Source: Nevskia sp. (GTDB lineage: Bacteria > Pseudomonadota > Gammaproteobacteria > Nevskiales > Nevskiaceae). Taken from it: DNA of 64,000 nt. Where the stretch lies: NCBI GenBank assembly GCA_019689635.1, contig JADGHB010000003.1:1-64000 (forward strand). Reading direction: 5' to 3'. This document shows, piece after piece, positions 1 through 64,000 of the stretch. Below the pieces are notes generated by a model. The model was not told where the DNA came from and ran no database searches. It was given only the letters and a program-made list of their open reading frames with translations. The stretch's first letter is position 1, and each line of letters opens with the position of its first letter. A program made the position numbers and the translations under genes.

Positions 1-34
1 CGGTATACTGGTTACGTTGTTTTGCTTCTGGCAT
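1..34 (-). CDS. Transposase OrfA N-terminus (partial)
   Basis: Only eleven codons are visible (MPEAKQRNQYT) before the window edge. The start ATG at 34 has GGAGG about eight bases upstream. A basic start followed by a QYT motif resembles OrfA proteins of IS3-type elements, where it precedes the helix-turn-helix. Family assignment is tentative because so little is present. Confidence 0.4.
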   Translation of the reverse strand, partial: MPEAKQRNQYT

Positions 35-90
35 GGGGTCCTCCGATTTCGGTATTGTCCACCTTAACGGGGTGTCCACGAAATCGGGGG
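1..90 (-). mobile_element. End of an insertion sequence (IS3-like), partial
   Basis: The first 90 bases hold one terminus of a mobile element running off the left edge. Near 43-85 there are imperfect inverted arms (CCGATTTCG... and ...CGAAATCGG) enclosing GTCCACC/GGTGTCCAC. A well-placed GGAGG precedes a start codon at 34 that reads leftward out of the window. The element abuts the truncated 3' end of the DUF5615 toxin gene, so it looks like the insertion that broke it. The IS3 assignment is a guess from the short N-terminus and end architecture; the exact terminus and any target duplication cannot be fixed from one side. Confidence 0.5.
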
Positions 91-94
91 AGGC

Positions 95-289
95 TTACAA
101 CAAGCTTATCTCGTGGAAATCGGAGTCCTTACTGACCAGCGCGTAACCGTGTTCGCGAGCATACTCCTAGACCGCGTCGTCGCTGGCGCTCCCGAGACCG
201 AGGTGATGCACATGTGCAGAATCCGGAAATACGTCGGCCAGTGCAGTGACTAATTTAGGCGACAAGTTTTCGTCGAACGGCAACTTCAC
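95..289 (-). pseudogene. DUF5615 PIN-like toxin, inactivated
   Basis: Starting at a GTG that overlaps the DUF433 stop codon, the frame reads KLPFDENLSPKLV and later LVSKDSDFHEISLL. These are the first acidic site and central strand of DUF5615 (Mut7-C/PIN-like) toxins, putative ribonucleases usually paired with DUF433 antitoxins. Codon 41 is TAG (167-169) where the family normally has Trp (DDAVWEYA). The frame then ends in TAA at 95-97, where family members continue with another 40 or so residues, and insertion-sequence DNA begins. Two independent lesions make this a dead toxin. The pairing with DUF433 and the overlap are visible; the toxin function is family knowledge. Confidence 0.8.
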
Positions 290-510
290 GCACTGACCGC
301 CAGTTGGTGTCGTTCACGATCGGCGGCATAGGCCAAGCATGCTCGGATATCCTCCAACGTCAAATAGTCAAAATCTTCAATGATCTGTTCCGGCGTCATG
401 CCAGCCGCTAGGTAACCAAGCACGTCGTAGACCGTGATGCGCAAACCGCGGATGCACGGCTTGCCGCCGCGCATACCGGGTTCGATGGCGATGATGTCGT
501 GGTAGTCCAT
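286..510 (-). CDS. DUF433 antitoxin
   Basis: A 74-residue DUF433 protein. The motif GMRGGKPCIRGLRITVYDVL followed by GMTPEQIIEDFDYL is the family signature, a VapB-like winged helix-turn-helix that binds the cognate toxin and its own promoter. Length is normal for the family and the frame is intact. Its stop codon overlaps the GTG start of the downstream DUF5615 toxin, as in translationally coupled toxin-antitoxin pairs. The toxin is destroyed, so this is an orphan antitoxin that may persist neutrally or silence related toxins elsewhere. Confidence 0.85.
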   Translation of the reverse strand: MDYHDIIAIEPGMRGGKPCIRGLRITVYDVLGYLAAGMTPEQIIEDFDYLTLEDIRACLAYAADRERHQLAVSA

Positions 511-593
511 GATTATCGCTTCGGCGGCGGCCCGAGAGGTCTATAAAAAGCGTAGCGCATCCCACCGATTGCGTCACTTGGATAACTGAATAA

Positions 594-665
594 TTCCGTC
601 ACGCCAGCGGGAACCGGTCTCCAAAGGCTTGGCAAGAGCTGGATTCCGGCATGCGCTGAAACGAC
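594..665. repeat. Dispersed intergenic palindromic repeat (degenerate)
   Basis: The stretch from CGTCACGCCAGCGGGAACC to GGATTCCGGCATGCGCTGAAACGACG is an imperfect inverted repeat. One translated strand gives the AHAGIQ/PVPAGV peptides typical of the widespread proteobacterial repeat whose usual form is CGTCATTCCCGCGAAAGCGGGAATCC. It lies in the gap between the DUF433 gene and the 3' end of the tyrosine autokinase gene. I see no gene in 511-719. Confidence 0.5.
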
Positions 666-719
666 GAAGTACGTACTCAAACCTTCCCGACATACGGACA
701 GCGGCAAGCTCCATGCCGT

Positions 720-2966
720 TCAGCGGCCGTAGCTGTAGTAGGTGTAACCGTAGTTGCCATAACCGTAGGCACCGACCCTCGCCCCCACCTGGTTGAGGAT
801 GACACCGCGCGGCCGCACGCCGGTGTTGGTCAGGCGCTTGAGTGCTTCCTCGATTTCGCGCAGCGGGTGCTCGGCGGATTTGAGCACCAGGAGCGTGGTG
901 CCGGCCAGCCGGGCGACGATCGCGGCGTCGGATACGGCCAGAAGCGGCGGGCTGTCCAGCAGCACGTAATCGTAACGCCCGGAGAGTTCCTTGAGCAGTT
1001 CGTCCAGGCGCTCGTGCATCAGGAGTTCTGCCGGGTTGGGCGGCGAGTTGCCGCGCGCGATGAAGTCCAGACCGTCCACGCCGGTGGGCTGGAACAGCTC
1101 CTGTGAAGTGACGTCACCGACGATGTAGTCGCTCACGCCAGGTTTGGACTTGAGGTCGAAGTATTTGTAGAGATGGCCCTTGCGCAGGTCCGCGTCCACC
1201 ACCGCCACGCGCTTGCCGGCGAGCGCCAGCACCGCCCCGAAATTGGCGGCGACGAAAGACTTGCCAATGTCCGGCGCGGGGCCGGTGAACAGGATGATGT
1301 TGTTGGGCGCCTCCAGCATCGCGAAGTGCAGCGAGGTACGCAGGCTGCGCAGAGCCTCGATCGCCTGGCTGTCGCTGTCCACCATGGCCAGCACGTGCGA
1401 GCCGTGTTCGCCGCGCGCCACCGCCCGCGCCAGCTTGCGCTGCTCGGTCACGTAAGGAATGGAGACCAGCACGCTGAGTCCGAACTGACGTTCGATCAAG
1501 GCCGGATCGTCGATGCCGCGCAGCAGGGCGCGCTGCACGAACACGTAGGCCACGCCGAGGAATCCGCCGAGCACGAGCGCCAGCGCGAGCACGAGCGGAA
1601 CCTTGGGCGAGGAAGGCTCCAGCGGCTTCAAGGCGTAGTCCACGATGCGGACGTTGCCGATGGTGCCCGCCCGCGCCACCTGCAGTTCCTGGATGGAATT
1701 GAGCATGGCGGTGTAGAGCTGAGTATCGACCTCCACGTCGCGCAGCAGGCCAAGGATTTCCTGCTGGGTATCCGGCAGGGCGCTGACACGCTGCTTGAGC
1801 TTGTCCTCGGCCTCTTCCACCGAGCCGATCTGCTGGTTCAGTGCCTGGACTACGGGATGCTGCGGCGTGAAGCGCTGCAGCGCCTGGTCCCTTTGCTGGA
1901 TCAGTTGCAGGCGCTGGGTTTCTAGATCCACGCTCTGCTGCAGAATCATCTGCGTCTGGCTGGCCACGTCCGGCGCGCCGTGCTGGCTCTGGTAGGTGGT
2001 GAGCCTCGCCTGGTCGGCGTCCAGCTTGGCCTTGAGATCCGGGAGTTGCTTGTTGAGGAAATCGAGCGATTGTTTGGCGTTTTCGGACTGGCGCTCGACG
2101 TTCTGCTTGAGGTAGGCGTTTTCGATGTTGTCGATGATGGCGGTGACCCGTTCCGGGTCGCGATCCCGATAGGTGAGCTGGATCACGCCCGATTGTTTGC
2201 CCTGTTCGGCCACGCTGAGCGCATCCAACAATCGGGTCAGCACGGTTTGATGCGCATGCCGGATCACCGCGAAGCGGGTACCCGGCGCGGCGACGAGCTG
2301 CTGCACGAAGATTTGCGTTTTCCCGTCCTTGCTCTGCGCGGCTTGACCGACGGTGCCGGTCAGCACTTCGTCGCCGTCCGGGTCATTCAGTTCGAAGCCG
2401 GTTGGCGTGGCGACCAGAGTGAAGCGCTCGTCCAGCCACTGGTCGGGAACCTCGAAGCGGGTGACCGTGATTTTCTCGCCGCCCCAGGCCCAGCGCCGCA
2501 AGCCCCAAGGCGCCGCGGCCGGGTGATCGAGATCGTCGTTGAAGCGCGCGATGGCCGAGCCGATGATCGGAAAATACTTGGGGTGCGCCTCGATTTCCAG
2601 GTTCAGCGACTGGATGACCTGGTCGAGCACCAGGCGGCTCTGGAGGATCTGGATCTCGGCCTCGGTCTGCACCGGAGAGCCCAGCAGCAGGGACGAGATC
2701 TGGCTCAGCGAGGACATCGAGCCGGAGGAATTGCTCGTTTCCTCCACCTGGACCAGGCCATCCGCCTCGTAAGTCGGCGGCACCAGCACGCAGTAAAGCG
2801 CGCCGGCGACCACGGCCGCGAGCACGAAGGCCAGGATGGTCCAGCGGCCCGAGCGCAACAGCTCGTAGAGCTCGCGCAGGTTGATCTCGTCTTCTTCGGG
2901 CTGCACGGTGGGCGGCAGCGCAAGCTGAACGGGCTTGAAGGTCTCGTTGGTGACGTCGTTAGCCAC
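720..2966 (-). CDS. wzc: Exopolysaccharide tyrosine autokinase (Wzc-like)
   Basis: An inner-membrane bacterial tyrosine kinase fused to a Wzz-type chain-length domain, acting with Wza and Wzb in polysaccharide polymerization and export. Over 748 residues: N-terminal Wzz domain with a membrane segment at about 43-65, a periplasmic coiled-coil-rich stretch (roughly 285-410), a second membrane segment at 456-478, then a cytoplasmic P-loop kinase. The kinase has Walker A GPAPDIGKS at 562-570, Walker A' VAVVDAD near 587-593 and Walker B VLLDSPP near 668. The C-terminus is a tyrosine cluster (734-747, seven Tyr), the autophosphorylation tail. Start is GTG. Genes for the matching phosphatase (Wzb) and export channel (Wza) lie 6 kb away, separated by manC, manB and toxin-antitoxin genes. 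Confidence in class is high; the exact polymer is unknown. Confidence 0.93.
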   Translation of the reverse strand: MANDVTNETFKPVQLALPPTVQPEEDEINLRELYELLRSGRWTILAFVLAAVVAGALYCVLVPPTYEADGLVQVEETSNSSGSMSSLSQISSLLLGSPVQTEAEIQILQSRLVLDQVIQSLNLEIEAHPKYFPIIGSAIARFNDDLDHPAAAPWGLRRWAWGGEKITVTRFEVPDQWLDERFTLVATPTGFELNDPDGDEVLTGTVGQAAQSKDGKTQIFVQQLVAAPGTRFAVIRHAHQTVLTRLLDALSVAEQGKQSGVIQLTYRDRDPERVTAIIDNIENAYLKQNVERQSENAKQSLDFLNKQLPDLKAKLDADQARLTTYQSQHGAPDVASQTQMILQQSVDLETQRLQLIQQRDQALQRFTPQHPVVQALNQQIGSVEEAEDKLKQRVSALPDTQQEILGLLRDVEVDTQLYTAMLNSIQELQVARAGTIGNVRIVDYALKPLEPSSPKVPLVLALALVLGGFLGVAYVFVQRALLRGIDDPALIERQFGLSVLVSIPYVTEQRKLARAVARGEHGSHVLAMVDSDSQAIEALRSLRTSLHFAMLEAPNNIILFTGPAPDIGKSFVAANFGAVLALAGKRVAVVDADLRKGHLYKYFDLKSKPGVSDYIVGDVTSQELFQPTGVDGLDFIARGNSPPNPAELLMHERLDELLKELSGRYDYVLLDSPPLLAVSDAAIVARLAGTTLLVLKSAEHPLREIEEALKRLTNTGVRPRGVILNQVGARVGAYGYGNYGYTYYSYGR

Positions 2967-3028
2967 GGGGTTGACCGTCCTGGTAATCGTTTCCTCTGGT
3001 GTACGCCGAATGGAGCCTGTCGGGAGTC

Positions 3029-3048
3029 GGGGCTTATGCCCCTCCTAC
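3029..3048. repeat. REP-like palindromic repeat
   Basis: GGGGCTTATGCCCCTCCTAC, the reverse complement of GTAGGAGGGGCATAAGCCCC. The same GTAGGAG-plus-hairpin unit occurs at 7536-7555, 7569-7587 and 9465-9482. It sits upstream of the autokinase gene within the gene-free stretch 2967-3199; I see no strong promoter there. Confidence 0.6.
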
Positions 3049-3199
3049 GGGTGGGGTTTGTAAAGATGGCTCCGGTTGGAACTCGGGATTTCAGGCTTTC
3101 ATGTTCGGCTGTCGGCGATGTGGCGAACTATAGCCCGAAATGGTGCAACGATGAAATTGCGGTCGCTGAGATTTGGCGCACGGATTGTCGTAGCGGCGC

Positions 3200-3569
3200 T
3201 CATCGATCCAGCGTGTCCGGCAGACCGCTCGTCCATGCGCCGAGATGCGCTTTTGCGTGAGCGTTCAGGGCGTTGAAGGTTTCGACCAGCAACGGGACCA
3301 GCGCATGGGCGCGGTTGAGTGCGGCGGCAAACTCTTCGGCGTCCCGCATGTATTCGTGGGCCAGGCGATTGCGCAGATTCCGCGCCTCGACCCAATCCGT
3401 CACGGAACGCAGCAGCCCGAGTTTCTCCATGCGGTTCAGATTGTCGAGGACCGCACCCGGGGACCGGCTGGCTGAGCAGCCTGCGGCTCGTCGCGAGGAG
3501 GTGACGACCCTCGCGTTCGACCACGTCCAAGAGGAAGCACAGGCGGTCGATGTCCGGTTTGTTGTTCAC
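3200..3569 (-). pseudogene. HepT-like toxin, internally deleted and frameshifted
   Basis: The frame opens at 3569 with MNNKPDIDRLCFLLDVVER and EGRHLLATSRRLL, the first helices of a HepT/DUF86-type HEPN ribonuclease. Near 3460 the reading switches frame to VLDNLNRMEKLGLL and then RNRLAHEYM, which carries the HEPN catalytic motif R-X4-H-X-Y. The middle helices expected between these parts (about 45-50 residues in relatives) are missing. I therefore read it as a pseudogene made by a deletion that also shifted the frame. It overlaps the upstream MntA-like gene by four bases. Whether the 76-residue C-terminal piece from ATG 3430 is made is unknown. Confidence 0.7.
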
Positions 3570-3865
3570 AAGGGAATGCCCTGGGTCACGGCCACGCCGT
3601 GAATGCGCTGGCGAACGGTGTTCGGATCGACCACGAGAATATCGAAGCGTTGATCGCCCAGCGCCAATTGCAGCTCGGCCGCCAGGCGGCTCGCCGCGGC
3701 CGGGCGGTTATCCAGAACCTGCGGCACTTCGATGTAGAGATCCACGTCTCCACCCCGGGCGGCATCGTCCACGCGCGAGCCGAACAGATAGACGCGCGCG
3801 TCCGGACCGAAAGCGGCGCACACTTTTTCGCGGATGATGCGGATTTGCTCCGGACTCAGGCGCAT
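3566..3865 (-). CDS. mntA: MntA-like minimal nucleotidyltransferase antitoxin
   Basis: A 99-residue minimal nucleotidyltransferase. The signature is FGSRVDDAARGGDVDLYIE (GS, nine residues, D-X-D), followed by a later acidic strand FDILVVD. In characterized MntA-HepT modules this enzyme adds AMP to the tyrosine of the HepT catalytic motif and so neutralizes it. It is intact, and its stop overlaps the start of the broken HepT gene. A second, intact pair lies at 17546-18219. The spacing between GS and DXD is one residue shorter than in that pair, which may or may not matter. Confidence 0.8.
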   Translation of the reverse strand: MRLSPEQIRIIREKVCAAFGPDARVYLFGSRVDDAARGGDVDLYIEVPQVLDNRPAAASRLAAELQLALGDQRFDILVVDPNTVRQRIHGVAVTQGIPL

Positions 3866-3924
3866 GGCGGCTGAACGCGATCGGCAAGATGCCGTGACCT
3901 CGTGGTGTGGAGCCTACCCCGGGG

Positions 3925-5424
3925 TTATCCTGCTCCTTTGCCGCCGCGCACAATCGGAGCGGCGGCAGCGCTTGCGCCAGGCGCCCCGCCGGTTTCGAGG
4001 CGGCCATAGACATCCTCGAAGCGCACGATGTCGTCCTCGCCGAGATAGGCGCCAGACTGCACCTCGATCAGCTCCAGCGGCACCTTGCCGGGGTTCTCCA
4101 GGCGGTGAGCGGTGCCGAGCGGGATGTAGGTGGATTCGTTCTCCGAGACGAGATACGTCTTCTCTCCGCAGGTCACCTTGGCGGTCCCCGACACCACCAC
4201 CCAGTGCTCCGCGCGGTGGTGATGCATCTGCAAAGACAGCTTGTGGCCCGGCTTGACCACGAGCTTCTTGACCTGGAAGCGCGGCCCGCAGGCGATGGTC
4301 TCGTAACTGCCCCAAGGCCGCAGGATTTCCGTGTGCTGCACGGCTTCGGACCGCTTGCGCGCGGCGAGCTGGCCGACGAGGGCTTTCACGTCCTGGCAGC
4401 GCTCGCGCGCGGCGACCAGCACCGCGTCCTTGGTCTCGACCACCACAGCGTCCTTGAGGCCGATGGCGGCGACCAGCCGGCTCTGGGCGTGCACCAGCGT
4501 GCCGCGGCAGTCCTCGCTCAGTACGTCGCCGTGGTGGCTATTGCCTTCGGCGTCCGCGGTCAGCGCGTGCAGCCGTTCCCAGGAACCGAGATCGTCCCAG
4601 CCGCAATCGAGCGGGACCAGCGCGGCGCGCGCGGTCTTCTCCATCACCGCGTAGTCGATGGAGTCCGCCCGGATGTCGAGGAACGGCGGGCCATCGAGGC
4701 GCAGGAAGCCCAGATCGCGCCGGGCGCCGTTCAACGCGGCCTTGCAGCCGGCAAGCATGCCCGGCTCGAAGCGCTCCAGCTCGGTGAGAAACAGCCGCGC
4801 GGGGAACAGGAACAAGCCGCCGTTCCAGGCGTACTCGCCGGAAGCGAGAAATTCGCTCGCCCGCGCCGCGTCCGGCTTTTCCACGAAAGCGGCGACTTCC
4901 CAGGCGCCATCGCCCAGCGGCCGACCGCGGCGGATGTAGCCGTAGCCGGTTTCCGCCCGCGTGGGTTTGATGCCGAAGGTCACGATCCTGCCGCGCGCAG
5001 CGACTTTCGCAGCGGTTTGCCCCGCCGCGCGGAATGCCGCGAGATCGGCGACGACGTGGTCCGACGCCATGAGGAACACCAGCGCGTCCTCCCCGTGCTG
5101 GGCCAAGGCCTGGAGCGCGGCGATCGCGGCGGCGGGCGCGGTGTTGCGCCCTTCGGGTTCGAGGATGATCGTCGCGCCCGCGACGCCGGCCTGGCTCAAA
5201 TGCTCCGCCACGATGAAGCGGTGCTGCTCGCCGCAGATCACCAGCGGCGCGGTCGCATCCGGCAGGCTGCAAGCGCGCAGCGCAGCCTGCTGCAGGAGGC
5301 TGCGCTCCTGGTCGAGCAGTTTCAGGAACTGCTTGGGATAGGCCTCGCGCGACAGCGGCCACAGGCGCGTGCCGGAACCGCCGGCGAGTAAGCACGGGAC
5401 GAGGGGTGTCATCGCGGAAGTCAT
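3925..5424 (-). CDS. manC: Mannose-1-phosphate guanylyltransferase / mannose-6-phosphate isomerase
   Basis: A bifunctional cytoplasmic enzyme making GDP-mannose for polysaccharide synthesis, and converting fructose-6-P to mannose-6-P. The 499 residues match the full-length family (also named cpsB, xanB, algA). The N-terminal nucleotidyltransferase has LLAGGSGTRLWPLSR at about 12-26 and the FVEKP motif. The C-terminal cupin isomerase domain has the metal-binding QMHHHRAEHW motif. It works with the ManB/AlgC mutase encoded at 6157-7506; the two are separated only by brnTA. Function is clear, and its role in this locus follows from the wza/wzb/wzc neighbours. Confidence 0.95.
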   Translation of the reverse strand: MTSAMTPLVPCLLAGGSGTRLWPLSREAYPKQFLKLLDQERSLLQQAALRACSLPDATAPLVICGEQHRFIVAEHLSQAGVAGATIILEPEGRNTAPAAAIAALQALAQHGEDALVFLMASDHVVADLAAFRAAGQTAAKVAARGRIVTFGIKPTRAETGYGYIRRGRPLGDGAWEVAAFVEKPDAARASEFLASGEYAWNGGLFLFPARLFLTELERFEPGMLAGCKAALNGARRDLGFLRLDGPPFLDIRADSIDYAVMEKTARAALVPLDCGWDDLGSWERLHALTADAEGNSHHGDVLSEDCRGTLVHAQSRLVAAIGLKDAVVVETKDAVLVAARERCQDVKALVGQLAARKRSEAVQHTEILRPWGSYETIACGPRFQVKKLVVKPGHKLSLQMHHHRAEHWVVVSGTAKVTCGEKTYLVSENESTYIPLGTAHRLENPGKVPLELIEVQSGAYLGEDDIVRFEDVYGRLETGGAPGASAAAAPIVRGGKGAG

Positions 5425-5501
5425 GGGCGCTGCGCGGCTTTGTCGCGCAGCGTTCTGCGGACCGCAAGTCGATGCCTTGGTTGGCGTAGTAACGAAAATC
5501 C

Positions 5502-5532
5502 TTGACTCACGGAATTATTGTTACAACAATAA
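5502..5532 (+). promoter_or_regulatory. Candidate brnTA promoter with overlapping operator dyad
   Basis: TTGACT at 5502-5507 and AACAAT at 5525-5530 are 17 bases apart. A dyad TTATTGTT-AC-AACAATAA (5515-5532, eight-base perfect arms) covers the proposed -10. BrnA antitoxins are DNA-binding repressors of their own operons, so this dyad is a plausible BrnA site. The proposed start point falls within a base or two of the brnT ATG at 5538, implying a leaderless or nearly leaderless message. Inferred from sequence only. Confidence 0.5.
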
Positions 5533-5537
5533 AGCCG

Positions 5538-5840
5538 ATGAGCTTGCGCATCCTCTGGGACGAAGCGAAGCGGGAAGCCAACCTCGACAAACATGGATTG
5601 GACTTCACCGACGCGGTGATGGTGCTGGACAGCCCATACCGGCTTGACGTCGAGAGTGTGCGAGGCGGTGAACGGCGGACGCAATCGTTCGCCTATGTGT
5701 TTGATGTGCTGGCGGTGCTGACGGTAGTGCATGTGGCGCGCGAAGATGCTCTGCGGATCGTTAGTTTCGGGCCGGCGAGTGAGCAGGAAAGAAGTAGTTA
5801 TCATGACTGGCTCGAAAATGACTTCAACGACGACGGATAA
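5538..5840 (+). CDS. brnT: BrnT-type ribonuclease toxin
   Basis: A 100-residue BrnT toxin, a RelE-fold endoribonuclease that blocks translation. The start MSLRILWDEAKREANLDKHGLDF is the family signature (WDxxKxxxNxxKHG), followed by central strands and RIVSFGPASEQERSSYH, containing the conserved R and the ER pair near the C-terminus. I chose ATG 5538 rather than the upstream in-frame start at 5502, because family homology begins there and the upstream start lies in the promoter. It overlaps brnA (start 5803) and is followed by its antitoxin, the usual brnTA order. Intact. Confidence 0.9.
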   Translation: MSLRILWDEAKREANLDKHGLDFTDAVMVLDSPYRLDVESVRGGERRTQSFAYVFDVLAVLTVVHVAREDALRIVSFGPASEQERSSYHDWLENDFNDDG

Positions 5841-6141
5841 AATGCGCGCCGCTCGCAAGCGTGGCGAGAGTAAGACCGACGTGGCCAAGGTGCGCGCCAG
5901 GACCCCATATGTTTGGGACGGCAAGAGCGAGGACGATCGGCCGCTGACGCGAGAAGAAATGCAGGCCGGGATCGAAGCGTACCGGAGGCGACGCGGACGC
6001 CCGGCGGGAAGCGACAAAGAATCAACCACCATCCGGTTCGACCGCGACATCCTTGCGGCCTTCCGTGCGGCTGGACCCGGCTGGCAGACGCGCATGAACG
6101 CGGCACTACGCGATTGGCTCAAAACTCACTCCCCCGTGTAA
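5803..6141 (+). CDS. brnA: BrnA-type antitoxin
   Basis: A 112-residue BrnA antitoxin. The C-terminal ribbon-helix-helix domain (STTIRFDRDILAAFRA, then GWQTRMNAALRDWL) is diagnostic and mediates DNA binding. The N-terminal half, including PYVWDGKSEDDRPLTREEM, is the toxin-binding part. The ATG at 5803 is preceded by AGGAAAG, and a second ATG at 5818 is possible. It overlaps the end of brnT by 38 bases. The dyad upstream of brnT at 5515-5532 is the natural candidate operator. Confidence 0.88.
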   Translation: MTGSKMTSTTTDKMRAARKRGESKTDVAKVRARTPYVWDGKSEDDRPLTREEMQAGIEAYRRRRGRPAGSDKESTTIRFDRDILAAFRAAGPGWQTRMNAALRDWLKTHSPV

Positions 6142-6156
6142 TGCCGGAGGCATAAG

Positions 6157-7506
6157 TCATGCTTGCGCCTCGATCAAGCGCAACAGCTCGCGCGTTTTCG
6201 CTTCCATCAACGGCCGGTCGCCGCGCGACTCGACGTTGAGGCGCAATACCGGCTCGGTATTGGAACCGCGCAGGTTGAAGCGCCAATGGCTGAATTCCAT
6301 GCTCAATCCATCGGTGTGATCGACGGCTCTCGCGTCGTCGATATAGTGTTGCTCGACGCCGGCGAGGGTTTGTGAGATGTCGCGCACGGTGCGGTTGATC
6401 TCGCCGCTGGCGGGGAAGCGGCGCTGGCTTTCGCCGACCAGCGCCGAGAGCGGCTGACCGCGTTCGCACATCAACTGCGCCACCAACAGCCAGGGCAGCA
6501 TGCCGCTGTCGCAGTAGGCGAACTCGCGGAAATAGTGGTGCGCGCTCATTTCGCCGCCGTACACCGCGTCTTCGGCACGCATGCGCTCCTTGATGAAGGC
6601 ATGGCCCGTCTTGCACTGGATCGGGATGCCGCCGCGCGCGCGCACGGTTTCGATGGTGTTCCAGGTCAGCCGCGGATCGTGGACGATCTTGGCTCCGGGA
6701 CGGCGCCGCAGCATGACATCGGCCAGCAGGCCGACGATGTAGTAGCCCTCGATGAACGCGCCGCGCTCGTCGAACAGAAAACAGCGGTCGAAGTCGCCAT
6801 CCCAGGCGACGCCGAAATCCGCCTGGTGTTCGCGCACGGCTTGCGCGGTCGCCGCGCGGTTTTCCGGCAGCAGCGGGTTGGGAATGCCGTGGGGGAAATC
6901 GCCGTCCGGTTCGTGGTGAACCTTGACGAAGCGGAACGGCAGATGGGGCTCCAGCGCGTCGATCACCGGCCCGGCGCAGCCGTTGCCGGCATTCACCACG
7001 ATCGTGAGCGGCTTGAGCGCTTGCGGTTGCAGATAACCCAGCAGGTGCCGCACATAGGCCGCGCGCAGCTCGCAGGGCACCAGCGCCGCGCTGCCATCCG
7101 GCGTTTCGGCGCTGCCTGCGACCAGCGCTTCGAGTTCGCGCAGACCGGAGTCGCCGGACACCGGCACCGCGCCCGCGCGCACCAGCTTCATGCCGTTGTA
7201 CCCGATCGGATTATGCGAGGCCGTCACCATGATGCCGCCGTCGATGCCGTCCTGGAAAGCGGCGAAGTACACCTCCTCCGTGCCGCACAGCCCCAGGTCG
7301 AGCGCCTCGACGCCGCAGCGGTTGAGACCCAGCGCCAGCGCTTCCAGCAGCGTGCGGCTGGAATGCCGCACGTCCATGCCGAGCGCGACTCGCCGCGGAT
7401 GGAATTTTCGCGCATACGCCAGACCGAGCCGGTAGGCGAGGTCCGCATTCAGCTCGGAAGGAACTTTTCCTCGGAGGTCATAGGCTTTGAAGCAGGGCAA
7501 AGTCAC
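6157..7506 (-). CDS. manB: Phosphomannomutase / phosphoglucomutase
   Basis: An alpha-D-phosphohexomutase converting mannose-6-P to mannose-1-P (and usually glucose-6-P to glucose-1-P), the substrate step for ManC. At 449 residues it has the normal family size. Ser97 in the TASHNP phosphoserine loop, the metal-binding DGDFDR loop and the C-terminal phosphate-binding RGSNTEP motif are all present. AlgC- or CpsG-type naming would be equally fair. It is transcribed toward brnTA and separated from manC only by that module. Cytoplasmic precursor supply for the exopolysaccharide locus. Confidence 0.94.
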
Positions 7507-7535
7507 GCGACATCTCTCTACAGACGTTTCCGGTC

Positions 7536-7587
7536 GCGGTTTACGCCGCTCCTACAGTATCCTGCGGGCAGGAGGGGCGTGAGCCCC
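7536..7587. repeat. Pair of inverted REP-like repeats
   Basis: GCGGTTTACGCCGCTCCTAC (7536-7555) and AGGAGGGGCGTGAGCCCC (7570-7587) are two head-to-head copies of a GTAGGAG-hairpin unit about 14 bases apart. The arrangement resembles a REPIN doublet. It occupies the gap between wza and manB. Confidence 0.6.
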
Positions 7588-7626
7588 AACAGCCGCCTCG
7601 ACCTGCCCAGCCCTCCGAATCCCCAC

Positions 7627-7654
7627 GAGCGTTGCACTCAGAGCGTTGCACTCA
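7627..7654. repeat. 14-bp perfect tandem duplication at the wza stop
   Basis: GAGCGTTGCACTCA occurs twice in immediate succession (7627-7640 and 7641-7654). The second copy contains the wza stop codon on the minus strand. It looks like a small slippage duplication without functional consequence. Confidence 0.7.
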
Positions 7655-8857
7655 GCACGCGCTGCCGCGCCGCGCGAAGCACTGGAACAACGCCGCCTGA
7701 TAGGCGCCGGTGATGGTGGGCAGGAGCTGGGCGATGACCGCGTTGTATTGCGAGAACGCGGTGGCCTGCACGTAAACCACGTCGTGCGGTCGCAGTTGGA
7801 ACTGGCTGGCGAGCAACACGCCGGTGGGGTGCGAAAGGTCGAGCGTATAGACGTCCTCGGCGATCTTGTCGTCCTCGCCCCGATGCGGGCGGAACACGAT
7901 GACGCCGGAATCGCTACCGCGCAGGCTGTCCAGCCCGCCGGCATTGGTCAGCGCCTGGATCAGGGTCATCGAATCCTGCTGGATGACGACCGGCGCCTGT
8001 TTCTGCACCGCCCCCAGCACGAACACCTGGTCGCCGGACTGATCCGGAATGTGCAGCACGTCGCCGGGCTTGAGCGCGGGGTTGGGCACCGGCCGCGCGC
8101 CGGAGAGCAGGCCGGCGAGATCGATTGGGTACATGTTTCCGCCGCGCATGAGGATCGCCCGGCGGCGGCTCGCGGCGGGCGTGAGGCCGCCGGCGGCGTC
8201 GATGGCCTGCAGCACGCCCTGCGGCGTGTCGTTGAGCGTGAGCGTGCCGGGCTTCACCACCTCGCCGGTGACCTCGATGCGATCGGCGCGGTAGGCCACC
8301 ACGCGCACGTCCACCTGGGGGTTCTTGACCACGCTGCTCAAGCGCTCGGCCAAATAAGTCCGCAGCTCGCTGGCGGTCATGCCCGCGGCTTTGAAGGTGC
8401 CGACGTAGGGGTAGTATGCCGTGCCGTCCGCCGCGACCAGCCGCCCCTGGCTGACGAGATCGCTGGTGAGGCCCGTATAGGGCGAAGTCAGCTCAGGGTG
8501 GTCCCAGACCACGACGAAGAACACGTCGCCCGGCCCGAGCCGGTATTCCGGCGGCACGTCCGAAGGCAGCAGCGAGGGCAGCTCCTCGACCGCCTCGGCC
8601 TGGCGCTCCCGGGCGAGGTTGACCAGCACGTTGGCGGTGATGGGAATCACCTTGTATTCGAGATTCTGGCCCGCGGCCTCGACCACCTTGTAGCCGTTGT
8701 CCTCCCGGTCGGCGACGACCTGGTACTGGTGCGTGCCGGGGCTGCCGATGCGGATGTTCAGGCCGGGAATGATTTGCGAGCAGGCGGCCAGGACCAGGCC
8801 GAGGGAATAAATGAGACAACGAATACCGAGGCGTAAGAAGGCAGGATGCGGGCGCAC
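7652..8857 (-). CDS. wza: Polysaccharide export outer-membrane lipoprotein (Wza-like)
   Basis: The outer-membrane channel for exopolysaccharide, built as an octamer and coupled to the Wzc-like kinase. The 401 residues begin with a signal peptide and lipobox LAAC, with acylated Cys at 26. The Poly_export domain follows (YRLGPGDVFFVVVWDHPELT and the AYYPYVGTFKAAG stretch), then SLBB-type repeats (IEVTGEVVKPGTLTLNDTPQG, then DQVFVLGAVQKQAPVVI). Divergent to wzb; the 117-base gap between them must hold both promoters. Its stop lies in a 14-bp tandem duplication. Confidence 0.92.
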   Translation of the reverse strand: MRPHPAFLRLGIRCLIYSLGLVLAACSQIIPGLNIRIGSPGTHQYQVVADREDNGYKVVEAAGQNLEYKVIPITANVLVNLARERQAEAVEELPSLLPSDVPPEYRLGPGDVFFVVVWDHPELTSPYTGLTSDLVSQGRLVAADGTAYYPYVGTFKAAGMTASELRTYLAERLSSVVKNPQVDVRVVAYRADRIEVTGEVVKPGTLTLNDTPQGVLQAIDAAGGLTPAASRRRAILMRGGNMYPIDLAGLLSGARPVPNPALKPGDVLHIPDQSGDQVFVLGAVQKQAPVVIQQDSMTLIQALTNAGGLDSLRGSDSGVIVFRPHRGEDDKIAEDVYTLDLSHPTGVLLASQFQLRPHDVVYVQATAFSQYNAVIAQLLPTITGAYQAALFQCFARRGSAC

Positions 8858-8974
8858 GTCGCTGGTCGTCGGAATCGGTTGGATTGGCCAAGCACGCGGA
8901 AACCCGGATTCCCGGTCGCCGTCCTTGGTCGTTTTTGTATTCTATACGAATCGACCGCAAGCTCGTTCAAGCGC

Positions 8975-9421
8975 ATGTTCCGCAGGATTCTCGTCGTCTG
9001 CACCGGCAACATCTGCCGCAGCCCCATGGCCGAGGCCCTGCTGCGCGAACGCCTGCGCGGCGATGGCGTGGAAGTCCACTCGGCCGGCGTGGCCGCGCTC
9101 GTGGATCGCCCGGCGGACCCGCTGGCGCAGCAGGTGATGGCGGCGCACGGCCATGACATTTCCGCGCACCGCGCCCGGCAGGCCACGCAGGCCATGCTCA
9201 AATCCATGGACCTGATCCTGGCGCTAGAGCAGTTCCACGACGACTGGATCCGCACCCGCTACCCACAGTTCCACGGCCGCGTCCACAAACTCAGCCGCTG
9301 GCGCGGCAATGCCGACATCGCGGACCCCTACGGCGGCTCCCGGTCGGCGTTCGAGCAGGCCTATGAGGAGATCGAGTCCTGCGTCGAGGACTGGGCGAGG
9401 CGCTTGTTGAAAGCGGCATAG
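8975..9421 (+). CDS. wzb: Low-molecular-weight protein tyrosine phosphatase (Wzb-like)
   Basis: A 148-residue cytoplasmic phosphatase that removes phosphate from the tyrosine tail of Wzc-like kinases. The P-loop is CTGNICRS (Cys9-X5-Arg15), and the catalytic acid lies in DPYGGS near residue 113. ATG 8975 is chosen because family homology begins there (MFRRILVVCTGN); a longer frame opens at 8846 but overlaps the wza start. Divergent from wza. It is followed by a REP-like repeat that runs into the 3' end of yjbH. Confidence 0.93.
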   Translation: MFRRILVVCTGNICRSPMAEALLRERLRGDGVEVHSAGVAALVDRPADPLAQQVMAAHGHDISAHRARQATQAMLKSMDLILALEQFHDDWIRTRYPQFHGRVHKLSRWRGNADIADPYGGSRSAFEQAYEEIESCVEDWARRLLKAA

Positions 9422-9464
9422 CAGCGGCATCCGCCGCGACGCTCATCGAAACGAACGGCCGTTC

Positions 9465-9482
9465 GGGGCTAACGCCTCCTAC
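9465..9482. repeat. REP-like repeat supplying the yjbH stop codon
   Basis: GGGGCTAACGCCTCCTAC is the fourth copy of the GTAGGAG-hairpin unit. Read on the minus strand, its GTAGGAG contains the TAG (9479-9481) that ends yjbH, so the repeat appears to have inserted at, or created, the gene's 3' end. Confidence 0.55.
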
Positions 9483-11755
9483 TTGAGCAGCTCCGCGGCG
9501 CCGCGCGCGAAGGCCGCGGGCTCGCCGTCGTCCACGAGCGAATACAGCTCGGGGCCGTCGTACACCCTCTGACCGCCGTCGCGCGTCAGCGGACGGAACA
9601 TGAAGCTCGCCTCGCGCCGCGTGGAGCGGGCGAAGAACAGATCCAGCGGAATGACGAGATAAACGCCCTTGTCGAAGGAGCCTTCGCCGAACTGCGCCGC
9701 CGAGACGTCGGTCTTGGTGGCGAACACGCCGGCGCGGACGCCGCTGGCGAACTCGCGCGAGATGTCCAGCGTGGCGCCGCGGTCGCGCGCCAGGTATTGG
9801 CCGGCGCTGAGCTTGACCAGCAGGTTGTAGAACGGCGGGCGGTAGTACAGGGTGACGTGGCCGGTGGTGACCAGGTAGTCCTGGAAGTCGAACTGCTCGC
9901 GGAAGCCGCGCTTCTTGACCCGGTTGAGGTCGAACGACACGGCCCACGGCCGCCCGTAAGGCCGGTACAGCAGTTCGGTGGCGATGCCGCCGTACATCTC
10001 CTCGAAGAGGCCGGCCGAGATGCGATGGTACCAGTCCGGGAACGGCGACCACAGATAGTCGGCCTCCAGGTTGATGACGCCGTCGCCGCCTTCCTGCAAG
10101 TATTTGACGATGTCGCTGCGCACGTGCGGCAGGCTGCTGGCCGGCACCGATTTGAGCTCGTTGAAGTTGTTGACGATGTTGAAGCCGGCCGCGCCGCTCA
10201 AGCCGAAGTGGTCGGTGATTTGCAGGGCGGTCGAGAGTTTGGCGTAGAGCTGGCCGGCGTAGAAGGTCTGGGGCGAACCCACACTCTGGCGCACGGCCGG
10301 CGCCACATCCCAGGTGAATTTCGGCGTGCGCGTCGCGTCGTAGAACTCCGCGCCGCCGTAGCCGCTGCCCGGCCCGGACAGCACGATCGAAGACAATGCC
10401 GTCTCCAGCGGCGCCTGTCCGCGCGCGGCTTTCTCGAAATCCGCGCGCTCGATCGTGGCGCGGTAGGTCTCCATGCCCTGATCGACGTTGATGACGGTGA
10501 ACTCCGTGACCTCCGACGGCGCGGTGGCGCACAGCACGCGCGCGGTACGACCCACGGCCTTGGCCGGATTGCGGTAGCGGTCCTGGCTCAACCAGACCTT
10601 GACCGCGCGCTCGGACTCCTCGTAGTCCACCGCGATCAGCGAGAACCCCTGCTCCTGCAGCGCGGCCTTGAGCCGCAGCACGAAATCTTTTTCCTGCTCC
10701 GGGCCGGTCTCGGCGGGAGCTGCCGGGACAGCCGGGACCTCAACGATTTTCCCTTCCGGAGATACGGCATTCGACCCGGCAGCCGCAGCCCGTTCATCCG
10801 ACGGCGGGGGCGGCGGCACCGGCGCAGGCGCGGGGTCGGCGGTGTTGGGCACGCCGCGGAAGTCCTGGAAGTTGGTGTACAGCGCCAGCCGCGCGGTGAA
10901 CTTGTTGCCGCGCTCGTAGCCGATGCCGAAATCGAGGTTGCGCAGGCCGCGATAGCTCAGTCCGAAATTGACCGGTAGCGCCTGGCGCACCGGCGCGCCC
11001 GCCGCTTCGTGCTGGTAGTCGTTGCCGTCATACTCCACGCGCAGCGCCAGACCTTTGAGCGGCGTGTTCCACTCCACGCCGCCGAAAGGGCCGATGGTCT
11101 TGCCCGTGAACCAGTATTTGAACCCGAGATTGCCGGCCTGCCCCACGTTGGCCTGGATTTCCTGCTGGCGATTGCGATCGAAGTGATGCCCAAAGATGCC
11201 GAAGGGGTTGGGAATGTCTCCGGCGCTGCCCAGCCTGCCCCAGCCCAGGCCGAGGGAGAAATCGAAGTCGTACCAGTGATAGCTGCCGACCAGGTATTCG
11301 CTGGAGAACAGCCCGGTGCCGCCGATGTCCTGGATGCCGAACGCGATGGCCGGCCAGTATTCGCCTTCCCTCAGCAGCCGCACTTTCACGTCCGCGCTCT
11401 TGTCCTTGTAGGACTGGGTGTTCTCGGAAGCCAGATAGGGTCGATTGATGACGGCGGTGTAACGCAGGGTGGTTTCCAGCCAGGGCAGCACCTGTAGGAA
11501 AAAGTGCGCTTGGTTGTAGGGGCGCACGGTGGAAACGCCGAGCCCAAACTCGCCGTCCGGCCGCATGCGCGCGGTGGGCGTCTGCAACAGGCCCACGTCC
11601 CCGTAATCGTTGGTGCCGTAGAAGATCGGGTCGAAATCCGCCGCGTGCGCGCCCAACATCGACGACCAGGCGACCAGCGCCAGGCACACGCTTGAGCGTG
11701 CCGCGAGGGTGGAGCGCAAGCGTAGTGCGGCTCGGCGGGATTTAGCGAGTCGCAC
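9479..11755 (-). CDS. yjbH: YjbH-type outer-membrane beta-barrel protein
   Basis: A 758-residue YjbH-family protein, predicted to form an outer-membrane barrel for polysaccharide secretion. A signal peptide ending near GAHAADF is followed by the family N-terminus (YGTNDYGDVGLLQTPTARM), many aromatic-rich amphipathic strands, a proline-rich linker around residues 310-325, and a C-terminal barrel ending in TRREASFMFRPLTRDGGQRVY. YjbH is known from the enterobacterial yjbEFGH operon. YjbE and YjbF homologues follow here, but in other orientations. The lengthy linker separates the two halves. The stop comes from a REP-like repeat. Confidence 0.88.
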   Translation of the reverse strand: MRLAKSRRAALRLRSTLAARSSVCLALVAWSSMLGAHAADFDPIFYGTNDYGDVGLLQTPTARMRPDGEFGLGVSTVRPYNQAHFFLQVLPWLETTLRYTAVINRPYLASENTQSYKDKSADVKVRLLREGEYWPAIAFGIQDIGGTGLFSSEYLVGSYHWYDFDFSLGLGWGRLGSAGDIPNPFGIFGHHFDRNRQQEIQANVGQAGNLGFKYWFTGKTIGPFGGVEWNTPLKGLALRVEYDGNDYQHEAAGAPVRQALPVNFGLSYRGLRNLDFGIGYERGNKFTARLALYTNFQDFRGVPNTADPAPAPVPPPPPSDERAAAAGSNAVSPEGKIVEVPAVPAAPAETGPEQEKDFVLRLKAALQEQGFSLIAVDYEESERAVKVWLSQDRYRNPAKAVGRTARVLCATAPSEVTEFTVINVDQGMETYRATIERADFEKAARGQAPLETALSSIVLSGPGSGYGGAEFYDATRTPKFTWDVAPAVRQSVGSPQTFYAGQLYAKLSTALQITDHFGLSGAAGFNIVNNFNELKSVPASSLPHVRSDIVKYLQEGGDGVINLEADYLWSPFPDWYHRISAGLFEEMYGGIATELLYRPYGRPWAVSFDLNRVKKRGFREQFDFQDYLVTTGHVTLYYRPPFYNLLVKLSAGQYLARDRGATLDISREFASGVRAGVFATKTDVSAAQFGEGSFDKGVYLVIPLDLFFARSTRREASFMFRPLTRDGGQRVYDGPELYSLVDDGEPAAFARGAAELLK

Positions 11756-11923
11756 GACTGGATCCTGTGGTCAAGATTCGCCGGTCCTGGGCTGAAAATT
11801 ACGAAGCGCGCTCGGCATCGCTGGCGGACCCGCCATCCAGCCCCTCGCGCCGCGCGTATTCTGTCATTCCTCGCCGGCTTGCGCAGGACCCGCGCCGTTC
11901 AGTTTCGCGCGCATTTTGCCCGT

Positions 11924-11951
11924 TTGCTTGCCGCTGCTCCTATGCTATGCT
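11924..11951 (+). promoter_or_regulatory. Candidate yjbE promoter
   Basis: TTGCTT (11924-11929) and TATGCT (11946-11951) are 16 bases apart and end 29 bases before the yjbE ATG. Moderate match only. The region 11756-11980 also has to contain the divergent yjbH promoter, for which I see no clear match. Confidence 0.35.
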
Positions 11952-11980
11952 CCGGAATGCAGGTACACGGAGGTTCGGCG

Positions 11981-12214
11981 ATGAAATCCATGTTCAAAGC
12001 GGCTTGTCTTGTGGTGGCGGCGTGCGCCATGCCTCTGGCCTACGCGGACGGCACGGCAGCCAACAGCGACACTTACGCGCAGTCCGTGGCCAGCGGCACG
12101 GTAGCGACCATCGTGGCGATCTCGGTCGGCGGCGCGGCCGCCATCGGTGCGCTGATCGCCGGCTCGACCGCCCCAGGCGGCACCTCCACCACGACCACGA
12201 CCACCACGCACTAA
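11981..12214 (+). CDS. yjbE: YjbE-like exported threonine-tailed protein
   Basis: A 77-residue exported protein. A signal peptide (MKSMFKAACLVVAACAMPLAYA) is followed by a short Ser/Ala/Val stretch, a hydrophobic Gly/Ala-rich segment, and a tail of seven threonines before the final His. Small secreted proteins with poly-Thr tails are typical of YjbE, the first gene of the polysaccharide-related yjbEFGH operon in E. coli. GGAGG at 11970-11974 supports ATG 11981 over an upstream in-frame ATG at 11879. It is followed by a good terminator, so it forms a single-gene unit. Identity rests on architecture and neighbours rather than strong sequence identity. Confidence 0.7.
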   Translation: MKSMFKAACLVVAACAMPLAYADGTAANSDTYAQSVASGTVATIVAISVGGAAAIGALIAGSTAPGGTSTTTTTTTH

Positions 12215-12248
12215 GCGGCCGTTTTCGGCAGCCTCGCTTCGACGCAAG

Positions 12249-12280
12249 AGCCGCCTTATCAAGGCGGCTTTTGTGTTTTC
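12249..12280 (+). terminator. Rho-independent terminator after yjbE
   Basis: AGCCGCCTT-ATC-AAGGCGGCT is a perfect nine-base stem followed by TTTGTGTTTT. It lies 34 bases after the yjbE stop and has no T-run on the opposite strand. Confidence 0.85.
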
Positions 12281-12318
12281 CAGTGTGTTTTCCAGGCCCA
12301 GGCGATCTCTGCCGCCGT

Positions 12319-12996
12319 TCATAGGGCGGCCGGCTTGAGCGTCTCCAGCCGCAGCGGCGGAATCTCCGGACAGTACTGTTGCACCGAGCGCCACACGCGC
12401 CCGTCCCGCGGATCGATCCAGAACCGGTTGCGCACCCGCCAGCGCCAGGCCGGCATGTCGGCGATCTCGTCGATGCGCCGCGTCTCGTGCTCGACGCCCA
12501 GGATGCGGATGGTCTCCGTGCCGCCATCCTCGAAGCGCGATTCGACTTGCACGTCGTGCTCGTTCTCGTGGGCGAGGTCGATGCGGCGATAAACGGCCGG
12601 TGGCGGCAAGGGCCCGCCTTTGAGGATTTCAACGAGCGGGTCTGCGCCCGAGGCATCCACCCAGCGAGTGGCGAGCAGGTCGCGCTTGAGTCCCTGCGTG
12701 CGCAGCAGGCGGCCGTGGTCGGTGACGAAGATCACCCGGTCGGCCGACACCCAGCGCAACTCGGTGCCGGTGATGGTCGACAACACCATCACCGCGCCGG
12801 GGGCACCGCCCACGCTCACGCCCAGCGTGGCGTAGGGAATCTCGTCGATCTGTTCGGCCGTGAGCGGGTAGCCGCTCTTACGGCGCGGTTTCTGCGTGAT
12901 GGTCTGCGCGACCAGATCCGGCGTCGAGCCTTCCGAGGCGCAGCCTGCGACGGCCAGCCCGGTAAGACCGATCAGAAATCGACGGCGATTGAGCAT
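12319..12996 (-). CDS. yjbF: YjbF/GfcC-region lipoprotein (YmcC family)
   Basis: A 225-residue lipoprotein of the YjbF/YmcC (GfcB) family, known from polysaccharide (group 4 capsule and yjb) operons. The N-terminus MLNRRRFLIGLTGLAVAGC has a lipobox with Cys19; the RRRFLIG run also resembles a Tat motif. The mature part is beta-rich with typical family stretches such as VSADRVIFVTDHGRLLRTQGL and FWIDPRDGRVWRSVQ. ATG 12996 was chosen because the signal peptide starts there. Convergent with yjbE and divergent from rlmKL. It completes an E/F/H set; no YjbG homologue is seen in the window. Confidence 0.82.
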   Translation of the reverse strand: MLNRRRFLIGLTGLAVAGCASEGSTPDLVAQTITQKPRRKSGYPLTAEQIDEIPYATLGVSVGGAPGAVMVLSTITGTELRWVSADRVIFVTDHGRLLRTQGLKRDLLATRWVDASGADPLVEILKGGPLPPPAVYRRIDLAHENEHDVQVESRFEDGGTETIRILGVEHETRRIDEIADMPAWRWRVRNRFWIDPRDGRVWRSVQQYCPEIPPLRLETLKPAAL

Positions 12997-13108
12997 TTCG
13001 TTGGCGATCTCAAGTCCCTGCCCTGCGCCGTATGATGGCATACGCAAATGGTGTCGGGCCGAAACCCGGCACCGAGCCGCGACCCGCCCCGCCAATGTTC
13101 CATCCTTC

Positions 13109-15310
13109 ATGACGACGACTTCGGCCGCCTTCGAGCTGTTCGCCACCTGCGCCCGCGGCCTGGAGCCGCTGCTGGTCGAGGAACTGCGCGCGCTCGGCGC
13201 CACGGAAGCGGCCGAGCGCGGCGGCGGCGCGGCGTGCCGCGGCGATCTGGCGTTCGCCTACCGCGCCTGCCTGTGGTCGCGGCTGGCGAGCCGCGTGCTG
13301 CTGCCCCTGTCGCGCTTCGAACTGCCCGACGCCGAGGCGCTCTACCGCGCCGCTCATGGCATCGACTGGCCGGGGTGGTTTTCGCCCGAGCGGCGCTTCG
13401 CGGTGGAAACCGCCGGCCGCTCGCCGGCCGTGCCGCACACGCATTTCGCCGCACTCAAGGTCAAGGACGCGATCGTGGATCGCTTCCGCGACGCGCTCGG
13501 CCGGCGGCCCGACGTGGACGCGCAACGCCCGGAGATCGTCGTCCACCTGCACCTCGACGGCACCCACGCGGATTTGAGCCTGGATCTCGCGGGTAGCAGC
13601 CTGCATCGCCGCGGCTGGCGCGCGAACGGCGGCGAGGCGCCGCTCAAGGAAACGCTGGCGAGCGCGATCCTGCTGCGCGCCGGCTGGCCGGAGATCGCGG
13701 CGGCGGGCGGCGCCCTCCTCGATCCGATGTGCGGTTCCGGCACTCTGCCCATCGAAGCCGCGCTGATCGCCGCCGACATCGCGCCGGGGCTGGCACGCCA
13801 ACACTATGCCTTCGAGTGCCTGCGCAATCACGACGCGGCGTTGTGGCGCGAACTGAAAACCCAGGCCGAGCGCAGACGCCGCGAAGGGCTCGCGCGCCTG
13901 CCGCCGATCGCGGGACGGGACGTTTCCGCGGAAGCGATCGCGCGGGCACGCCGCAACGCGCAGGCCGCGGGACTGGCGGGCGCAATCGACTGGGCGCAGG
14001 CGGACCTTTCCGCCGCGCGGCCGGTCGGCGCAAGCCCCGGTCTGGTGGTGGTCAATCCGCCCTATGGCGAGCGCCTGGGCAACGAACCCGAACTGATCAA
14101 GCTCTACAGCCTGCTGGGCAGCACGCTCAAACGACACTTCGGCGGCTGGCGCGCGGCGCTGTTCACCGGCCGCCCGGACCTCGCGCCGCGCCTGGGCCTG
14201 CGCGCCGCAAAAATCCATTCGTTCTACAACGGCGAGCTGCCGTGCAAGCTGCTGCGGTTCGAGATCCCGGCGCGCGAACCCGCAGGCGCCGACACCGCGC
14301 CGGACTTCGCCAACCGCCTGCGCAAGAACCTGCGCCATCTCGGCCGCTGGGCGCAACGCAGCGGCGTGTCCTGCTACCGGCTCTACGACGCCGACCTGCC
14401 CGACTATGCGCTGGCGGTCGATCTGTATCGCACCGACGACGGCGTGCACGCGCATGTGCAGGAATACGCCGCTCCCGAGACCGTGGATCCGGTGCGCGCC
14501 GAGCGGCGCTTGCGCCAGGCGCTGGCGGCGATCCAGGAAGTGCTGCAACTGCCGGCCACGGCGATCCACTTCAAGATCCGTACGCCGCACAAGCGCGGCG
14601 AGCAGTACGGTCGCTTGAACGAAACCGGGCGATTCTGGATCGTCGAAGAACATGGCTGCCGGCTGCAGGTCAATCTCGACGACTATCTCGACACCGGCTT
14701 GTTCCTCGACCATCGGCCCTTGCGGCGGCGCATCCAGCGCGAAGCCGCCGGCAAGCGGTTCCTCAACCTGTTTTGCTACACCGGCGCGGCGACCGCCCAC
14801 GCGGTCAAGGGCGGCGCGGCGGCGAGCGTTTCGGTGGACCTTTCGGCGAACTATCTGGAATGGGCGCGGCGCAACCTCGAACTCAACGGCGCGCGTGCGG
14901 AGCTGCGGGCGCGGCGCGAGCGGGCCGGCGCGCGCTCGCGTGCGCGCCACGTGCTGATCCAGGCCGACGCGCTGGCTTGGCTGCGCGAACCGCTTGCGGC
15001 CAACGCGCCGGCGCCTTACGACTTGATCCTCTGCGATCCGCCGACGTTCTCGGCTTCCAAGCGCATGAGCGGCACTTTCGACGTGCAGCGCGACCACGTC
15101 GAGCTGATCCGCGCGGCCGCGGCCTTGCTCGCACCCGATGGCGTGCTGTATTTCTCCTGTAATCGTCGGCGGTTCAAATTGGAGACTGCGGCCCTGGCGG
15201 GGCTTGAGATCCGCGACCTCACGGCGCAGACCCTGGACGAGGATTTCAAGCGCCCGCCTCCGCCGCACCGCTGCTGGGCGATCCGCCTTGCGGCTCACCC
15301 CGCACCATGA
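13109..15310 (+). CDS. rlmL: Bifunctional 23S rRNA methyltransferase RlmKL
   Basis: A two-domain rRNA methyltransferase that makes m2G2445 (RlmL half) and m7G2069 (RlmK half) of 23S rRNA. It has 733 residues from ATG 13109, close to the 702 of E. coli. A THUMP domain lies at about 45-160. The first Rossmann domain has the SAM loop DPMCGSGTLPIEAAL and the catalytic NPPYGERLG. The second, C-terminal methyltransferase domain has FLNLFCYTGAATAHA and CDPPTFS. The frame is open further upstream, but THUMP homology begins just after this ATG. Stand-alone housekeeping gene. Confidence 0.95.
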   Translation: MTTTSAAFELFATCARGLEPLLVEELRALGATEAAERGGGAACRGDLAFAYRACLWSRLASRVLLPLSRFELPDAEALYRAAHGIDWPGWFSPERRFAVETAGRSPAVPHTHFAALKVKDAIVDRFRDALGRRPDVDAQRPEIVVHLHLDGTHADLSLDLAGSSLHRRGWRANGGEAPLKETLASAILLRAGWPEIAAAGGALLDPMCGSGTLPIEAALIAADIAPGLARQHYAFECLRNHDAALWRELKTQAERRRREGLARLPPIAGRDVSAEAIARARRNAQAAGLAGAIDWAQADLSAARPVGASPGLVVVNPPYGERLGNEPELIKLYSLLGSTLKRHFGGWRAALFTGRPDLAPRLGLRAAKIHSFYNGELPCKLLRFEIPAREPAGADTAPDFANRLRKNLRHLGRWAQRSGVSCYRLYDADLPDYALAVDLYRTDDGVHAHVQEYAAPETVDPVRAERRLRQALAAIQEVLQLPATAIHFKIRTPHKRGEQYGRLNETGRFWIVEEHGCRLQVNLDDYLDTGLFLDHRPLRRRIQREAAGKRFLNLFCYTGAATAHAVKGGAAASVSVDLSANYLEWARRNLELNGARAELRARRERAGARSRARHVLIQADALAWLREPLAANAPAPYDLILCDPPTFSASKRMSGTFDVQRDHVELIRAAAALLAPDGVLYFSCNRRRFKLETAALAGLEIRDLTAQTLDEDFKRPPPPHRCWAIRLAAHPAP

Positions 15311-15342
15311 AGACGGCCGATCGGTGCCGAGGTAGTCGCGGA

Positions 15343-15381
15343 TTGAGCCCCGCACGTCGGACGTATATCATTTGGATATAC
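15343..15381 (+). promoter_or_regulatory. Candidate mazEF promoter and operator dyad
   Basis: TTGAGC (15343-15348) and TATCAT (15366-15371) are 17 bases apart. A perfect dyad GTATATC-ATTTG-GATATAC (15363-15381) overlaps the -10. MazE-type antitoxins repress their own promoters through such dyads, so this is the likely autoregulatory site. Confidence 0.6.
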
Positions 15382-15400
15382 ATCCGAGGAGGTCCGGGCC

Positions 15401-15646
15401 GTGAAAACCAAGGTTGCAAAGTGGGGTAACAGTCTCGGCGTGCGGGTGCCCGCCGGCCTCGCCGCCGAAATCGGACTCGCCGCGGGCAGCGAGCTGCAGA
15501 TCGTACGGGAGGGGCGCGCGCTCAAGCTGATTCCGTCCCGGAACCGGCGGTACTCGCTCAAGGAGCTGCTTGCGAGCGTGCGCCCGGAGAATCTCCACGG
15601 CGAAACGCGCTCCGGATCGGCGGTGGGCGCCGAAATTCTCGAATGA
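15401..15646 (+). CDS. mazE: MazE-type antitoxin
   Basis: An 81-residue AbrB/SpoVT-fold antitoxin. The N-terminal swapped-hairpin DNA-binding domain is clear (MKTKVAKWGNSLGVRVPAGLA, then GSELQIVREG). The C-terminal part with YSLKELLASV, followed by an acidic tail, would bind MazF. Start is GTG 15401 with GAGGAGG upstream. It overlaps mazF by four bases, so the two are translationally coupled. A dyad covering the promoter precedes it. Confidence 0.9.
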   Translation: MKTKVAKWGNSLGVRVPAGLAAEIGLAAGSELQIVREGRALKLIPSRNRRYSLKELLASVRPENLHGETRSGSAVGAEILE

Positions 15647-15981
15647 GGGCACACCTGCCCGATCGCGGACAGATCGTCGTGCTGGACTTCGATCCACAGG
15701 CGGGCGCCGAGATCGGGAAACGGCGACCCGCGCTGGTCATGTCGCCGAAATCCTACAACCGCGTGACGGGACTCGTGCTGGTCTGCCCGATCACCACCCA
15801 ACCCAGGGATTACCCTTTCGAAGTTCGCATCCAGACCGCCAAGACGGTCGGTGCGGCCTTGGCCGACCGCCTGCATTCGTTCGATTGGCGGGCGCGCCGA
15901 TGCGCCCTGATCGAGAAAGCACCCTCTGGCTTTTGGGAGGAGGTGCGCGCGAAGTTTCTGACGCTGATCGAAGACGATTGA
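15643..15981 (+). CDS. mazF: MazF-type endoribonuclease toxin
   Basis: A 112-residue MazF/PemK toxin that cleaves mRNA at short sequence motifs. Family features are the N-terminal RGQIVVLDFDPQAGAEIGKRRPALV, the strand VTGLVLVCPITTQ, and SFDWRARRCALIEKAP. The Arg in KRRPALV and the Thr in PITTQ occupy catalytic positions. Intact and coupled to mazE. Preferred cleavage site cannot be read from sequence. Confidence 0.92.
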   Translation: MRAHLPDRGQIVVLDFDPQAGAEIGKRRPALVMSPKSYNRVTGLVLVCPITTQPRDYPFEVRIQTAKTVGAALADRLHSFDWRARRCALIEKAPSGFWEEVRAKFLTLIEDD

Positions 15982-16050
15982 ACGCTTCAAATTCCTGACA
16001 TTTGGAGCGCTTAATCTATTCAGTTCTTACCTTCGGCTTGGGGAGCTGGG

Positions 16051-17442
16051 ATGAAAAAGCGTTCGGACCCGGAGCTTGCGTTCGATCCGCTGCGGCGCAA
16101 GCTGCTGCAAGGCATCGCCGGCGGAGCCGGCGCGGCGGTACTGGCCGGCTGCGGCGGCAGTTCGTCGCCCTCGGTGAGCGCGCCGGGCAGCGGTCCGGCG
16201 CCGACCACCGTCCTGCCCGACCCCAAGGACGCGGGCTTCGATCACGTGGTGGTGGTGATGATGGAGAACCGCTCCTTCGACCATTACTTCGGCTGGCTGC
16301 CCGGCGCCAACGGCAAACAGGCCGGATTGAGCTTCGTCGGGCCCGACGGCAAGACGTATTCCAGCCACCACCTCACCGATTACCAGAACTGCGCCAGCGC
16401 CGATCCCGACCACAGCTACGAAGGCGGCCGTAAGCAGGTCGCCGACGGCAAGATGGATGGTTTTCTGCTCACTCAGCCCGCCGGCGACACCTTTCCGATC
16501 GGTTACTACACCGCCGACGACCTGCCGTTCTTCGCGGGCTGCGCGCAGAGCTGGACGGTCTGCGATCGCTATTTCTGCGGCATCCTGTCCTCCACCTATC
16601 CCAACCGCTTCTACATGCACGCGGGCCAGACCGACCGCGTCAGCAACACCTCGACGATCTCCAGCCTGCCCACGGTGTGGGACCGTATGAAAGCGGCGGG
16701 TTACTCGGCGAACTACTACTACAGCGACGTTCCTTTCACCGCATTGTGGGGCGCGAAGTATCTGGACATTTCCCTGCCCTACGCCACCTTCTTGCTCCAG
16801 GCCTCGCTCGGCACGCTGCCCAACCTGAGCTTCGTCGATCCGGCCTTCCTCGGCGAAGGCCAGGGCGTGTCGCGTGACGACCATCCGCTCGCCGACATCC
16901 GCGACGGGCAGGCGTTCTTGAACCAGATTTACGACGCGCTGCGCAAAAGCCCGCAGTGGGACAAAACCCTGCTCATCATCAACTACGACGAATGGGGCGG
17001 CTTCTTCGATCACGTCGAGCCGCCCTTCGCGCCGGTGACGAGCGAGGAGTTCGCCGCCACCGGCAACGACGGACGGCTGGGCATCCGCGTGCCCTGCGTC
17101 ATCATCGGCCCGCGCGCCCGGCGCGGCCACGTCGAGCACGTGCAATACGACCCCAACTCCATCCTCAACCTGCTGGCCTGGCGCTTCGGCTTCGATCCGC
17201 TGGGCGCGCGCGCGAGTTCCTACAACCTCGCCCACGCCCTGGATTTCACCACCGCGCCCAACACCGATGCGCCCGCGTTCGACGTGCCCACCCAGCTCGG
17301 CGGATTCGGCAAGGCGTGTTTCTTGCAAAAATCGCTTTCCCCCGAAGCCGCACCGATCATGGCGCAACGCCAGGCGGAACATCAGCAGGAGTGGCTCCAG
17401 CTGAAAGCGCTCGCCATGCAGTTCGGTTTCGCCGGTGCCTGA
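16051..17442 (+). CDS. Exported phosphoesterase (phospholipase C / acid phosphatase family)
   Basis: A 463-residue member of the bacterial phosphoesterase family (PF04185, alkaline phosphatase superfamily), which includes non-haemolytic phospholipases C and AcpA-type acid phosphatases. The N-terminus has RRKLLQG and lipobox LAGC (Cys34), so it is probably a Tat- or Sec-exported lipoprotein, followed by a low-complexity Ser/Pro linker. The catalytic block MMENRSFDHYFGWLPG, the TYPNRFYMHAG stretch and LLIINYDEWGGFFDHVEPP are all typical. Substrate is unknown; phospholipids or nucleotides are possible. Flanked by toxin-antitoxin modules on both sides. Confidence 0.85.
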   Translation: MKKRSDPELAFDPLRRKLLQGIAGGAGAAVLAGCGGSSSPSVSAPGSGPAPTTVLPDPKDAGFDHVVVVMMENRSFDHYFGWLPGANGKQAGLSFVGPDGKTYSSHHLTDYQNCASADPDHSYEGGRKQVADGKMDGFLLTQPAGDTFPIGYYTADDLPFFAGCAQSWTVCDRYFCGILSSTYPNRFYMHAGQTDRVSNTSTISSLPTVWDRMKAAGYSANYYYSDVPFTALWGAKYLDISLPYATFLLQASLGTLPNLSFVDPAFLGEGQGVSRDDHPLADIRDGQAFLNQIYDALRKSPQWDKTLLIINYDEWGGFFDHVEPPFAPVTSEEFAATGNDGRLGIRVPCVIIGPRARRGHVEHVQYDPNSILNLLAWRFGFDPLGARASSYNLAHALDFTTAPNTDAPAFDVPTQLGGFGKACFLQKSLSPEAAPIMAQRQAEHQQEWLQLKALAMQFGFAGA

Positions 17443-17545
17443 CGGCGTTTTCATCGGCGCAGACGAAAACCCCGCCGGGGCGGCAGGATCTCGCGCCGGT
17501 GAACAGGGAGAATATACTGTCGTTGCGTCGCAAGCTGAGAACGCC

Positions 17546-17836
17546 ATGAAACCCTCCGAAGCATTGAAGGCGCACCGAAGTGAACTGCGTCGGCTGGTGG
17601 CAAGCTACGGAGTACTGCGTCCCCGCATTTTTGGATCGGTCCTCCACGGCGAGGACACCGAAGAAAGCGATCTCGATTTGTTGGTGGACCCCACGCCGTC
17701 AACCACCTTGCTCACCTTGGGCGGACTGCAGCTCGACGCGGAAAAGCTCCTGGGCGTTCGGGTGGATGTCCTGACGCCCAAGGCACTGCCCCGCCGCGCT
17801 CGCGAGCAGATTCTGCAGGAAGCCGCTCCGCTGTGA
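17546..17836 (+). CDS. mntA: MntA-like nucleotidyltransferase antitoxin
   Basis: A 96-residue minimal nucleotidyltransferase with FGSVLHGEDTEESDLDLLVD, the exact GS-X10-D-X-D signature of MntA. It is expected to AMPylate the catalytic tyrosine of the downstream HepT toxin. ATG 17546 begins the family homology (MKPSEALKAHRSELRRL). Its stop overlaps the GTG start of hepT by four bases. This is the intact counterpart of the decayed pair at 3200-3865, though the two are not close copies. Confidence 0.87.
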   Translation: MKPSEALKAHRSELRRLVASYGVLRPRIFGSVLHGEDTEESDLDLLVDPTPSTTLLTLGGLQLDAEKLLGVRVDVLTPKALPRRAREQILQEAAPL

Positions 17837-18219
17837 CCCCACGGCGGTCGATCCCGGTTGCTGACTACCTCGAGCACGTCCTCCAGGCAGCCGAGCGCGC
17901 GATCCAATGCTTGACCGGAATTCCGGATCGGGCGGCCTTCGAAAGTATGTGGATGCATCAGGAGGCCGTGATCCGGCTTATCACGGTCATCGGCGAGGCA
18001 GCCACCCAGCTGCTCAAGCTGCACCCGGCTTTCGTATCCAGCCATCCGGGAGTGCCATGGGAGAAGATGAGTACCATGCGCAACCGCGTGGTGCACGACT
18101 ATTTCGAGATCGATCTCGACATCGTCTGGAATACCGTCAAACAGGACCTGCCGGCGCTTGCCACTCAAATCCGGGTGCTCCTGCAGGAGCCAGGGGTGCG
18201 CGGTACGACGGCTGGATGA
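17833..18219 (+). CDS. hepT: HepT-like HEPN ribonuclease toxin (DUF86)
   Basis: A 128-residue HEPN/DUF86 toxin. The catalytic motif is RNRVVHDY (R-X4-H-X-Y) at about residues 79-86, preceded by the helix bearing VIRLITVIGEAATQL. HepT-type proteins are tRNA- or mRNA-cleaving ribonucleases neutralized by AMPylation of the motif Tyr. Start GTG overlaps mntA, so translation is coupled. Intact. Confidence 0.87.
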   Translation: MTPRRSIPVADYLEHVLQAAERAIQCLTGIPDRAAFESMWMHQEAVIRLITVIGEAATQLLKLHPAFVSSHPGVPWEKMSTMRNRVVHDYFEIDLDIVWNTVKQDLPALATQIRVLLQEPGVRGTTAG

Positions 18220-18311
18220 TCGGCATCCTCGATCTCCGCCACTTGCGGCCCTTGTGGGTGGACGAGCTTGAGTACGACTATTTCATCAGTGCGGAAAGCG
18301 CCGTAGAGACC

Positions 18312-18498
18312 TAACCCGCATCCGTCACGAGGTCGCCCGAAAATCCGAGCCTGAGGTTGATGGAAGCTGCGCTTGCTGGCGGTTTCACCCTTGAACAACC
18401 TGTTCCCCGGATTTTCGGGCTGATCGGCTCTGACCTATCCGCGGGGCCGCTCCGAGCGACGGGTGAGCACTCGACCCCCTCATGACGGATGCGGGTTA
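18312..18498. mobile_element. MITE-like element with 21-bp terminal inverted repeats
   Basis: A 187-bp non-coding unit. The left end TAACCCGCATCCGTCACGAGG (18312-18332) and the right end CCTCATGACGGATGCGGGTTA (18478-18498) are inverted copies with one mismatch. Inside, a second inverted pair (GCCCGAAAATCCG and CGGATTTTCGGGC) is nested. A single further copy of the right end is found at 23928-23948. No transposase lies inside. It accounts for most of the gene-free stretch 18220-18535. I cannot match it to a named insertion-sequence family without a search. Confidence 0.65.
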
Positions 18499-18535
18499 TA
18501 GCGAGTGGCGCCGGGATCGCGTGCGCTGCTTATTT

Positions 18536-19102
18536 TCAGGTCTTCGGCAGCGTCACGCCGCGTTGTCCCTGATACTTACCCCCGCGATCCCGGTAAGACG
18601 TTTCGCACACCTCGTCGGATTCCAAAAACAGCATCTGCGCCACGCCTTCGTTGGCGTAGATCTTCGCCGGCAGCGGCGTGGTGTTGGAGAACTCCAGCGT
18701 CACGTGACCTTCCCATTCCGGCTCGAGCGGCGTGACGTTGACGATGATGCCGCAGCGCGCATAAGTGCTCTTGCCCAGGCAGATCACCAGGATGTTGCGC
18801 GGTATGCGGAAATACTCCACGGTGCGCGCCAGGGCGAAGGAATTGGGCGGGATCACGCAGCAGGCGCCCTTGAAGTCCACGAAGCTCTTGGAATCGAAGG
18901 CTTTGGGATCGACGATGGTGCTATTGATGTTGGTGAAGATCTTGAATTCGTCGGCGCAGCGCACGTCGTAGCCGTAGGAGCTGACGCCGTAGCTGACGAT
19001 GCGGCCGCGCGGACCGGTGCGCATCTGCCCCGGCTCGAAGGGCTCGATCATGCCGTGCTCGCGCGCCATGCGGCGGATCCACTTGTCGGATTTGATGCTC
19101 AT
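18536..19102 (-). CDS. dcd: dCTP deaminase
   Basis: A 188-residue homotrimeric enzyme deaminating dCTP to dUTP for thymidylate synthesis. Length equals the standard proteobacterial form. Family blocks include [41 protein letters not shown], and [21 protein letters not shown] with the catalytic Glu. It follows apbC by 12 bases and is probably co-transcribed with it. Confidence 0.96.
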
Positions 19103-19114
19103 TCTCGAACCTGC

Positions 19115-20176
19115 TCAGTCGTCCACGATCTCGATGGTCGGAAACGCGCCGGCCGGCTCGCCGTAGGCCAGCCGCGCCGCCGCCTTGCGCGCGATTTCGC
19201 GGTAGCGTCGCGCCAGCGGCGAGTCCGGTTCGGCGCTCACCGTCGGGTGCCCGCCGTCGGCCTGCTCGCGGATGCGGATGTCGAGGGGAATCTGGCCGAG
19301 CAACTCGGTGCCCGCCTCGCGCGCGAGCTTCTCGCCGCCGCCGGCGCCGAAGATCGCCTCCTCGTGACCGCAGCGGGAGCACACGTGGGTGCTCATGTTC
19401 TCGACGATGCCCAGCACCGGGATGCCGACCTTGCGGAACATCTCCAGCCCCTTGCGCGCGTCGAGCAGGGCGATGTCCTGCGGCGTGGTGACGATGAGGC
19501 TGCCGGCCACCGGTACGCGCTGGGCGAGCGAGAGCTGGATGTCGCCGGTACCCGGCGGCAGGTCGATCACCAGATAGTCGAGATCTTCCCACAAGGTGTC
19601 GTTGAGCATCTGCGTCAACGCCTGGGTAGCCATCGGCCCGCGCCACACCGCGGGCTGCGCTTCGGACTCGATCAGGAACCCCAGGGACATGGCCTGCAAG
19701 CCGTGCGCGCGCACCGGGTGCAAATGTTTGCGATCCGGGGAACTCGGCCGCTGGCGCGTGCCGAGCATGATCGGCTGGCTGGGCCCGTACACGTCGGCGT
19801 CGAGGATGCCGGCGCGCGCGCCTTCGGCGGCGAGCGCCAGCGCCAGGTTGACCGCCACCGTGGACTTGCCCACCCCGCCCTTGCCGGAGGCCACCGCCAG
19901 GATGTTCTTTACGCCCGGCAGCGGCTGCAGGCCTTTCTGCACCGCCTGCGGCGCGACCGCCCAATCCACCACGACGTCGACGTCGGCGGCGGTCGTTCGC
20001 AGATGTTCGCGCAAGGCCGCGGCCAAGGCTTGGCGATGACCGCTTGCTGGAAAACCGAGCCGCACCTGCAGCTTGGAGCCTGCGAGCCTTAGTTCGACGC
20101 CGGCTTCGCCGAGCTTGCGGCCGAGCAGCGGGTCGAAGTAATCCGCGGCCGCCTCGAGTATCTTCTGTGAATCCAT
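19115..20176 (-). CDS. apbC: Iron-sulfur cluster carrier ApbC/Mrp
   Basis: A 353-residue P-loop ATPase that binds and transfers [4Fe-4S] clusters. An N-terminal MIP18/DUF59-like domain (residues 1-85) is followed by Walker A ASGKGGVGKST (about 98-108), the switch LDADVYGPSQP, VIDLPPGTGD, and the cluster-binding C-X-X-C in CSRCG. Situated divergent to the metG side and upstream of dcd, an arrangement seen in many gammaproteobacteria. Confidence 0.95.
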   Translation of the reverse strand: MDSQKILEAAADYFDPLLGRKLGEAGVELRLAGSKLQVRLGFPASGHRQALAAALREHLRTTAADVDVVVDWAVAPQAVQKGLQPLPGVKNILAVASGKGGVGKSTVAVNLALALAAEGARAGILDADVYGPSQPIMLGTRQRPSSPDRKHLHPVRAHGLQAMSLGFLIESEAQPAVWRGPMATQALTQMLNDTLWEDLDYLVIDLPPGTGDIQLSLAQRVPVAGSLIVTTPQDIALLDARKGLEMFRKVGIPVLGIVENMSTHVCSRCGHEEAIFGAGGGEKLAREAGTELLGQIPLDIRIREQADGGHPTVSAEPDSPLARRYREIARKAAARLAYGEPAGAFPTIEIVDD

Positions 20177-20222
20177 GTTCCTTCCCCGAAAGGCGGGCAG
20201 TGTAGCGCCTGAACGCCGGCCA

Positions 20223-20248
20223 GAAAAAAGCCCGCGCGCGGCGGGCTG
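20223..20248 (-). terminator. Rho-independent terminator (minus strand)
   Basis: On the minus strand AGCCCGC-CGCGC-GCGGGCT is followed by a T-run. It lies between the stop of the His-tailed protein gene (20274) and the apbC start, and so isolates that gene from apbC. Confidence 0.8.
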
Positions 20249-20273
20249 AGGGTTGTCGTGCGAGCGCTTTCGG

Positions 20274-20660
20274 TTAATCGTCGTCGTCGTGATGGTGGTG
20301 CCGGTGCTCGTGATGGCCCGGACCGCCGTAGTGCTCCACCACGTAGGCGTGTTCGGTGTAGGGACGATCGGTGTCGAGCGTGATGGAGACGCCGCCGGTG
20401 GCGTACTGCTGGTAGATCACGGGCAGGCTGGCGCCGAACTGCCAGTTGCCGCCATTGAGCCAGAACCAGACATGCGTGTCCGGGGCGTAATAGACCTGCG
20501 CCTGCGGGTAATAAACGTAGCGGTACTCCTGCTTGGCGCGGTAGCCGTGCGCCGGCGCCCAGGGCGGCGGATCGGCCCAAGCGGCAGCGGCGAACAGCGC
20601 GCCGCCGGCGAAAATCCAGCCGGCGAGCTGGCCAACGAATCGGAATCGGTCTCGGTTCAT
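20274..20660 (-). CDS. Small exported protein with His/Asp-rich tail
   Basis: A 128-residue protein of unknown function. The signal peptide (to AAAAWA, about residue 29) leads into a mature part rich in Tyr, Trp and Pro (YRYVYYPQAQVYYAPDTHVW, FWLNGGNWQFGASLP), then ends in a cluster of eight His within GHHEHRHHHHDDDD. The tail could bind divalent metal ions in the periplasm. The YYP-YYAPDT core resembles small periplasmic proteins annotated only as hypothetical. Start 20660 has GGAGGG upstream; a longer frame to 20819 lacks a signal peptide. Monocistronic, with its own terminator. Confidence 0.75.
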   Translation of the reverse strand: MNRDRFRFVGQLAGWIFAGGALFAAAAWADPPPWAPAHGYRAKQEYRYVYYPQAQVYYAPDTHVWFWLNGGNWQFGASLPVIYQQYATGGVSITLDTDRPYTEHAYVVEHYGGPGHHEHRHHHHDDDD

Positions 20661-20781
20661 GGATACGCCCTCCTTGGGATGCGCACGCAGCTTGCGCGCG
20701 GCGGTCTGAATCCGGCCTGAACCGCCAGGTACGCCCGGCGCGCTGTGCGATAATTCAAGCACTCTCCGGCATTCTCCGCCA

Positions 20782-22854
20782 ATGGCTCCCGCAACTCCGA
20801 ACCGGCGCCTGCTCGTCACCCACGCCCTGCCTTACGCCAACGGGCCGCTGCACCTCGGTCATCTGCTCGGCTACATCCAGACCGATATCTGGGTACGCTT
20901 CCAGCGCCTGGTCGGCCACGAGGTGGTGTTCGTGGCCGGCGAGGACGCGCACGGCACGCCCATCATGCTGGCGGCCGAGAAAGCGGGGCTGCCGCCGGAG
21001 GATTTCGTCGCGCGGATCAAGGCGCAGCACAAGCAGGACTTCGAGGACTTCGGCATCGTCCACGACGGCTATCACACCACGCATTCGCCGGAAAACCGCG
21101 TGCTGGTGGAGACGATTTACCGCGCGCTCGACGCCGCCGGCTACATCGCGCGGCGCGACATCGAGCAAGCTTACGATCCGGTCAAGGGCATGTTCCTGCC
21201 GGATCGCTACATCAAGGGCACCTGCCCCAACTGCGGCGCGCCCGACCAGTACGGCGACAACTGCGAGCACTGCGGCGCGACTTATTCGCCGCGCGATCTG
21301 AAAGACCCGCGTTCGGTGCTCTCCGGCGCCGCGCCGCAGTGGAAGCCGAGCGAGCATTACTTCTTCGCCCTGTCCGACCCCAGGCTTCAGCAGGCGGTCG
21401 CCGACTGGCTGGCGCGCGCGCAGGTGCACGAATCGGTCAAGGCCAAGCTGCGCGAATGGCTCGACGCCGGCCTCAAGGACTGGGACATCTCGCGCGATGC
21501 GCCGTATTTCGGCTTCGAGATTCCCGGCGCGCCGGGAAAGTATTTCTACGTGTGGCTGGACGCGCCGATCGGTTATTTCGCCGCGCTCAAGGCTTACTGC
21601 GAAAGCGCGGAAGGCAAGAAACGCGGACTCGAATTCGAGCGTTTCGTCCGTGATCCGGGCTACGCCGAGATGTGGCATTTCATCGGCAAGGACATCGTGA
21701 ATTTCCACGGCCTGTTCTGGCCGGCGATGCTGCACGGCGCTACGCTGCGCGAGCCCACGGGGCTCGCGGTCAACGGCTACCTGACCGTCAACGGCGCCAA
21801 GATGAGCAAATCGCGCGGCACCTTCATCCAGGCGCGCACCTATCTCGACGCCGGATTGAACCCGGAATACCTGCGCTACTACTTCGCCGCCAAGTCCGGC
21901 CCGGGCGTGGAGGACATCGATCTGAACCTCGACGACTTCGTGGCGCGTGTCAACAGCGACATCGTGGGCAAGTACGTGAACATCGCCAGCCGCTGCGCGG
22001 GGTTCATCGAAAAGCACTTCGACGGCCGGCTCGCAGTGGCACTCGGCCAATATGAAGAAGTGCTTGCCCGTCACCGACCCAGCGAAGCGGAGCGCGCCCT
22101 TTACGAACAACGCGATTTCGCGGCCCTGATCCGCCGCGCGATGGTGCTGGCCGATGCGATCAACGAATGGTTGCAGCAGGTCCAGCCCTGGAGGCTCGCC
22201 ACCGATTCCAGCCGCCGCGAGGAACTGCATCGGATTTGCACGACGGGCTTGGAAGGCTTCCGCCTGCTGACGCTATTGCTCAAGCCCGTCCTGCCCCGGC
22301 TCGGCGCAGCAGCGGAACGGTTCTTGAACATCCCGCCGCTGACCTGGGCCGACGCGGCCCGACCGCTACTCGATCACCCGATCAATCCTTACCAGCCGCT
22401 CGCCACCCGCATCGACAAGAAGCAGATCCAAGCCATGATCGAAGCCTCCAAAGAAGACCTCGCCGCCATCACTCCGAAAGCGCAGGCCGCGCCCGTTACG
22501 GACCGCGGCGCGGCGCCGGCGAGCGCGACGCTTTCCATCGAGGATTTCGGCAAGCTCGACCTGCGCATCGCGCGCATCGAGGATGCGCAGGCGGTCGAGG
22601 GCGCCGATAAGCTGCTCAAGCTCACGCTGGACCTGGGCGCGCTGGGCAAGCGCCAGGTCTTCGCCGGCATCAAGTCGCAGTACGCGCCGGAAGCGCTGAT
22701 CGGCCGCCTCACGGTGGTCGTCGCCAACCTCGCGCCGCGCAAGATGCGCTTCGGCGTCTCGGAGGGCATGGTGCTGGCGGCGAGCCACGGCGACGGCCGG
22801 CCTTTCCTGCTCGCGCCCGACGCCGGGGCCGAACCGGGGATGAGGGTGAAGTGA
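20782..22854 (+). CDS. metG: Methionyl-tRNA synthetase
   Basis: Class I aminoacyl-tRNA synthetase charging tRNA-Met, 690 residues. The HIGH-type motif lies in [12 protein letters not shown], a zinc-binding knuckle in CPNCG and CEHCG (about 147-165), and the KMSKS loop in [10 protein letters not shown]. The C-terminal EMAP-II-type tRNA-binding domain ([11 protein letters not shown] to the end) is the dimerizing form. Its stop overlaps the start of the ferredoxin gene by four bases, and nth follows. Confidence 0.97.
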
Positions 22855-23243
22855 GCGCAACGCCGAAAGTCGCCTTCATCGTCGAGGCCGATTGCATCGG
22901 CTGCGCGCGCTGCCTGCCGGTGTGCCCGACCGACGCCATCGTCGGCGCACCGCACTTCTTGCACACCGTGATCGCGGACGACTGCACCGGTTGCAAGCGC
23001 TGCCTGCCGGTGTGTCCGACCGACTGCATTCGCCTCGTGCCGCGCCCGGCGAACGTCCCAGCTCCAACCGAGATGGCCGCGCGCTGGCGTCGCCTCTATC
23101 GGGCGCACCGCGCTCGCCTGGCCCGCGCGTCCGCCGCGGATTCGCACGCCCTGACCGCGCAGGCGCAGAGTTTCGACATCGCGGCCGCGGTCGCGCGCGC
23201 CCGCACCAGACGCCATCCGACGACCGGCACCCCGCGCACGTGA
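22851..23243 (+). CDS. 2[4Fe-4S] ferredoxin, RnfB-like
   Basis: A 130-residue protein with two CxxCxxCxxxCP clusters ([12 protein letters not shown] and [12 protein letters not shown]), followed by a basic, Arg/Ala-rich C-terminus. It resembles the soluble ferredoxin half of RnfB without the N-terminal membrane anchor, and proteins of this type often sit between metG and nth. It may supply electrons or help mature the Fe-S cluster of Nth, though this is inference from position. GTG start overlaps the metG stop; its own stop overlaps the nth start. Confidence 0.85.
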
Positions 23244-23935
23244 AGCCGGAACGTGTCGCCGAACTGTATCGCCGGCTCGCCGCGGCCAATCCCAACCCGC
23301 GCAGCGAACTGGAATACCGCAGTCCGTTCGAACTATTGGTGGCCGTAGTGCTGTCGGCCCAGGCCACCGACGTTTCCGTCAACAAGGCCACCGCACGGCT
23401 CTATCGCGTGGCGAACACGCCACAGAAGATGCTCGCGCTCGGCGAGGAACGGCTGCGCGATCACATCAAGACCATCGGCCTGTACCGCACCAAGGCGAAA
23501 AACCTGATCGCCTTGTGTCGCCAACTGGTGGACCGGCACGGCGGAGAAGTGCCGCGCACGCGCGCCGAGCTGGAAGCGCTGCCCGGCGTGGGGCGCAAGA
23601 CCGCCAGCGTGGTGCTCAACGTCGCCTTCGGGGAACCCACGATCGCGGTGGACACGCACATCTTCCGCGTCGCCCATCGCACCGGGCTTTCCTCCGGCAA
23701 GACGCCCGAACAGGTGTCCGCCGAGCTGGAGAGGATCACCCCGCCGGATTACCGGCGGCACGCCCACCACTGGCTGATCCTGCACGGCCGTTACGTGTGC
23801 AAGGCCCGCAAACCGGAGTGCTGGCGTTGCGCGATCGCCGATTTGTGCCGCTACCGCCCGAAAACCGCAGCGCCCGAGGTCCAGGCAAAGGCCGCGCAAC
23901 GTTCGCGCGCGAAAGCCGCGGCTACGACCTCATGA
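23240..23935 (+). CDS. nth: Endonuclease III
   Basis: DNA glycosylase/AP lyase removing oxidized pyrimidines, 231 residues. The helix-hairpin-helix LPGVGRKTASVVLN with catalytic Lys, the Asp in VDTHIFRV, and the [4Fe-4S] ligands in CKARKPECWRCAIADLC (C-X6-C-X2-C-X5-C) are present. GTG start overlaps the ferredoxin stop. The last codons and the stop TGA (23933-23935) lie in a solo copy of the 21-bp MITE terminus, so the C-terminal tail (beyond about residue 212) is not conserved and ends in repeat-derived sequence. Confidence 0.95.
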   Translation: MKPERVAELYRRLAAANPNPRSELEYRSPFELLVAVVLSAQATDVSVNKATARLYRVANTPQKMLALGEERLRDHIKTIGLYRTKAKNLIALCRQLVDRHGGEVPRTRAELEALPGVGRKTASVVLNVAFGEPTIAVDTHIFRVAHRTGLSSGKTPEQVSAELERITPPDYRRHAHHWLILHGRYVCKARKPECWRCAIADLCRYRPKTAAPEVQAKAAQRSRAKAAATTS

Positions 23936-23948
23936 CGGATGCGGGTTA
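23928..23948 (+). repeat. Solo 21-bp terminal repeat at the nth 3' end
   Basis: CCTCATGACGGATGCGGGTTA is identical to the right end of the element at 18312-18498. It contains the nth stop codon. No partner end is visible nearby, so it is either a remnant or an independent insertion site. Confidence 0.75.
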
Positions 23949-24013
23949 AGCTTACTGCCGTCATGTCGGCGCCGCGCCGCGGTCGCCGGCTTTCCCAATC
24001 CCGAGGAGATCTC

Positions 24014-25603
24014 ATGAAAGCATGGCACTGGATGCTCGTCGCCGGCGTGTTCGCCGCGGCCTCGCCCGGCTGGGCCGACCCGAGCGCCGAACAAAAACCC
24101 GGCAAGGATCAACAGCACGCCGAGGCGCCGCCGCCGTTCAAGCCGCAGCAGCAGGAAACCGAAGGTTCGGTGACGGTCGAGGGCCAGCGCATCGCTTATC
24201 GCGCGGTGGCCGGAACGCTGGTGCTGACGCCGGAGGATCTCGGCGAAAACCAGGAGGACAAGAACGCGCCGAGCGCGAGCATGTTCTATGTCGCCTACTT
24301 CAAGAAGGACGCCGCCGCCGAACACCGCCCGCTCACGTTTCTCTACAACGGCGGCCCCGGCTCGTCCACGGTGTGGCTGCACATGGGCGCCTTCGGCCCG
24401 CGCCGGGTGGTCACCGAGGACGACCGACACACGCCGCCGGCGCCCTACCAGGTGGTGAACAACGACGACAGCCTGCTCGACGCCTCCGACCTGGTGTTCG
24501 TGGACGCGCCCGGCACCGGTTTTTCGCGCATCCAGGGCAAGGACGCGGACAAGGCCTTCTACGGCGTGGATCCGGACGGCAAGGCCTTCGCCCTGTTCAT
24601 CACCAAATTCCTCTCGCAGTACGGGCGCTGGAACTCTCCGAAATACCTGTTCGGCGAAAGTTACGGCACCACGCGCTCGGCGGTGCTCGCCAATCTGCTG
24701 GGCAACGAAGCCGCGGTCGATCTCAATGGCGTGATCCTGCTGTCGCAGATCCTGTCCTTCGACAACAGCGCCGACGATCCGCAGTTCAACCCCGGCGTGG
24801 ACCAGGCCTATGTGCTGGCGCTGCCGACCTACGCCGCCACCGCCTGGTATCACGACAAGCTGCCGAACAAACCCGCCCAGCTCGAGCCCTTCCTCGAGGA
24901 CGTCGAGAACTTCGCGCTGGGCGCCTACGCCCAGGCGCTGGCCCAGGGCAGCGCGCTGCCGGCCGCGCAGAAACAGGCGATCGCCGAGAAGCTGCACGCC
25001 TACACCGGCCTGCCGGTGGACTACTGGGTCAAGGCGGACCTGCGCGTCAACGGCGGCCAGTTCGAACACGAGCTGCTCTACGACACGAGCGATACCACGG
25101 GCCGCCTCGACACGCGCTTCTCCGGCCCCAGCCTCGACCCGTTGAGCGAGGAGGCGGAATACGATCCGCAGTCCGCGGCGATCTCATCGGCCTACGTCGC
25201 GGCGTTCAACGACTACGTGCGCAAGACGCTCCACTACGGCCAGGACCAGACCTACAAGCCGGTGGCGGAACTGTGGAAGACCTGGGACTGGAAGCACCAG
25301 CCGCCGGGCGCGCACTACCCGCGGCCGGGCTCGGTCAACGTGATGCCCGACCTGGCCGCCGCGATGAAGCAGAATCCCACCTTGAAAGTGCTGCTCAATG
25401 CCGGCTATTTCGATCTCGCCACGCCGTTCTTCGAGGGCCTCTACGAGATGCGCCACCTGCCGATCCCGGACGCGCTGCAGAAAAACATCGAGTACGCGTT
25501 CTATCCCTCCGGTCACATGGTGTATGCGCATGCGCCTTCGCTCAAGCAGCTCCATGACCGCGTGGCGCGGTTCATCGCCGACACCGACAACCTGAAAAAC
25601 TGA
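24014..25603 (+). CDS. Exported serine carboxypeptidase (peptidase S10)
   Basis: A 529-residue secreted peptidase of the S10 family (alpha/beta hydrolase fold). A signal peptide ends near PGWADP. The oxyanion and binding segment FLYNGGPGSSTVWLH, the nucleophile motif GESYG (Ser near 217), the catalytic Asp in NAGYFDLATPF, and the His in YPSGHMVY are all intact. Start ATG 24014 follows GAGGAG. S10 enzymes act at acidic pH and remove C-terminal residues; the substrate here is unknown. Followed by a GC-rich hairpin at 25611-25644. Confidence 0.9.
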   Translation: MKAWHWMLVAGVFAAASPGWADPSAEQKPGKDQQHAEAPPPFKPQQQETEGSVTVEGQRIAYRAVAGTLVLTPEDLGENQEDKNAPSASMFYVAYFKKDAAAEHRPLTFLYNGGPGSSTVWLHMGAFGPRRVVTEDDRHTPPAPYQVVNNDDSLLDASDLVFVDAPGTGFSRIQGKDADKAFYGVDPDGKAFALFITKFLSQYGRWNSPKYLFGESYGTTRSAVLANLLGNEAAVDLNGVILLSQILSFDNSADDPQFNPGVDQAYVLALPTYAATAWYHDKLPNKPAQLEPFLEDVENFALGAYAQALAQGSALPAAQKQAIAEKLHAYTGLPVDYWVKADLRVNGGQFEHELLYDTSDTTGRLDTRFSGPSLDPLSEEAEYDPQSAAISSAYVAAFNDYVRKTLHYGQDQTYKPVAELWKTWDWKHQPPGAHYPRPGSVNVMPDLAAAMKQNPTLKVLLNAGYFDLATPFFEGLYEMRHLPIPDALQKNIEYAFYPSGHMVYAHAPSLKQLHDRVARFIADTDNLKN

Positions 25604-25610
25604 GCCGCAC

Positions 25611-25644
25611 CAGGCGGGTGCTTACCTGCGCTCGCACCCGCCTG
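25611..25644 (+). terminator. GC-rich hairpin after the S10 peptidase
   Basis: CAGGCGGGTGC and GCACCCGCCTG form an 11-base perfect stem with a 12-base loop eight bases after the stop codon. There is no T-run, so it may stabilize the mRNA end rather than terminate efficiently. Confidence 0.45.
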
Positions 25645-25741
25645 CCGCGCGAAAAACCGCGCGGCCGGGGGTTCCCTGGCCGCGCCCGCGGAGTATGCTG
25701 GGCTCCACGCCGTGACACTCGGCCCACCCAAGGAGGAGAAC

Positions 25742-26155
25742 ATGGCCAGAGGCATCCGCAAGGTTCAGTATTACGTGCTGCACGCCAAGGACCAGCCGGG
25801 CGAAGGCGCGCACCTGCTCAAGACGCTCAAGAAGCATGGCGTCAACCTGCTCGCGCTCAGCGCCTTTCCGGCCGGCCGCAGCTCGCAGGTCGACTTGATT
25901 CCCGAAGATCCCGCCCAATTGATCGCGCTGGCGCAAAAGTACGGCTGGAAGCTTTCCTCCAAGAAAACCGGCTTTCTCGCCCAGGGCCGCGATCGCGTCG
26001 GGGCGCTGACCAAGCTGGCGGAAACCCTGGGCAAGGCCGGCGTCAACATCACCGCCATCGACGCGGTGACCGCCGGCGGCGATCGCTACGGGGCGATTTT
26101 CTGGGTCAACCCCAAGGACGTGGCCAAAACCTCGCGCCTGCTCGGCGCGCGTTAA
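25742..26155 (+). CDS. ACT-domain protein
   Basis: A 137-residue protein made of two ACT-like repeats: KVQYYVLHAKDQPGEGAHLLKTLKK, and later DRVGALTKLAETLGKAGVNITAIDA. The GRVG/GEG-plus-amphipathic-helix pattern is the usual ligand-binding regulatory fold, often sensing amino acids. No catalytic domain is attached. GGAGG lies upstream of the ATG. The HAD phosphatase gene follows after four bases. Ligand and partner unknown. Confidence 0.8.
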   Translation: MARGIRKVQYYVLHAKDQPGEGAHLLKTLKKHGVNLLALSAFPAGRSSQVDLIPEDPAQLIALAQKYGWKLSSKKTGFLAQGRDRVGALTKLAETLGKAGVNITAIDAVTAGGDRYGAIFWVNPKDVAKTSRLLGAR

Positions 26156-26159
26156 TGCC

Positions 26160-26951
26160 GTGGCCGAAGCGGCGCAGGCGCTCGAGCTGCGGGCCCTGAT
26201 CTTCGACGTGGATGGTACGCTCGCCGACACCGAGCGCGACGGTCACCGCGTCGCTTTCAACCGCGCTTTCGCGGAAGCGGGGCTCGACTGGGTTTGGGAC
26301 GAGGCGCTCTACGGCGAACTGCTGGCGGTGACCGGCGGCAAGGAACGCATCCGGCACTATCTCGACCGCTTCCATCCCGCAGAACTCCAAAGGCCCGACC
26401 TCCCCGAGCGCATCGCCGCGCTCCATCGAGCCAAGACGCGCCATTACGTAGAGCACGTCAGGCGCGGCGGCGTGCCCTTGCGGCCGGGCGTGGCGCGGCT
26501 TTTGACCGAAGCGCGCGCGGCCGGCTTGAAGTTCGCCATCGCCACCACCACCACGCCCGAGAACGTCGTCGTCTTGCTCGAACACACGCTCGGCGCGCAA
26601 CGCCTCCGGTGGTTCGACTGCATCGGCGCCGGCGACGCGGTCGCGGCCAAAAAACCCGCGCCGGATATTTACCGCTGGGTGCTGGAACGGCTGGCGCTGC
26701 CGCCCCAGGCTTGCCTCGCCTTCGAGGACTCGGCCAACGGCCTCGCCGCCGCGCGCTGTGCCGGCGTGCCCGCGATCGTCACCGTCAATCCCTACACCGC
26801 GGATCAGGATTTCGCAGGCGCGGCTTTGGTGCTGTCCGATCTGGGCGAACCGCAGCGGCCATTCCGTTGCCTGGCCGGCGATGCGGCGGGCCACGCCTGG
26901 GCCAGCGTGGCGGCCTTGCGCCGCTGGCATGCTCAGGCCACGACGGGATAG
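26160..26951 (+). CDS. HAD-superfamily phosphatase (CbbY-like)
   Basis: A 263-residue hydrolase of the CbbY/beta-phosphoglucomutase branch. Motif I IFDVDGTLADTE, motif II IATTTT, the Lys of KKPAPDIY, and the acid motif FEDSANG are present, with a helical cap between about 20 and 95. CbbY proteins remove inhibitory sugar bisphosphates, but no Rubisco genes are nearby, so the substrate is open. Start GTG 26160. Its end overlaps the convergent PAP2 gene by 19 bases. Confidence 0.88.
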   Translation: MAEAAQALELRALIFDVDGTLADTERDGHRVAFNRAFAEAGLDWVWDEALYGELLAVTGGKERIRHYLDRFHPAELQRPDLPERIAALHRAKTRHYVEHVRRGGVPLRPGVARLLTEARAAGLKFAIATTTTPENVVVLLEHTLGAQRLRWFDCIGAGDAVAAKKPAPDIYRWVLERLALPPQACLAFEDSANGLAAARCAGVPAIVTVNPYTADQDFAGAALVLSDLGEPQRPFRCLAGDAAGHAWASVAALRRWHAQATTG

Positions 26952-27625
26952 GCCGCGGCATAGCGTCCGCGCGCATAGCGGAAGGCGGCGATGTGCGCGG
27001 CCGCGACCAGCGCGCCGAGCGCCGCGCCGGCGTACACGTCCACCGCCACGTGCTGCTTGGTCGCCAGCGTGGAATAGACGATGGCGAGGCCCCACAGCAG
27101 ATTGACCGCGCGCACGCCGCGGCGTAGCCCGCATTCGCACGCTAGGCATTCGCCCCAGATCGCGGTGAACACCGCAAACGCGGCGTGCAGCGAAGGGCAG
27201 GCGTTGCCGCTGGCATCTACCGTTTTCAGAAACCCGAAACTGGGATAGCGCGCCCAGTCGATGTCCGGCACCGGCGCCGCCGTCGGCCACAGCACGAATG
27301 CCATGAGGCCCAGCCCAGCCAGCCCGTAGATGCCCAGGTAATAAAAGACGAGCTCGCGGCGGCTGACCAGCAGGCCCGGCGGCAGCGAGAGGTAGGCCCA
27401 CAGCGTGAAATACAGGAACAGCGCAGCCGGCTGAAACGGGATCAGCCGGTCGAGCGCGGTCTGCGGCATGACCGTCACCGGCCACAAGGGATGGCGCAGC
27501 ACCGCGAAGTAGGCGAGAAAAAAAACGGCGATGGATCCCGTCGGGAGCAGCACCTTGAAGCGCCAATGCGCGCGCAAACGCGCGCGCGTGGCCAGAACCG
27601 CTTGCCCTTCCCCCCGAGATGCCAT
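26933..27625 (-). CDS. PAP2-family membrane phosphatase / phosphotransferase
   Basis: A 230-residue integral membrane protein with about six hydrophobic segments. The lipid-phosphatase-related motifs are CPSLHAAFAVFTA and TKQHVAVDVYAG (PSLH...H-X3-D), the form found in inositol phosphorylceramide synthase-like PAP2 proteins rather than classical KXXXXXXRP-PSGH phosphatases. A role in phospholipid or undecaprenyl-phosphate turnover is plausible. ATG 27625 is preferred because upstream codons lack membrane character. Divergent from the diguanylate cyclase gene across about 180 bases. Confidence 0.82.
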   Translation of the reverse strand: MASRGEGQAVLATRARLRAHWRFKVLLPTGSIAVFFLAYFAVLRHPLWPVTVMPQTALDRLIPFQPAALFLYFTLWAYLSLPPGLLVSRRELVFYYLGIYGLAGLGLMAFVLWPTAAPVPDIDWARYPSFGFLKTVDASGNACPSLHAAFAVFTAIWGECLACECGLRRGVRAVNLLWGLAIVYSTLATKQHVAVDVYAGAALGALVAAAHIAAFRYARGRYAAAYPVVA

Positions 27626-27802
27626 GCGCTTGTCGCCCGAAGCCGTGACGGCAGGGTAACATCTTTCGACGTTTCGCCGCAGGCCGGCGCCGACTTCGGA
27701 CTGCGCCGCGCAGCCGCCGCTCGCGCCGCGCTTGAGCGCGGCACGAAAACGCCGGAAGATTGCGGCACCTCCTCGTGCAGCCTGATGGGACGACGCTCGA
27801 CG

Positions 27803-28927
27803 ATGCGAAGCGCAGCCCCTGCGAACCGCGCCGCGTCGCCGCACGCCGTATCGCCGGCGATCGCGACGGAACCGCTCGAGCGCATGGCCCAGCTCCGTTT
27901 CGTGCGTCGCGTCCACAAGCTGCGCACCTTGGGTCTGGCCACCGGATTTCTATGCGTGGCCGCGCCGCTTTTGAGCCTGCACGCACCGCCCTGGCAATGG
28001 GCCGCGCTGATCGTGCACGGCTTTCTCTGGCCGCACCTCGCCTACGCGCTCGCCGCGCGCAGCGCGCAGCCGCAGCAGACGGAGCTGCGCAATCTGCTGA
28101 TCGATTCCGCGCTGGGCGGGATGTGGATCGCCTTGATGCGCTTCAACCTCGTGCCGAGCGCGCTGCTGGCCACCATGCTGGCGATGGACAAAATCAGCGT
28201 CGGCGGCTGGCGGCTGCTCGGCCGGGCGGCGCTCCTGCAGGCGCTGGCCTGCGCCGTGACCGCGGCCGCCAACGATTTCGCCTTCGCACCGCGCAGCTCG
28301 ACGCCGGTGATCCTGGCCTGTCTGCCTTTCCTGGTGAGCTATCCGCTCGCCGTGAGCACCGCGGCCCATGCGCTGGCGCGCACCGTGCGCCACCAGAACA
28401 AGCTGCTTAAAGCGCTCAGCCGCGTCGATCCGCTCAGCGGTCTGCCCAACCGCAGTCATTGGGAAGAGGTCGCCGCCGGCGAATTGCGCCGGCATCAGCG
28501 CAGCGGCCGGCCGGCGGCGCTGATGATGATCGACATCGACCATTTCAAACCGGTCAACGACCGCTACGGCCATGTGGTCGGCGACGAGGTGATCCGCGCG
28601 CTCGGCGCCGTGCTGCGCAACGATCTGCGCGACATCGACACGCCGGGGCGCTATGGCGGCGACGAATTCGCCGTCGTGCTGCCGGAATGCACGCTGCCCC
28701 AGGCCCTGGCCACGGCCGAACGCATCCGCTCGCGGGTCGAAGCCCTGCGCCATCCGCAGGCGCCGGAGCTGCGCAGCACGGTGAGCATCGGCGTGGCGGC
28801 GGCGAGCGGCAGCATGGCCGAGGTGCGCGAGTGGATCGCCCAGGCGGACGCCGCGCTGTACCAGGCCAAGACGCTCGGCCGCAATCGCGTCTCGGGCCCG
28901 ATGCCCGGCGGCCTGCCCGGCGCTTGA
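27803..28927 (+). CDS. MASE2-GGDEF diguanylate cyclase (AdrA-like)
   Basis: Synthesizes cyclic di-GMP. An N-terminal MASE2 membrane sensor (RFVRRVHKLRTLGL, then four or five hydrophobic segments) is followed by a GGDEF domain with the intact active site RYGGDEF and an upstream I-site R-D-I-D five residues before GGDEF, so product inhibition is likely. The layout matches E. coli AdrA/DgcC, which switches on cellulose. ATG 27803 gives 374 residues, like AdrA; a later ATG at 27884 is also possible. A link to control of the exopolysaccharide locus at 720-13000 is reasonable but untested. Confidence 0.88.
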   Translation: MRSAAPANRAASPHAVSPAIATEPLERMAQLRFVRRVHKLRTLGLATGFLCVAAPLLSLHAPPWQWAALIVHGFLWPHLAYALAARSAQPQQTELRNLLIDSALGGMWIALMRFNLVPSALLATMLAMDKISVGGWRLLGRAALLQALACAVTAAANDFAFAPRSSTPVILACLPFLVSYPLAVSTAAHALARTVRHQNKLLKALSRVDPLSGLPNRSHWEEVAAGELRRHQRSGRPAALMMIDIDHFKPVNDRYGHVVGDEVIRALGAVLRNDLRDIDTPGRYGGDEFAVVLPECTLPQALATAERIRSRVEALRHPQAPELRSTVSIGVAAASGSMAEVREWIAQADAALYQAKTLGRNRVSGPMPGGLPGA

Positions 28928-29015
28928 CGCAGGTTTTCGCGCGCGGCAACGGTGGACAAAGACCCCGTCGGCGCGCTACACCTGCCCGTCGTCTGGCTCG
29001 GATCGGGGGGAATCC

Positions 29016-30032
29016 ATGCGACAAGTCTTCATCACCGCCCGCGGCGGCCCGGAAAAACTGGCGCTGCGCGAAGCACCCGACCCGCAACCGCAGGGCGATC
29101 AGCTCCGCATCCGCGTGGCGGCCAGCGGCATCAACTTCGCCGACATCCTGGCGCGCAAGGGTCTTTATCCCGATGCGCCGAAGCTGCCCTGCGTGGTCGG
29201 CTACGAGGTCTCGGGCACGGTGGACGCCGCGGGGCCGCAGGCGAACGCGGCCTGGGTAGGCAAGGAAGTCTTCGCGCTCACCCGCTTCGGCGGCTATGCG
29301 GACTGCGTGTGCGTGCCCCAGGCGCAGGCGTTCGAGAAACCCGCTGCGCTGACGCACGCACAAGCCGCGACCCTGCCCGTGAACTATCTCACCGCCTGGC
29401 AGTTGCTGGTCGCGATGGGCGGACTCAAGAGCGGCGAATCCGTGCTGATCCACAACGCCGGCGGCGGCGTGGGCCTGGCGGCCATCGACATCGCGCGTCA
29501 CTTCGGCGCGCGCATTTACGGCACGGCGAGCGCGGCCAAGCACGAGTTCCTCAAGCAGCGCGGCCTGCACGCGGCGCTCGACTACACCCGCGGCGACTGG
29601 CTGGCCGAGCTGATGAGCCTGACCGAGGATCGCGGCGTGGAGCTGGTGCTCGATCCGCTCGGCGGCGCGCACTGGAAGAAAAGCTACCGCGCCTTGCGCG
29701 CCACCGGCCGGCTGGGTATGTTCGGCGTCTCCACGGCCACCGCATCCGGCCTGCCGGGGCCGCTCAAGCTGTTGTCGATCGGCCTGGGCATGCCCTGGTT
29801 CAATCCGGTGGCGCTGATGAACCGCAACCGCGCGGTGTTCGGCGTCAACCTCGGCCACCTGTGGCACGAAGTCGGGAAAATCCGCGCTTGGATGGAATGC
29901 CTGCTCGCCGGCGTCACCGAAGGCTGGGTGCGCCCGCATGTGGACCGTGAGTTCCCTCTGGCCCAGGCGGGCGAGGCACAAGCCTACATTGAGGCGCGGC
30001 GCAACCTCGGTAAAGTCGTGCTCACCATCTGA
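29016..30032 (+). CDS. MDR-family quinone oxidoreductase (VAT-1-like)
   Basis: A 338-residue zinc-independent medium-chain dehydrogenase/reductase. The N-terminal GroES-like domain has SGINFADILARKGLYP and GYEVSGTV. The Rossmann domain has NAGGGVGLAAIDIA near 145-160 as the NAD(P)H-binding glycine loop, and the zinc-binding cysteines of alcohol dehydrogenases are absent. The LDYTRGDW and VLDPLGG stretches match the quinone reductase/VAT-1 branch. GGGGGAA precedes the ATG. Overlaps the convergent DUF2937 gene by 11 bases. Substrate unknown. Confidence 0.85.
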   Translation: MRQVFITARGGPEKLALREAPDPQPQGDQLRIRVAASGINFADILARKGLYPDAPKLPCVVGYEVSGTVDAAGPQANAAWVGKEVFALTRFGGYADCVCVPQAQAFEKPAALTHAQAATLPVNYLTAWQLLVAMGGLKSGESVLIHNAGGGVGLAAIDIARHFGARIYGTASAAKHEFLKQRGLHAALDYTRGDWLAELMSLTEDRGVELVLDPLGGAHWKKSYRALRATGRLGMFGVSTATASGLPGPLKLLSIGLGMPWFNPVALMNRNRAVFGVNLGHLWHEVGKIRAWMECLLAGVTEGWVRPHVDREFPLAQAGEAQAYIEARRNLGKVVLTI

Positions 30033-30531
30033 GTTCGTGCCGCCGCGGCGCGAACAGCGCGCGCAGCACGGCGGCCAGCAGCTCGACGATCAGCAGCGCC
30101 AGCAGGGCGGCCAGGCCGCCGGACAAAAAGGCCGAGCGATCGAGCACCAGCGCCGGCGAATACTGCCGTCTCGTCTCCAGGAGCAGCTCGCGGTCGGGAT
30201 GCAGCAGCACGTAGCGCAGACGCCCGAGCCAATCCGTCTGCAAGCCGGCCTGTTCGGCGGCGAAGCGGCGATAGCGTTCGTACAGATTGCGGATCGGCGC
30301 GGCCTCGGCCTTGAACACCGGGTCCGTGCTTGCGTCGTGGCGCGCGATCAGCGCTTCGAGCGAACCGCCGGTCTCGCGCTCGGCGATCTGCCGATAACCG
30401 GCCAAGGCGGCCTCGGCCTCGGCCCGATGCGCGTCCACGCGCTTGGCGTATTGGTCGAGGAAGTTGGGCACCTGCACGCCGCCCAGCACCGCGGCGCAGG
30501 CGATCAGGATCAGCAAATAACGGTAGAGCAT
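30022..30531 (-). CDS. DUF2937 membrane protein
   Basis: A 169-residue inner-membrane protein with one hydrophobic segment at 3-20 and another near 132-158, flanking a charged, helical periplasmic or cytoplasmic region (residues 25-130). The N-terminal LGGVQVPNFLDQYAKRVDAH is characteristic of DUF2937. No function is known. Convergent with the oxidoreductase gene, overlapping its last codons. Confidence 0.75.
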   Translation of the reverse strand: MLYRYLLILIACAAVLGGVQVPNFLDQYAKRVDAHRAEAEAALAGYRQIAERETGGSLEALIARHDASTDPVFKAEAAPIRNLYERYRRFAAEQAGLQTDWLGRLRYVLLHPDRELLLETRRQYSPALVLDRSAFLSGGLAALLALLIVELLAAVLRALFAPRRHELRW

Positions 30532-30673
30532 CGATCTTTTGCCCCCGGCCGTCGTGGCGATTATCCCTCAACTGGCGGGCGCGCGGCGCCATCTCCTCGC
30601 CGCCGGCCTTGGACGCCACAGGAGCGGAAACCCCAAGCGCTCGCGCGCGCCGCGGCCGTGAAATAATGCTGCG

Positions 30674-31648
30674 ATGAACATCCTCGTCACCGGCGGCGCC
30701 GGCTACATCGGCTCCCACATGTGCAAGCGCCTGGCGGAGCACGGCCACCGGATCGCGGTGATCGACGATCTGTCCACCGGCCACGAGCAAGCCGTGCGCT
30801 GGGGCGAGTTCCACCGCGGCGACGTCGGCGACGGCGAATTCCTCGACCGCGTCTTCGAGCGCTTCCGGCCCGAAGCCGTGCTGCACTTCGCCGCCAAGTC
30901 CATCGTCGCCGAATCGGTGGCCGATCCGGCGCTGTATTACCGCACCAACGTCGCCGGCTCGTTGCGTCTCATCGAGCGCGTGCGCAAAACGCCCGGCTGC
31001 GTATTCGTGCTGTCCTCCACCGCCGCGATCTTCGGCCGCCCGCAGGCCGAGCGCATCGACGAAACGCATCCCTGCGCGCCGATCAACGCCTACGGGCGTT
31101 CCAAGCTCATGGTGGAAAACATCCTGGCGGAATACTGGGCGGCCTATCGCCTGCCTTCGGTGAGCCTGCGCTACTTCAACGCCGCCGGAGCCGATGCCAG
31201 CGGCGCGATCGGCGAGGCGCACACGCCGGAAACCCACCTCATCCCGAGAATCCTCGAAGCCGCCCTGGGCCGCGCGGAGCCGGTGCGCGTGTTCGGCGCG
31301 GATTACGACACGCGCGACGGCACCTGCATCCGCGACTACATCCACGTCGACGATCTGTGCCAGGCGCACCTGGACGGCCTGGAGTATTTACGCGCCCATC
31401 CGGGCTGCCACGCCTTCAACCTCGGCAACGGCCGCGGCTTCACCGTGCGCGAGGTGCTGGACGCCGCCACCCGCGTCGTCGGTCGCAGGCTCGCTTACCA
31501 GATCGGCGAGCGCCGGCCAGGCGATCCGGCGATGCTGGTCGCCGACGCCGCGCGGGCGCAGCAGATCCTTCACTGGCGCCCGGCGCACCCGCAACTCGAA
31601 ACCCTCATCGAGTCGGCCTGGCGCTGGCACCGACAGCGCGCGTTTTAG
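30674..31648 (+). CDS. galE: UDP-glucose 4-epimerase
   Basis: Interconverts UDP-glucose and UDP-galactose for surface polysaccharides. The 324-residue extended SDR has GGAGYIGSH at 7-15, the catalytic Ser/Thr region VLSSTAAIFG and the Y-X3-K motif in YGRSK. The tail with TRDGTCIRDYIHVDDL is the GalE hallmark. AATAAT lies just seven bases before the ATG, so the message may have little or no leader. Not linked in this window to other sugar-nucleotide genes. Confidence 0.93.
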   Translation: MNILVTGGAGYIGSHMCKRLAEHGHRIAVIDDLSTGHEQAVRWGEFHRGDVGDGEFLDRVFERFRPEAVLHFAAKSIVAESVADPALYYRTNVAGSLRLIERVRKTPGCVFVLSSTAAIFGRPQAERIDETHPCAPINAYGRSKLMVENILAEYWAAYRLPSVSLRYFNAAGADASGAIGEAHTPETHLIPRILEAALGRAEPVRVFGADYDTRDGTCIRDYIHVDDLCQAHLDGLEYLRAHPGCHAFNLGNGRGFTVREVLDAATRVVGRRLAYQIGERRPGDPAMLVADAARAQQILHWRPAHPQLETLIESAWRWHRQRAF

Positions 31649-31715
31649 TCCCGCTCCACGACGCAGGCGCGGCCATCAGTGACCGGCGGCTCGCGCGGCG
31701 TCGCTCCCGAAGATC

Positions 31716-32627
31716 TCAAGCCACCTCCCCGCCGAGCACCGTGGCCAGGATCCCGGAAACGGCGGTCGCAGTGATCGCCACCACGTACAAGGCGTAGAGC
31801 GCGGCCAGCCGCCACAGCGTCGACTTTAAGCCCAAGCCATAGACCCGCCGCAGGGCGAAAAACAGGTAGGCGAGGACGATCCAGTCCAGGCGCGTGCGCA
31901 CGACTTCCGGCAGGGGCAGAAAGCCCGCGGCCAGCACGATGAAGGCGAAGCAGTGCAGGTGGATCGAGAACAGCAGGTGGGCGCCGTAGCGCAGCCGCTG
32001 CTTGCGGTAGAGCCACTTGAGCAGCAGGGCGAAGTACGGCAGCAGGAAGAACATCGCATACGGGGCGTCGTTGGCCAGCTTGGCGCGCAGCAGGCGGTGC
32101 TGCTCTTCGGCCGGCAACTGGGCGAGGCGCTCGACCCGGTCGGTGAGCTTCTTGCCCAGCTCCGTCGCGACGCCATCCGCTGCGCCGCCGTGCAGGTCGG
32201 CGTCTTTTTGGGCGTCCTGCTTGAACTCGAACAAAGCCTGGTTTTCGGCCTTGGGGTCGATGCGCGCCAGCGGATTGGTCATGGAATCCGGCAGCAGGCC
32301 GATCGCGCCGAAGAACAGCAGGCTGATGGTCAGATACAGCTTGAGCGGTCGCACGTAACGCTGGCGGCGGCCTTCCAGGTAATCGAGCGTGAGCTGGCCG
32401 GGCTGGGTCAGCAGCACGCGCAGCGTGCGCCCGAGCTTGCCTTCCAGCGCGATGTACTGATCGACGAACTCGCGCAGGAAGTGCCGCACCGTCGGCGTTT
32501 CGATGTGCGTTTCCTGGCCGCAGTTCGCGCAGTAATGGCCGGTCACCGGCGCGCCGCAGTCGGCGCAGCGGGCCGGAGTCGCATCCGCGACGACGGCCGC
32601 GCGCACCTCGCTCGTGGAAGGGTTCAT
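31716..32627 (-). CDS. DUF3667 zinc-ribbon membrane protein
   Basis: A 303-residue protein starting with a four-Cys zinc ribbon (CADCGAPVTGHYCANCGQ at about 21-38). The DUF3667 core follows (FLREFVDQYIALEGKLGRTL, then LTQPGQLTLDYLEGRRQRYV), with four or five C-terminal membrane segments after residue 100. Function unknown. It starts 25 bases after pepP ends, so it is probably the last gene of a ygfB-pepP-DUF3667 operon. ATG 32627 is chosen; an upstream in-frame start at 32651 adds only eight residues. Confidence 0.8.
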   Translation of the reverse strand: MNPSTSEVRAAVVADATPARCADCGAPVTGHYCANCGQETHIETPTVRHFLREFVDQYIALEGKLGRTLRVLLTQPGQLTLDYLEGRRQRYVRPLKLYLTISLLFFGAIGLLPDSMTNPLARIDPKAENQALFEFKQDAQKDADLHGGAADGVATELGKKLTDRVERLAQLPAEEQHRLLRAKLANDAPYAMFFLLPYFALLLKWLYRKQRLRYGAHLLFSIHLHCFAFIVLAAGFLPLPEVVRTRLDWIVLAYLFFALRRVYGLGLKSTLWRLAALYALYVVAITATAVSGILATVLGGEVA

Positions 32628-32652
32628 CGCCGCGGCTCGCGAAAAGCGCACC

Positions 32653-33987
32653 TCAGCCCGCCATCAGCGCTTCGACGTCGTCGATGTCCTTGGGCACGCC
32701 GGAAGTGAGCACCTGCGGACCGTCGGTGCCGACCAGCACGTCGTCCTCGATGCGCACGCCGATGCCGTGGAAGCGCGGATCCACGCCCTCGGCGCCGGGC
32801 GCGATGTACAGACCGGGTTCCACGGTCATCACCATGCCCGGCTGGAAGACCCGCGGCTGGCCGTCGAGCTTGTAGCGGCCGACGTCGTGCACGTCCATGC
32901 CCAGCCAGTGACCGGTGCCGTGCATGAAAAAACGTTTGTATTTTTCCTGGGCGATCAATTCGTCCACGCTCGCGCTGCCGTTGCCCGGCAGCAGCCCCAG
33001 GGCGACCATGCCCTCGGTGAGGACGCGCGTGGCGACCTCGTGCGGCCGCGCCGAGGAATTGCCCGGCTTGAGCTCCGCGATGGCCGCCTTCTGCGCCGCC
33101 AGCACCACTTCGTAGACCGCTCTCTGCGGCCCGCTGTAGCGGCCGCCGACCGGCGCGGTGCGGGTGATGTCGGCGGTGTAGCCGCGGTATTCGCCGCCGG
33201 CGTCGATCAGCACCAGCTCGCCGGCCTTGAGCGGGGCGCTGTTCTCCACGTAGTGCAGGATGCAGGCGTTGTCTCCCGCGCCGACGATGGACCCGTAGCC
33301 CGGCTCCAGACCGTTGCTTTCGAATTCGTGGTGGATCTCGGCGGCGAGCTGCCACTCGTACACGCCCGGACGCGCCATGGCCAGCGCGCGCCGGTGCGCG
33401 ACGGCCGACACTTCGCAGGCGTGGCGGATCAGCGCCAGCTCGTGCGCGCTCTTGATCAGGCGTTGCTCGTGCAGCGTCACGTCCAGCGACACGACGGCCT
33501 CCGGCGCCGCCGGCCCGCGCCGCGCGAGTTCGCGCAGCTCGCGCAGGCAGGCGGTGATGCGCGCGTCCCAGTGCGGGTGTTCGCCCAGCGTGTAGTGCAG
33601 CCGCGCGCGGCCGCCGAGCAGCCCCGGCAAGCGCCGCTCGAACTCCTCCAGCGGGAAAGCCTGGTCGGCGCCGTAATCGCGCACCGCTCCTTCCGGGCCG
33701 GCGCGGCGTCCGTCCCAGATTTCGCGTTCGGGATTGCGTGGACGCACGAACAGAAGATAGGCGCCTTCCTTGCGCCCCGGCGCCAGCACCGCGATCGCCT
33801 CCGGCTCGGGAAACCCGGTCAGATACCAGAAGTCGGAATCCTGGCGGAAGCGGTAGTGCACGTCGCGGTTGCGGATCACCTCGCGCGCGGCGGGCACGAT
33901 GGCCACGGCCTGCTCGCCGATCGCCTGCATCAGGCGCGCGCGGCGTGCGGCGTATTCGGCGAGTTCGGCCTCGTTCGGCTTGGGCAT
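32653..33987 (-). CDS. pepP: Xaa-Pro aminopeptidase
   Basis: A manganese aminopeptidase releasing N-terminal residues before proline, 444 residues, the usual size. The N-terminal creatinase-like domain (1-175) has RFRQDSDFWYLTGFPEP. The pita-bread catalytic domain has metal ligands in LIDAGGEYRGYTADITRT (two Asp), HGTGHWLGMDVHD (His), TVEPGLYI (Glu) and GVRIEDDVLV (Glu). Preceded by ygfB with a four-base gap, the typical gammaproteobacterial order. Confidence 0.95.
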   Translation of the reverse strand: MPKPNEAELAEYAARRARLMQAIGEQAVAIVPAAREVIRNRDVHYRFRQDSDFWYLTGFPEPEAIAVLAPGRKEGAYLLFVRPRNPEREIWDGRRAGPEGAVRDYGADQAFPLEEFERRLPGLLGGRARLHYTLGEHPHWDARITACLRELRELARRGPAAPEAVVSLDVTLHEQRLIKSAHELALIRHACEVSAVAHRRALAMARPGVYEWQLAAEIHHEFESNGLEPGYGSIVGAGDNACILHYVENSAPLKAGELVLIDAGGEYRGYTADITRTAPVGGRYSGPQRAVYEVVLAAQKAAIAELKPGNSSARPHEVATRVLTEGMVALGLLPGNGSASVDELIAQEKYKRFFMHGTGHWLGMDVHDVGRYKLDGQPRVFQPGMVMTVEPGLYIAPGAEGVDPRFHGIGVRIEDDVLVGTDGPQVLTSGVPKDIDDVEALMAG

Positions 33988-33991
33988 GGGG

Positions 33992-34552
33992 TCAATGCAC
34001 GGTCTGTGATGCGCGACCCGCCGGCGGCGGCCGCGGGTGGAGTTCGAGGTAGATCAGCTGCGCGCCGACGCGCACGTATTCCACCAGCTCGGCGTAGGCG
34101 TTTTCCTCCACCTCCGGATCGCCGGCGCCGTCGAGCGCGGCGCGGGTGAACTGGGCGAAATCCGCGACGATCTCGCGCACTTCCGAGGAGCAGTCGCGCA
34201 GCTCCAGGTGCACGTGGGCGGCGAGGCCGTGGAGAAAACCCTCGCACCAGGCGCCGAGCGAACGGGCGCGTTCGTCCAGCGCGACATCGTCTTCCGGCAA
34301 CAACGGCGCAAAGCGGCCCTCGGGGTCGGCCAGGGCGCGGGCCGTGGCGTCGCGCAGGCACGACAGCGTCGCGCGTCCGGCGGCGTCGTCCCCGGGATCC
34401 CCGTCTTCCAGCAGCGACAGGGGATCGAGCGCCTCCGGCGCCTGCCGGCACAGCGCGCCGCACAAGGCGCCGTGATAGGCGGAGGCTTCGTCGCTCACGC
34501 CCAGCCGGGCCAGCGCGGCGGCGAGATCGGCGTAATGCAGGACGTCGGTCAT
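33992..34552 (-). CDS. ygfB: YgfB/YecA family protein (UPF0149)
   Basis: A 186-residue all-helical UPF0149 protein. Diagnostic blocks are YHGALCGALC near the N-terminus and LGAWCEGFLHGLA near 120. Homologues precede pepP in many gammaproteobacteria; one in Pseudomonas affects antibiotic resistance regulation, but the molecular role is uncertain. Divergent from argA across only 34 bases, so the two promoters must overlap. Confidence 0.9.
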   Translation of the reverse strand: MTDVLHYADLAAALARLGVSDEASAYHGALCGALCRQAPEALDPLSLLEDGDPGDDAAGRATLSCLRDATARALADPEGRFAPLLPEDDVALDERARSLGAWCEGFLHGLAAHVHLELRDCSSEVREIVADFAQFTRAALDGAGDPEVEENAYAELVEYVRVGAQLIYLELHPRPPPAGRASQTVH

Positions 34553-34574
34553 CGGAAGAATTATACGCCCGGCC

Positions 34575-34580
34575 TATAAT
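34575..34580 (+). promoter_or_regulatory. argA -10 element; predicted leaderless mRNA
   Basis: A perfect TATAAT at 34575-34580 ends six bases before the argA ATG (34587), so transcription should start at or next to the start codon. No Shine-Dalgarno sequence is visible. The -35 at the 17-base position is poor. Confidence 0.5.
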
Positions 34581-34586
34581 TTCCCG

Positions 34587-35918
34587 ATGGACACCGACGC
34601 TTTCGTCGCCGCGCTGCGCGGCGCGGCCCCCTACGCGCACGCCCACCACGGCCGCGTATTCGTCATCGCCTTCGGCGGCGAGGCGGCGCAGCGTCCGGAC
34701 TTCGAACGGCTGATCTACGACATCGCCCTGCTCCACAGCTTGGGCGTCAAGCTGGTGCTGGTGCACGGCGCGCGCCCGCAGATCGAGGCGGCGCTCGCCG
34801 CGCGCGGCCTCAGCCCGCAGTTCGTCGGCGACCTGCGCGTGACCGATCCGGCGGCGATGGAATGCGTCAAGGCCGCGGTCGGCGCCCTGCGCATGGACAT
34901 CGAGGCCAAGCTCTCCACCGGGCTGGCGAGCACGCCGATGGGCGGCGCGCGGCTGAAAGTGGCCGGCGGCAACTGGGTCACCGCGCGGCCGGTCGGCGTG
35001 CGCCACGGCGTGGATCACCAGCTCACCGGCGAGGTGCGGCGCGTGGATTTCGAGTCGATCCGCGAGGTGCTCGCCCAGGACCGCATCGCGCTGCTGTCGC
35101 CGGTCGGCTACTCGCCCACCGGCGAGATCTTCAACCTGCGCGCGGGCGAAGTGGCGCAGGCGGTCGCCAGCGGGCTCGCCGCCGACAAGCTGATCTTCGT
35201 GCTCAAGGAAGATCCCGGCCGCTGGAAACTGGCCGACCGCACCGGCGACGCCGGCCAGTTGCCGCTCGCCGAAGCGGAGCGACTGTTCGCGGAGCGGCAA
35301 GCCAACGGCGGACTCGCCGCCGAGGACCGCGCGCTGCTGGCCTGCGCGCTCGCCGCCGGGCGCAGCGGCGTGGCGCGCGTGCACCTGATCGGCGCCGACC
35401 TCGACGGCGCGCTGCTGCGCGAGCTCTACACCCGCGACGGCTGCGGGCTGATGTTCTACAGCGACGAGCACTACGAGGCGGTGCGCCAGGCCACCATCGA
35501 GGACGTCGGCGGCATCCTCGCCCTGATCAAGCCGCTGGAGGACCAGGGCGTGCTGGTGCCGCGTTCGCGCGAGCAGCTCGAGCTGGAGATCGGCGACTTC
35601 GACGTGATGGTGCGCGACGGCACGGTCATCGCCTGCGCGGCGCTGTTCCCCTTCCCGCAGAACAAGATGGCGGAATTCTCCTGCGTGGCGGTGCATCCCG
35701 ACTACCGCCGTTCCGGCCGCGCCGCCGCGCTGCTGGCGCGCGCCGAGGAAAGCGCGCGCAAACTGGGCGTGGAAAAACTCTTCGCGCTCACCACCCACTC
35801 GCCGCACTGGTTCATCGAGCACGGCTTCGTGCCGGCGCGCATCGAGGACCTGCCGATGCAGAAGCAGCGCATCTACAACTACCAGCGCAAGTCCATCGTG
35901 CTGATCAAGAACCTCTAG
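34587..35918 (+). CDS. argA: N-acetylglutamate synthase
   Basis: First step of arginine biosynthesis: acetyl-CoA plus glutamate to N-acetylglutamate. The 443 residues split into an N-terminal amino-acid-kinase-like domain (1-285; arginine-sensing in relatives) with VLVHGARPQIEAAL, and a C-terminal GNAT acetyltransferase with the acetyl-CoA loop HPDYRRSGRAAALL. Length and order match classical bifunctional-fold ArgA. A TATAAT immediately upstream suggests leaderless translation. bioA follows after seven bases and may be co-transcribed. Confidence 0.95.
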   Translation: MDTDAFVAALRGAAPYAHAHHGRVFVIAFGGEAAQRPDFERLIYDIALLHSLGVKLVLVHGARPQIEAALAARGLSPQFVGDLRVTDPAAMECVKAAVGALRMDIEAKLSTGLASTPMGGARLKVAGGNWVTARPVGVRHGVDHQLTGEVRRVDFESIREVLAQDRIALLSPVGYSPTGEIFNLRAGEVAQAVASGLAADKLIFVLKEDPGRWKLADRTGDAGQLPLAEAERLFAERQANGGLAAEDRALLACALAAGRSGVARVHLIGADLDGALLRELYTRDGCGLMFYSDEHYEAVRQATIEDVGGILALIKPLEDQGVLVPRSREQLELEIGDFDVMVRDGTVIACAALFPFPQNKMAEFSCVAVHPDYRRSGRAAALLARAEESARKLGVEKLFALTTHSPHWFIEHGFVPARIEDLPMQKQRIYNYQRKSIVLIKNL

Positions 35919-35925
35919 CCTAGCC

Positions 35926-37404
35926 GTGGGTAACGCGGAACTTAAGGCACGCTCGCTGGCGCACGTCTGGCAGCCGTGCACGCAGATGAAGGACCACGAA
36001 TGGCTGCCGCTCATCCCGATCCGCGGCGCGCAGGGCGCCTGGCTCGAAGACCACGACGGCCGCCGCTATCTGGACGCGGTCAGCTCCTGGTGGACCAATC
36101 TCTTCGGCCATCGCCACCCGCACATCGTGGCGCGGCTCAAGGCGCAGCTCGAGGTGCTCGACCACGTGATCTTCGCCGGCTTCACCCACGAGCCAGCGGT
36201 GCAGCTTGCGGAAAAGCTATGCGCGCTGGCGCCGCCGGGGCTCACGCGCGTGTTCTACGCCGACATCGGCAGCGCCGCGGTGGAAGTGGCGCTGAAGATG
36301 AGCCATCACTACTGGCGCAATACCGGGCAGCCGCAGAAGACGCGGTTCATCGCCCTGGCCAACGGCTACCACGGCGAAACCCTGGGCGCGCTGGCGGTGG
36401 GTGGCACCGGCCTGTACCGCGACGCCTACACGCCGCTGCTGATGCAGCCGATCTTCGTGCCCTCGCCCGACTGCTGCCCGCTGGCGCCGGACGGCCGCGG
36501 GCCGGGCGAATCCTGGGAGGCTTACAGCCGCCGCCGCTTCGCGGACCTGGAACGCGCGCTGGAGCGCCATGCGCACGAGACCGCGGCGGTGATCGTCGAG
36601 CCGCTGGTGCAGTGCGCCGGCGGCATGCGCATGTACCACCCGGTGTATCTCAAGCTGCTGCGCGCGGCCTGCGACCGCCACGGCGTGCACCTGATCGTCG
36701 ACGAGATCGCCACCGGCTTCGGCCGCACGGGAAAAATGTTCGCCTGCGAATGGGTGAGCGGGTCGCGCTCGCCGAGCGCCGCTCGCCGCGAGCCCGAACG
36801 CCCGGACGGAGACGACCGGGCCGGCGGCGCACAACCGGCGCTCGGCCGCGCCGGAGACGGCAACGAGAAACCGTTTTCGCCGGATTTCATGTGCGTTTCC
36901 AAAGGTCTCACCGGCGGCACGCTGCCGCTGGCCGCGGTGCTCACGCGCGAGGCGATTTACCAGGCCTTTTACGACGACTACGCCGCCTACAAGGCTTTCC
37001 TGCACTCGCACAGCTACACCGGCAACCCGCTGGCCTGCGCCGCCGCGCTGGCCACGCTGGAGCTCTTCGCGCAGGAAGACTGGCTCGCGCGTAACCGCGA
37101 GACCGCACGGCGCATGTGGGATGCGATGGCGCCGCTGTCCGGCCATCCGCACGTCGCCGAAGTGCGCCAGCAGGGCATGATCCTCGCCGTGGAGCTGGCC
37201 CAACACCCGGCGGCGCGCCAACCCTACCCGGCGCAGGAACGCCGCGGCCTGCGCGTGTACCAGTACGGGCTCGAGCGCGGCGTCCTGCTGCGGCCGCTGG
37301 GCAACGTGGTTTACCTGATGCCGCCCTACGTGCTCACGCCCGAGGAAGTCGATCTCATGTGCCGCACCGCCAGCGAGGGCATCGAACGGGCGACGGCGGA
37401 TTGA
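35926..37404 (+). CDS. bioA: Adenosylmethionine-8-amino-7-oxononanoate aminotransferase
   Basis: Biotin biosynthesis: KAPA to DAPA with SAM as amino donor. A class III PLP aminotransferase of 492 residues, longer than the usual 430-450. Conserved parts are VWQPCTQMKDHE, GYHGETLGALAVGG, VDEIATGFGRTGKMFACEW and the PLP-Lys in VSKGLTGG. Between codons 276 and 316 (36754-36870) lies a low-complexity Ser/Arg/Gly/Asp-rich insertion of about 39 residues that normal BioA lacks. The frame stays open through it. GTG start, close behind argA; no other bio genes are in the window. Confidence 0.92.
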   Translation: MGNAELKARSLAHVWQPCTQMKDHEWLPLIPIRGAQGAWLEDHDGRRYLDAVSSWWTNLFGHRHPHIVARLKAQLEVLDHVIFAGFTHEPAVQLAEKLCALAPPGLTRVFYADIGSAAVEVALKMSHHYWRNTGQPQKTRFIALANGYHGETLGALAVGGTGLYRDAYTPLLMQPIFVPSPDCCPLAPDGRGPGESWEAYSRRRFADLERALERHAHETAAVIVEPLVQCAGGMRMYHPVYLKLLRAACDRHGVHLIVDEIATGFGRTGKMFACEWVSGSRSPSAARREPERPDGDDRAGGAQPALGRAGDGNEKPFSPDFMCVSKGLTGGTLPLAAVLTREAIYQAFYDDYAAYKAFLHSHSYTGNPLACAAALATLELFAQEDWLARNRETARRMWDAMAPLSGHPHVAEVRQQGMILAVELAQHPAARQPYPAQERRGLRVYQYGLERGVLLRPLGNVVYLMPPYVLTPEEVDLMCRTASEGIERATAD

Positions 37405-37488
37405 TCCGCTCCATTCGGACGACTGCGCCGCGATCCCGTTTGGCCGTAAAATGCGCACCCGTCTCGCCCATACCCCATCCGGCTCGTC

Positions 37489-37812
37489 ATGACCTTCGTC
37501 GTCACCGAAAACTGCATCAAGTGCAAATACACCGACTGCGTGGAAGTCTGCCCGGTGGACTGTTTCCACGAAGGCCCCAACTTCCTGGTCATCGATCCGG
37601 AGGAGTGCATCGACTGCACGCTGTGCGAGCCGGAGTGTCCGGCCAACGCCATCATGGCCGAAGACGACGTGCCCGAAGACCAGAAGCACTTCCTGGCGCT
37701 GAACAAGGAACTCTCCAAGCGCTGGCCGGTGATCACCCAGCGCAAGGACCCGCCGCCCGATGCCAAGGAATGGGACGGCAAACCCGACAAGCTCAAGCTG
37801 CTTGAGCGCTAG
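37489..37812 (+). CDS. fdxA: Seven-iron ferredoxin FdxA
   Basis: A 107-residue ferredoxin of the [3Fe-4S][4Fe-4S] type. Clusters are bound by [18 protein letters not shown] and [12 protein letters not shown]; the C-terminal extension with [12 protein letters not shown] and [13 protein letters not shown] is the FdxA signature. An electron carrier of unknown partner. Its stop overlaps the probable start of addB by 11 bases. Confidence 0.93.
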
Positions 37813-40651
37813 GTCCGATACCGCTGCCATTCTCGTTCCGCCGCAGGCGGATCTTCTCCGCGCGGTTTCCGAAGCGCTGCTGGCGCAACACGCGCCGGCG
37901 CTGCCCGACCTCGGCCACGTCGTCTGCCTGCTGCCGGACAGCGCGGCCTTTCCCGCGCTGCGCCGGCGACTCACGCAGCGCGCCGGCCGCGCCCTGCTCG
38001 GCCCGCGCCTGCTGACCCTGTCCCAGTTCGCCGCCGAGCGCGGCGCGCTCGTTCCGCGCTCCGCTGCGGAATGCCGGCTGATCCTGCTCGGCGCGCTGCG
38101 CCGCTATCGCAATCTGTTCCCGGGCCAGGATCTCGCCCAGGTCGCGGAAGCCTTGTTCGACCTGTTCGAAGAATTGAATCTGCAAGCCGCGAGCCTGCCG
38201 GAGGACGAAGCCGCGCTCGGCGCGCGTTTGCAGAGGGCCTACGGCGCAGCCGACCCGCTTTCCGCCGGCGGCTCCTCGAGCGGGTGGGAATCGGAAAAGG
38301 AAACGAAGTCGCCGCCTGCGGCGCGGGTCTCCTCCACGCTGCTCGCGGCGATCTCGCGCGAAGCGCAGATCGTGCACCGCCTGTGGCGCGCCTTCGTCGC
38401 CGACACCGCGGGGCGCAGTCCGGCCGCGGCGTATTGCGCGAATCTGCGCACCGCCTTCGCCGGCCTTAGCGCGGACGAAACGCTGTACCTCATCGGCTTC
38501 GATACGCTGTCCGGCGGCGAGCGGGCGGCGCTCGCCGCCGCCCCGCAGACCGCGCGCATCGCGCTGTGGCTGCACGGGCGGCTCGAAGGCCACGACGGCG
38601 CCGCGCTGCGCGAACTGTGCGCCCGACTCGAGCGGACTCCCAAGGTCCTGCCCGTAGAGCCCGATGCGCGCACCCAATTCCTCGACGCGGCCTACGCCGA
38701 CGAGGACACCGCGGCGCCTGCCGCGCCCGGCGATTTGCGCATCAGCGCCGCGCCCGACGCGGAGTCCGAGGCGCGCTGCGTGGACCTCGCCGTGCGCGAA
38801 TGGTGGCTGTCCGGCTGCGCGGACATCGCCGTGGTCACCGAGGACCGCCGCCTGGCGCGGCGCCTGCGCGCGCTGCTGGAACGCGCCGGCCTGGCTCTGC
38901 AGGACGAAGTCGGCTGGGCGCTGTCCACCAGCAGCGCCGCCGCCGCGCTCGACGCCTGGTGTCGCACCCTGGAAGGCGGCTTCCAGTTCCGTGCACTGCT
39001 CGCCCTGCTCAAATCCGGTTTCCTGGAAACCGGCGAACAAAGCCTGCGCGAGCTGGAGCGCGACCTGATCTACGGCGCGCAGATCGAAGGCGGCCTGCAG
39101 AACTTCCGCGAGCGCGCCGGCGGACGGCCCGCGCTGCGCGAATTGCTCGACCGCCTGGGGCGCGCGGCGCAGGCGATGCCGGCCTTGGAACGCGCCCGCC
39201 CCGGCCACCACTGGGTCGCGGCGCTGGAACGCAGCCTCGACGCGCTGGGCCTGAGCGCGGCGTTCCAGAAAGACCGGGCCGGCGCGCGCCTGCTGGAAAC
39301 CCTGCGCGAGCTCGGCGCCGCCGCCGCGCGCCAGCCGCTGGTGCTGGAATGGCGCGAGTTCCGCGCCCTGCTCGACCGCGCGCTGGAGCGCGCCACCTTC
39401 GTGCCCGAAAGCCGCGGCCGCGTGCGCCTGCTGACCCTGGCCCAGGCGCGCGGCCTGTCCTGCGACGCGCTGGTGCTCGCCGGCGCCTCGCGCGCGCACT
39501 TGCCGGGCGCGCCGCCCGGCGAACCTTTCTTCAACCAGTCGGTGCGTACCGAACTGGGCCTGCCGGGTTTCGTCCAGCGCCGCGATCTGGCGCTCGCGCG
39601 CCTGCGCCGCGTGCTGCAGGCTGCGCCGCGCGTGCGCATCACCTACGCGGCCGAGCGCAGCGGCGAGCCGCCGCAACCCAGCCCCTGGATCGAAGCGCTG
39701 GAGGATGCGGCCGAGGCGCGCGGCACCCGCCTGCGCGACGCGCAACTGGTCGAGCGCGCCGCTCGCGCCGCCGTGGAAATCGCCGCGCCCGGCACACCGC
39801 CCGCGCGGCCGCGCGCGCGGCCCGCGCCCGTCGCGCCGCCAGAGCTGTTCCAGCGCGAACTGTCGGCCAGCGCCCACCAGCGTCTGATCGACTGTCCCTA
39901 CCAGTTCTTCGCCACCGCCGGCTTGCGGCTGGCGCCCGAGATCCCGCCCGACCGCGATCCCGATCGCCGCGACTACGGCAACCACGTGCACCGCATCCTG
40001 CGCGCCTTCGTCGAACCCGTGGCGGGACTGCCGCCGCCGTTCCCCGAACCGGTTACGCCCGCCAACCGCGCTCAGGCGCAGACGCGTCTGGAGGAGATCG
40101 CCGAGGCGGTGTTCGCGCCCGAGCTGGCGCGGCGCACGCTGGCCCAGCTCTGGCGCAGCGAATTCCGCGCCGCGCTCCCGCCGCTGCTGGACTGGCTGGT
40201 CCAGCGCGGCGCGGTGCGGGTCGAAGCCGAATACCAGTATCCGCCGCGCGAACTCGCCGGCTGGTGGCTCAAGGGCACCGCCGATCGCGTCGAGACCCGC
40301 GCCGACGGCACGCGCGCCATCGTGGACTACAAGACCGGCGCGCTGGCCAGATCCGTGGAGGTCGAAGCCGGCGAAGCGGTGCAGCTTTTGCACTATGCCC
40401 TGCTCGACGAGCAGGCCACGGCCGTCGAATATCTCGCGCTGCGCAAGGACCGCAAGGCGGTGCGCATCGAACAGCGCCTGGCCGAACTGCGCACGGCGGT
40501 GGAACGACGCCTGGCGCACATCCTCGCCGCGCTCGACCGCGGCGCGCCGCTACCGGCGCACGGCGCCGCCACGGTCTGCGAACGCTGCGACTATCGCGGA
40601 CTGTGCCGCAAAGGCGAGTGGACGAACGACGGCACGGAGGGCGCCTCGTGA
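37802..40651 (+). CDS. addB: AddB-like helicase-nuclease subunit
   Basis: A 949-residue AddB/RexB-like protein, partner of the AddA helicase-nuclease in double-strand break repair. The N-terminal half is an inactivated helicase fold. The C-terminal PD-(D/E)XK nuclease has the Asp in GTADRVET and DYKTG, and the iron-sulfur ligands lie in LIDCPYQFF and [11 protein letters not shown] set the start at TTG 37802, inside the fdxA end, because recognizable sequence begins about ten codons on; upstream in-frame starts run into fdxA. A Gly/Ser/Lys-rich stretch at about 155-180 is an insertion. Overlaps addA by four bases. Confidence 0.82.
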
Positions 40652-43600
40652 GCGCCGGAATTTCAAGCGCGCTCGATCCCGGACGCAATGCCGCGGTGAG
40701 CGCATCGGCCGGCAGCGGCAAGACCTGGCTGCTGGTCTCGCGCGTGCTGCGCCTGCTTTTGGCCGGCGCCGCGCCGGGCGGCATCCTGGCGCTGACTTTC
40801 ACCCGCAAGGCGGCGGCGGAGATGCGCGAGCAGATCTATCGGCGCGCGCAGGCGCTCGCCCGAGCCGAGGATGCCGCGCTCGACGCCGAGCTGCGCAAGC
40901 TTGCGCTCGAACCCGACGCCGCAGGGCGCCGCCGCGCGCGCGCGCTCTACCGCGCGCTGCTGTTCGAACCCTATCCGCCGCGCGCCATGACGATCCACTC
41001 CTTCTGTCAGGATCTGCTCTCGCGCTTCGCGCTCGAAGCCGGCGTGCCACCGGGCTTCGAGGTGATCGAGGACGAAAGCGCCTGGCTGGGGCGCGCCTAC
41101 CGCCGGCTGCTCGCGCGCCTGCAACGCGAACCGCAGACCCCGGCGGCGCAGGCCTTGAGCGCGCTCATCGAGGAAGGCCTGAACGAACGCGCGCTGGAGC
41201 AACTGATCTACGGCTTCCTGGAGCGCCGCGCCGACTGGTGGGCCTATACGGAAGGGCAGGCGGCGCCGCTGGAATGGGCCCTGTCGAACCTGCGCGCGCT
41301 GCTGGCCGTCCCGGCGCAGCCCCAAGCCGAACCGCTGGACAGCGACGCCTTCGGCGCCCATCTGAAAATCCTGTTGCGCTGGCTGCAACAGGTCGGCGGG
41401 GTCGGTTCCATCAAGCCGGACAAGCTGGAACCGGCGCTGGACGCGCGCGGCCCGGCACGGCTGGACGCGCTGCGCGAAGCGCTCTACACCAAAGACGGCG
41501 CGCCCTATGCCTTCAAACTCGGCGCGGGCAAGCGCGCCCGGCTGAGCGAGGAGGAGGCCAGGCACTTCGAGCGCACCCACGCCGAGGTGATCGCGGCAGT
41601 GGAACACGCCAGCCGGCAACGGGCGGCCCAGCGCAGCCTCGACCACAACCGCGCCGCGCTGACGCTGGGCTGCGCCGCCCTGGAGGCCTTGCAGGACGAG
41701 CTCGCGCGGGCGCGCGCGCTGACGTTCGCCGACCTGGAATGGCGCGCCTGCCAGTTGTTGACCGCCGCAGGCGGCGCGGAATGGGTGCGCTACAAGCTCG
41801 ACCAGCGCATCGACCATCTGCTGGTCGACGAATTCCAGGACACCAATCCCACGCAGTGGCGGCTGCTGCTGCCCTTGCTCGAGGAAATGGCCGCGGGCGA
41901 AGGCGCGCGCCCGCGCAGCGCGTTCATCGTCGGCGACGCCAAGCAGAGCATTTACGGCTTTCGCCGCGCCAATCCGGAACTGCTGTCCGTCGCCAGCGAC
42001 TGGCTCGCCGCACGCTTGTCCGCCGAGCGCCTGCCGCTGGACGCTTCGCACCGTTCGGCTCCGGCGATCATCGACTTCGTCAACGCGCTGTTCGCGGAGC
42101 CCGAACGGGCATGCGCGATCGGCTTCGCCGCGCACACCACGCACCGCGTTCGAGACTGGGGACGCGTCGAGATCGCGCCGCTCATCGAGGCGCAGCGCGC
42201 CGACACGCCCGCCGCGACCGGCCTGCGCGACCCGCTCGCCACGCCGCTCGAAACCGAGGACGTCGGCCGCGCGCTGCGCGAGGGGCGCCAGGTCGCCGCG
42301 CGTATCCGCGCGCTGGTCGAAGCCGGCATCGCCCTCGGCGACTCCCAGGGCGAGCGCGTGCTCGGCTATGGCGACGTGCTGGTGCTGGCGCGCAAGCGCA
42401 CCCATTTGCCGGCGCTGGAGCAGGCGCTGACCGAGGCGCGCATCCCCTTCGTCGGTAGCAGCCGCGGCACCCTGCTCGAGACCGCCGAGGCGCGCGACTT
42501 GGTGGCGCTGCTGCGTTTTCTCGACGCCCCGCACCGCGATCTGGAGCTGGCGCAGGTGCTGCGCTCGCCGCTGTTCTCGGCCAGCGACGCCGATCTCGTC
42601 GCGCTGGCCACCTCCGCCCGCGAGCATGGCGGCTGGTACGCGGCGCTGGCGCGCGTGGCGAACGAGCGGCCGGCTCTGGCCCGGGCGGCGCGGCTGCTGG
42701 GGGAATGGCTGCCGCTCGCCGCGCGCTTGCCGGCGCACGATCTGCTGGATCGCATCCTGTGCGAGGCCGACGCCGCGGCGCGCTACGAAGCGGCCTTGCC
42801 CGCGGCCGCCGCCGCGCGCGTGCGCAGCAACCTCGGCGCCCTGCTCCAGCTCGCGCTGGAAGCCGACCACGGTCGCTATCCCTCGCTGGCCCGTTTCCTC
42901 GAATGGCTGGAGCAGGCGCGCGGCGCGGACGGCGCGCCCGACGAAGCGCCGCCGCAGGCCGCCGCGCAGCAGGTGCGGGTGCTCACCATCCACGCCGCCA
43001 AGGGCCTGGAAGCGCCGGCGGTGTTCCTGGTCAATGCGGCCAGCGTGGAGCCGCGCCGCACGCCGCCCTGGGTGGTGGACTGGCCGGCCGAAGCGCCGCG
43101 TCCCGCGCGGCTGCTCGCGCCGGGACCCGAGGACGCGCGCGATGACCTCAGTCAGGAGCTCCTGGCGCGCGACGCGCGGCGCGAGGAGCGCGAATCGCTC
43201 AACCTGCTCTATGTCGCCGTGACCCGCGCGCGGCAGTTCCTGCACGTCAGCGGCTTCGCCGCCCTGAATCAGGGCCAGCGGGTTTCCTGGTACGACCTGG
43301 CGCTGCGGGCGCTGGAGCGGCTCGCGCCGGCATCCGCCCCAGCCTTGCCGGGGGCAAGCGCGGGCACGCTGCATTACGGAAGCGGCGAGGTGCGCCTGGG
43401 CCTGGCGCGCGCCGCGCCGGCGCCGGCGGCGCCCGAAGACCCGCGCCTGCGAGCGCCCGTGCTGCACGGGCCGCCGGAAAGCGCCGCCGCACCGAGCGCG
43501 CTCGTCGACGAACCCGCCGTGACGGACGAGAACGCGCTGCGCCACGGGCGCGCCGTGCACCGCCTGCTGCAAGCGCTCGGCGCCGCCCCGGATACGGACG

Positions 43601-43995
43601 CGGAGCGGCTGCGCCCGGGCGTGGAAACGCGGCTCGCGACGCGGCTGCAAGACGCGGAGTGGGAACGGGCGCTGGCGGCGGCGCGGCGCGTCCTGGGCGC
43701 GCCGGAGCTGGCGCGGTTCTTCGACCCCGCGCGCTACGTGCGCGCCTGGAACGAAATCCCATACGCCGACGGCGAGGCGACCGGCATCATCGACCGGCTG
43801 GTGGACGACGGGCAGCGTCTGTGGATCCTCGACTACAAGACCGCGCGGGGCGCGCCGGAGGCGCTGGCGCGGCGCTACCGGCCCCAGCTTCTCGCCTACG
43901 CGGCCGCGGTCGGAAAGATCTGGCCCGGCCGGCCGCTCGCGGCGGGGCTGGTGCTGACCGACGACGCGAGCTTCGTCGAAATCCTGCGCGCCTGA
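40648..43995 (+). CDS. addA: AddA-type UvrD helicase-nuclease
   Basis: An 1115-residue superfamily 1A helicase with a C-terminal nuclease. Walker A is SASAGSGKTWLL near 16-27, Walker B LVDEFQDTNPTQW near 390, then GDAKQSIYGFRRA, LDASHRS, VLTIHAAKGLE and LLYVAVTRAR. The PD-(D/E)XK nuclease ends the protein (GIIDRLVDDG, LDYKTARG). With addB it forms an AddAB enzyme that replaces RecBCD. GTG 40648 overlaps the addB stop; the frame happens to remain open far upstream across addB, which is a GC-driven coincidence. Confidence 0.93.
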   Translation: MSAGISSALDPGRNAAVSASAGSGKTWLLVSRVLRLLLAGAAPGGILALTFTRKAAAEMREQIYRRAQALARAEDAALDAELRKLALEPDAAGRRRARALYRALLFEPYPPRAMTIHSFCQDLLSRFALEAGVPPGFEVIEDESAWLGRAYRRLLARLQREPQTPAAQALSALIEEGLNERALEQLIYGFLERRADWWAYTEGQAAPLEWALSNLRALLAVPAQPQAEPLDSDAFGAHLKILLRWLQQVGGVGSIKPDKLEPALDARGPARLDALREALYTKDGAPYAFKLGAGKRARLSEEEARHFERTHAEVIAAVEHASRQRAAQRSLDHNRAALTLGCAALEALQDELARARALTFADLEWRACQLLTAAGGAEWVRYKLDQRIDHLLVDEFQDTNPTQWRLLLPLLEEMAAGEGARPRSAFIVGDAKQSIYGFRRANPELLSVASDWLAARLSAERLPLDASHRSAPAIIDFVNALFAEPERACAIGFAAHTTHRVRDWGRVEIAPLIEAQRADTPAATGLRDPLATPLETEDVGRALREGRQVAARIRALVEAGIALGDSQGERVLGYGDVLVLARKRTHLPALEQALTEARIPFVGSSRGTLLETAEARDLVALLRFLDAPHRDLELAQVLRSPLFSASDADLVALATSAREHGGWYAALARVANERPALARAARLLGEWLPLAARLPAHDLLDRILCEADAAARYEAALPAAAAARVRSNLGALLQLALEADHGRYPSLARFLEWLEQARGADGAPDEAPPQAAAQQVRVLTIHAAKGLEAPAVFLVNAASVEPRRTPPWVVDWPAEAPRPARLLAPGPEDARDDLSQELLARDARREERESLNLLYVAVTRARQFLHVSGFAALNQGQRVSWYDLALRALERLAPASAPALPGASAGTLHYGSGEVRLGLARAAPAPAAPEDPRLRAPVLHGPPESAAAPSALVDEPAVTDENALRHGRAVHRLLQALGAAPDTDAERLRPGVETRLATRLQDAEWERALAAARRVLGAPELARFFDPARYVRAWNEIPYADGEATGIIDRLVDDGQRLWILDYKTARGAPEALARRYRPQLLAYAAAVGKIWPGRPLAAGLVLTDDASFVEILRA

Positions 43996-44020
43996 AAAGC
44001 GGCGCGTCGAGTTTTTGATT

Positions 44021-44923
44021 TCAGAATTTGCGCGCCGCGACGTGATCGGCCAGCCAGCGCAAGGGCGCTGCGCGCGCGCCCAGCGGTTGCAGCGCGGCGC
44101 GCGCGCGCGCGAACAGCGCCTGGGCGTACTCGCGCGCGCCGTCCACGCCCAGCAGCGCGGGATAGGTGCTCTTCTCCTGCGCCAGGTCCTTGCCGGCGGT
44201 CTTGCCGAGCGCGGTGCTGTCCGCCGTCAGGTCGAGCACGTCGTCTTGCACCTGGAAAGCAAGCCCCAGGCAGCGGCCGTATTCGCAGAGCGCGGCTTCG
44301 GTGTCCGCATCGGCGGCTGCCGCGGCGGCGGCGAGCCGGCAGCAGGCGAGCAACAGCGCGCCGGTCTTGCGTGCGTGCAGCGACTCCAGCCGTTCGAGCG
44401 CGATGCGCCGGCCTTCGGATTCGAGGTCCACCGCCTGGCCGCCGACCATGCCCAGCGAACCCGCGGCTTGCGCCAGGATCGCCAGCATGCGCACGCGGCG
44501 CTCGGCGGAAAGGCCAGCGGCGTCCTCGGCGAGCACGCCGAACGCCAGCGCCTGCAAGGCATCGCCGACCAGGATGGCGGTGGCCTCGTCGAAGGCCACG
44601 TGCACCGTGGGCCGGCCGCGGCGCAGGGCGTCGTCGTCCATCGCCGGCAGATCGTCGTGCACCAGCGAATAGGCGTGGATCAGCTCCACCGCACAGGCCG
44701 CGGAGTCCAGCGCGTCCGGCGCCAGGCCCAGCGTTTCGCCCGTGGCATAGACCAGCAGCGCGCGCACGCGCTTGCCACCTTCGCAGGCGTAACGCATGGC
44801 GCGGTGCAGACGCGCCGGATCGGTGCGCTGCGCCGGCAGGCACCGGTCCAGCGCCCGCTCTAGGCGTTGGACATAAGCGGCGGCGCGCGCGCCGAAGTCG
44901 GCGGGATCGGATGGCGAGTTCAC
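44021..44923 (-). CDS. ispA: Farnesyl diphosphate synthase
   Basis: Builds C15 farnesyl diphosphate from IPP and DMAPP, feeding quinone, undecaprenyl and, here, squalene/hopanoid synthesis. 300 residues from GTG 44923, the normal size. First aspartate-rich motif DDLPAMDDD, second DDVLD, plus EGGKRVRALLVY near the N-terminus. Convergent with addA and divergent from apt. The squalene synthase that would use its product is about 1.2 kb away. Confidence 0.94.
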   Translation of the reverse strand: MNSPSDPADFGARAAAYVQRLERALDRCLPAQRTDPARLHRAMRYACEGGKRVRALLVYATGETLGLAPDALDSAACAVELIHAYSLVHDDLPAMDDDALRRGRPTVHVAFDEATAILVGDALQALAFGVLAEDAAGLSAERRVRMLAILAQAAGSLGMVGGQAVDLESEGRRIALERLESLHARKTGALLLACCRLAAAAAAADADTEAALCEYGRCLGLAFQVQDDVLDLTADSTALGKTAGKDLAQEKSTYPALLGVDGAREYAQALFARARAALQPLGARAAPLRWLADHVAARKF

Positions 44924-45023
44924 GAACGGGCTCTCGGGGAAAAGCGGCCGGCTTTGGTGCACAATCCACGGCCGTCGCGACAAGCATAGCGGGCCGCGCC
45001 GACGCCGGCCAGCGAAGGAATCC

Positions 45024-45571
<548 letters not shown>

Positions 45572-45572
<1 letters not shown>

Positions 45573-46033
45573 TGGCGGATCGCCCGCCGGGTCAAAATCA
45601 GCCCATGGATTTCGCGGCCGGACTGCCCATCCTCGTCGCCTCGCTGGTGGCGGTGCTGCTGTTCACCTGGCTGCAGCTTGAGCGCCGCGCGATCACCTAC
45701 AACCTCATCGCCTACGGCCTGCTGTTCGGCGACGGCGCGGAATTCGCCGCGCTCACCGAGCGGCTGGAGCGCGTTTACGCGCGCACGCGGCGGGTGGTGT
45801 TCGGCTCGGCCGTCGCCGCGCCCACGGTGATGTTCTTCTCTGGCCAGCTCGACGCGCACGGCATCGCGCACGTGTTCGACGACGCGCTGCAGATCATCGC
45901 GCCGTTCACCTCGGCGTGCTTTTCCGCGGCGGTGGCCTGGCTGCTGGTGTTGACGCCGATGGTGGTCCACGGCACCCACTGCCGGCTGCTGGACCGCTTC
46001 CGCTGTCCGCGCGAACGCAAGGAGCTGTGGTGA
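45572..46033 (+). CDS. Hypothetical membrane protein
   Basis: A protein of 153 residues that I do not recognize. Hydrophobic segments lie near residues 18-36 and at about 112-135, with a helical, Arg-rich region between. ATG 45572 overlaps the apt stop, suggesting translational coupling; ATG 45605 is an alternative that starts just before the first membrane segment. It lies between apt and the squalene synthase gene with no clear link to either. Confidence 0.6.
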
Positions 46034-46053
46034 AGCCTGCGCCTGGCATGTCC

Positions 46054-46059
46054 TATAAT
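46054..46059 (+). promoter_or_regulatory. -10 element upstream of the squalene synthase gene
   Basis: A perfect TATAAT about 65 bases before the ATG at 46125. The -35 at the right distance (TGAAGC) is weak. It is the best promoter candidate for the hopanoid gene run 46125-50978. Confidence 0.45.
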
Positions 46060-46124
46060 GACCCGGCCCGTTCCCGCGGCCGTTCCGGCTTTCGCGCCGC
46101 TCCTCCCCCGATTGCGAGTTGCCC

Positions 46125-47231
46125 ATGAACGACGACCCTGCCACCGCCGCCTGGAGCGATACCGCGCTGGCCTTCCAGAACCACATCCTGCCGCAGGTCT
46201 CGCGCACCTTCGCGCTGACCATTCCGCAGTTGCCCACCGGCCTGCGCGAGGCGGTGGCCAACGCCTACCTGCTGTGCCGCGCCGCCGATACCGTCGAAGA
46301 CGAACCGCACCTGAGCGCCGCCGACAAGCGCCGTTACGAGGAAGCGCTGATCGACGTGGTCACCGGCCGCGCCGACGCGGCCGCGTTCGCCGCCGAGCTG
46401 GCGCCGCGTCTTTCGGCGCAAACCCTGCCCGCCGAGCGTGAGCTGATCGCGCGCCTGGGGCTGGTCATCGAAGTCACGCGTTCCCTGAACGGCGCGCAGC
46501 GCGCGGCCATCGAGCGCTGCCTCGCCGTGATGGGCCGCGGCATGCATCGCTTCCAGCAGAACGCCGGCCTGCAGGGGCTGCCCGATCAGCGCGCGCTGGA
46601 CCGCTACTGCTATTACGTCGCCGGCGTGGTCGGCGAAATGCTCACCGAGCTGTTCTGCGATCACCTACCCGCGCTCGCCGCGCGCCGCAAGGCGCTGCTG
46701 CGCCTGGCCGTGTCTTTCGGCCAGGGCCTGCAGATGACCAACATCCTCAAGGACCAGTGGGAGGACCGCGCGCGCGGCGCCTGCTGGCTGCCGCGCGAGG
46801 TGTTCGCCCGCCACGGCCTGGAGCTCGGCGCGCTGCAACCGGGCCAGCACTCGCCGGCCTACCGCGCGGCGCTGGACGAGCTGATCGGCGTGGCCCACGC
46901 CCATCTGCGCCGGGCCCTGGAATACACCTTGATGATTCCGCCCCGGCAGGCCGGCATCCGGCGTTTCTGCCTGTGGGCGATCGGGCTGGCGGTGCTCACG
47001 CTGCGCAACCTGCACCGGCGCCCGCAGTTCGCCTCGGGCGCGGAGGTCAAGGTTTCGCGCGCCGCCGTGGCCCGCACCATCATGGTCACCAACGTCGCGG
47101 TCGCCCGCGACACGCTGTTGCGCCGGCTGTTCGCGCTGGCCTGGCGCGACCTGCCGCTGGCCGAGCTGCCGCCGAGCTGGGGCGACGAGGCGCTTCCCGC
47201 GACGTCCGCCGAGCCGCTGCATCCCGTCTGA
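46125..47231 (+). CDS. Squalene synthase (farnesyl-diphosphate farnesyltransferase)
   Basis: Head-to-head condensation of two farnesyl diphosphates. The 368 residues have SRTFALTIPQLP near the N-terminus, the first Asp-rich motif DTVEDE, YCYYVAGVVGEMLTELF, and the second motif QMTNILKDQWEDRARGACWLP. The pattern fits one-enzyme squalene synthases as in methanotrophs better than the HpnC/HpnD/HpnE three-enzyme route; no HpnD or HpnE genes are nearby. NADPH use is implied, not seen. ATG 46125. First gene of the run ending in hpnA. Confidence 0.82.
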   Translation: MNDDPATAAWSDTALAFQNHILPQVSRTFALTIPQLPTGLREAVANAYLLCRAADTVEDEPHLSAADKRRYEEALIDVVTGRADAAAFAAELAPRLSAQTLPAERELIARLGLVIEVTRSLNGAQRAAIERCLAVMGRGMHRFQQNAGLQGLPDQRALDRYCYYVAGVVGEMLTELFCDHLPALAARRKALLRLAVSFGQGLQMTNILKDQWEDRARGACWLPREVFARHGLELGALQPGQHSPAYRAALDELIGVAHAHLRRALEYTLMIPPRQAGIRRFCLWAIGLAVLTLRNLHRRPQFASGAEVKVSRAAVARTIMVTNVAVARDTLLRRLFALAWRDLPLAELPPSWGDEALPATSAEPLHPV

Positions 47232-47280
47232 TCCCGACCGCGACCGCCGCGCGGTCGCCGAACCCGAGAAAGCCAGACCC

Positions 47281-49218
47281 ATGAGCGTCGTTTCGATCCT
47301 GCGCGCCCCGGCGCGCACCGCCAGCGAACCGTTGGACCGCGCCATCGCCGCCGCGCGCGAAGCGCTGCTGAATCTGCAACAGCCGGACGGCCACTGGTGT
47401 TTCGAGTTCGAAACCGATTGCACCATCTCGTCGGAATACATCCTGATGATGCATTTCCTCGACGAGATCGACGAAGCCTTGCAGGAAAAGCTCGCGCGCT
47501 ACATTCGCGCCCAGCAAGTGCTGGACGGCCACGGCGGCTGGCCGCTGTATCACGGCGGCGCGCTGGATCTGTCGTGCACGGTCAAGGCCTACTTCGCGCT
47601 CAAAGCCGCCGGCGACGACCCCGAGGCACCGCACCTGCGGCGCGCGCGCGAGGCGATCCTCGCCGCCGGCGGCGCGGCCAAAAGCAACGTGTTCACGCGC
47701 ATCCTGCTGGCGACCTTCGGCCAGGTACCGTGGCGCGCGGTGCCCTACGTGCCGGTGGAAATCATGCTGTTTCCGAAGTGGGCACCGTTCCATCTCGACA
47801 AGATCTCCTACTGGGCGCGCACGACGATGGTGCCGCTGTTCATCCTGATCGCGCTCAAAGCGCAGGCCAAGAACCCGCGCGGCGTGCAGGTGCGCGAACT
47901 GTTCGTCACGCCCCCCGAAAAAGAGCGCCACTACTTCACGGCCCGGAGCGCGGCGGACCGGTTCTTCCTGGTGCTGGACCAGCTCGGCCGCCTGTGCGAT
48001 CCGCTGATCCCGAAATCCCTGCGCGCGCGCGCGATCAAGCGCGCCGAGGAATGGTTCCTGCCGCGGCTCAATGGCGAGGACGGACTGGGGGCGATCTTCC
48101 CGCCGATGGTCAACGCCCTGGAGGCGATGACCCTGCTCGGCTATCCCAAGGACCATCCCGCGCGCACGACCTGCCTCAAGGCCCTGCAGAAACTGATCGT
48201 GCATCGCGCAGACGGCAGCGCTTACTGCCAGCCCTGCGTGTCGCCGGTGTGGGACACGGCCTGGAGCGCGATGGCCCTGCTGCGCGCCGGCGAGGACCCG
48301 CGCACCCAGTCCGCCGTGCGCCGCGCCTTGGAGTGGCTGGCGCCCTTGCAGGTCACCGAACTCGCCGGCGACTGGGCGGTGCAAGCGCCGGAGCTGCCGC
48401 CGGGTGGCTGGGCCTTCCAGTACGCCAACGCCTATTACCCCGATCTGGACGATACCGCGCTGGTCGCCGGCCTCATGCACGTCGCCGACCGGCAGACTCC
48501 CTATCGCCGGCGCATCGAACGCGCCGCGGACTGGCTGGTGGGCATGCAATCCGACAATGGCGGCTTCGCCGCCTTCGATCGCAACAACACCCACACCTGG
48601 ATCAACCACATTCCCTTCGCCGATCACGGCGCCATGCTCGACCCGCCGACCGAAGACGTCACCGGCCGCGTGCTCGCCTGCCTGGGCGTACTCAGGCGCG
48701 AGCAAGACCGGCCGGTCATCCGGCGAGCGGTGGACTATCTGAAAAAGTGCCAACGGCCGGACGGTTCGTTCTGGGGTCGCTGGGGCACCAATTACATTTA
48801 CGGCACCTGGAGCGTGCTGGCCGGGCTGGCGCTCGCCGGCGAGGACTTGCAGCAGCCCTGGATCCAGAAGGCGATCGCCTGGCTCAAGTCCAAGCAACAT
48901 GCCGATGGCGGCTGGGGCGAGACCAACGACAGCTATCTCGATCCCCAACTCGCCGGCACCAATGGCGGAGTCAGCACTCCGCAGTCCACCGCCTGGGCGC
49001 TGCTCGGCTTGTTCGCAGCCGGACAGGCGCATTCCGAGGCTGCGCGCCGTGGCGTGGCCTGGCTGCTGGAACATCAGGGCGACGACGGACTGTGGCACGA
49101 CCCGAGCTTCAACGCGCCCGGTTTCCCGCGCGTGTTTTATCTCAAGTACCACGGCTACACCGCCTACTTCCCGCTGTGGGCGCTGACGCGCTACCGTCAA
49201 CTGACCGCCCCGCGCTGA
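47281..49218 (+). CDS. shc: Squalene-hopene cyclase
   Basis: Cyclizes squalene to hopene/diplopterol at the membrane. 645 residues, standard length. The catalytic DXDD is DLDDTA (388-393), with multiple QW repeats including QQPDGHWCFEFE, QKCQRPDGSFWGRWG and KQHADGGWGETNDSYLD. Starts 49 bases after the squalene synthase gene and is followed by hpnG after 14 bases, an operon. Confidence 0.96.
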   Translation: MSVVSILRAPARTASEPLDRAIAAAREALLNLQQPDGHWCFEFETDCTISSEYILMMHFLDEIDEALQEKLARYIRAQQVLDGHGGWPLYHGGALDLSCTVKAYFALKAAGDDPEAPHLRRAREAILAAGGAAKSNVFTRILLATFGQVPWRAVPYVPVEIMLFPKWAPFHLDKISYWARTTMVPLFILIALKAQAKNPRGVQVRELFVTPPEKERHYFTARSAADRFFLVLDQLGRLCDPLIPKSLRARAIKRAEEWFLPRLNGEDGLGAIFPPMVNALEAMTLLGYPKDHPARTTCLKALQKLIVHRADGSAYCQPCVSPVWDTAWSAMALLRAGEDPRTQSAVRRALEWLAPLQVTELAGDWAVQAPELPPGGWAFQYANAYYPDLDDTALVAGLMHVADRQTPYRRRIERAADWLVGMQSDNGGFAAFDRNNTHTWINHIPFADHGAMLDPPTEDVTGRVLACLGVLRREQDRPVIRRAVDYLKKCQRPDGSFWGRWGTNYIYGTWSVLAGLALAGEDLQQPWIQKAIAWLKSKQHADGGWGETNDSYLDPQLAGTNGGVSTPQSTAWALLGLFAAGQAHSEAARRGVAWLLEHQGDDGLWHDPSFNAPGFPRVFYLKYHGYTAYFPLWALTRYRQLTAPR

Positions 49219-49232
49219 ACCGCGGCCCGGCC

Positions 49233-49970
49233 GTGGTCGGCATCGTGGTCGCCCTGGCCGGCGAGGCGCGTGTCCTGGCCCCCGGCATAGGCCCCGAGCG
49301 CATTCATCCGCTCGCGGAAAACGTACGCGCGATCGTTTGCGGTGCAGGGCCGCAGCGCGCGCGCGACGCGGCGCGGCGACTGGCGGCCTCCGGCGTCCAC
49401 GCGCTGGCGAGCTTCGGCACCGCCGGCGCCTTGGCGTCCGAGCTGGGCAGCGGCGCCTGGCTGCTGCCGCAGCGCATCCTCACCGAGGACGGCCGGTTCT
49501 TTTCCGCCGCTCACGATTGGCGCGCGCGGCTCATGCAGCTGCTGCGCCGCGCCGCCGATCCGCGGCCGCTGCTTTCGGTGTCCGCGCCCCTGTTCACGCG
49601 CGAGGCGAAAGCCGAAGCCGCGCGCCGCACCGGCGCCTGCGCGGTGGACATGGAGAGCGCGGCCATTGCGGCCGTCGCCGCCGAATGCGGACTGCCTTTC
49701 CTGTGTCTGCGTGCCGTGGTGGACCGCGCCGACCAGACCCTGCCGCGCGCGGCGATCGAAGGCGTGGATATGTACGGTCGCGCGCGTTGCCTCGCGCTCG
49801 CCGCCGCCTTGCTGAGCCGGCCCGGCGAACTGCCGGCGCTCTGGCGGCTGGGTCGCGGTTTTGCACGCGCGCGACGCGCGCTGGCGCTGGCGCTCGAGCG
49901 CGTGGGCCGCGACCTGGCTTTTCCGGCGCCGGGGGAACCCGCCGCCGCGCCGCGCGCCACAACGCCTTGA
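49233..49970 (+). CDS. hpnG: Hopanoid nucleosidase/phosphorylase HpnG
   Basis: A 245-residue member of the nucleoside phosphorylase/MTA-SAH nucleosidase fold. HpnG removes adenine from adenosylhopane to give ribosylhopane in bacteriohopanepolyol synthesis. Visible features are the N-terminal VVGIVVALAGEARVL, the CGAGPQRARDAARRL stretch, ASFGTAGAL, and ACAVDMESAAIAAVA with the conserved ME. Start GTG 49233. Lies between shc and hpnA. No HpnH gene, which makes adenosylhopane, is in the window. Confidence 0.88.
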   Translation: MVGIVVALAGEARVLAPGIGPERIHPLAENVRAIVCGAGPQRARDAARRLAASGVHALASFGTAGALASELGSGAWLLPQRILTEDGRFFSAAHDWRARLMQLLRRAADPRPLLSVSAPLFTREAKAEAARRTGACAVDMESAAIAAVAAECGLPFLCLRAVVDRADQTLPRAAIEGVDMYGRARCLALAAALLSRPGELPALWRLGRGFARARRALALALERVGRDLAFPAPGEPAAAPRATTP

Positions 49971-49982
49971 GGTTTTTTGAAG

Positions 49983-50978
49983 ATGTCCGTTCCCGAAAAA
50001 GCCCTGGTCACCGGCGCCACCGGCTTCGTCGGCTCCGCGGTGGCGCGGCGCCTGCTCGCGGCAGGCGTCGCGGTGCGTGCGCTCGCGCGTCCCCGTTCCG
50101 ACCGCCGCAATCTCGAAGGCTTGCCAGTGGAAATCGTCGAAGGCGATCTCCTCGATCCGCCCTCGCTGGCGCGCGCCTGCGCGGGCTGCGACGCGCTGTT
50201 CCACGTCGCCGCCGATTACCGCACCTGGGCGCCGCACCCCGAGGAACTCTATCGCGCCAACGTCGAAGGCACGCGCGCCATGCTCAGCGCCGCCCAAGCC
50301 GCGGGAGTGGCGCGCGTGGTCTATACCAGCAGCGTGGCCACGCTGGGCCTCCCCAAGGACGGAACGCCCGGCGACGAGGACAGTCCGGTCACGCTCGCCG
50401 ACATGGTCGGCCACTACAAGCGCTCCAAGTTCCAGGCCGAAGAAGTCGCGCGCGAATTCGCCGCCCACGGACTGGACGTGGTGATCGTCAACCCTTCGAC
50501 GCCCATCGGTCCGCGCGACGTCAAGCCCACCCCCACCGGGCGCATCGTGCGCGACGCCGCGCGCGGACGCATCCCCGCCTTCGTGGACACCGGCCTCAAC
50601 GTGGTGCACGTGGACGACGTGGCCGAAGGGCATTGGCTGGCTTATCTCAAGGGCGCGCGCGGACAGCGCTACGTGTTGGGCGGTCACGATATGAGTCTGC
50701 GCGAAATCCTTGCCGAAATCGCACATCTCGTCGGCCGCAAGCCGCCGCGAATTTCCCTCCCGCACGCGGCGGTCATGCCGGTGGCCTACGTCGCCGAAGC
50801 CTGGGCGCGACTCAGCGGCCGGCCGCCGCTCGCCACGCGCGAGGAAGTGCGCATGGCGAAAAAACACATGTATTTCTCGAGCGCCAAGGCCGAGCGCGAG
50901 CTCGGTTACCGCGCGCGCCCCGCACGCGCGGCGCTGGAAGACGCGCTGCGCTGGTTCCGCGACCACGGTTACCTCTGA
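49983..50978 (+). CDS. hpnA: Hopanoid-associated sugar epimerase HpnA
   Basis: A 331-residue NAD(P)-binding extended SDR protein, the family that accompanies hopanoid genes; the exact step is uncertain. Rossmann motif VTGATGFVGSAVARRLL at about 9-25, YTSSVATLG, and Y-X3-K in HYKRSKFQAEEV. VVIVNPSTPIGPRDVKPTPTG is characteristic. Last gene of the run, and tRNA-Met follows about 84 bases later. Confidence 0.9.
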   Translation: MSVPEKALVTGATGFVGSAVARRLLAAGVAVRALARPRSDRRNLEGLPVEIVEGDLLDPPSLARACAGCDALFHVAADYRTWAPHPEELYRANVEGTRAMLSAAQAAGVARVVYTSSVATLGLPKDGTPGDEDSPVTLADMVGHYKRSKFQAEEVAREFAAHGLDVVIVNPSTPIGPRDVKPTPTGRIVRDAARGRIPAFVDTGLNVVHVDDVAEGHWLAYLKGARGQRYVLGGHDMSLREILAEIAHLVGRKPPRISLPHAAVMPVAYVAEAWARLSGRPPLATREEVRMAKKHMYFSSAKAERELGYRARPARAALEDALRWFRDHGYL

Positions 50979-51061
50979 ACCCGCGCGCGAACGCGCTCGC
51001 GCCGCCGGCCGGTTTTCTTTAAACTTCACCGCCCGGCAAACTTCCCGATCTCCCGGACCAC

Positions 51062-51138
51062 GGCTAGGTAGCTCAGTCGGTCAGAGCGCGGCACTCATAA
51101 TGCTGAGGTCGGCGGTTCGATCCCGCCCCTAGCCACCA
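51062..51138 (+). tRNA. tRNA-Met (CAT)
   Basis: A full cloverleaf. Acceptor GGCTAGG pairs with CCTAGCC; D-arm in GCTCAGTCGGTCAGAGC; anticodon loop CTCATAA with CAT; T-arm GGCGG-TTCGATC-CCGCC. The CCA end is encoded at 51136-51138. The shape and acceptor are those of elongator tRNA-Met rather than the initiator, since position 1 pairs normally. Confidence 0.95.
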
Positions 51139-51273
51139 CCCCATCATCCGCGACGATCGGCGTGGTATTCCCCGCTCGCCACTCCGACGATGCCCCGAAC
51201 GGCCGATCACGCCAGTGCCGGGGCCAGCGCCGAGCATTTAGTTTTCCTAAACCTCAGACGCAGGAAATATCAA

Positions 51274-51302
51274 TTGTTGCAGCGCGGCAAAGGGCGTATA
51301 AA
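51274..51302 (+). promoter_or_regulatory. Promoter of the candidate small RNA
   Basis: TTGTTG (51274-51279), 17 bases, then TATAAA (51297-51302). It lies 136 bases after the tRNA and points at a short terminator-ended unit. Predicted start near 51309. Confidence 0.65.
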
Positions 51303-51308
51303 TTCGCC

Positions 51309-51418
51309 TCGCATCGTACCGTCGCTTCGCCCCTCCCCCGAGCAGCGGCGGTCTCAATGTCTCCTCCAGATCCCGCACGGGATCCTTCGGGCCGCGAACC
51401 CCTCGCGGCCCTTTTTTT
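51309..51418 (+). ncRNA. Candidate C-rich-loop small RNA
   Basis: A predicted transcript of about 110 nt between the promoter above and a strong terminator. Stem 1 (51318-51352) pairs ACCGTCGCT with AGCGGCGGT, closed further by TCG/CGA, leaving a loop CCCCTCCCC. A linker TCTCCTCCA (51360-51368) is complementary to Shine-Dalgarno sequences. Stem 2 is GATCCC-GCAC-GGGATC (51369-51384). Stem 3 is the terminator with loop ACCCC. No open frame follows on this strand. The design recalls C-rich-loop sRNAs such as Xanthomonas sX13; homology is not claimed. Confidence 0.55.
51389..51418 (+). terminator. Rho-independent terminator of the candidate sRNA
   Basis: GGGCCGCGA-ACCCC-TCGCGGCCC is a nine-base perfect stem followed by seven T. 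It is among the strongest terminators in the window. Confidence 0.92.
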
Positions 51419-51749
51419 GTGCCGGCGTTTCGCCAAGGATCGATCTTACAACGGCAATCCCAACCTCGCCCAGTTCTGCGCCGTGGGCATTGATTCGGTC
51501 CCGGTCGATCCCCCGGCCCTCCGCGTCGAGCGCAAGGGCGCGGTGGCCTGACGCGCGTGACGCGTGGAGTTCGCTGCAAAACCGGCGAGGCTTGCGTGCC
51601 GAACGCGTGGTTCACGCCGACGGAGGGTCTTTGGACGAGGGTGATTCGCGCGTGGATGCGCTAACCCCAAGCATGGATGCTGATGCGCGAAAAGTCATCC
51701 CCGGCGTTTCGGCCCAAGCGGGTGCGACCGAGAGCGCTTGGCGATCGCT
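51419..51749. other. Gene-free stretch after the sRNA
   Basis: About 330 bases between the terminator and the 3' end of the RND gene. Short frames exist, including one with a fragment RSYNGNPNLAQFCAVG, but none has a start with ribosome-binding site or a family I recognize. It could be gene debris. Confidence 0.4.
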
Positions 51750-54700
51750 TTATGGTTTGCGTTCCGCCCGCGCGACGGCTGCACTGTCCGCGCGTCGGTA
51801 GTGATAGGCGTAATACACTGTCGGGATGACGAACAGCGTCAGCAGCGTGGACACGAAGATGCCGAAGATCAGCGATACCGCGAGGCCCGAGAAGATCGGG
51901 TCGTCGAGGATGAACAGCGCGCCGATCATGGCCGCCAGGCCGGTGAGCGCGATGGGCCGGGCGCGCACCGCGGCGGCGCGGATCACCGCCTCCTGCAAGG
52001 GCCGGCCGGCCGCGGTTTCCAGGCGCACGAAGTCCACCAGCAGGATGGAATTGCGCACGATGATGCCGGCCAGCGCGATCATGCCGATCATGGAGGTGGC
52101 GGTGAACTGGCGGCCGAGCAAGGCGTGGCCCGGCAGAATGCCGATCAGCGTCAGCGGAATCGGCGCCATGATGACCAGCGGCACGCCGTAAGATCCGAAC
52201 TGCGCCACCACCAGCAGGTAGATCAGCACCAGGCCCACGGAGTACGCGATGCCCATGTCGCGGAACGTCTCGTAGGTGATCTGCCACTCGCCGTCCCACT
52301 TCAGGCTCCAGGCAGTCGGCGTATCGGGCTGGGCGATCAGTTTCTGCACGATCGGCTGGCCATCCGGCAGCGGCGTGTGCGAGAGCTTCGCGGCAATCTC
52401 CGCCATGCCATAGAGCGGGCTGTCGGTGCGGCCAGCCATGTCGCCGACCACGTACACCACGGGCAGAAGATCCTTGTGATAAATGGACTGGTCGCGCGTG
52501 GTCTGCTCGATCGTGGCGATCTCGCCGACCGGCACCAGGGCGCCGTCGCGCGCGCGCACGCGCAGGAGTTTGAGCGCGTCGAGGTCCGATTTTTCCGCCT
52601 CCGGCAGCTCGACGCGCACCGGGATCGGATACTTGCTCTGATCGCTGTGCAGGTAGGACACGTCCGCGCCGCGCAGTGCCATCGTCAGTGCATCCACCAC
52701 CGTGTCCTGGCTCACCCCCAAGCGTTCGGCGCGCGCGCGGTCCACGGCGAAAATGAGTTTTTTCTGCGGGGCCTCGATCGAACTGTCCACGTCGACCACG
52801 CCGCCGGCCGACTGGAACGCTTTTTCGACGAGGCGCGCGACGCGGATCTGGCCGGCGTAATCCAGCCCGTAAATCTCCGCCACGATCGGCGCCAGCACCG
52901 GCGGTCCTGGAGGGACTTCCACGATCTTGACGTTGGCGCCGAAGCGCTCGCCGATCTTTTGTAACGGCCCGCGCACCGCCATCGCGATCTGGTGGCTCTG
53001 GCGGCTGCGGTGACGGCGGTCCACCAGGTTCACCTGCAGATCGCCCTGATACGGTTCGGCGCGCAGGTAGTACTGCCGCACCAGGCCGTTGAAGTTGATC
53101 GGCGAAGCGGTGCCGGCGTAGGTCTCCACGTCCGACACCTCCGGCACGGTGCGCAAGTAGGCGGTGAGCGCGGACAGCACGCGCTGCGTGTTCTCCAGCG
53201 CGGTGCCCTCCGGCATGTCCACCACCACCTGGAACTCGGATTTGTTGTCGAACGGCAGCATCTTGAGCACCACCGCGCCAAAGACGACCAGCGCGATCGA
53301 AGCCGTGATCGCCGTGACCACCCCAATCAGCAAGCCGATGCGCTTGCGCCGGCCGCGTTCGCGGTTGAGGAAGGGCGATAGCCAGCGGGTGAAGAATCCC
53401 AGCAGCGCCGGCCGGTCGGCCGCGACGTCGCCGACGCCGTGGCCGACGTGGTGATGCGCCAGTAGCTTGAGCGACAACCAGGGCGTGAGCACGAAGGCCA
53501 CCGCCAGCGAGAGCAGCATGCCCAGGCTGGCGTTGATCGGGATTGGCGCCATGTACGGCCCCATCAGTCCGGTGACGAAAGCCATGGGCAGCAGCGCGGC
53601 GATCACGGTGAGCGTGGCGAGGATGGTCGGCCCGCCGACTTCGTCCACCGCATACGGAATCGCTTCGCGCAGCGACCGGCCGCCGAGGTGCATGTGGCGG
53701 TGGATGTTTTCGACCACCACGATGGCGTCGTCCACCAGGATGCCGATGGAGAAGATCAGCGCGAACAGCGAGACGCGGTTGAGGGTGAAGCCCCAGGCCC
53801 AGGACGCGAACAGCGTGATGAGCAGCGTGACGATCACCGCAGTGCCGACCACCACCGCCTCGCGCCGCCCCAGAGCGAACAACACCAGCAGTACCACCGA
53901 GCCGGTGGCGAAAACCAGCTTCTCCATCAGCGTCAGCGCCTTGTCCTCGGCGGTCAGGCCGTAGTCGCGCGTCACCGTGGCGCGCACCGCGTCGGGCACG
54001 TACACGCCGCGCAACTGCTCGAAGCGCTGGACCACGCGGTGCGCGATGACCACCGCGTTCTGGCCGGGTTTCTTGGCCACCGCGATGGTCACGGCGGGGA
54101 AACAACCGTATGGCGGCGCACGATCCGCCGCGCCGGTGCAATACTGAACGTAATTTCGTGGCGCCTCGTCGCCGAGCCACACCTCGGCCACGTCGCGCAA
54201 GTAAACCGGTCGACCGGCGAAGCTGCCGACCACCAGATCGGCGACTTCCTCGGGTCGCATCAGGAACGATCCGGCCTGCACCTGGATATCCGCGTCGTCC
54301 CGCACCAGCACGCCGGCATCGGCGGAACGGTTGGCACCAGCGAGCGCGCGGCGCAGGTCGGAGGGCGCCAGACCGTGGGCGGCCAGGCGCTGGGCGTCGA
54401 GCGCGACGTGCACGATGCGCTCGGGCCCGCCGATGGTGTAGATGTTGCGCGTGCCCGGGATGCGCTTGAGCTCGGCTTCCAGCGCGTGCGCCACGCGCAG
54501 CAGTTCGCCGTCGGTCACGTCCGGCCGCTCGCTCCACAGCGTCAGCGCGACCACCGGCACGTCGTCGATGCCCTTGGGCTTGATCAGCACCGGCCCAACG
54601 CCGATGTCGCGCGGCAGCCAGTCCTGATGCTCGTAAAACGCGTTGTACAGGCGCAGGATGGCGTCGCTGCGCTTCTCGCCGACCTTGAACCGCACCGTCA

Positions 54701-55004
54701 GCAGCGCCAGCCCGGGACGCGAAACCGAATAAACATGATCCACGCCCGAAATTTCCGAGGCGACCTGCTCCGCGCCATTGGTGACGAGCTGTTCGACCTC
54801 CTTGGCCGATGCGCCGGGGAACGGGATGTACACGTTGGCCATGGTCACGTCGATCTGCGGCTCCTCCTCGCGCGGCGTGACCAGCAGCGCGAAGCCGCCC
54901 ATCAGCACGCCGACCAGCGCCAACAGCGGCGTGATGCGCGACTCCAGAAAGGCGCGCGCGATGCGCCCCGCGAGCCCCAGGGAGGACGCCCCGGCGGCGC
55001 TCAC
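51750..55004 (-). CDS. RND-family efflux pump subunit
   Basis: A 1084-residue inner-membrane proton-driven antiporter of the AcrB/CzcA superfamily. The first membrane segment at 25-42 is followed by porter domains (REEEPQIDVTMANVYIPFPGAS), then a membrane block with VDDAIVVVENIHRHM in TM4, which holds the proton-relay aspartates. A second half repeats the pattern. Substrate class cannot be assigned; it is neither a clear HAE1 nor a clear metal pump. Overlaps the fusion protein gene by four bases and lies in an operon headed by a BigR-like regulator, which suggests a sulfur-linked substrate. Confidence 0.92.
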   Translation of the reverse strand: MSAAGASSLGLAGRIARAFLESRITPLLALVGVLMGGFALLVTPREEEPQIDVTMANVYIPFPGASAKEVEQLVTNGAEQVASEISGVDHVYSVSRPGLALLTVRFKVGEKRSDAILRLYNAFYEHQDWLPRDIGVGPVLIKPKGIDDVPVVALTLWSERPDVTDGELLRVAHALEAELKRIPGTRNIYTIGGPERIVHVALDAQRLAAHGLAPSDLRRALAGANRSADAGVLVRDDADIQVQAGSFLMRPEEVADLVVGSFAGRPVYLRDVAEVWLGDEAPRNYVQYCTGAADRAPPYGCFPAVTIAVAKKPGQNAVVIAHRVVQRFEQLRGVYVPDAVRATVTRDYGLTAEDKALTLMEKLVFATGSVVLLVLFALGRREAVVVGTAVIVTLLITLFASWAWGFTLNRVSLFALIFSIGILVDDAIVVVENIHRHMHLGGRSLREAIPYAVDEVGGPTILATLTVIAALLPMAFVTGLMGPYMAPIPINASLGMLLSLAVAFVLTPWLSLKLLAHHHVGHGVGDVAADRPALLGFFTRWLSPFLNRERGRRKRIGLLIGVVTAITASIALVVFGAVVLKMLPFDNKSEFQVVVDMPEGTALENTQRVLSALTAYLRTVPEVSDVETYAGTASPINFNGLVRQYYLRAEPYQGDLQVNLVDRRHRSRQSHQIAMAVRGPLQKIGERFGANVKIVEVPPGPPVLAPIVAEIYGLDYAGQIRVARLVEKAFQSAGGVVDVDSSIEAPQKKLIFAVDRARAERLGVSQDTVVDALTMALRGADVSYLHSDQSKYPIPVRVELPEAEKSDLDALKLLRVRARDGALVPVGEIATIEQTTRDQSIYHKDLLPVVYVVGDMAGRTDSPLYGMAEIAAKLSHTPLPDGQPIVQKLIAQPDTPTAWSLKWDGEWQITYETFRDMGIAYSVGLVLIYLLVVAQFGSYGVPLVIMAPIPLTLIGILPGHALLGRQFTATSMIGMIALAGIIVRNSILLVDFVRLETAAGRPLQEAVIRAAAVRARPIALTGLAAMIGALFILDDPIFSGLAVSLIFGIFVSTLLTLFVIPTVYYAYHYRRADSAAVARAERKP

Positions 55005-56038
55005 GAGCGAGCGCCTTCCTGGGCGCGCAGGACCTGCGCCGCCGCGACCGGATCCACGGCGATCCGCTCGCCGGCGGAAAGGCCCGCGACGATCTCGACC
55101 CGGCCGTCGGGCAGCGCGGCGCCCGTGCGCACGGCGCGGAATTCCAGCCGCTGCTTGTCGTGCGCCACGTACACGCCGGTCACTTCGCCGCGCCGCGCCA
55201 GCGCCGAGGCGGGCACCGCGAGCGCCGGGGCGGATGCGACCGCGAAGGCGACCTTGACCAGCTCTCCCGGATACAGACCGTGCGCGGCGTCGGCGGAGAA
55301 CTCCACCCGCGCGCGGAAGGTATGCGTGCGCTCGTCGGCGTAGGGGAAGAACTGCACGCGGTCCGCCGGTACCGCGGCGCCGTCGGGGAGGATCACGCGC
55401 GCCGCGGGATGGTCGCGCAAGGCGCCGACGAACTGCTGCGGCACGTCCACCACCGCGCGCAGCCGGTCGAGCGACAACAGCGTCACCAGCGGGCGACCGG
55501 GCTGGGCGAGTTCACCCAGCTCCACGTGCCGCGCGGTGACGATGCCGGCGTAGGGGGCGCGCACCACGGCGTGCGCCTCGTCGTCCGCAGCGCTGTCGTA
55601 GGCGGCCTGCGCGGCGTCGCGCGCGGCCTGCGCGCGGTCCATCTGCGCCTTGGCGACGAGGCGCTTGTCATACACCGCCTTGACACGCTGGTACTCGGCC
55701 TGCGCTTCGTTCAACGCCGCGCGCGCCGCCGCCAGGCGCGCGCGCGAGGGGACGTCGCTCAGGCGCGCCAGCGTCTCGCCCTTCTGCACGGCGGTGTTGA
55801 CATCCACCGGCAGCTCGACCACGCGCCCCGAAGTCTGCGCCGCCACCGTGGACTGATTGACCGCTTCCAGCACGCCGTCGAAGCGCTGCTCGCGCACCAG
55901 CGGCTGCGGGGCCACGGTCAACAGCGACAGCGCAGGTCCCGCCGCGGCGAACGACGTCGGTGCGGCTGGTTTGCCCCCGCAGGCGGCGAGCAGCGGGGCC
56001 AGCAGCGCCGCCGCACACAGTTGGCGCAGCGCGGTCAC
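55001..56038 (-). CDS. RND membrane fusion lipoprotein
   Basis: A 345-residue periplasmic adaptor with lipobox LLAAC (Cys20). Layout is HlyD/AcrA-like: barrel-sandwich halves (SGRVVELPVDVNTAVQKGETLARL and VVRAPYAGIVTARHVELGE) around an alpha-helical hairpin (about 95-160), then a beta-barrel and a membrane-proximal domain. It joins the RND subunit to an outer-membrane channel; the TolC-type protein at 59561-60838 is the obvious partner. Follows the DUF2892 gene by seven bases. Confidence 0.92.
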   Translation of the reverse strand: MTALRQLCAAALLAPLLAACGGKPAAPTSFAAAGPALSLLTVAPQPLVREQRFDGVLEAVNQSTVAAQTSGRVVELPVDVNTAVQKGETLARLSDVPSRARLAAARAALNEAQAEYQRVKAVYDKRLVAKAQMDRAQAARDAAQAAYDSAADDEAHAVVRAPYAGIVTARHVELGELAQPGRPLVTLLSLDRLRAVVDVPQQFVGALRDHPAARVILPDGAAVPADRVQFFPYADERTHTFRARVEFSADAAHGLYPGELVKVAFAVASAPALAVPASALARRGEVTGVYVAHDKQRLEFRAVRTGAALPDGRVEIVAGLSAGERIAVDPVAAAQVLRAQEGARS

Positions 56039-56045
56039 GAGCGCC

Positions 56046-56312
56046 TCACTTTCCGGCTGCGCCGCAAAACGCCGCGCCGGGCTGGATGCCGAGCCTGCCC
56101 AGCAGCCAGGCCAGGGGGCAGAAGCTGGTGAACGAGGCCTGCAGCAGGTTGGCGCCGACGAAGGCGGTGAACCACAGCCAGTACGGGCTGTGCGCCCAGG
56201 CCAGGAACAGCGAGACCAGGATGAAGACGCCGGCGAAGCGGAACACCAGCCGGTCGATGTTCGTGCCGCGCGTGGCGTTTTCGGAATGGGATGGAGTGGT
56301 CGTTGCGTTCAT
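56046..56312 (-). CDS. DUF2892 small membrane protein
   Basis: An 88-residue protein with [20 protein letters not shown] and a second hydrophobic hairpin ending [15 protein letters not shown], typical of DUF2892 (the membrane half of YgaP-type rhodanese proteins). The Cys in SFCPLA is conserved in this group and may matter for sulfur handling. It sits between the DUF442 and fusion protein genes in the BigR operon. The ATG at 56312 has GGAGG-like sequence upstream. Confidence 0.85.
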
Positions 56313-56347
56313 GGTTTGCCTCCGGGCAAAGCCCGATTGAAAAATTC

Positions 56348-56791
56348 CTAAAGAAGCTTGCGCACCTCGGGTTCGAGTTTGGTCAGGCCGGCGCTGCGCC
56401 CCACCGCCAGCGCGCGTTCGGCGTCGAGCCCGTCCACGTAGCGCGCCTTGATCGCGAACAGCCCGCCGACGCGGTTGCCGCTCGCACAATGCACGAACAC
56501 CGGATGGGCTGCGCTGGCATCGCGGATCGCTTCGGCCAGCTTGCGCGCGTTTTCGGGCGTGAGATCGGCCGGGCCGGCGACGGGAATGTTCACGTAGTCG
56601 AGGCCCAGTGCGGCGACGACGGCGGCCTCGTCGTAGTCGCAAGCCTCATTCGGCGGGCACAGGTTGACCACCCGGCGCACGCCGCGTTCCTTGGCCTGCC
56701 GCAAATGCTCGGGCCGCGGACGGCCGCCGGTGCAGATACCGTCCTGCGGTGAGCAGGCGTTGGGCACGTCCAGCAGCAGTTGGGGTTTCAT
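56348..56791 (-). CDS. DUF442 (TIGR01244) phosphatase-fold protein
   Basis: A 147-residue protein with the protein-tyrosine-phosphatase-like P-loop [10 protein letters not shown] (Cys102-X5-Arg107). This DUF442 domain is often fused or adjacent to ETHE1-type persulfide dioxygenases in BigR operons and may act on persulfides rather than phosphoproteins. No dioxygenase gene is found here. Overlaps the bigR-like gene by four bases, so it is translationally coupled. Confidence 0.85.
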
Positions 56792-57156
56792 GTCGTCGTC
56801 CTCCGTTTACGAGTGGATGGGCGCGCCAGCGGTCCGCAATAGACTTCGTGCAGGGCGCGGATCACGTGCAAGGCCGCGCCGGCCGGCAGCGAGTAGTAAA
56901 CCGCCTGGCCGTCGCGCCGCGTGGCGACCAGGCCTTCGGCGCGCAGCACCGCCAGGTGTTGCGACAGCGCCGATTGCGACAGCGGCACGCGCCGGTTGAG
57001 CGCGCCGACCGACTGCTCGCCACCGACCAGCGCGCACAGCACCTGCAGGCGGTGCGGGTTGGACAGGGCGCGCAGCAGCCGCGCGGCTTCGCCGGCGTGG
57101 CGTTCCATGTCGGCGAGCCCCGGGGCCTGGGCCGGGTGTGAAGGTCTGGCGTCCAT
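56788..57156 (-). CDS. bigR: ArsR-family sulfide/persulfide sensor (BigR/SqrR-like)
   Basis: A 122-residue winged-helix repressor. The DNA-reading helix lies in QSALSQHLAVLRAEGLV. Cysteines sit at 41 (LQVLCALV) and 107 (HEVYCGPL), exactly the two that form a sulfide-induced polysulfide link in BigR, SqrR and YgaV. It heads the operon DUF442-DUF2892-MFP-RND and is divergent from the SQR gene, with a dyad in between. Start ATG 57156. Derepression of both arms by reactive sulfur is inferred from the family. Confidence 0.88.
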   Translation of the reverse strand: MDARPSHPAQAPGLADMERHAGEAARLLRALSNPHRLQVLCALVGGEQSVGALNRRVPLSQSALSQHLAVLRAEGLVATRRDGQAVYYSLPAGAALHVIRALHEVYCGPLARPSTRKRRTTT

Positions 57157-57162
57157 GTAGAT

Positions 57163-57191
57163 TTGACATTTCTAAATTAGATAAGTCTAAT
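57163..57191 (+). promoter_or_regulatory. SQR promoter with overlapping BigR-type operator
   Basis: TTGACA (57163-57168), 17 bases, TCTAAT (57186-57191): a near-consensus sigma-70 promoter. Two dyads overlap it: TCTAA-A-TTAGA (57171-57181) and ATTAGA-TAAG-TCTAAT (57176-57191). AT-rich ATTAGA-type palindromes are known for BigR operators. Being in the bigR/SQR gap, it could repress both directions. Confidence 0.75.
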
Positions 57192-57328
57192 ATTACGCGT
57201 TGCCGGAGAGGCTGGCAACTCTAGGCGGAGGACGCCGGGACGGCATTGATCCAGATCAGTGCCTGCCGCCGGCGCCGACCGCAGAATCATTCCCGTCCGC
57301 CGTACGCGGCGGCAACCGGAGCATTGAG

Positions 57329-58606
57329 ATGGCCCATATCGTCGTCATGGGTGCTGGACTCGGCGGCATGCCCGCCGCCTACGACCTGAAAAGAACGTTC
57401 GGCAAGGACCACCAGGTCACGCTGGTCGGCACCTCCGAGCACTTCCAGTTCACTCCCTCCAACCCCTGGGTCGCGGTCGGCTGGCGCCAGCCGGAGCAGG
57501 TGCTGGTGCCGATCCGTCCGAGCGTGGAGAAGAAAGGCATTCGGTTTTTCTCCCAGCCGGTGACGAAACTCGAACCGGAACACAACCGCCTGACCCTCGC
57601 CGACGGCCAGACCCTCGGCTACGACTATCTCGTCATCGCCACCGGCCCCAAGCTCGCCTTCGAGGAAATTCCCGGTTTCGGTCCCGAGGGACACACGCAC
57701 AGCGTCTGCACCACGCCGCACGCCGAGGCCGCCGGCCGCGCCTACCAGGAATTCCTGAAGAACCCCGGCCCGATGGTGATCGGCGCGGTGCAAGGCGCGA
57801 GCTGCTTCGGCCCGGCCTACGAGTTCGCGCTGATCGTGGACGCCGACCTGCGCCGCCGCAAACTGCGCGACCAGGTACCGATCACCTTCGTCACCAGCGA
57901 ACCCTACATCGGACACATGGGCCTGGGCGGGGTGGGCGATTCCAAGGGCATTCTGGAATCCGAATTCCGCCAGCGCCACATCAAGTGGATCACCAACGCC
58001 AAGCTGCTCGAAGCCGCCCCGGACGGCGTGAAAGTGGCCGAGCACGACGAGCGGGGCGCGGTGCTCAAGGAGCATGCCCTGCCCTCGCGCTACACCATGT
58101 TCATCCCCGCGTTCAAGGGCGTGGACGCGGTGGCGGCGGTCAAGGAGATGTGCAATCCGCGGGGCTTCGTGCTGATTGACGAATACCAGCGCAATCCGAA
58201 GTACAAGAACATCTACTCGGCCGGCGTGTGCGTCGCCATCCCGCCGGTGGAACCCACGCCGGTGCCCACCGGCGCGCCCAAGACCGGATACATGATCGAA
58301 TCCATGGTCACCGCCATCGTCGAGAACATTAAGCACGAACTCGAGGGCAAACCGGCCGAGCACAAGGCGACGTGGAACGCGATCTGCCTCGCCGACATGG
58401 GCGACAACGGCGTGGCCTTCGTGGCGCTGCCGCAGATCCCGCCGCGCAACCTCACCTGGGCCAAGAAGGGCAAGTGGGTACACCTGGCCAAGGTCGCGTT
58501 CGAAAAATACTTCATGCGCAAGATGAGGTCCGGCAACACCGAGCCCATCTATGAGAAATACGTGCTCAAGGCGCTAGGGATTGTCCGGCTCAAAGCCGCC
58601 CATTGA
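57329..58606 (+). CDS. sqr: Sulfide:quinone oxidoreductase
   Basis: An FAD-dependent membrane-associated enzyme oxidizing sulfide and passing electrons to quinone, producing persulfide or polysulfide. The 425 residues have the N-terminal FAD loop VVMGAGLGGMPAA (5-17), Cys127, Cys159 (GASCFGP) and Cys301 near the second FAD motif (IYSAGVCVAIPP). Two or three of these Cys are redox-active in SQRs. It starts at ATG 57329 with CCGGAG upstream, about 130 bases from its promoter. Its electrons would enter the quinone pool. Confidence 0.9.
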   Translation: MAHIVVMGAGLGGMPAAYDLKRTFGKDHQVTLVGTSEHFQFTPSNPWVAVGWRQPEQVLVPIRPSVEKKGIRFFSQPVTKLEPEHNRLTLADGQTLGYDYLVIATGPKLAFEEIPGFGPEGHTHSVCTTPHAEAAGRAYQEFLKNPGPMVIGAVQGASCFGPAYEFALIVDADLRRRKLRDQVPITFVTSEPYIGHMGLGGVGDSKGILESEFRQRHIKWITNAKLLEAAPDGVKVAEHDERGAVLKEHALPSRYTMFIPAFKGVDAVAAVKEMCNPRGFVLIDEYQRNPKYKNIYSAGVCVAIPPVEPTPVPTGAPKTGYMIESMVTAIVENIKHELEGKPAEHKATWNAICLADMGDNGVAFVALPQIPPRNLTWAKKGKWVHLAKVAFEKYFMRKMRSGNTEPIYEKYVLKALGIVRLKAAH

Positions 58607-58641
58607 AGCCAGGACATGACGCAAGGAGCCTCGATCGCCCC

Positions 58642-59067
58642 ATGATCCGACACTGCCCGCATTGCGGCGCCGCCAACCGCGTGCCGGCCAAGCATCTCGC
58701 CGACACCGGTCGCTGTGGCGCCTGCAAACAGGAATTACCGCCGCTGGCCGAGCCGCTGGAGGTGGATACTGCGACGTTCAACGAGATCACCAAGGAGGCG
58801 ACCGTCCCCGTGCTGGTGGATTTCTGGGCGCCGTGGTGCGGCCCCTGCAAGATGGCGGCCCCGGAAGTGGCGCAAGCCGCGCGCAACCTCGCCGGGCGCG
58901 TCATCGTCCTCAAGGTCAATACCGAGGAACACCCGATGCTGGCTTCCTATTACGGCGTCCGCAGCATCCCCAATTTCGCGCTGTTCCGCGATGGCCTGCT
59001 GCGCTGGCAGCAGCCCGGCCTCATGGGCCACCGTCAACTCGAACAGATCGTCCTGGAAAGCGCTTGA
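58642..59067 (+). CDS. trxC: Thioredoxin 2 (TrxC)
   Basis: A 141-residue thioredoxin with an N-terminal zinc finger (Cys5, 8, 25, 28 as CPHC and CGAC) and active site WCGPC (65-69). TrxC is induced by oxidative stress in E. coli. In this locus it could reduce persulfides formed by SQR. Co-oriented, 35 bases after sqr and four bases before the OsmC gene. ATG 58642. Confidence 0.93.
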   Translation: MIRHCPHCGAANRVPAKHLADTGRCGACKQELPPLAEPLEVDTATFNEITKEATVPVLVDFWAPWCGPCKMAAPEVAQAARNLAGRVIVLKVNTEEHPMLASYYGVRSIPNFALFRDGLLRWQQPGLMGHRQLEQIVLESA

Positions 59068-59071
59068 GGCC

Positions 59072-59554
59072 ATGGCCACCGCAGACGTGCCAACGGTCGT
59101 GGAAGTCGAGGAAACCCTGACCGGCCGCTACATGCAGACCGCGCGCAGCGGGCGGCATGCACTCACGCTGGACGAGCCGCCGCAAGCCGGAGGCAACGAT
59201 GCCGGGCCCGGACCTTACGAGTTCCTGCTGATGGCGCTCGGGGCCTGCACCAGCATGACGCTGCGCATGTACGCCGAGCTGAAGAAACTGCCGCTCACGC
59301 GCGTGCGCGTGCGGCTCACGCACCGCAAGATCCACGCTCAGGACTGCGCGGACTGCTCAACGCGCGAGGGCAAGGTGGACGAAATCACGCGCGAGATCAT
59401 CCTCGAAGGCGAGCTCAGCGACGAGCAGCGCAAGCGGCTGCTGGAGATCGCCAGCCGCTGCCCCGTCAACCGCACACTGACTTCGGAGATCAAGGTGCGC
59501 TCGCGGCTGACCGCATCCGATTGGGAAGGCGGCGCGCCCTGGGACGCCGACTGA
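59072..59554 (+). CDS. OsmC-family peroxiredoxin
   Basis: A 160-residue OsmC/Ohr-fold protein with the catalytic pair Cys59 (ALGACTSMT) and Cys130 (ASRCPVN). OsmC proteins reduce organic hydroperoxides, and some bind or reduce persulfides. An extra cysteine pair (CADCS, near 92-95) is unusual. Its gene lies between trxC (a potential reductant) and the TolC gene. Confidence 0.9.
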   Translation: MATADVPTVVEVEETLTGRYMQTARSGRHALTLDEPPQAGGNDAGPGPYEFLLMALGACTSMTLRMYAELKKLPLTRVRVRLTHRKIHAQDCADCSTREGKVDEITREIILEGELSDEQRKRLLEIASRCPVNRTLTSEIKVRSRLTASDWEGGAPWDAD

Positions 59555-59560
59555 AGTGAC

Positions 59561-60838
59561 ATGAAGCGTCTGGCTGCATCGGGCATGGCGGCGCTCGTGC
59601 TGGCGTTCGGTGGCGCGCAAGCCGGGGAACTGGGCGCGCTGCTGCACGACGCGCTGGCGCATCCGGCGATCGCAGCGCGCCAGGCGCAGGTCCAAGCCGC
59701 GCAATCGCAAGTGGACGCGGCCGGTGCGCGCTATCTCGGATCCGGCACAGCCAGCGTGGATCAGTCCACTTATGAAAGCTCGCGTTATCTCGGCGTGTTC
59801 AATCCACCGGCGTTCTCCAATCCGGCGTTCGCGCGCACCCAGTTCCGCTATGGCGCGGAATACCGCTTGCCGGTCGATCTGTTCGGCGCCATCGCCGCCA
59901 CGCGCGCCGCGGCCCAGCAGGACCTGGCGGCCGCCGAACTGGCGCTGCGCCAGGAGACGCTGATGAAGCTGCACCAGACCGTCACCGCCTACGCGCGCCT
60001 GCTCGCCCTGCGCACGCAGGAGCAGGCCTTGGCCGTGCAACGCCAGCGTGTCATGGACACGCTCGATCGCGTCACCGTGCAGGTGCAAACCGGCGCGCTG
60101 GGCATCACCGATCTCAAGCTCGCCCAAAGCGAGCTGGCGCAGGTGGAATCCGAGCGCGTGCGCCTGGATGGCGAGCGGACGCAGGCGCTGGCGACGCTCA
60201 AGGAAATCACCGGGATCCGACAACCGCCGGCCCTGGCCGCGCTGGCCGTGCCCGCGTGGGATGCTGCGAGCCCGGAGCGCACGCTGCCGGCGCAGATCGC
60301 CGACGCGCACGCCCGGGCCGCGGAGGCGCAGGCGCGCGCTGCACGCCGCGCGTTGTGGCCTTCGGTTTCCGCGGTCACCGACTATTACCGCTACGACGGC
60401 GGCGGTCACGACCAGGACACCTGGAGCGTGGGCGCGCGCGTGTCGCTGCCGCTGGATTTCGGCGCCTGGCGCCAAACCGCGGCGGCCGACGCCGTAGCGC
60501 AAGCCGCCCGCGACCGCCGCGCGGCCGCGCAGCGCCAGGCGGAAAGCCAGCTGGCGACACTCAAAGCAGCCTACGACGCGGCGCTCGCGGAGATCGCGGC
60601 GCTGCAAAGCGAAGTGGACTATCGCGAACAAGTGGCGGCGGTGCAGAACGAACTGGCCGCCGTGGGCGCGATCAGCGTCGAAGACCGCCTGCGCCATGCG
60701 CGCCAGCGTGCCGAAGCCGAGGCGCGGTTGGCGCAGGCGCGCGCGCAGGCGGTCGAAACCTGGTCCGCGGCGCAGGTGCTGTCCGGCATCGATCCGGAGC
60801 GCTACATCCGCGCCATCGACGCCACCGCGCCCGATTGA
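59561..60838 (+). CDS. TolC-family outer-membrane channel
   Basis: A 425-residue outer-membrane efflux protein with a signal peptide (to GAQAG) and two similar halves of long helices with beta stretches, e.g. TYESSRYLGVFNPPAF and YYRYDGGGHDQDTWSVG. It is the missing third part for the RND/MFP pair encoded on the opposite arm. Six bases after osmC. The channel is part of the SQR operon rather than the pump operon. Confidence 0.88.
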   Translation: MKRLAASGMAALVLAFGGAQAGELGALLHDALAHPAIAARQAQVQAAQSQVDAAGARYLGSGTASVDQSTYESSRYLGVFNPPAFSNPAFARTQFRYGAEYRLPVDLFGAIAATRAAAQQDLAAAELALRQETLMKLHQTVTAYARLLALRTQEQALAVQRQRVMDTLDRVTVQVQTGALGITDLKLAQSELAQVESERVRLDGERTQALATLKEITGIRQPPALAALAVPAWDAASPERTLPAQIADAHARAAEAQARAARRALWPSVSAVTDYYRYDGGGHDQDTWSVGARVSLPLDFGAWRQTAAADAVAQAARDRRAAAQRQAESQLATLKAAYDAALAEIAALQSEVDYREQVAAVQNELAAVGAISVEDRLRHARQRAEAEARLAQARAQAVETWSAAQVLSGIDPERYIRAIDATAPD

Positions 60839-60901
60839 CTCAGGTCATTGTCGCGCGCCGGCGCATGCTTATGCTGTGACGGTCACAAAGGCACGGTCGT
60901 C

Positions 60902-61483
60902 ATGGCCAAACACATCCTCATCCTGCAGGCTCACCCCGATCCCGCCGCTGGCCATTTCGGCCACGCGCTGGCGCAAGCCTATGCCGAGGGCGCCCGTGCG
61001 GCGGGACACGAGGTGCAAACCCTCGAGATCGCGCGACTGGATTTCCCCTGGCTCAAGACCCGGCAGGAGTTCGAGAACGGCGCGCCCCCGGAGGCCATCG
61101 CCCGGGCGCAGGACGCGATCCGTCAGGCCGGGCATCTGCTGATCGTCTTTCCGCTGTGGCTCGGCACCGTGCCGGCGTTGTCGAAAGCTTTCCTCGAACA
61201 GACGCTGCGGCCGGGCTATGCCTTCACTCCGACCCCCATCGGCGGCATGAAGAAGCTGCTCAAGGGCAGGACCGCGCGCATCGTGGTGACGATGGGCATG
61301 CCGGCCGTTTTCTACCGCTGGTATTTCGGCGCCCATGGCGTGCGCTGGCTGCAGCGCAGCGTGCTCGGTTTCTGCGGCATTCGCACGACCGGCGTCAGCT
61401 TGATCGGCGGGGTGGAAGGCCGCGCGCGGCGGCGCGAACGCTGGCTCGCGCAACTGCGCGAACTCGGCCGCCGCGCGGTCTAG
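60902..61483 (+). CDS. Flavodoxin-fold NAD(P)H reductase (NQO family)
   Basis: A 193-residue FMN/FAD-binding reductase of the NAD(P)H dehydrogenase (quinone)/KefF-MdaB group. ILILQAHPDPAAGHFGHALA is the flavin phosphate loop; VFPLWLGTVPALSKAFLEQTL is typical. It could reduce quinones or act as an accessory to the SQR operon. 63 bases after the TolC gene, so it may have its own promoter. Confidence 0.82.
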   Translation: MAKHILILQAHPDPAAGHFGHALAQAYAEGARAAGHEVQTLEIARLDFPWLKTRQEFENGAPPEAIARAQDAIRQAGHLLIVFPLWLGTVPALSKAFLEQTLRPGYAFTPTPIGGMKKLLKGRTARIVVTMGMPAVFYRWYFGAHGVRWLQRSVLGFCGIRTTGVSLIGGVEGRARRRERWLAQLRELGRRAV

Positions 61484-61501
61484 CCCGCGAACGCGCAGGC
61501 G

Positions 61502-63301
61502 ATGACGGCCAGAACACACAAGACCCGCAGCGCGGCGCAAGCGCCGAACTCCGCGCCGGCCAGACCGGCGCGCAGGGTGCGCAATGCCGACATCGCGGCG
61601 GTGTTCGAGGAGATCGCCGACATCCTCGACATCCAGGATGAAAATCCCTTCCGCGTGCGCGCCTACCGCAACGCCGCGCGCGTGGTCGGCGGCTACGGCT
61701 GCGACCTCGGCGCGCTGCTCGCCCAAGGCCAGCCGCTGCCCAAGCTGCCGAACATCGGCGCGGACCTCGCCGCCAAGATCGACGAGATCGCGCGCACCGG
61801 CACCTGCGAGCTGCTCGAACGGCTGCGCAAGAAGGTGCCGCGCGGCATCACGGCGCTGCTCAAGGTCCCGGGGCTCGGGCCCAAGCGCGTGGGTTTCCTC
61901 TATCGCAACCTCGGCATCAAGAGCGCCGCGCAACTGCTCGAGGCGGCGCGCGGCGGCCGCATCCGCGGACATCCGGGATTCAGCGAGAAGCTGGAGCAGA
62001 AGCTGCTCGAAGGCGCGCAGGTCGAGCTGGAACGCGGCGGGCACATGCTCATCGCCCGCGCCGCAGACATCGCCGAGCGCCTGATCGACGCGCTCAAGCG
62101 CGCGCCGGGCGTGAAGCAAGTCGTCGCCGCCGGCAGCTTCCGCCGCATGCGCGAGACCGTGGGCGACCTCGACCTGCTCGCCGTCGCCACGGACGCCAGG
62201 GCCGTGACGGAGCGCTTCGTGCATTACGAGGACGTGGAAGAAATCCTGGCGCAGGGCGAGACGCGCTGCAGCGTGCGCCTGCGCTCCGGCCTGCAGGTCG
62301 ATCTGCGCGTGGTGGACGAGGACGCCGCGGGCAGCGCGCTGCAGTATTTCACCGGCAGTAAGGCGCACGGCATCGCGCTGCGCCGCCGCGCCCAGCAGGG
62401 CGGCTTGAAGCTCAACGAATACGGCTTGTTCCGCGGCAAGCGTCGCGTCGCCGGCGCCACCGAGGAATCGGTCTATCGCGCGCTCGGCCTGCCGTGGATC
62501 CCGCCCGAGCTGCGCGAGGACCGCGGCGAGATCGAGGCGGCGGCGGCCGGCCGCCTGCCCAAGCTGATCGAGCTTGCCGACCTCAAGGGCGATCTGCACG
62601 CGCACACCGACGCCAGCGACGGCCACAGCGGCCTCGCGGAAATGGCCGCGGCCGCGCGCGCGGCCGGGCTCGAGTACCTCGCCATCACCGAGCACTCGCC
62701 GCACCTGAGCGTGGCGCACGGCCTCGACGCCGACCGCCTGCTGCGCCATGCCGAGACCATCGACCGGCTCAACGAAACGCTGCGCGGCATCACGCTGCTC
62801 AAGGGCGTGGAAGTGGACATCCTCGAGGACGGCCGGCTCGACCTGCCGGACGATGTGCTCGCCCGGCTGGACCTGGTGGTCGGCGCCGTGCACAGCGCCT
62901 TCGAGCTGCCGCGCGCCCGACAGACCCGCCGCATCCTGCGCGCGCTGGAACATCCCTGTTTCACGATCCTCGCGCATCCCGGCGGACGCTTGCTCGGCGA
63001 GCGCCCGGCGATGGACCTGGACATGGCCGCGGTCATCGCGGCCGCCAAAGCGCGCGGCTGCTTCCTCGAACTCAACGCCCAGCCGCAGCGCCTGGACCTG
63101 AGCGACGAGCACTGCCGCATGGCCAAGGAGCAGGGCGTGCCGATCGCCATCGACAGCGATGCCCATGGCACCGCGCACTTCGCCCACCTGCGCTTCGGCA
63201 TCGGCCAGGCGCGCCGCGGCTGGCTGGAAGCCGCCGACGTGATCAATACCCTGCCGTTGAAAAAACTGCGGCCGCGATTGCGCGCCTGCTTCCGGCGCTA
63301 G
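61502..63301 (+). CDS. polX: DNA polymerase X family protein (PolX)
   Basis: A 599-residue repair polymerase. Helix-hairpin-helix and polymerase-beta-like domains (residues 25-330) carry GSFRRMRETVGDLDLLAV with the catalytic Asp pair. A C-terminal PHP domain (about 360-595) has DLHAHTDASDG, EHSPHL, LAHPGGR and DSDAHG metal ligands for 3'-5' exonuclease and AP-endonuclease activity. A short basic disordered N-terminus precedes. Starts 18 bases after the reductase gene. Confidence 0.93.
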   Translation: MTARTHKTRSAAQAPNSAPARPARRVRNADIAAVFEEIADILDIQDENPFRVRAYRNAARVVGGYGCDLGALLAQGQPLPKLPNIGADLAAKIDEIARTGTCELLERLRKKVPRGITALLKVPGLGPKRVGFLYRNLGIKSAAQLLEAARGGRIRGHPGFSEKLEQKLLEGAQVELERGGHMLIARAADIAERLIDALKRAPGVKQVVAAGSFRRMRETVGDLDLLAVATDARAVTERFVHYEDVEEILAQGETRCSVRLRSGLQVDLRVVDEDAAGSALQYFTGSKAHGIALRRRAQQGGLKLNEYGLFRGKRRVAGATEESVYRALGLPWIPPELREDRGEIEAAAAGRLPKLIELADLKGDLHAHTDASDGHSGLAEMAAAARAAGLEYLAITEHSPHLSVAHGLDADRLLRHAETIDRLNETLRGITLLKGVEVDILEDGRLDLPDDVLARLDLVVGAVHSAFELPRARQTRRILRALEHPCFTILAHPGGRLLGERPAMDLDMAAVIAAAKARGCFLELNAQPQRLDLSDEHCRMAKEQGVPIAIDSDAHGTAHFAHLRFGIGQARRGWLEAADVINTLPLKKLRPRLRACFRR

Positions 63302-63305
63302 CCGA

Positions 63306-64000
<695 letters not shown>

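Follow-up and report, generated by a model that had tools for sequence, protein, structure and literature searches.

We identified a unit at positions 51274-51418 of the window, the whole 64,000-nucleotide stretch of Nevskia sp. DNA that was analysed, that probably encodes a small regulatory RNA with a predicted transcript. It belongs to a family of structured RNAs whose kind is already known, the double-hairpin anti-Shine-Dalgarno sRNAs. Judged by sequence, the closest described relative of the unit is RF02278, the "toxic" or double-hairpin sRNAs of Betaproteobacteria. Its promoter contains a palindrome that is probably a binding site for PhaR, the PHB-granule repressor. The value of the analysis lies in this putative operator, which offers a candidate answer to what controls such sRNAs and suggests a switch. 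The features are collected in Table 1.

Table 1. Features of the unit and its surroundings (window positions, except for phaR)
Feature	Position	Strand	Basis or remark
LysR-type-like box TTAGTTTTCCTAA	51238-51250	+	centred at about -66 from the expected start
PhaR-like palindrome AATTGTTGCAGCGCGGCAAAG over -35 and spacer	51272-51292	+	published S. meliloti consensus; core exact, one arm mismatch
Sigma-70-like promoter	-35-like TTGTTG 51274-51279; 18-nt spacer; TATAAA 51298-51303	+	read directly
Predicted sRNA transcript, about 109 nt	51310-51418	+	start near 51310 inferred from the -10; fold
5' hairpin with CCCCTCCCC loop (51330-51338)	51311-51360	+	predicted; not conserved
Anti-Shine-Dalgarno linker TCTCCTCCA	51360-51368	+	unpaired in the predicted fold
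Hairpin 2, GATCCC GCAC GGGATC	51369-51384	+	stem 51369-51374/51379-51384; loop GCAC 51375-51378
Hairpin 3 and T7, intrinsic terminator	51389-51418	+	stem 51389-51397/51403-51411
Terminator loop ACCCC; T7 run	51398-51402; 51412-51418	+	read directly
Family core	51348-51418	+	covariance-model search; model R1, 82.2 bits
RF02278 match	51358-51418	+	Rfam search; 32.9 bits
tRNA-Met	51062-51138		position given
RND-type pump, next gene after the unit	51750-55004	-	named by reading of the ORF
phaR in G000	C80:66270-66449		PF07879, 98.9 bits; PF05233 also present

The sequence and structure of the unit are confirmed. A preliminary description had proposed a stand-alone sRNA-like unit with a promoter pair, three hairpins and a T7 terminator. 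The promoter pair, the stems of hairpin 2 and the terminator and the T7 run were read directly, the three hairpins are predicted, and 51274-51418 folded at -60.2 kcal/mol (z = -3.75), a value that none of 200 shuffles reached. A T/A-rich -10 was seen by eye at a like place in most relatives. The description also held that no gene follows on the same strand, and we saw no plausible + strand gene just downstream. The predicted RNA of 109 nt folds with CCCCTCCCC as its first loop. Its linker is unpaired at 0.94 or above in eight of nine bases and at 0.17 in the first U, in agreement with the claim of an open anti-Shine-Dalgarno linker. The open linker and the conserved stems described below therefore make translational repression the likely action. 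On the other side of the tRNA, a hopanoid gene cluster occupies 46119-50978, with phytoene/squalene-synthase-like, squalene-hopene-cyclase-like and hopanoid epimerase-like ORFs named from their translations.

We compared the unit with described RNA families. The best Rfam match was RF02278 (E 4.4e-5 in 301 nt); MmgR (RF00519) scored 24.7 bits (E 0.0036, gathering score 41) and ncS54 19.0 bits. Because the RF02278 score is below the gathering score of 50, we did not file the unit under that family. With RF02278 as its neighbour and MmgR and ncS54 scoring lower, it is not the new kind of small RNA it had been taken for. Rfam gave six matches at E up to 10, none of them named sX13, the RNA that the description had cited as a parallel. 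Among 14 further loci, two of them from the genome that carries the window (G000), six matched RF02278 at E up to 1 (24.6-35.6 bits), and no sRNA family reached its gathering score.

The unit shares with RF02278 (ncS03, ncS05, ncS27, ncS62 and Bordetella S17) a TGTCTCCTCC 5' element and two hairpins, the second of which is a rho-independent terminator. Like RF02278, the core has an unpaired UGUCUCCUCC at its 5' end. This stretch is open when the 62-nt core is folded by itself, and folding of the full-length RNA pairs the first U of UCUCCUCCA. A PhaR-like palindrome upstream, found here, and several copies per genome are further common features; available passages give three to five copies per Burkholderia genome and four in Herbaspirillum (PMC5688073, PMC7011215). 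The unit differs in its first core hairpin, whose loop is the short GCAC where that of RF02278 is CU-rich (Site 2 of S17), in its Nevskiales host, and in the extra TTAG box and the LysR gene beside many members.

Other systems resemble the unit in part. The enteric sRNA GcvB lies beside a GcvA-type LysR gene; its pairing element differs from that of the unit, and no GcvB match to the unit appeared in Rfam at E up to 10. MmgR/alpha-r8 (RF00519) and Caulobacter SisA-D are described as PHB-related, Hfq-associated RNAs with a PhaR site in the promoter, and SisA as repressing under nutrient-rich conditions (available parts of PMC12542648 and PMC12559287). With the MmgR score below its gathering score, this is a likeness that does not imply common descent. 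The Neisseria NmsR siblings, by their description in the accessible text of PMC5688073, resemble it in having two unpaired CU-rich segments whose sequence is complementary to ribosome-binding sites.

We searched for relatives with R1, a covariance model of the core built from eight sequences (the unit, its paralogue and six others). The description had called for such a search and for compensating changes in the stems, and both gave positive results. The TCTCCTCCA linker was invariant in the first alignment of these eight sequences. Of the 58 family genomes, 33 contained R1 matches at E<=0.001; tandem arrangements were among them, with three matches in G027 and two in G017. In an alignment of 52 matches (A2, 50 distinct), all 17 pairs changed on both sides, 8/8 in hairpin 2 and 9/9 modelled pairs in hairpin 3. 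Cells changed on both sides numbered 153 (31.5 in shuffles), and 95.5% of cells were paired (73.5% shuffled, 37-52% in slid controls), in an alignment that was fitted to the structure and so leans to it.

G000 measures 2.81 Mb, is 98.5% complete and was placed with Solimonas and Nevskia (Nevskiales, Gammaproteobacteria); G005 and G017 belong to the same genus as the window. It holds three R1 members, the unit, the C80 paralogue (76.4 bits) and a copy at 23.8 bits. The count stops at three because weaker matches (22.0, 18.4 and 15.7 bits) did not look member-like by eye, being a terminator after an ORF, a terminator-less stretch and an unrelated hairpin. A search for the exact core pattern, which may have left out records of the window's own genome, gave 11 stretches from named genomes: seven have Solimonas, Nevskia or Sinobacteraceae in their titles, and the remaining four come under different MAG titles. 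No near relative was matched by the window unit among phages or by the L132 unit among plasmids.

Conservation covers the linker, hairpin 2 and the terminator but not the 5' hairpin or the position beside tRNA-Met. The C-rich first loop emphasised in the description is thus no family-wide feature, as short-leader relatives cannot form the CCCCTCCCC hairpin, and we rejected a conserved C-rich 5' hairpin on account of these near-leaderless members. In those with the shortest leaders (both copies of L049, L050, L051, L191) the palindrome starts 36-41 nt before the linker, and the leader of the unit is about 50 nt with its own hairpin. The site after tRNA-Met, offered as a typical sRNA location, gave way likewise: the neighbours of other members are LysR genes or phaR. 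Among the matches listed, the best matches of relatives to 51050-51430 cover query 13-100 at most and end at the tRNA-Met or within 11 nt of it; we rejected conserved linkage since their similarity stops there. The interpretation in the description is, overall, partly supported. Other members have palindromes 244-345 nt upstream, with a small ORF between. Such long-leader members (L024 on the - strand, L055, L056, L057, L065, L066, L192) encode 34-81 aa, for example MFATIIVASVAASL..., with a hydrophobic start, after AAGGAGGT in L055-L057. S17L, too, is reported to contain a 32-aa ORF.

The palindrome over the -35 and spacer, like the box upstream of it, is absent from the preliminary description. 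It matches WNWD2NYGCRNYGCRNH2WNW, the S. meliloti PhaR consensus, for which the mmgR promoter site is CAATTGTGCACCGCAGCATTA (accessible part of PMC12542648). By eye, the relatives share TTGTTGCGNYGCAACAA over the -35 and spacer, and the window has CAATTGTTGCAGCGCGGCAAAG. The palindrome of the unit is one of three G000 sites with at most one mismatch to TTGYTGCRNYGCARCAA; the C80 paralogue and the phaR-linked copy match only with two arm mismatches. We counted sites upstream of the 44 intact Nevskiales members, leaving out eight of the 52 R1 matches that lack an intact linker and one of 45 rows (window - strand, 38261) that is not a member. A site with exact core and at most one arm mismatch lay within 300 nt in 35/44, one only via a tandem neighbour's box. 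The background was 24 matches in 226,590 bp (0.032 per 300 nt), and shuffles gave 7/900. Allowing 420 nt and two arm mismatches, 40/44 had a site; among these, the tandem copies in L049 and L053 are listed with the neighbour's box, though each has its own, and L068 and L072 carry the palindrome at unusual places. No box preceded any of the eight excluded R1 matches, which score low and lack an intact TCTCCTCC linker (0/8).

The same palindrome precedes RF02278 loci in f112, a second family, represented by 60 genomes from 60 genera, in which RF02278 was positive in 51 and above its cut-off in 40; this last count is why we take f112 to be Burkholderiaceae. From the best 30 loci, each of another genus, L138 was left out because its upstream DNA is missing. 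A site within 160 nt was present at up to one, two and three arm mismatches in 16, 25 and 28 of 29 loci, in 0, 6 and 29 of 435 control windows of the same loci, and in 17, 51 and 121 of 870 dinucleotide shuffles of the upstream regions. The loci in all these box counts are related and so not independent. Genome-wide, up to three mismatches gave 139 places and the reversed control 218, a useless count, and we therefore relied on one or two mismatches with positional controls.

We examined the link to phaR and PHB. The phaR gene is present in 58/58 Nevskiales-family and 60/60 f112 genomes. Its co-occurrence with the sRNA therefore cannot discriminate, and 25 of the 58 family genomes have phaR and no R1 match at E<=0.001. 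The only mismatch-free TTGYTGCRNYGCARCAA site in G000 lies just upstream of a phasin-like gene (Phasin_2 at 19.7 bits, below the Pfam cut-off of 24.9), with a second palindrome, TGCACTGCA, beside it. The third G000 sRNA copy is downstream of phaR and has its own palindrome at the -10. G013, G033 (where the phaR match is partial, 28 bits) and G078 repeat this gene order, with the sRNA some 500-570 nt away from the PhaR domain match. A TCTCCTCCAGAAAGGCC subtype comprises L124, L075, L076 and L201, all downstream of phaR, and L196, which is not beside phaR; its palindrome is close to the -10 and it has no TTAG box.

PhaR has been described as repressing the PHB sRNA MmgR in S. meliloti by way of its promoter site (passages of PMC12542648), and in Cupriavidus necator as moving onto granules (passages of PMC11332829 and PMC12542648). 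The accessible B. cenocepacia text states the regulator of its sRNAs as unknown (PMC5688073), and that on S17S postulates an unnamed repressor at the promoter (PMC11722255). PhaR and PHB terms are absent from the texts of both papers. Titles, abstract openings and passages of the literature on PhaR and sRNAs, with few subscription papers among them, yielded the MmgR work and no link to RF02278. A PhaR-type operator before the sRNAs of RF02278-bearing f112 and Nevskiales would thus name a candidate regulator that can be tested.

A second putative site lies upstream of the palindrome. Of the 40 palindrome-bearing Nevskiales members, 32 have a TTAG-N5-CTAA box with at most one mismatch (26/800 shuffles), and in 31 of these it stands at the same spacing from the palindrome. 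LysR-type proteins commonly bind around -66. Of 38 loci with a located member, 20 have an adjoining LysR gene (GcvA-type by reading of the protein start), which is divergent in 11 and convergent in 9; the search covered 38 of the 40 loci, the window and L124 lying outside it. The window copy has no linked LysR gene and keeps the box, from which we infer LysR regulation in trans. At L024, the C80 copy of G000, the last codons of a convergent LysR ORF run antisense through the sRNA core, so that the sRNA and the LysR mRNA would overlap.

From the observed sequence, structure, conservation and operator-like site, we consider it likely that the unit is a PhaR-repressed, PHB-relieved double-hairpin sRNA of the RF02278/S17 type that blocks carbon-uptake mRNAs. 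We infer for this model that the unit is transcribed, bound by PhaR and a LysR protein, and acts by repression on particular targets. When little PHB is stored, free PhaR would occupy the palindrome that overlaps the -35 and spacer, keeping the gene off. In carbon excess PHB granules would form, PhaR would shift to them and the promoter would open, in Nevskiales probably with help from a LysR protein of the GcvA type acting at the -66 box. The RNA would then build up and, in full or as the core of about 62 nt, pair via UCUCCUCCA with ribosome-binding sites, blocking translation of carbon-uptake and catabolic mRNAs. Uptake would therefore be throttled once storage is under way.

The model fits what accessible parts of two papers describe. 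The double-hairpin RNAs ncS03, ncS05 and ncS27 of B. cenocepacia rise 8.0-, 6.9- and 4.3-fold in glucose medium, ncS62 being absent from that table, and their predicted targets are carbon-compound mRNAs (PMC5688073). Ribosome-binding sites, among them those of transporter genes, are the reported pairing partners of S17S, and transporter genes are raised in an S17 mutant (PMC11722255). Our own target evidence in G000 is thin. The description had suggested target prediction at start regions, and a search for TGGAGGAGA-N2-10-ATG did give two perfect start sites where the reversed control gave none; they belong to genes read as solute-binding-like and acetyl-CoA-synthetase-like proteins. The duplex energies added nothing to this (38 and 7 of 200 shuffles as low), because the program ignores internal structure.

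We weighed three other explanations. The main regulator of the same anti-Shine-Dalgarno sRNA could be the GcvA-type LysR protein, with the palindrome a second LysR site or a promoter part. GcvA regulates GcvB in enterics, and both the adjoining LysR genes and the fixed spacing of the TTAG-N5-CTAA box would fit. We find this unlikely, as the palindrome also precedes the f112 RF02278 loci, where a LysR query found none in 30 loci at E 1e-8, and five AGAAAGGCC-subtype copies without a TTAG box. The palindrome is moreover that of the published PhaR consensus and also precedes the phasin-like gene. Less probable still is that PhaR controls the promoter and the RNA is mainly a global brake titrating ribosomes or Hfq, not acting on chosen mRNAs. 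Such titration would explain the toxicity reported for relatives, whose overexpression is toxic to E. coli or slows growth (passages of PMC4603805 and PMC5688073); the linker is a bare anti-Shine-Dalgarno, and only two G000 start sites match TGGAGGAGA perfectly. Against it, S17 work reports derepressed genes that have matching sites, along with compensatory mutations for one target, and S17S overexpression left exponential growth of E. coli unimpaired (passages of PMC11722255).

That the unit is what remains of the leader or attenuator of a gene since lost, with no function in trans, is very improbable. The C80 paralogue, with more than 300 nt and a small ORF between promoter and core, would suit this origin. 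In most palindrome-bearing members, however, the palindrome lies within 160 nt of the linker, so that most members are short stand-alone units, and covariation is strong across the whole family.

If the PhaR/PHB model is true, carbon storage would be tied to global translational control outside Alphaproteobacteria. A wider reading is that one ancient storage-coupled system unites the anti-Shine-Dalgarno sRNAs found in alphaproteobacteria (MmgR/SisA), in betaproteobacteria (RF02278, S17) and in some of the gammaproteobacteria: PhaR would sense PHB granules and, by means of these sRNAs, shut carbon uptake, and the long-unexplained "toxic" sRNAs would be the riboregulatory arm of PHB storage. We hold this only tentatively and think it somewhat more doubtful than not. 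RF02278 is described as so far confined to Betaproteobacteria (PMC7011215), and the family of the unit extends beyond them. Among 274 class genomes, RF02278 matched 83 at E<=0.001, two above the cut-off. The best 30 loci of this class search, which include L078 and L079 from f112, had a box at up to one, two and three mismatches in 2, 5 and 5 cases. phaR was found in seven of the 30 genomes, in poor locus-by-locus agreement with the box: three of the five box genomes had no phaR match (G290, G203, G163), five of the seven phaR genomes had no box at the examined locus (G303, G173, G225, G293, G221), and the two coincided only in G187, which belongs to f112, and G167. In most of 28 class loci (L080-L107) there is a CTCCTCCATCCTCCTTTGGTGG double-hairpin RNA that is nearly the same from locus to locus and scores below the RF02278 cut-off, and a PhaR-type box at up to two mismatches precedes four of the 28.
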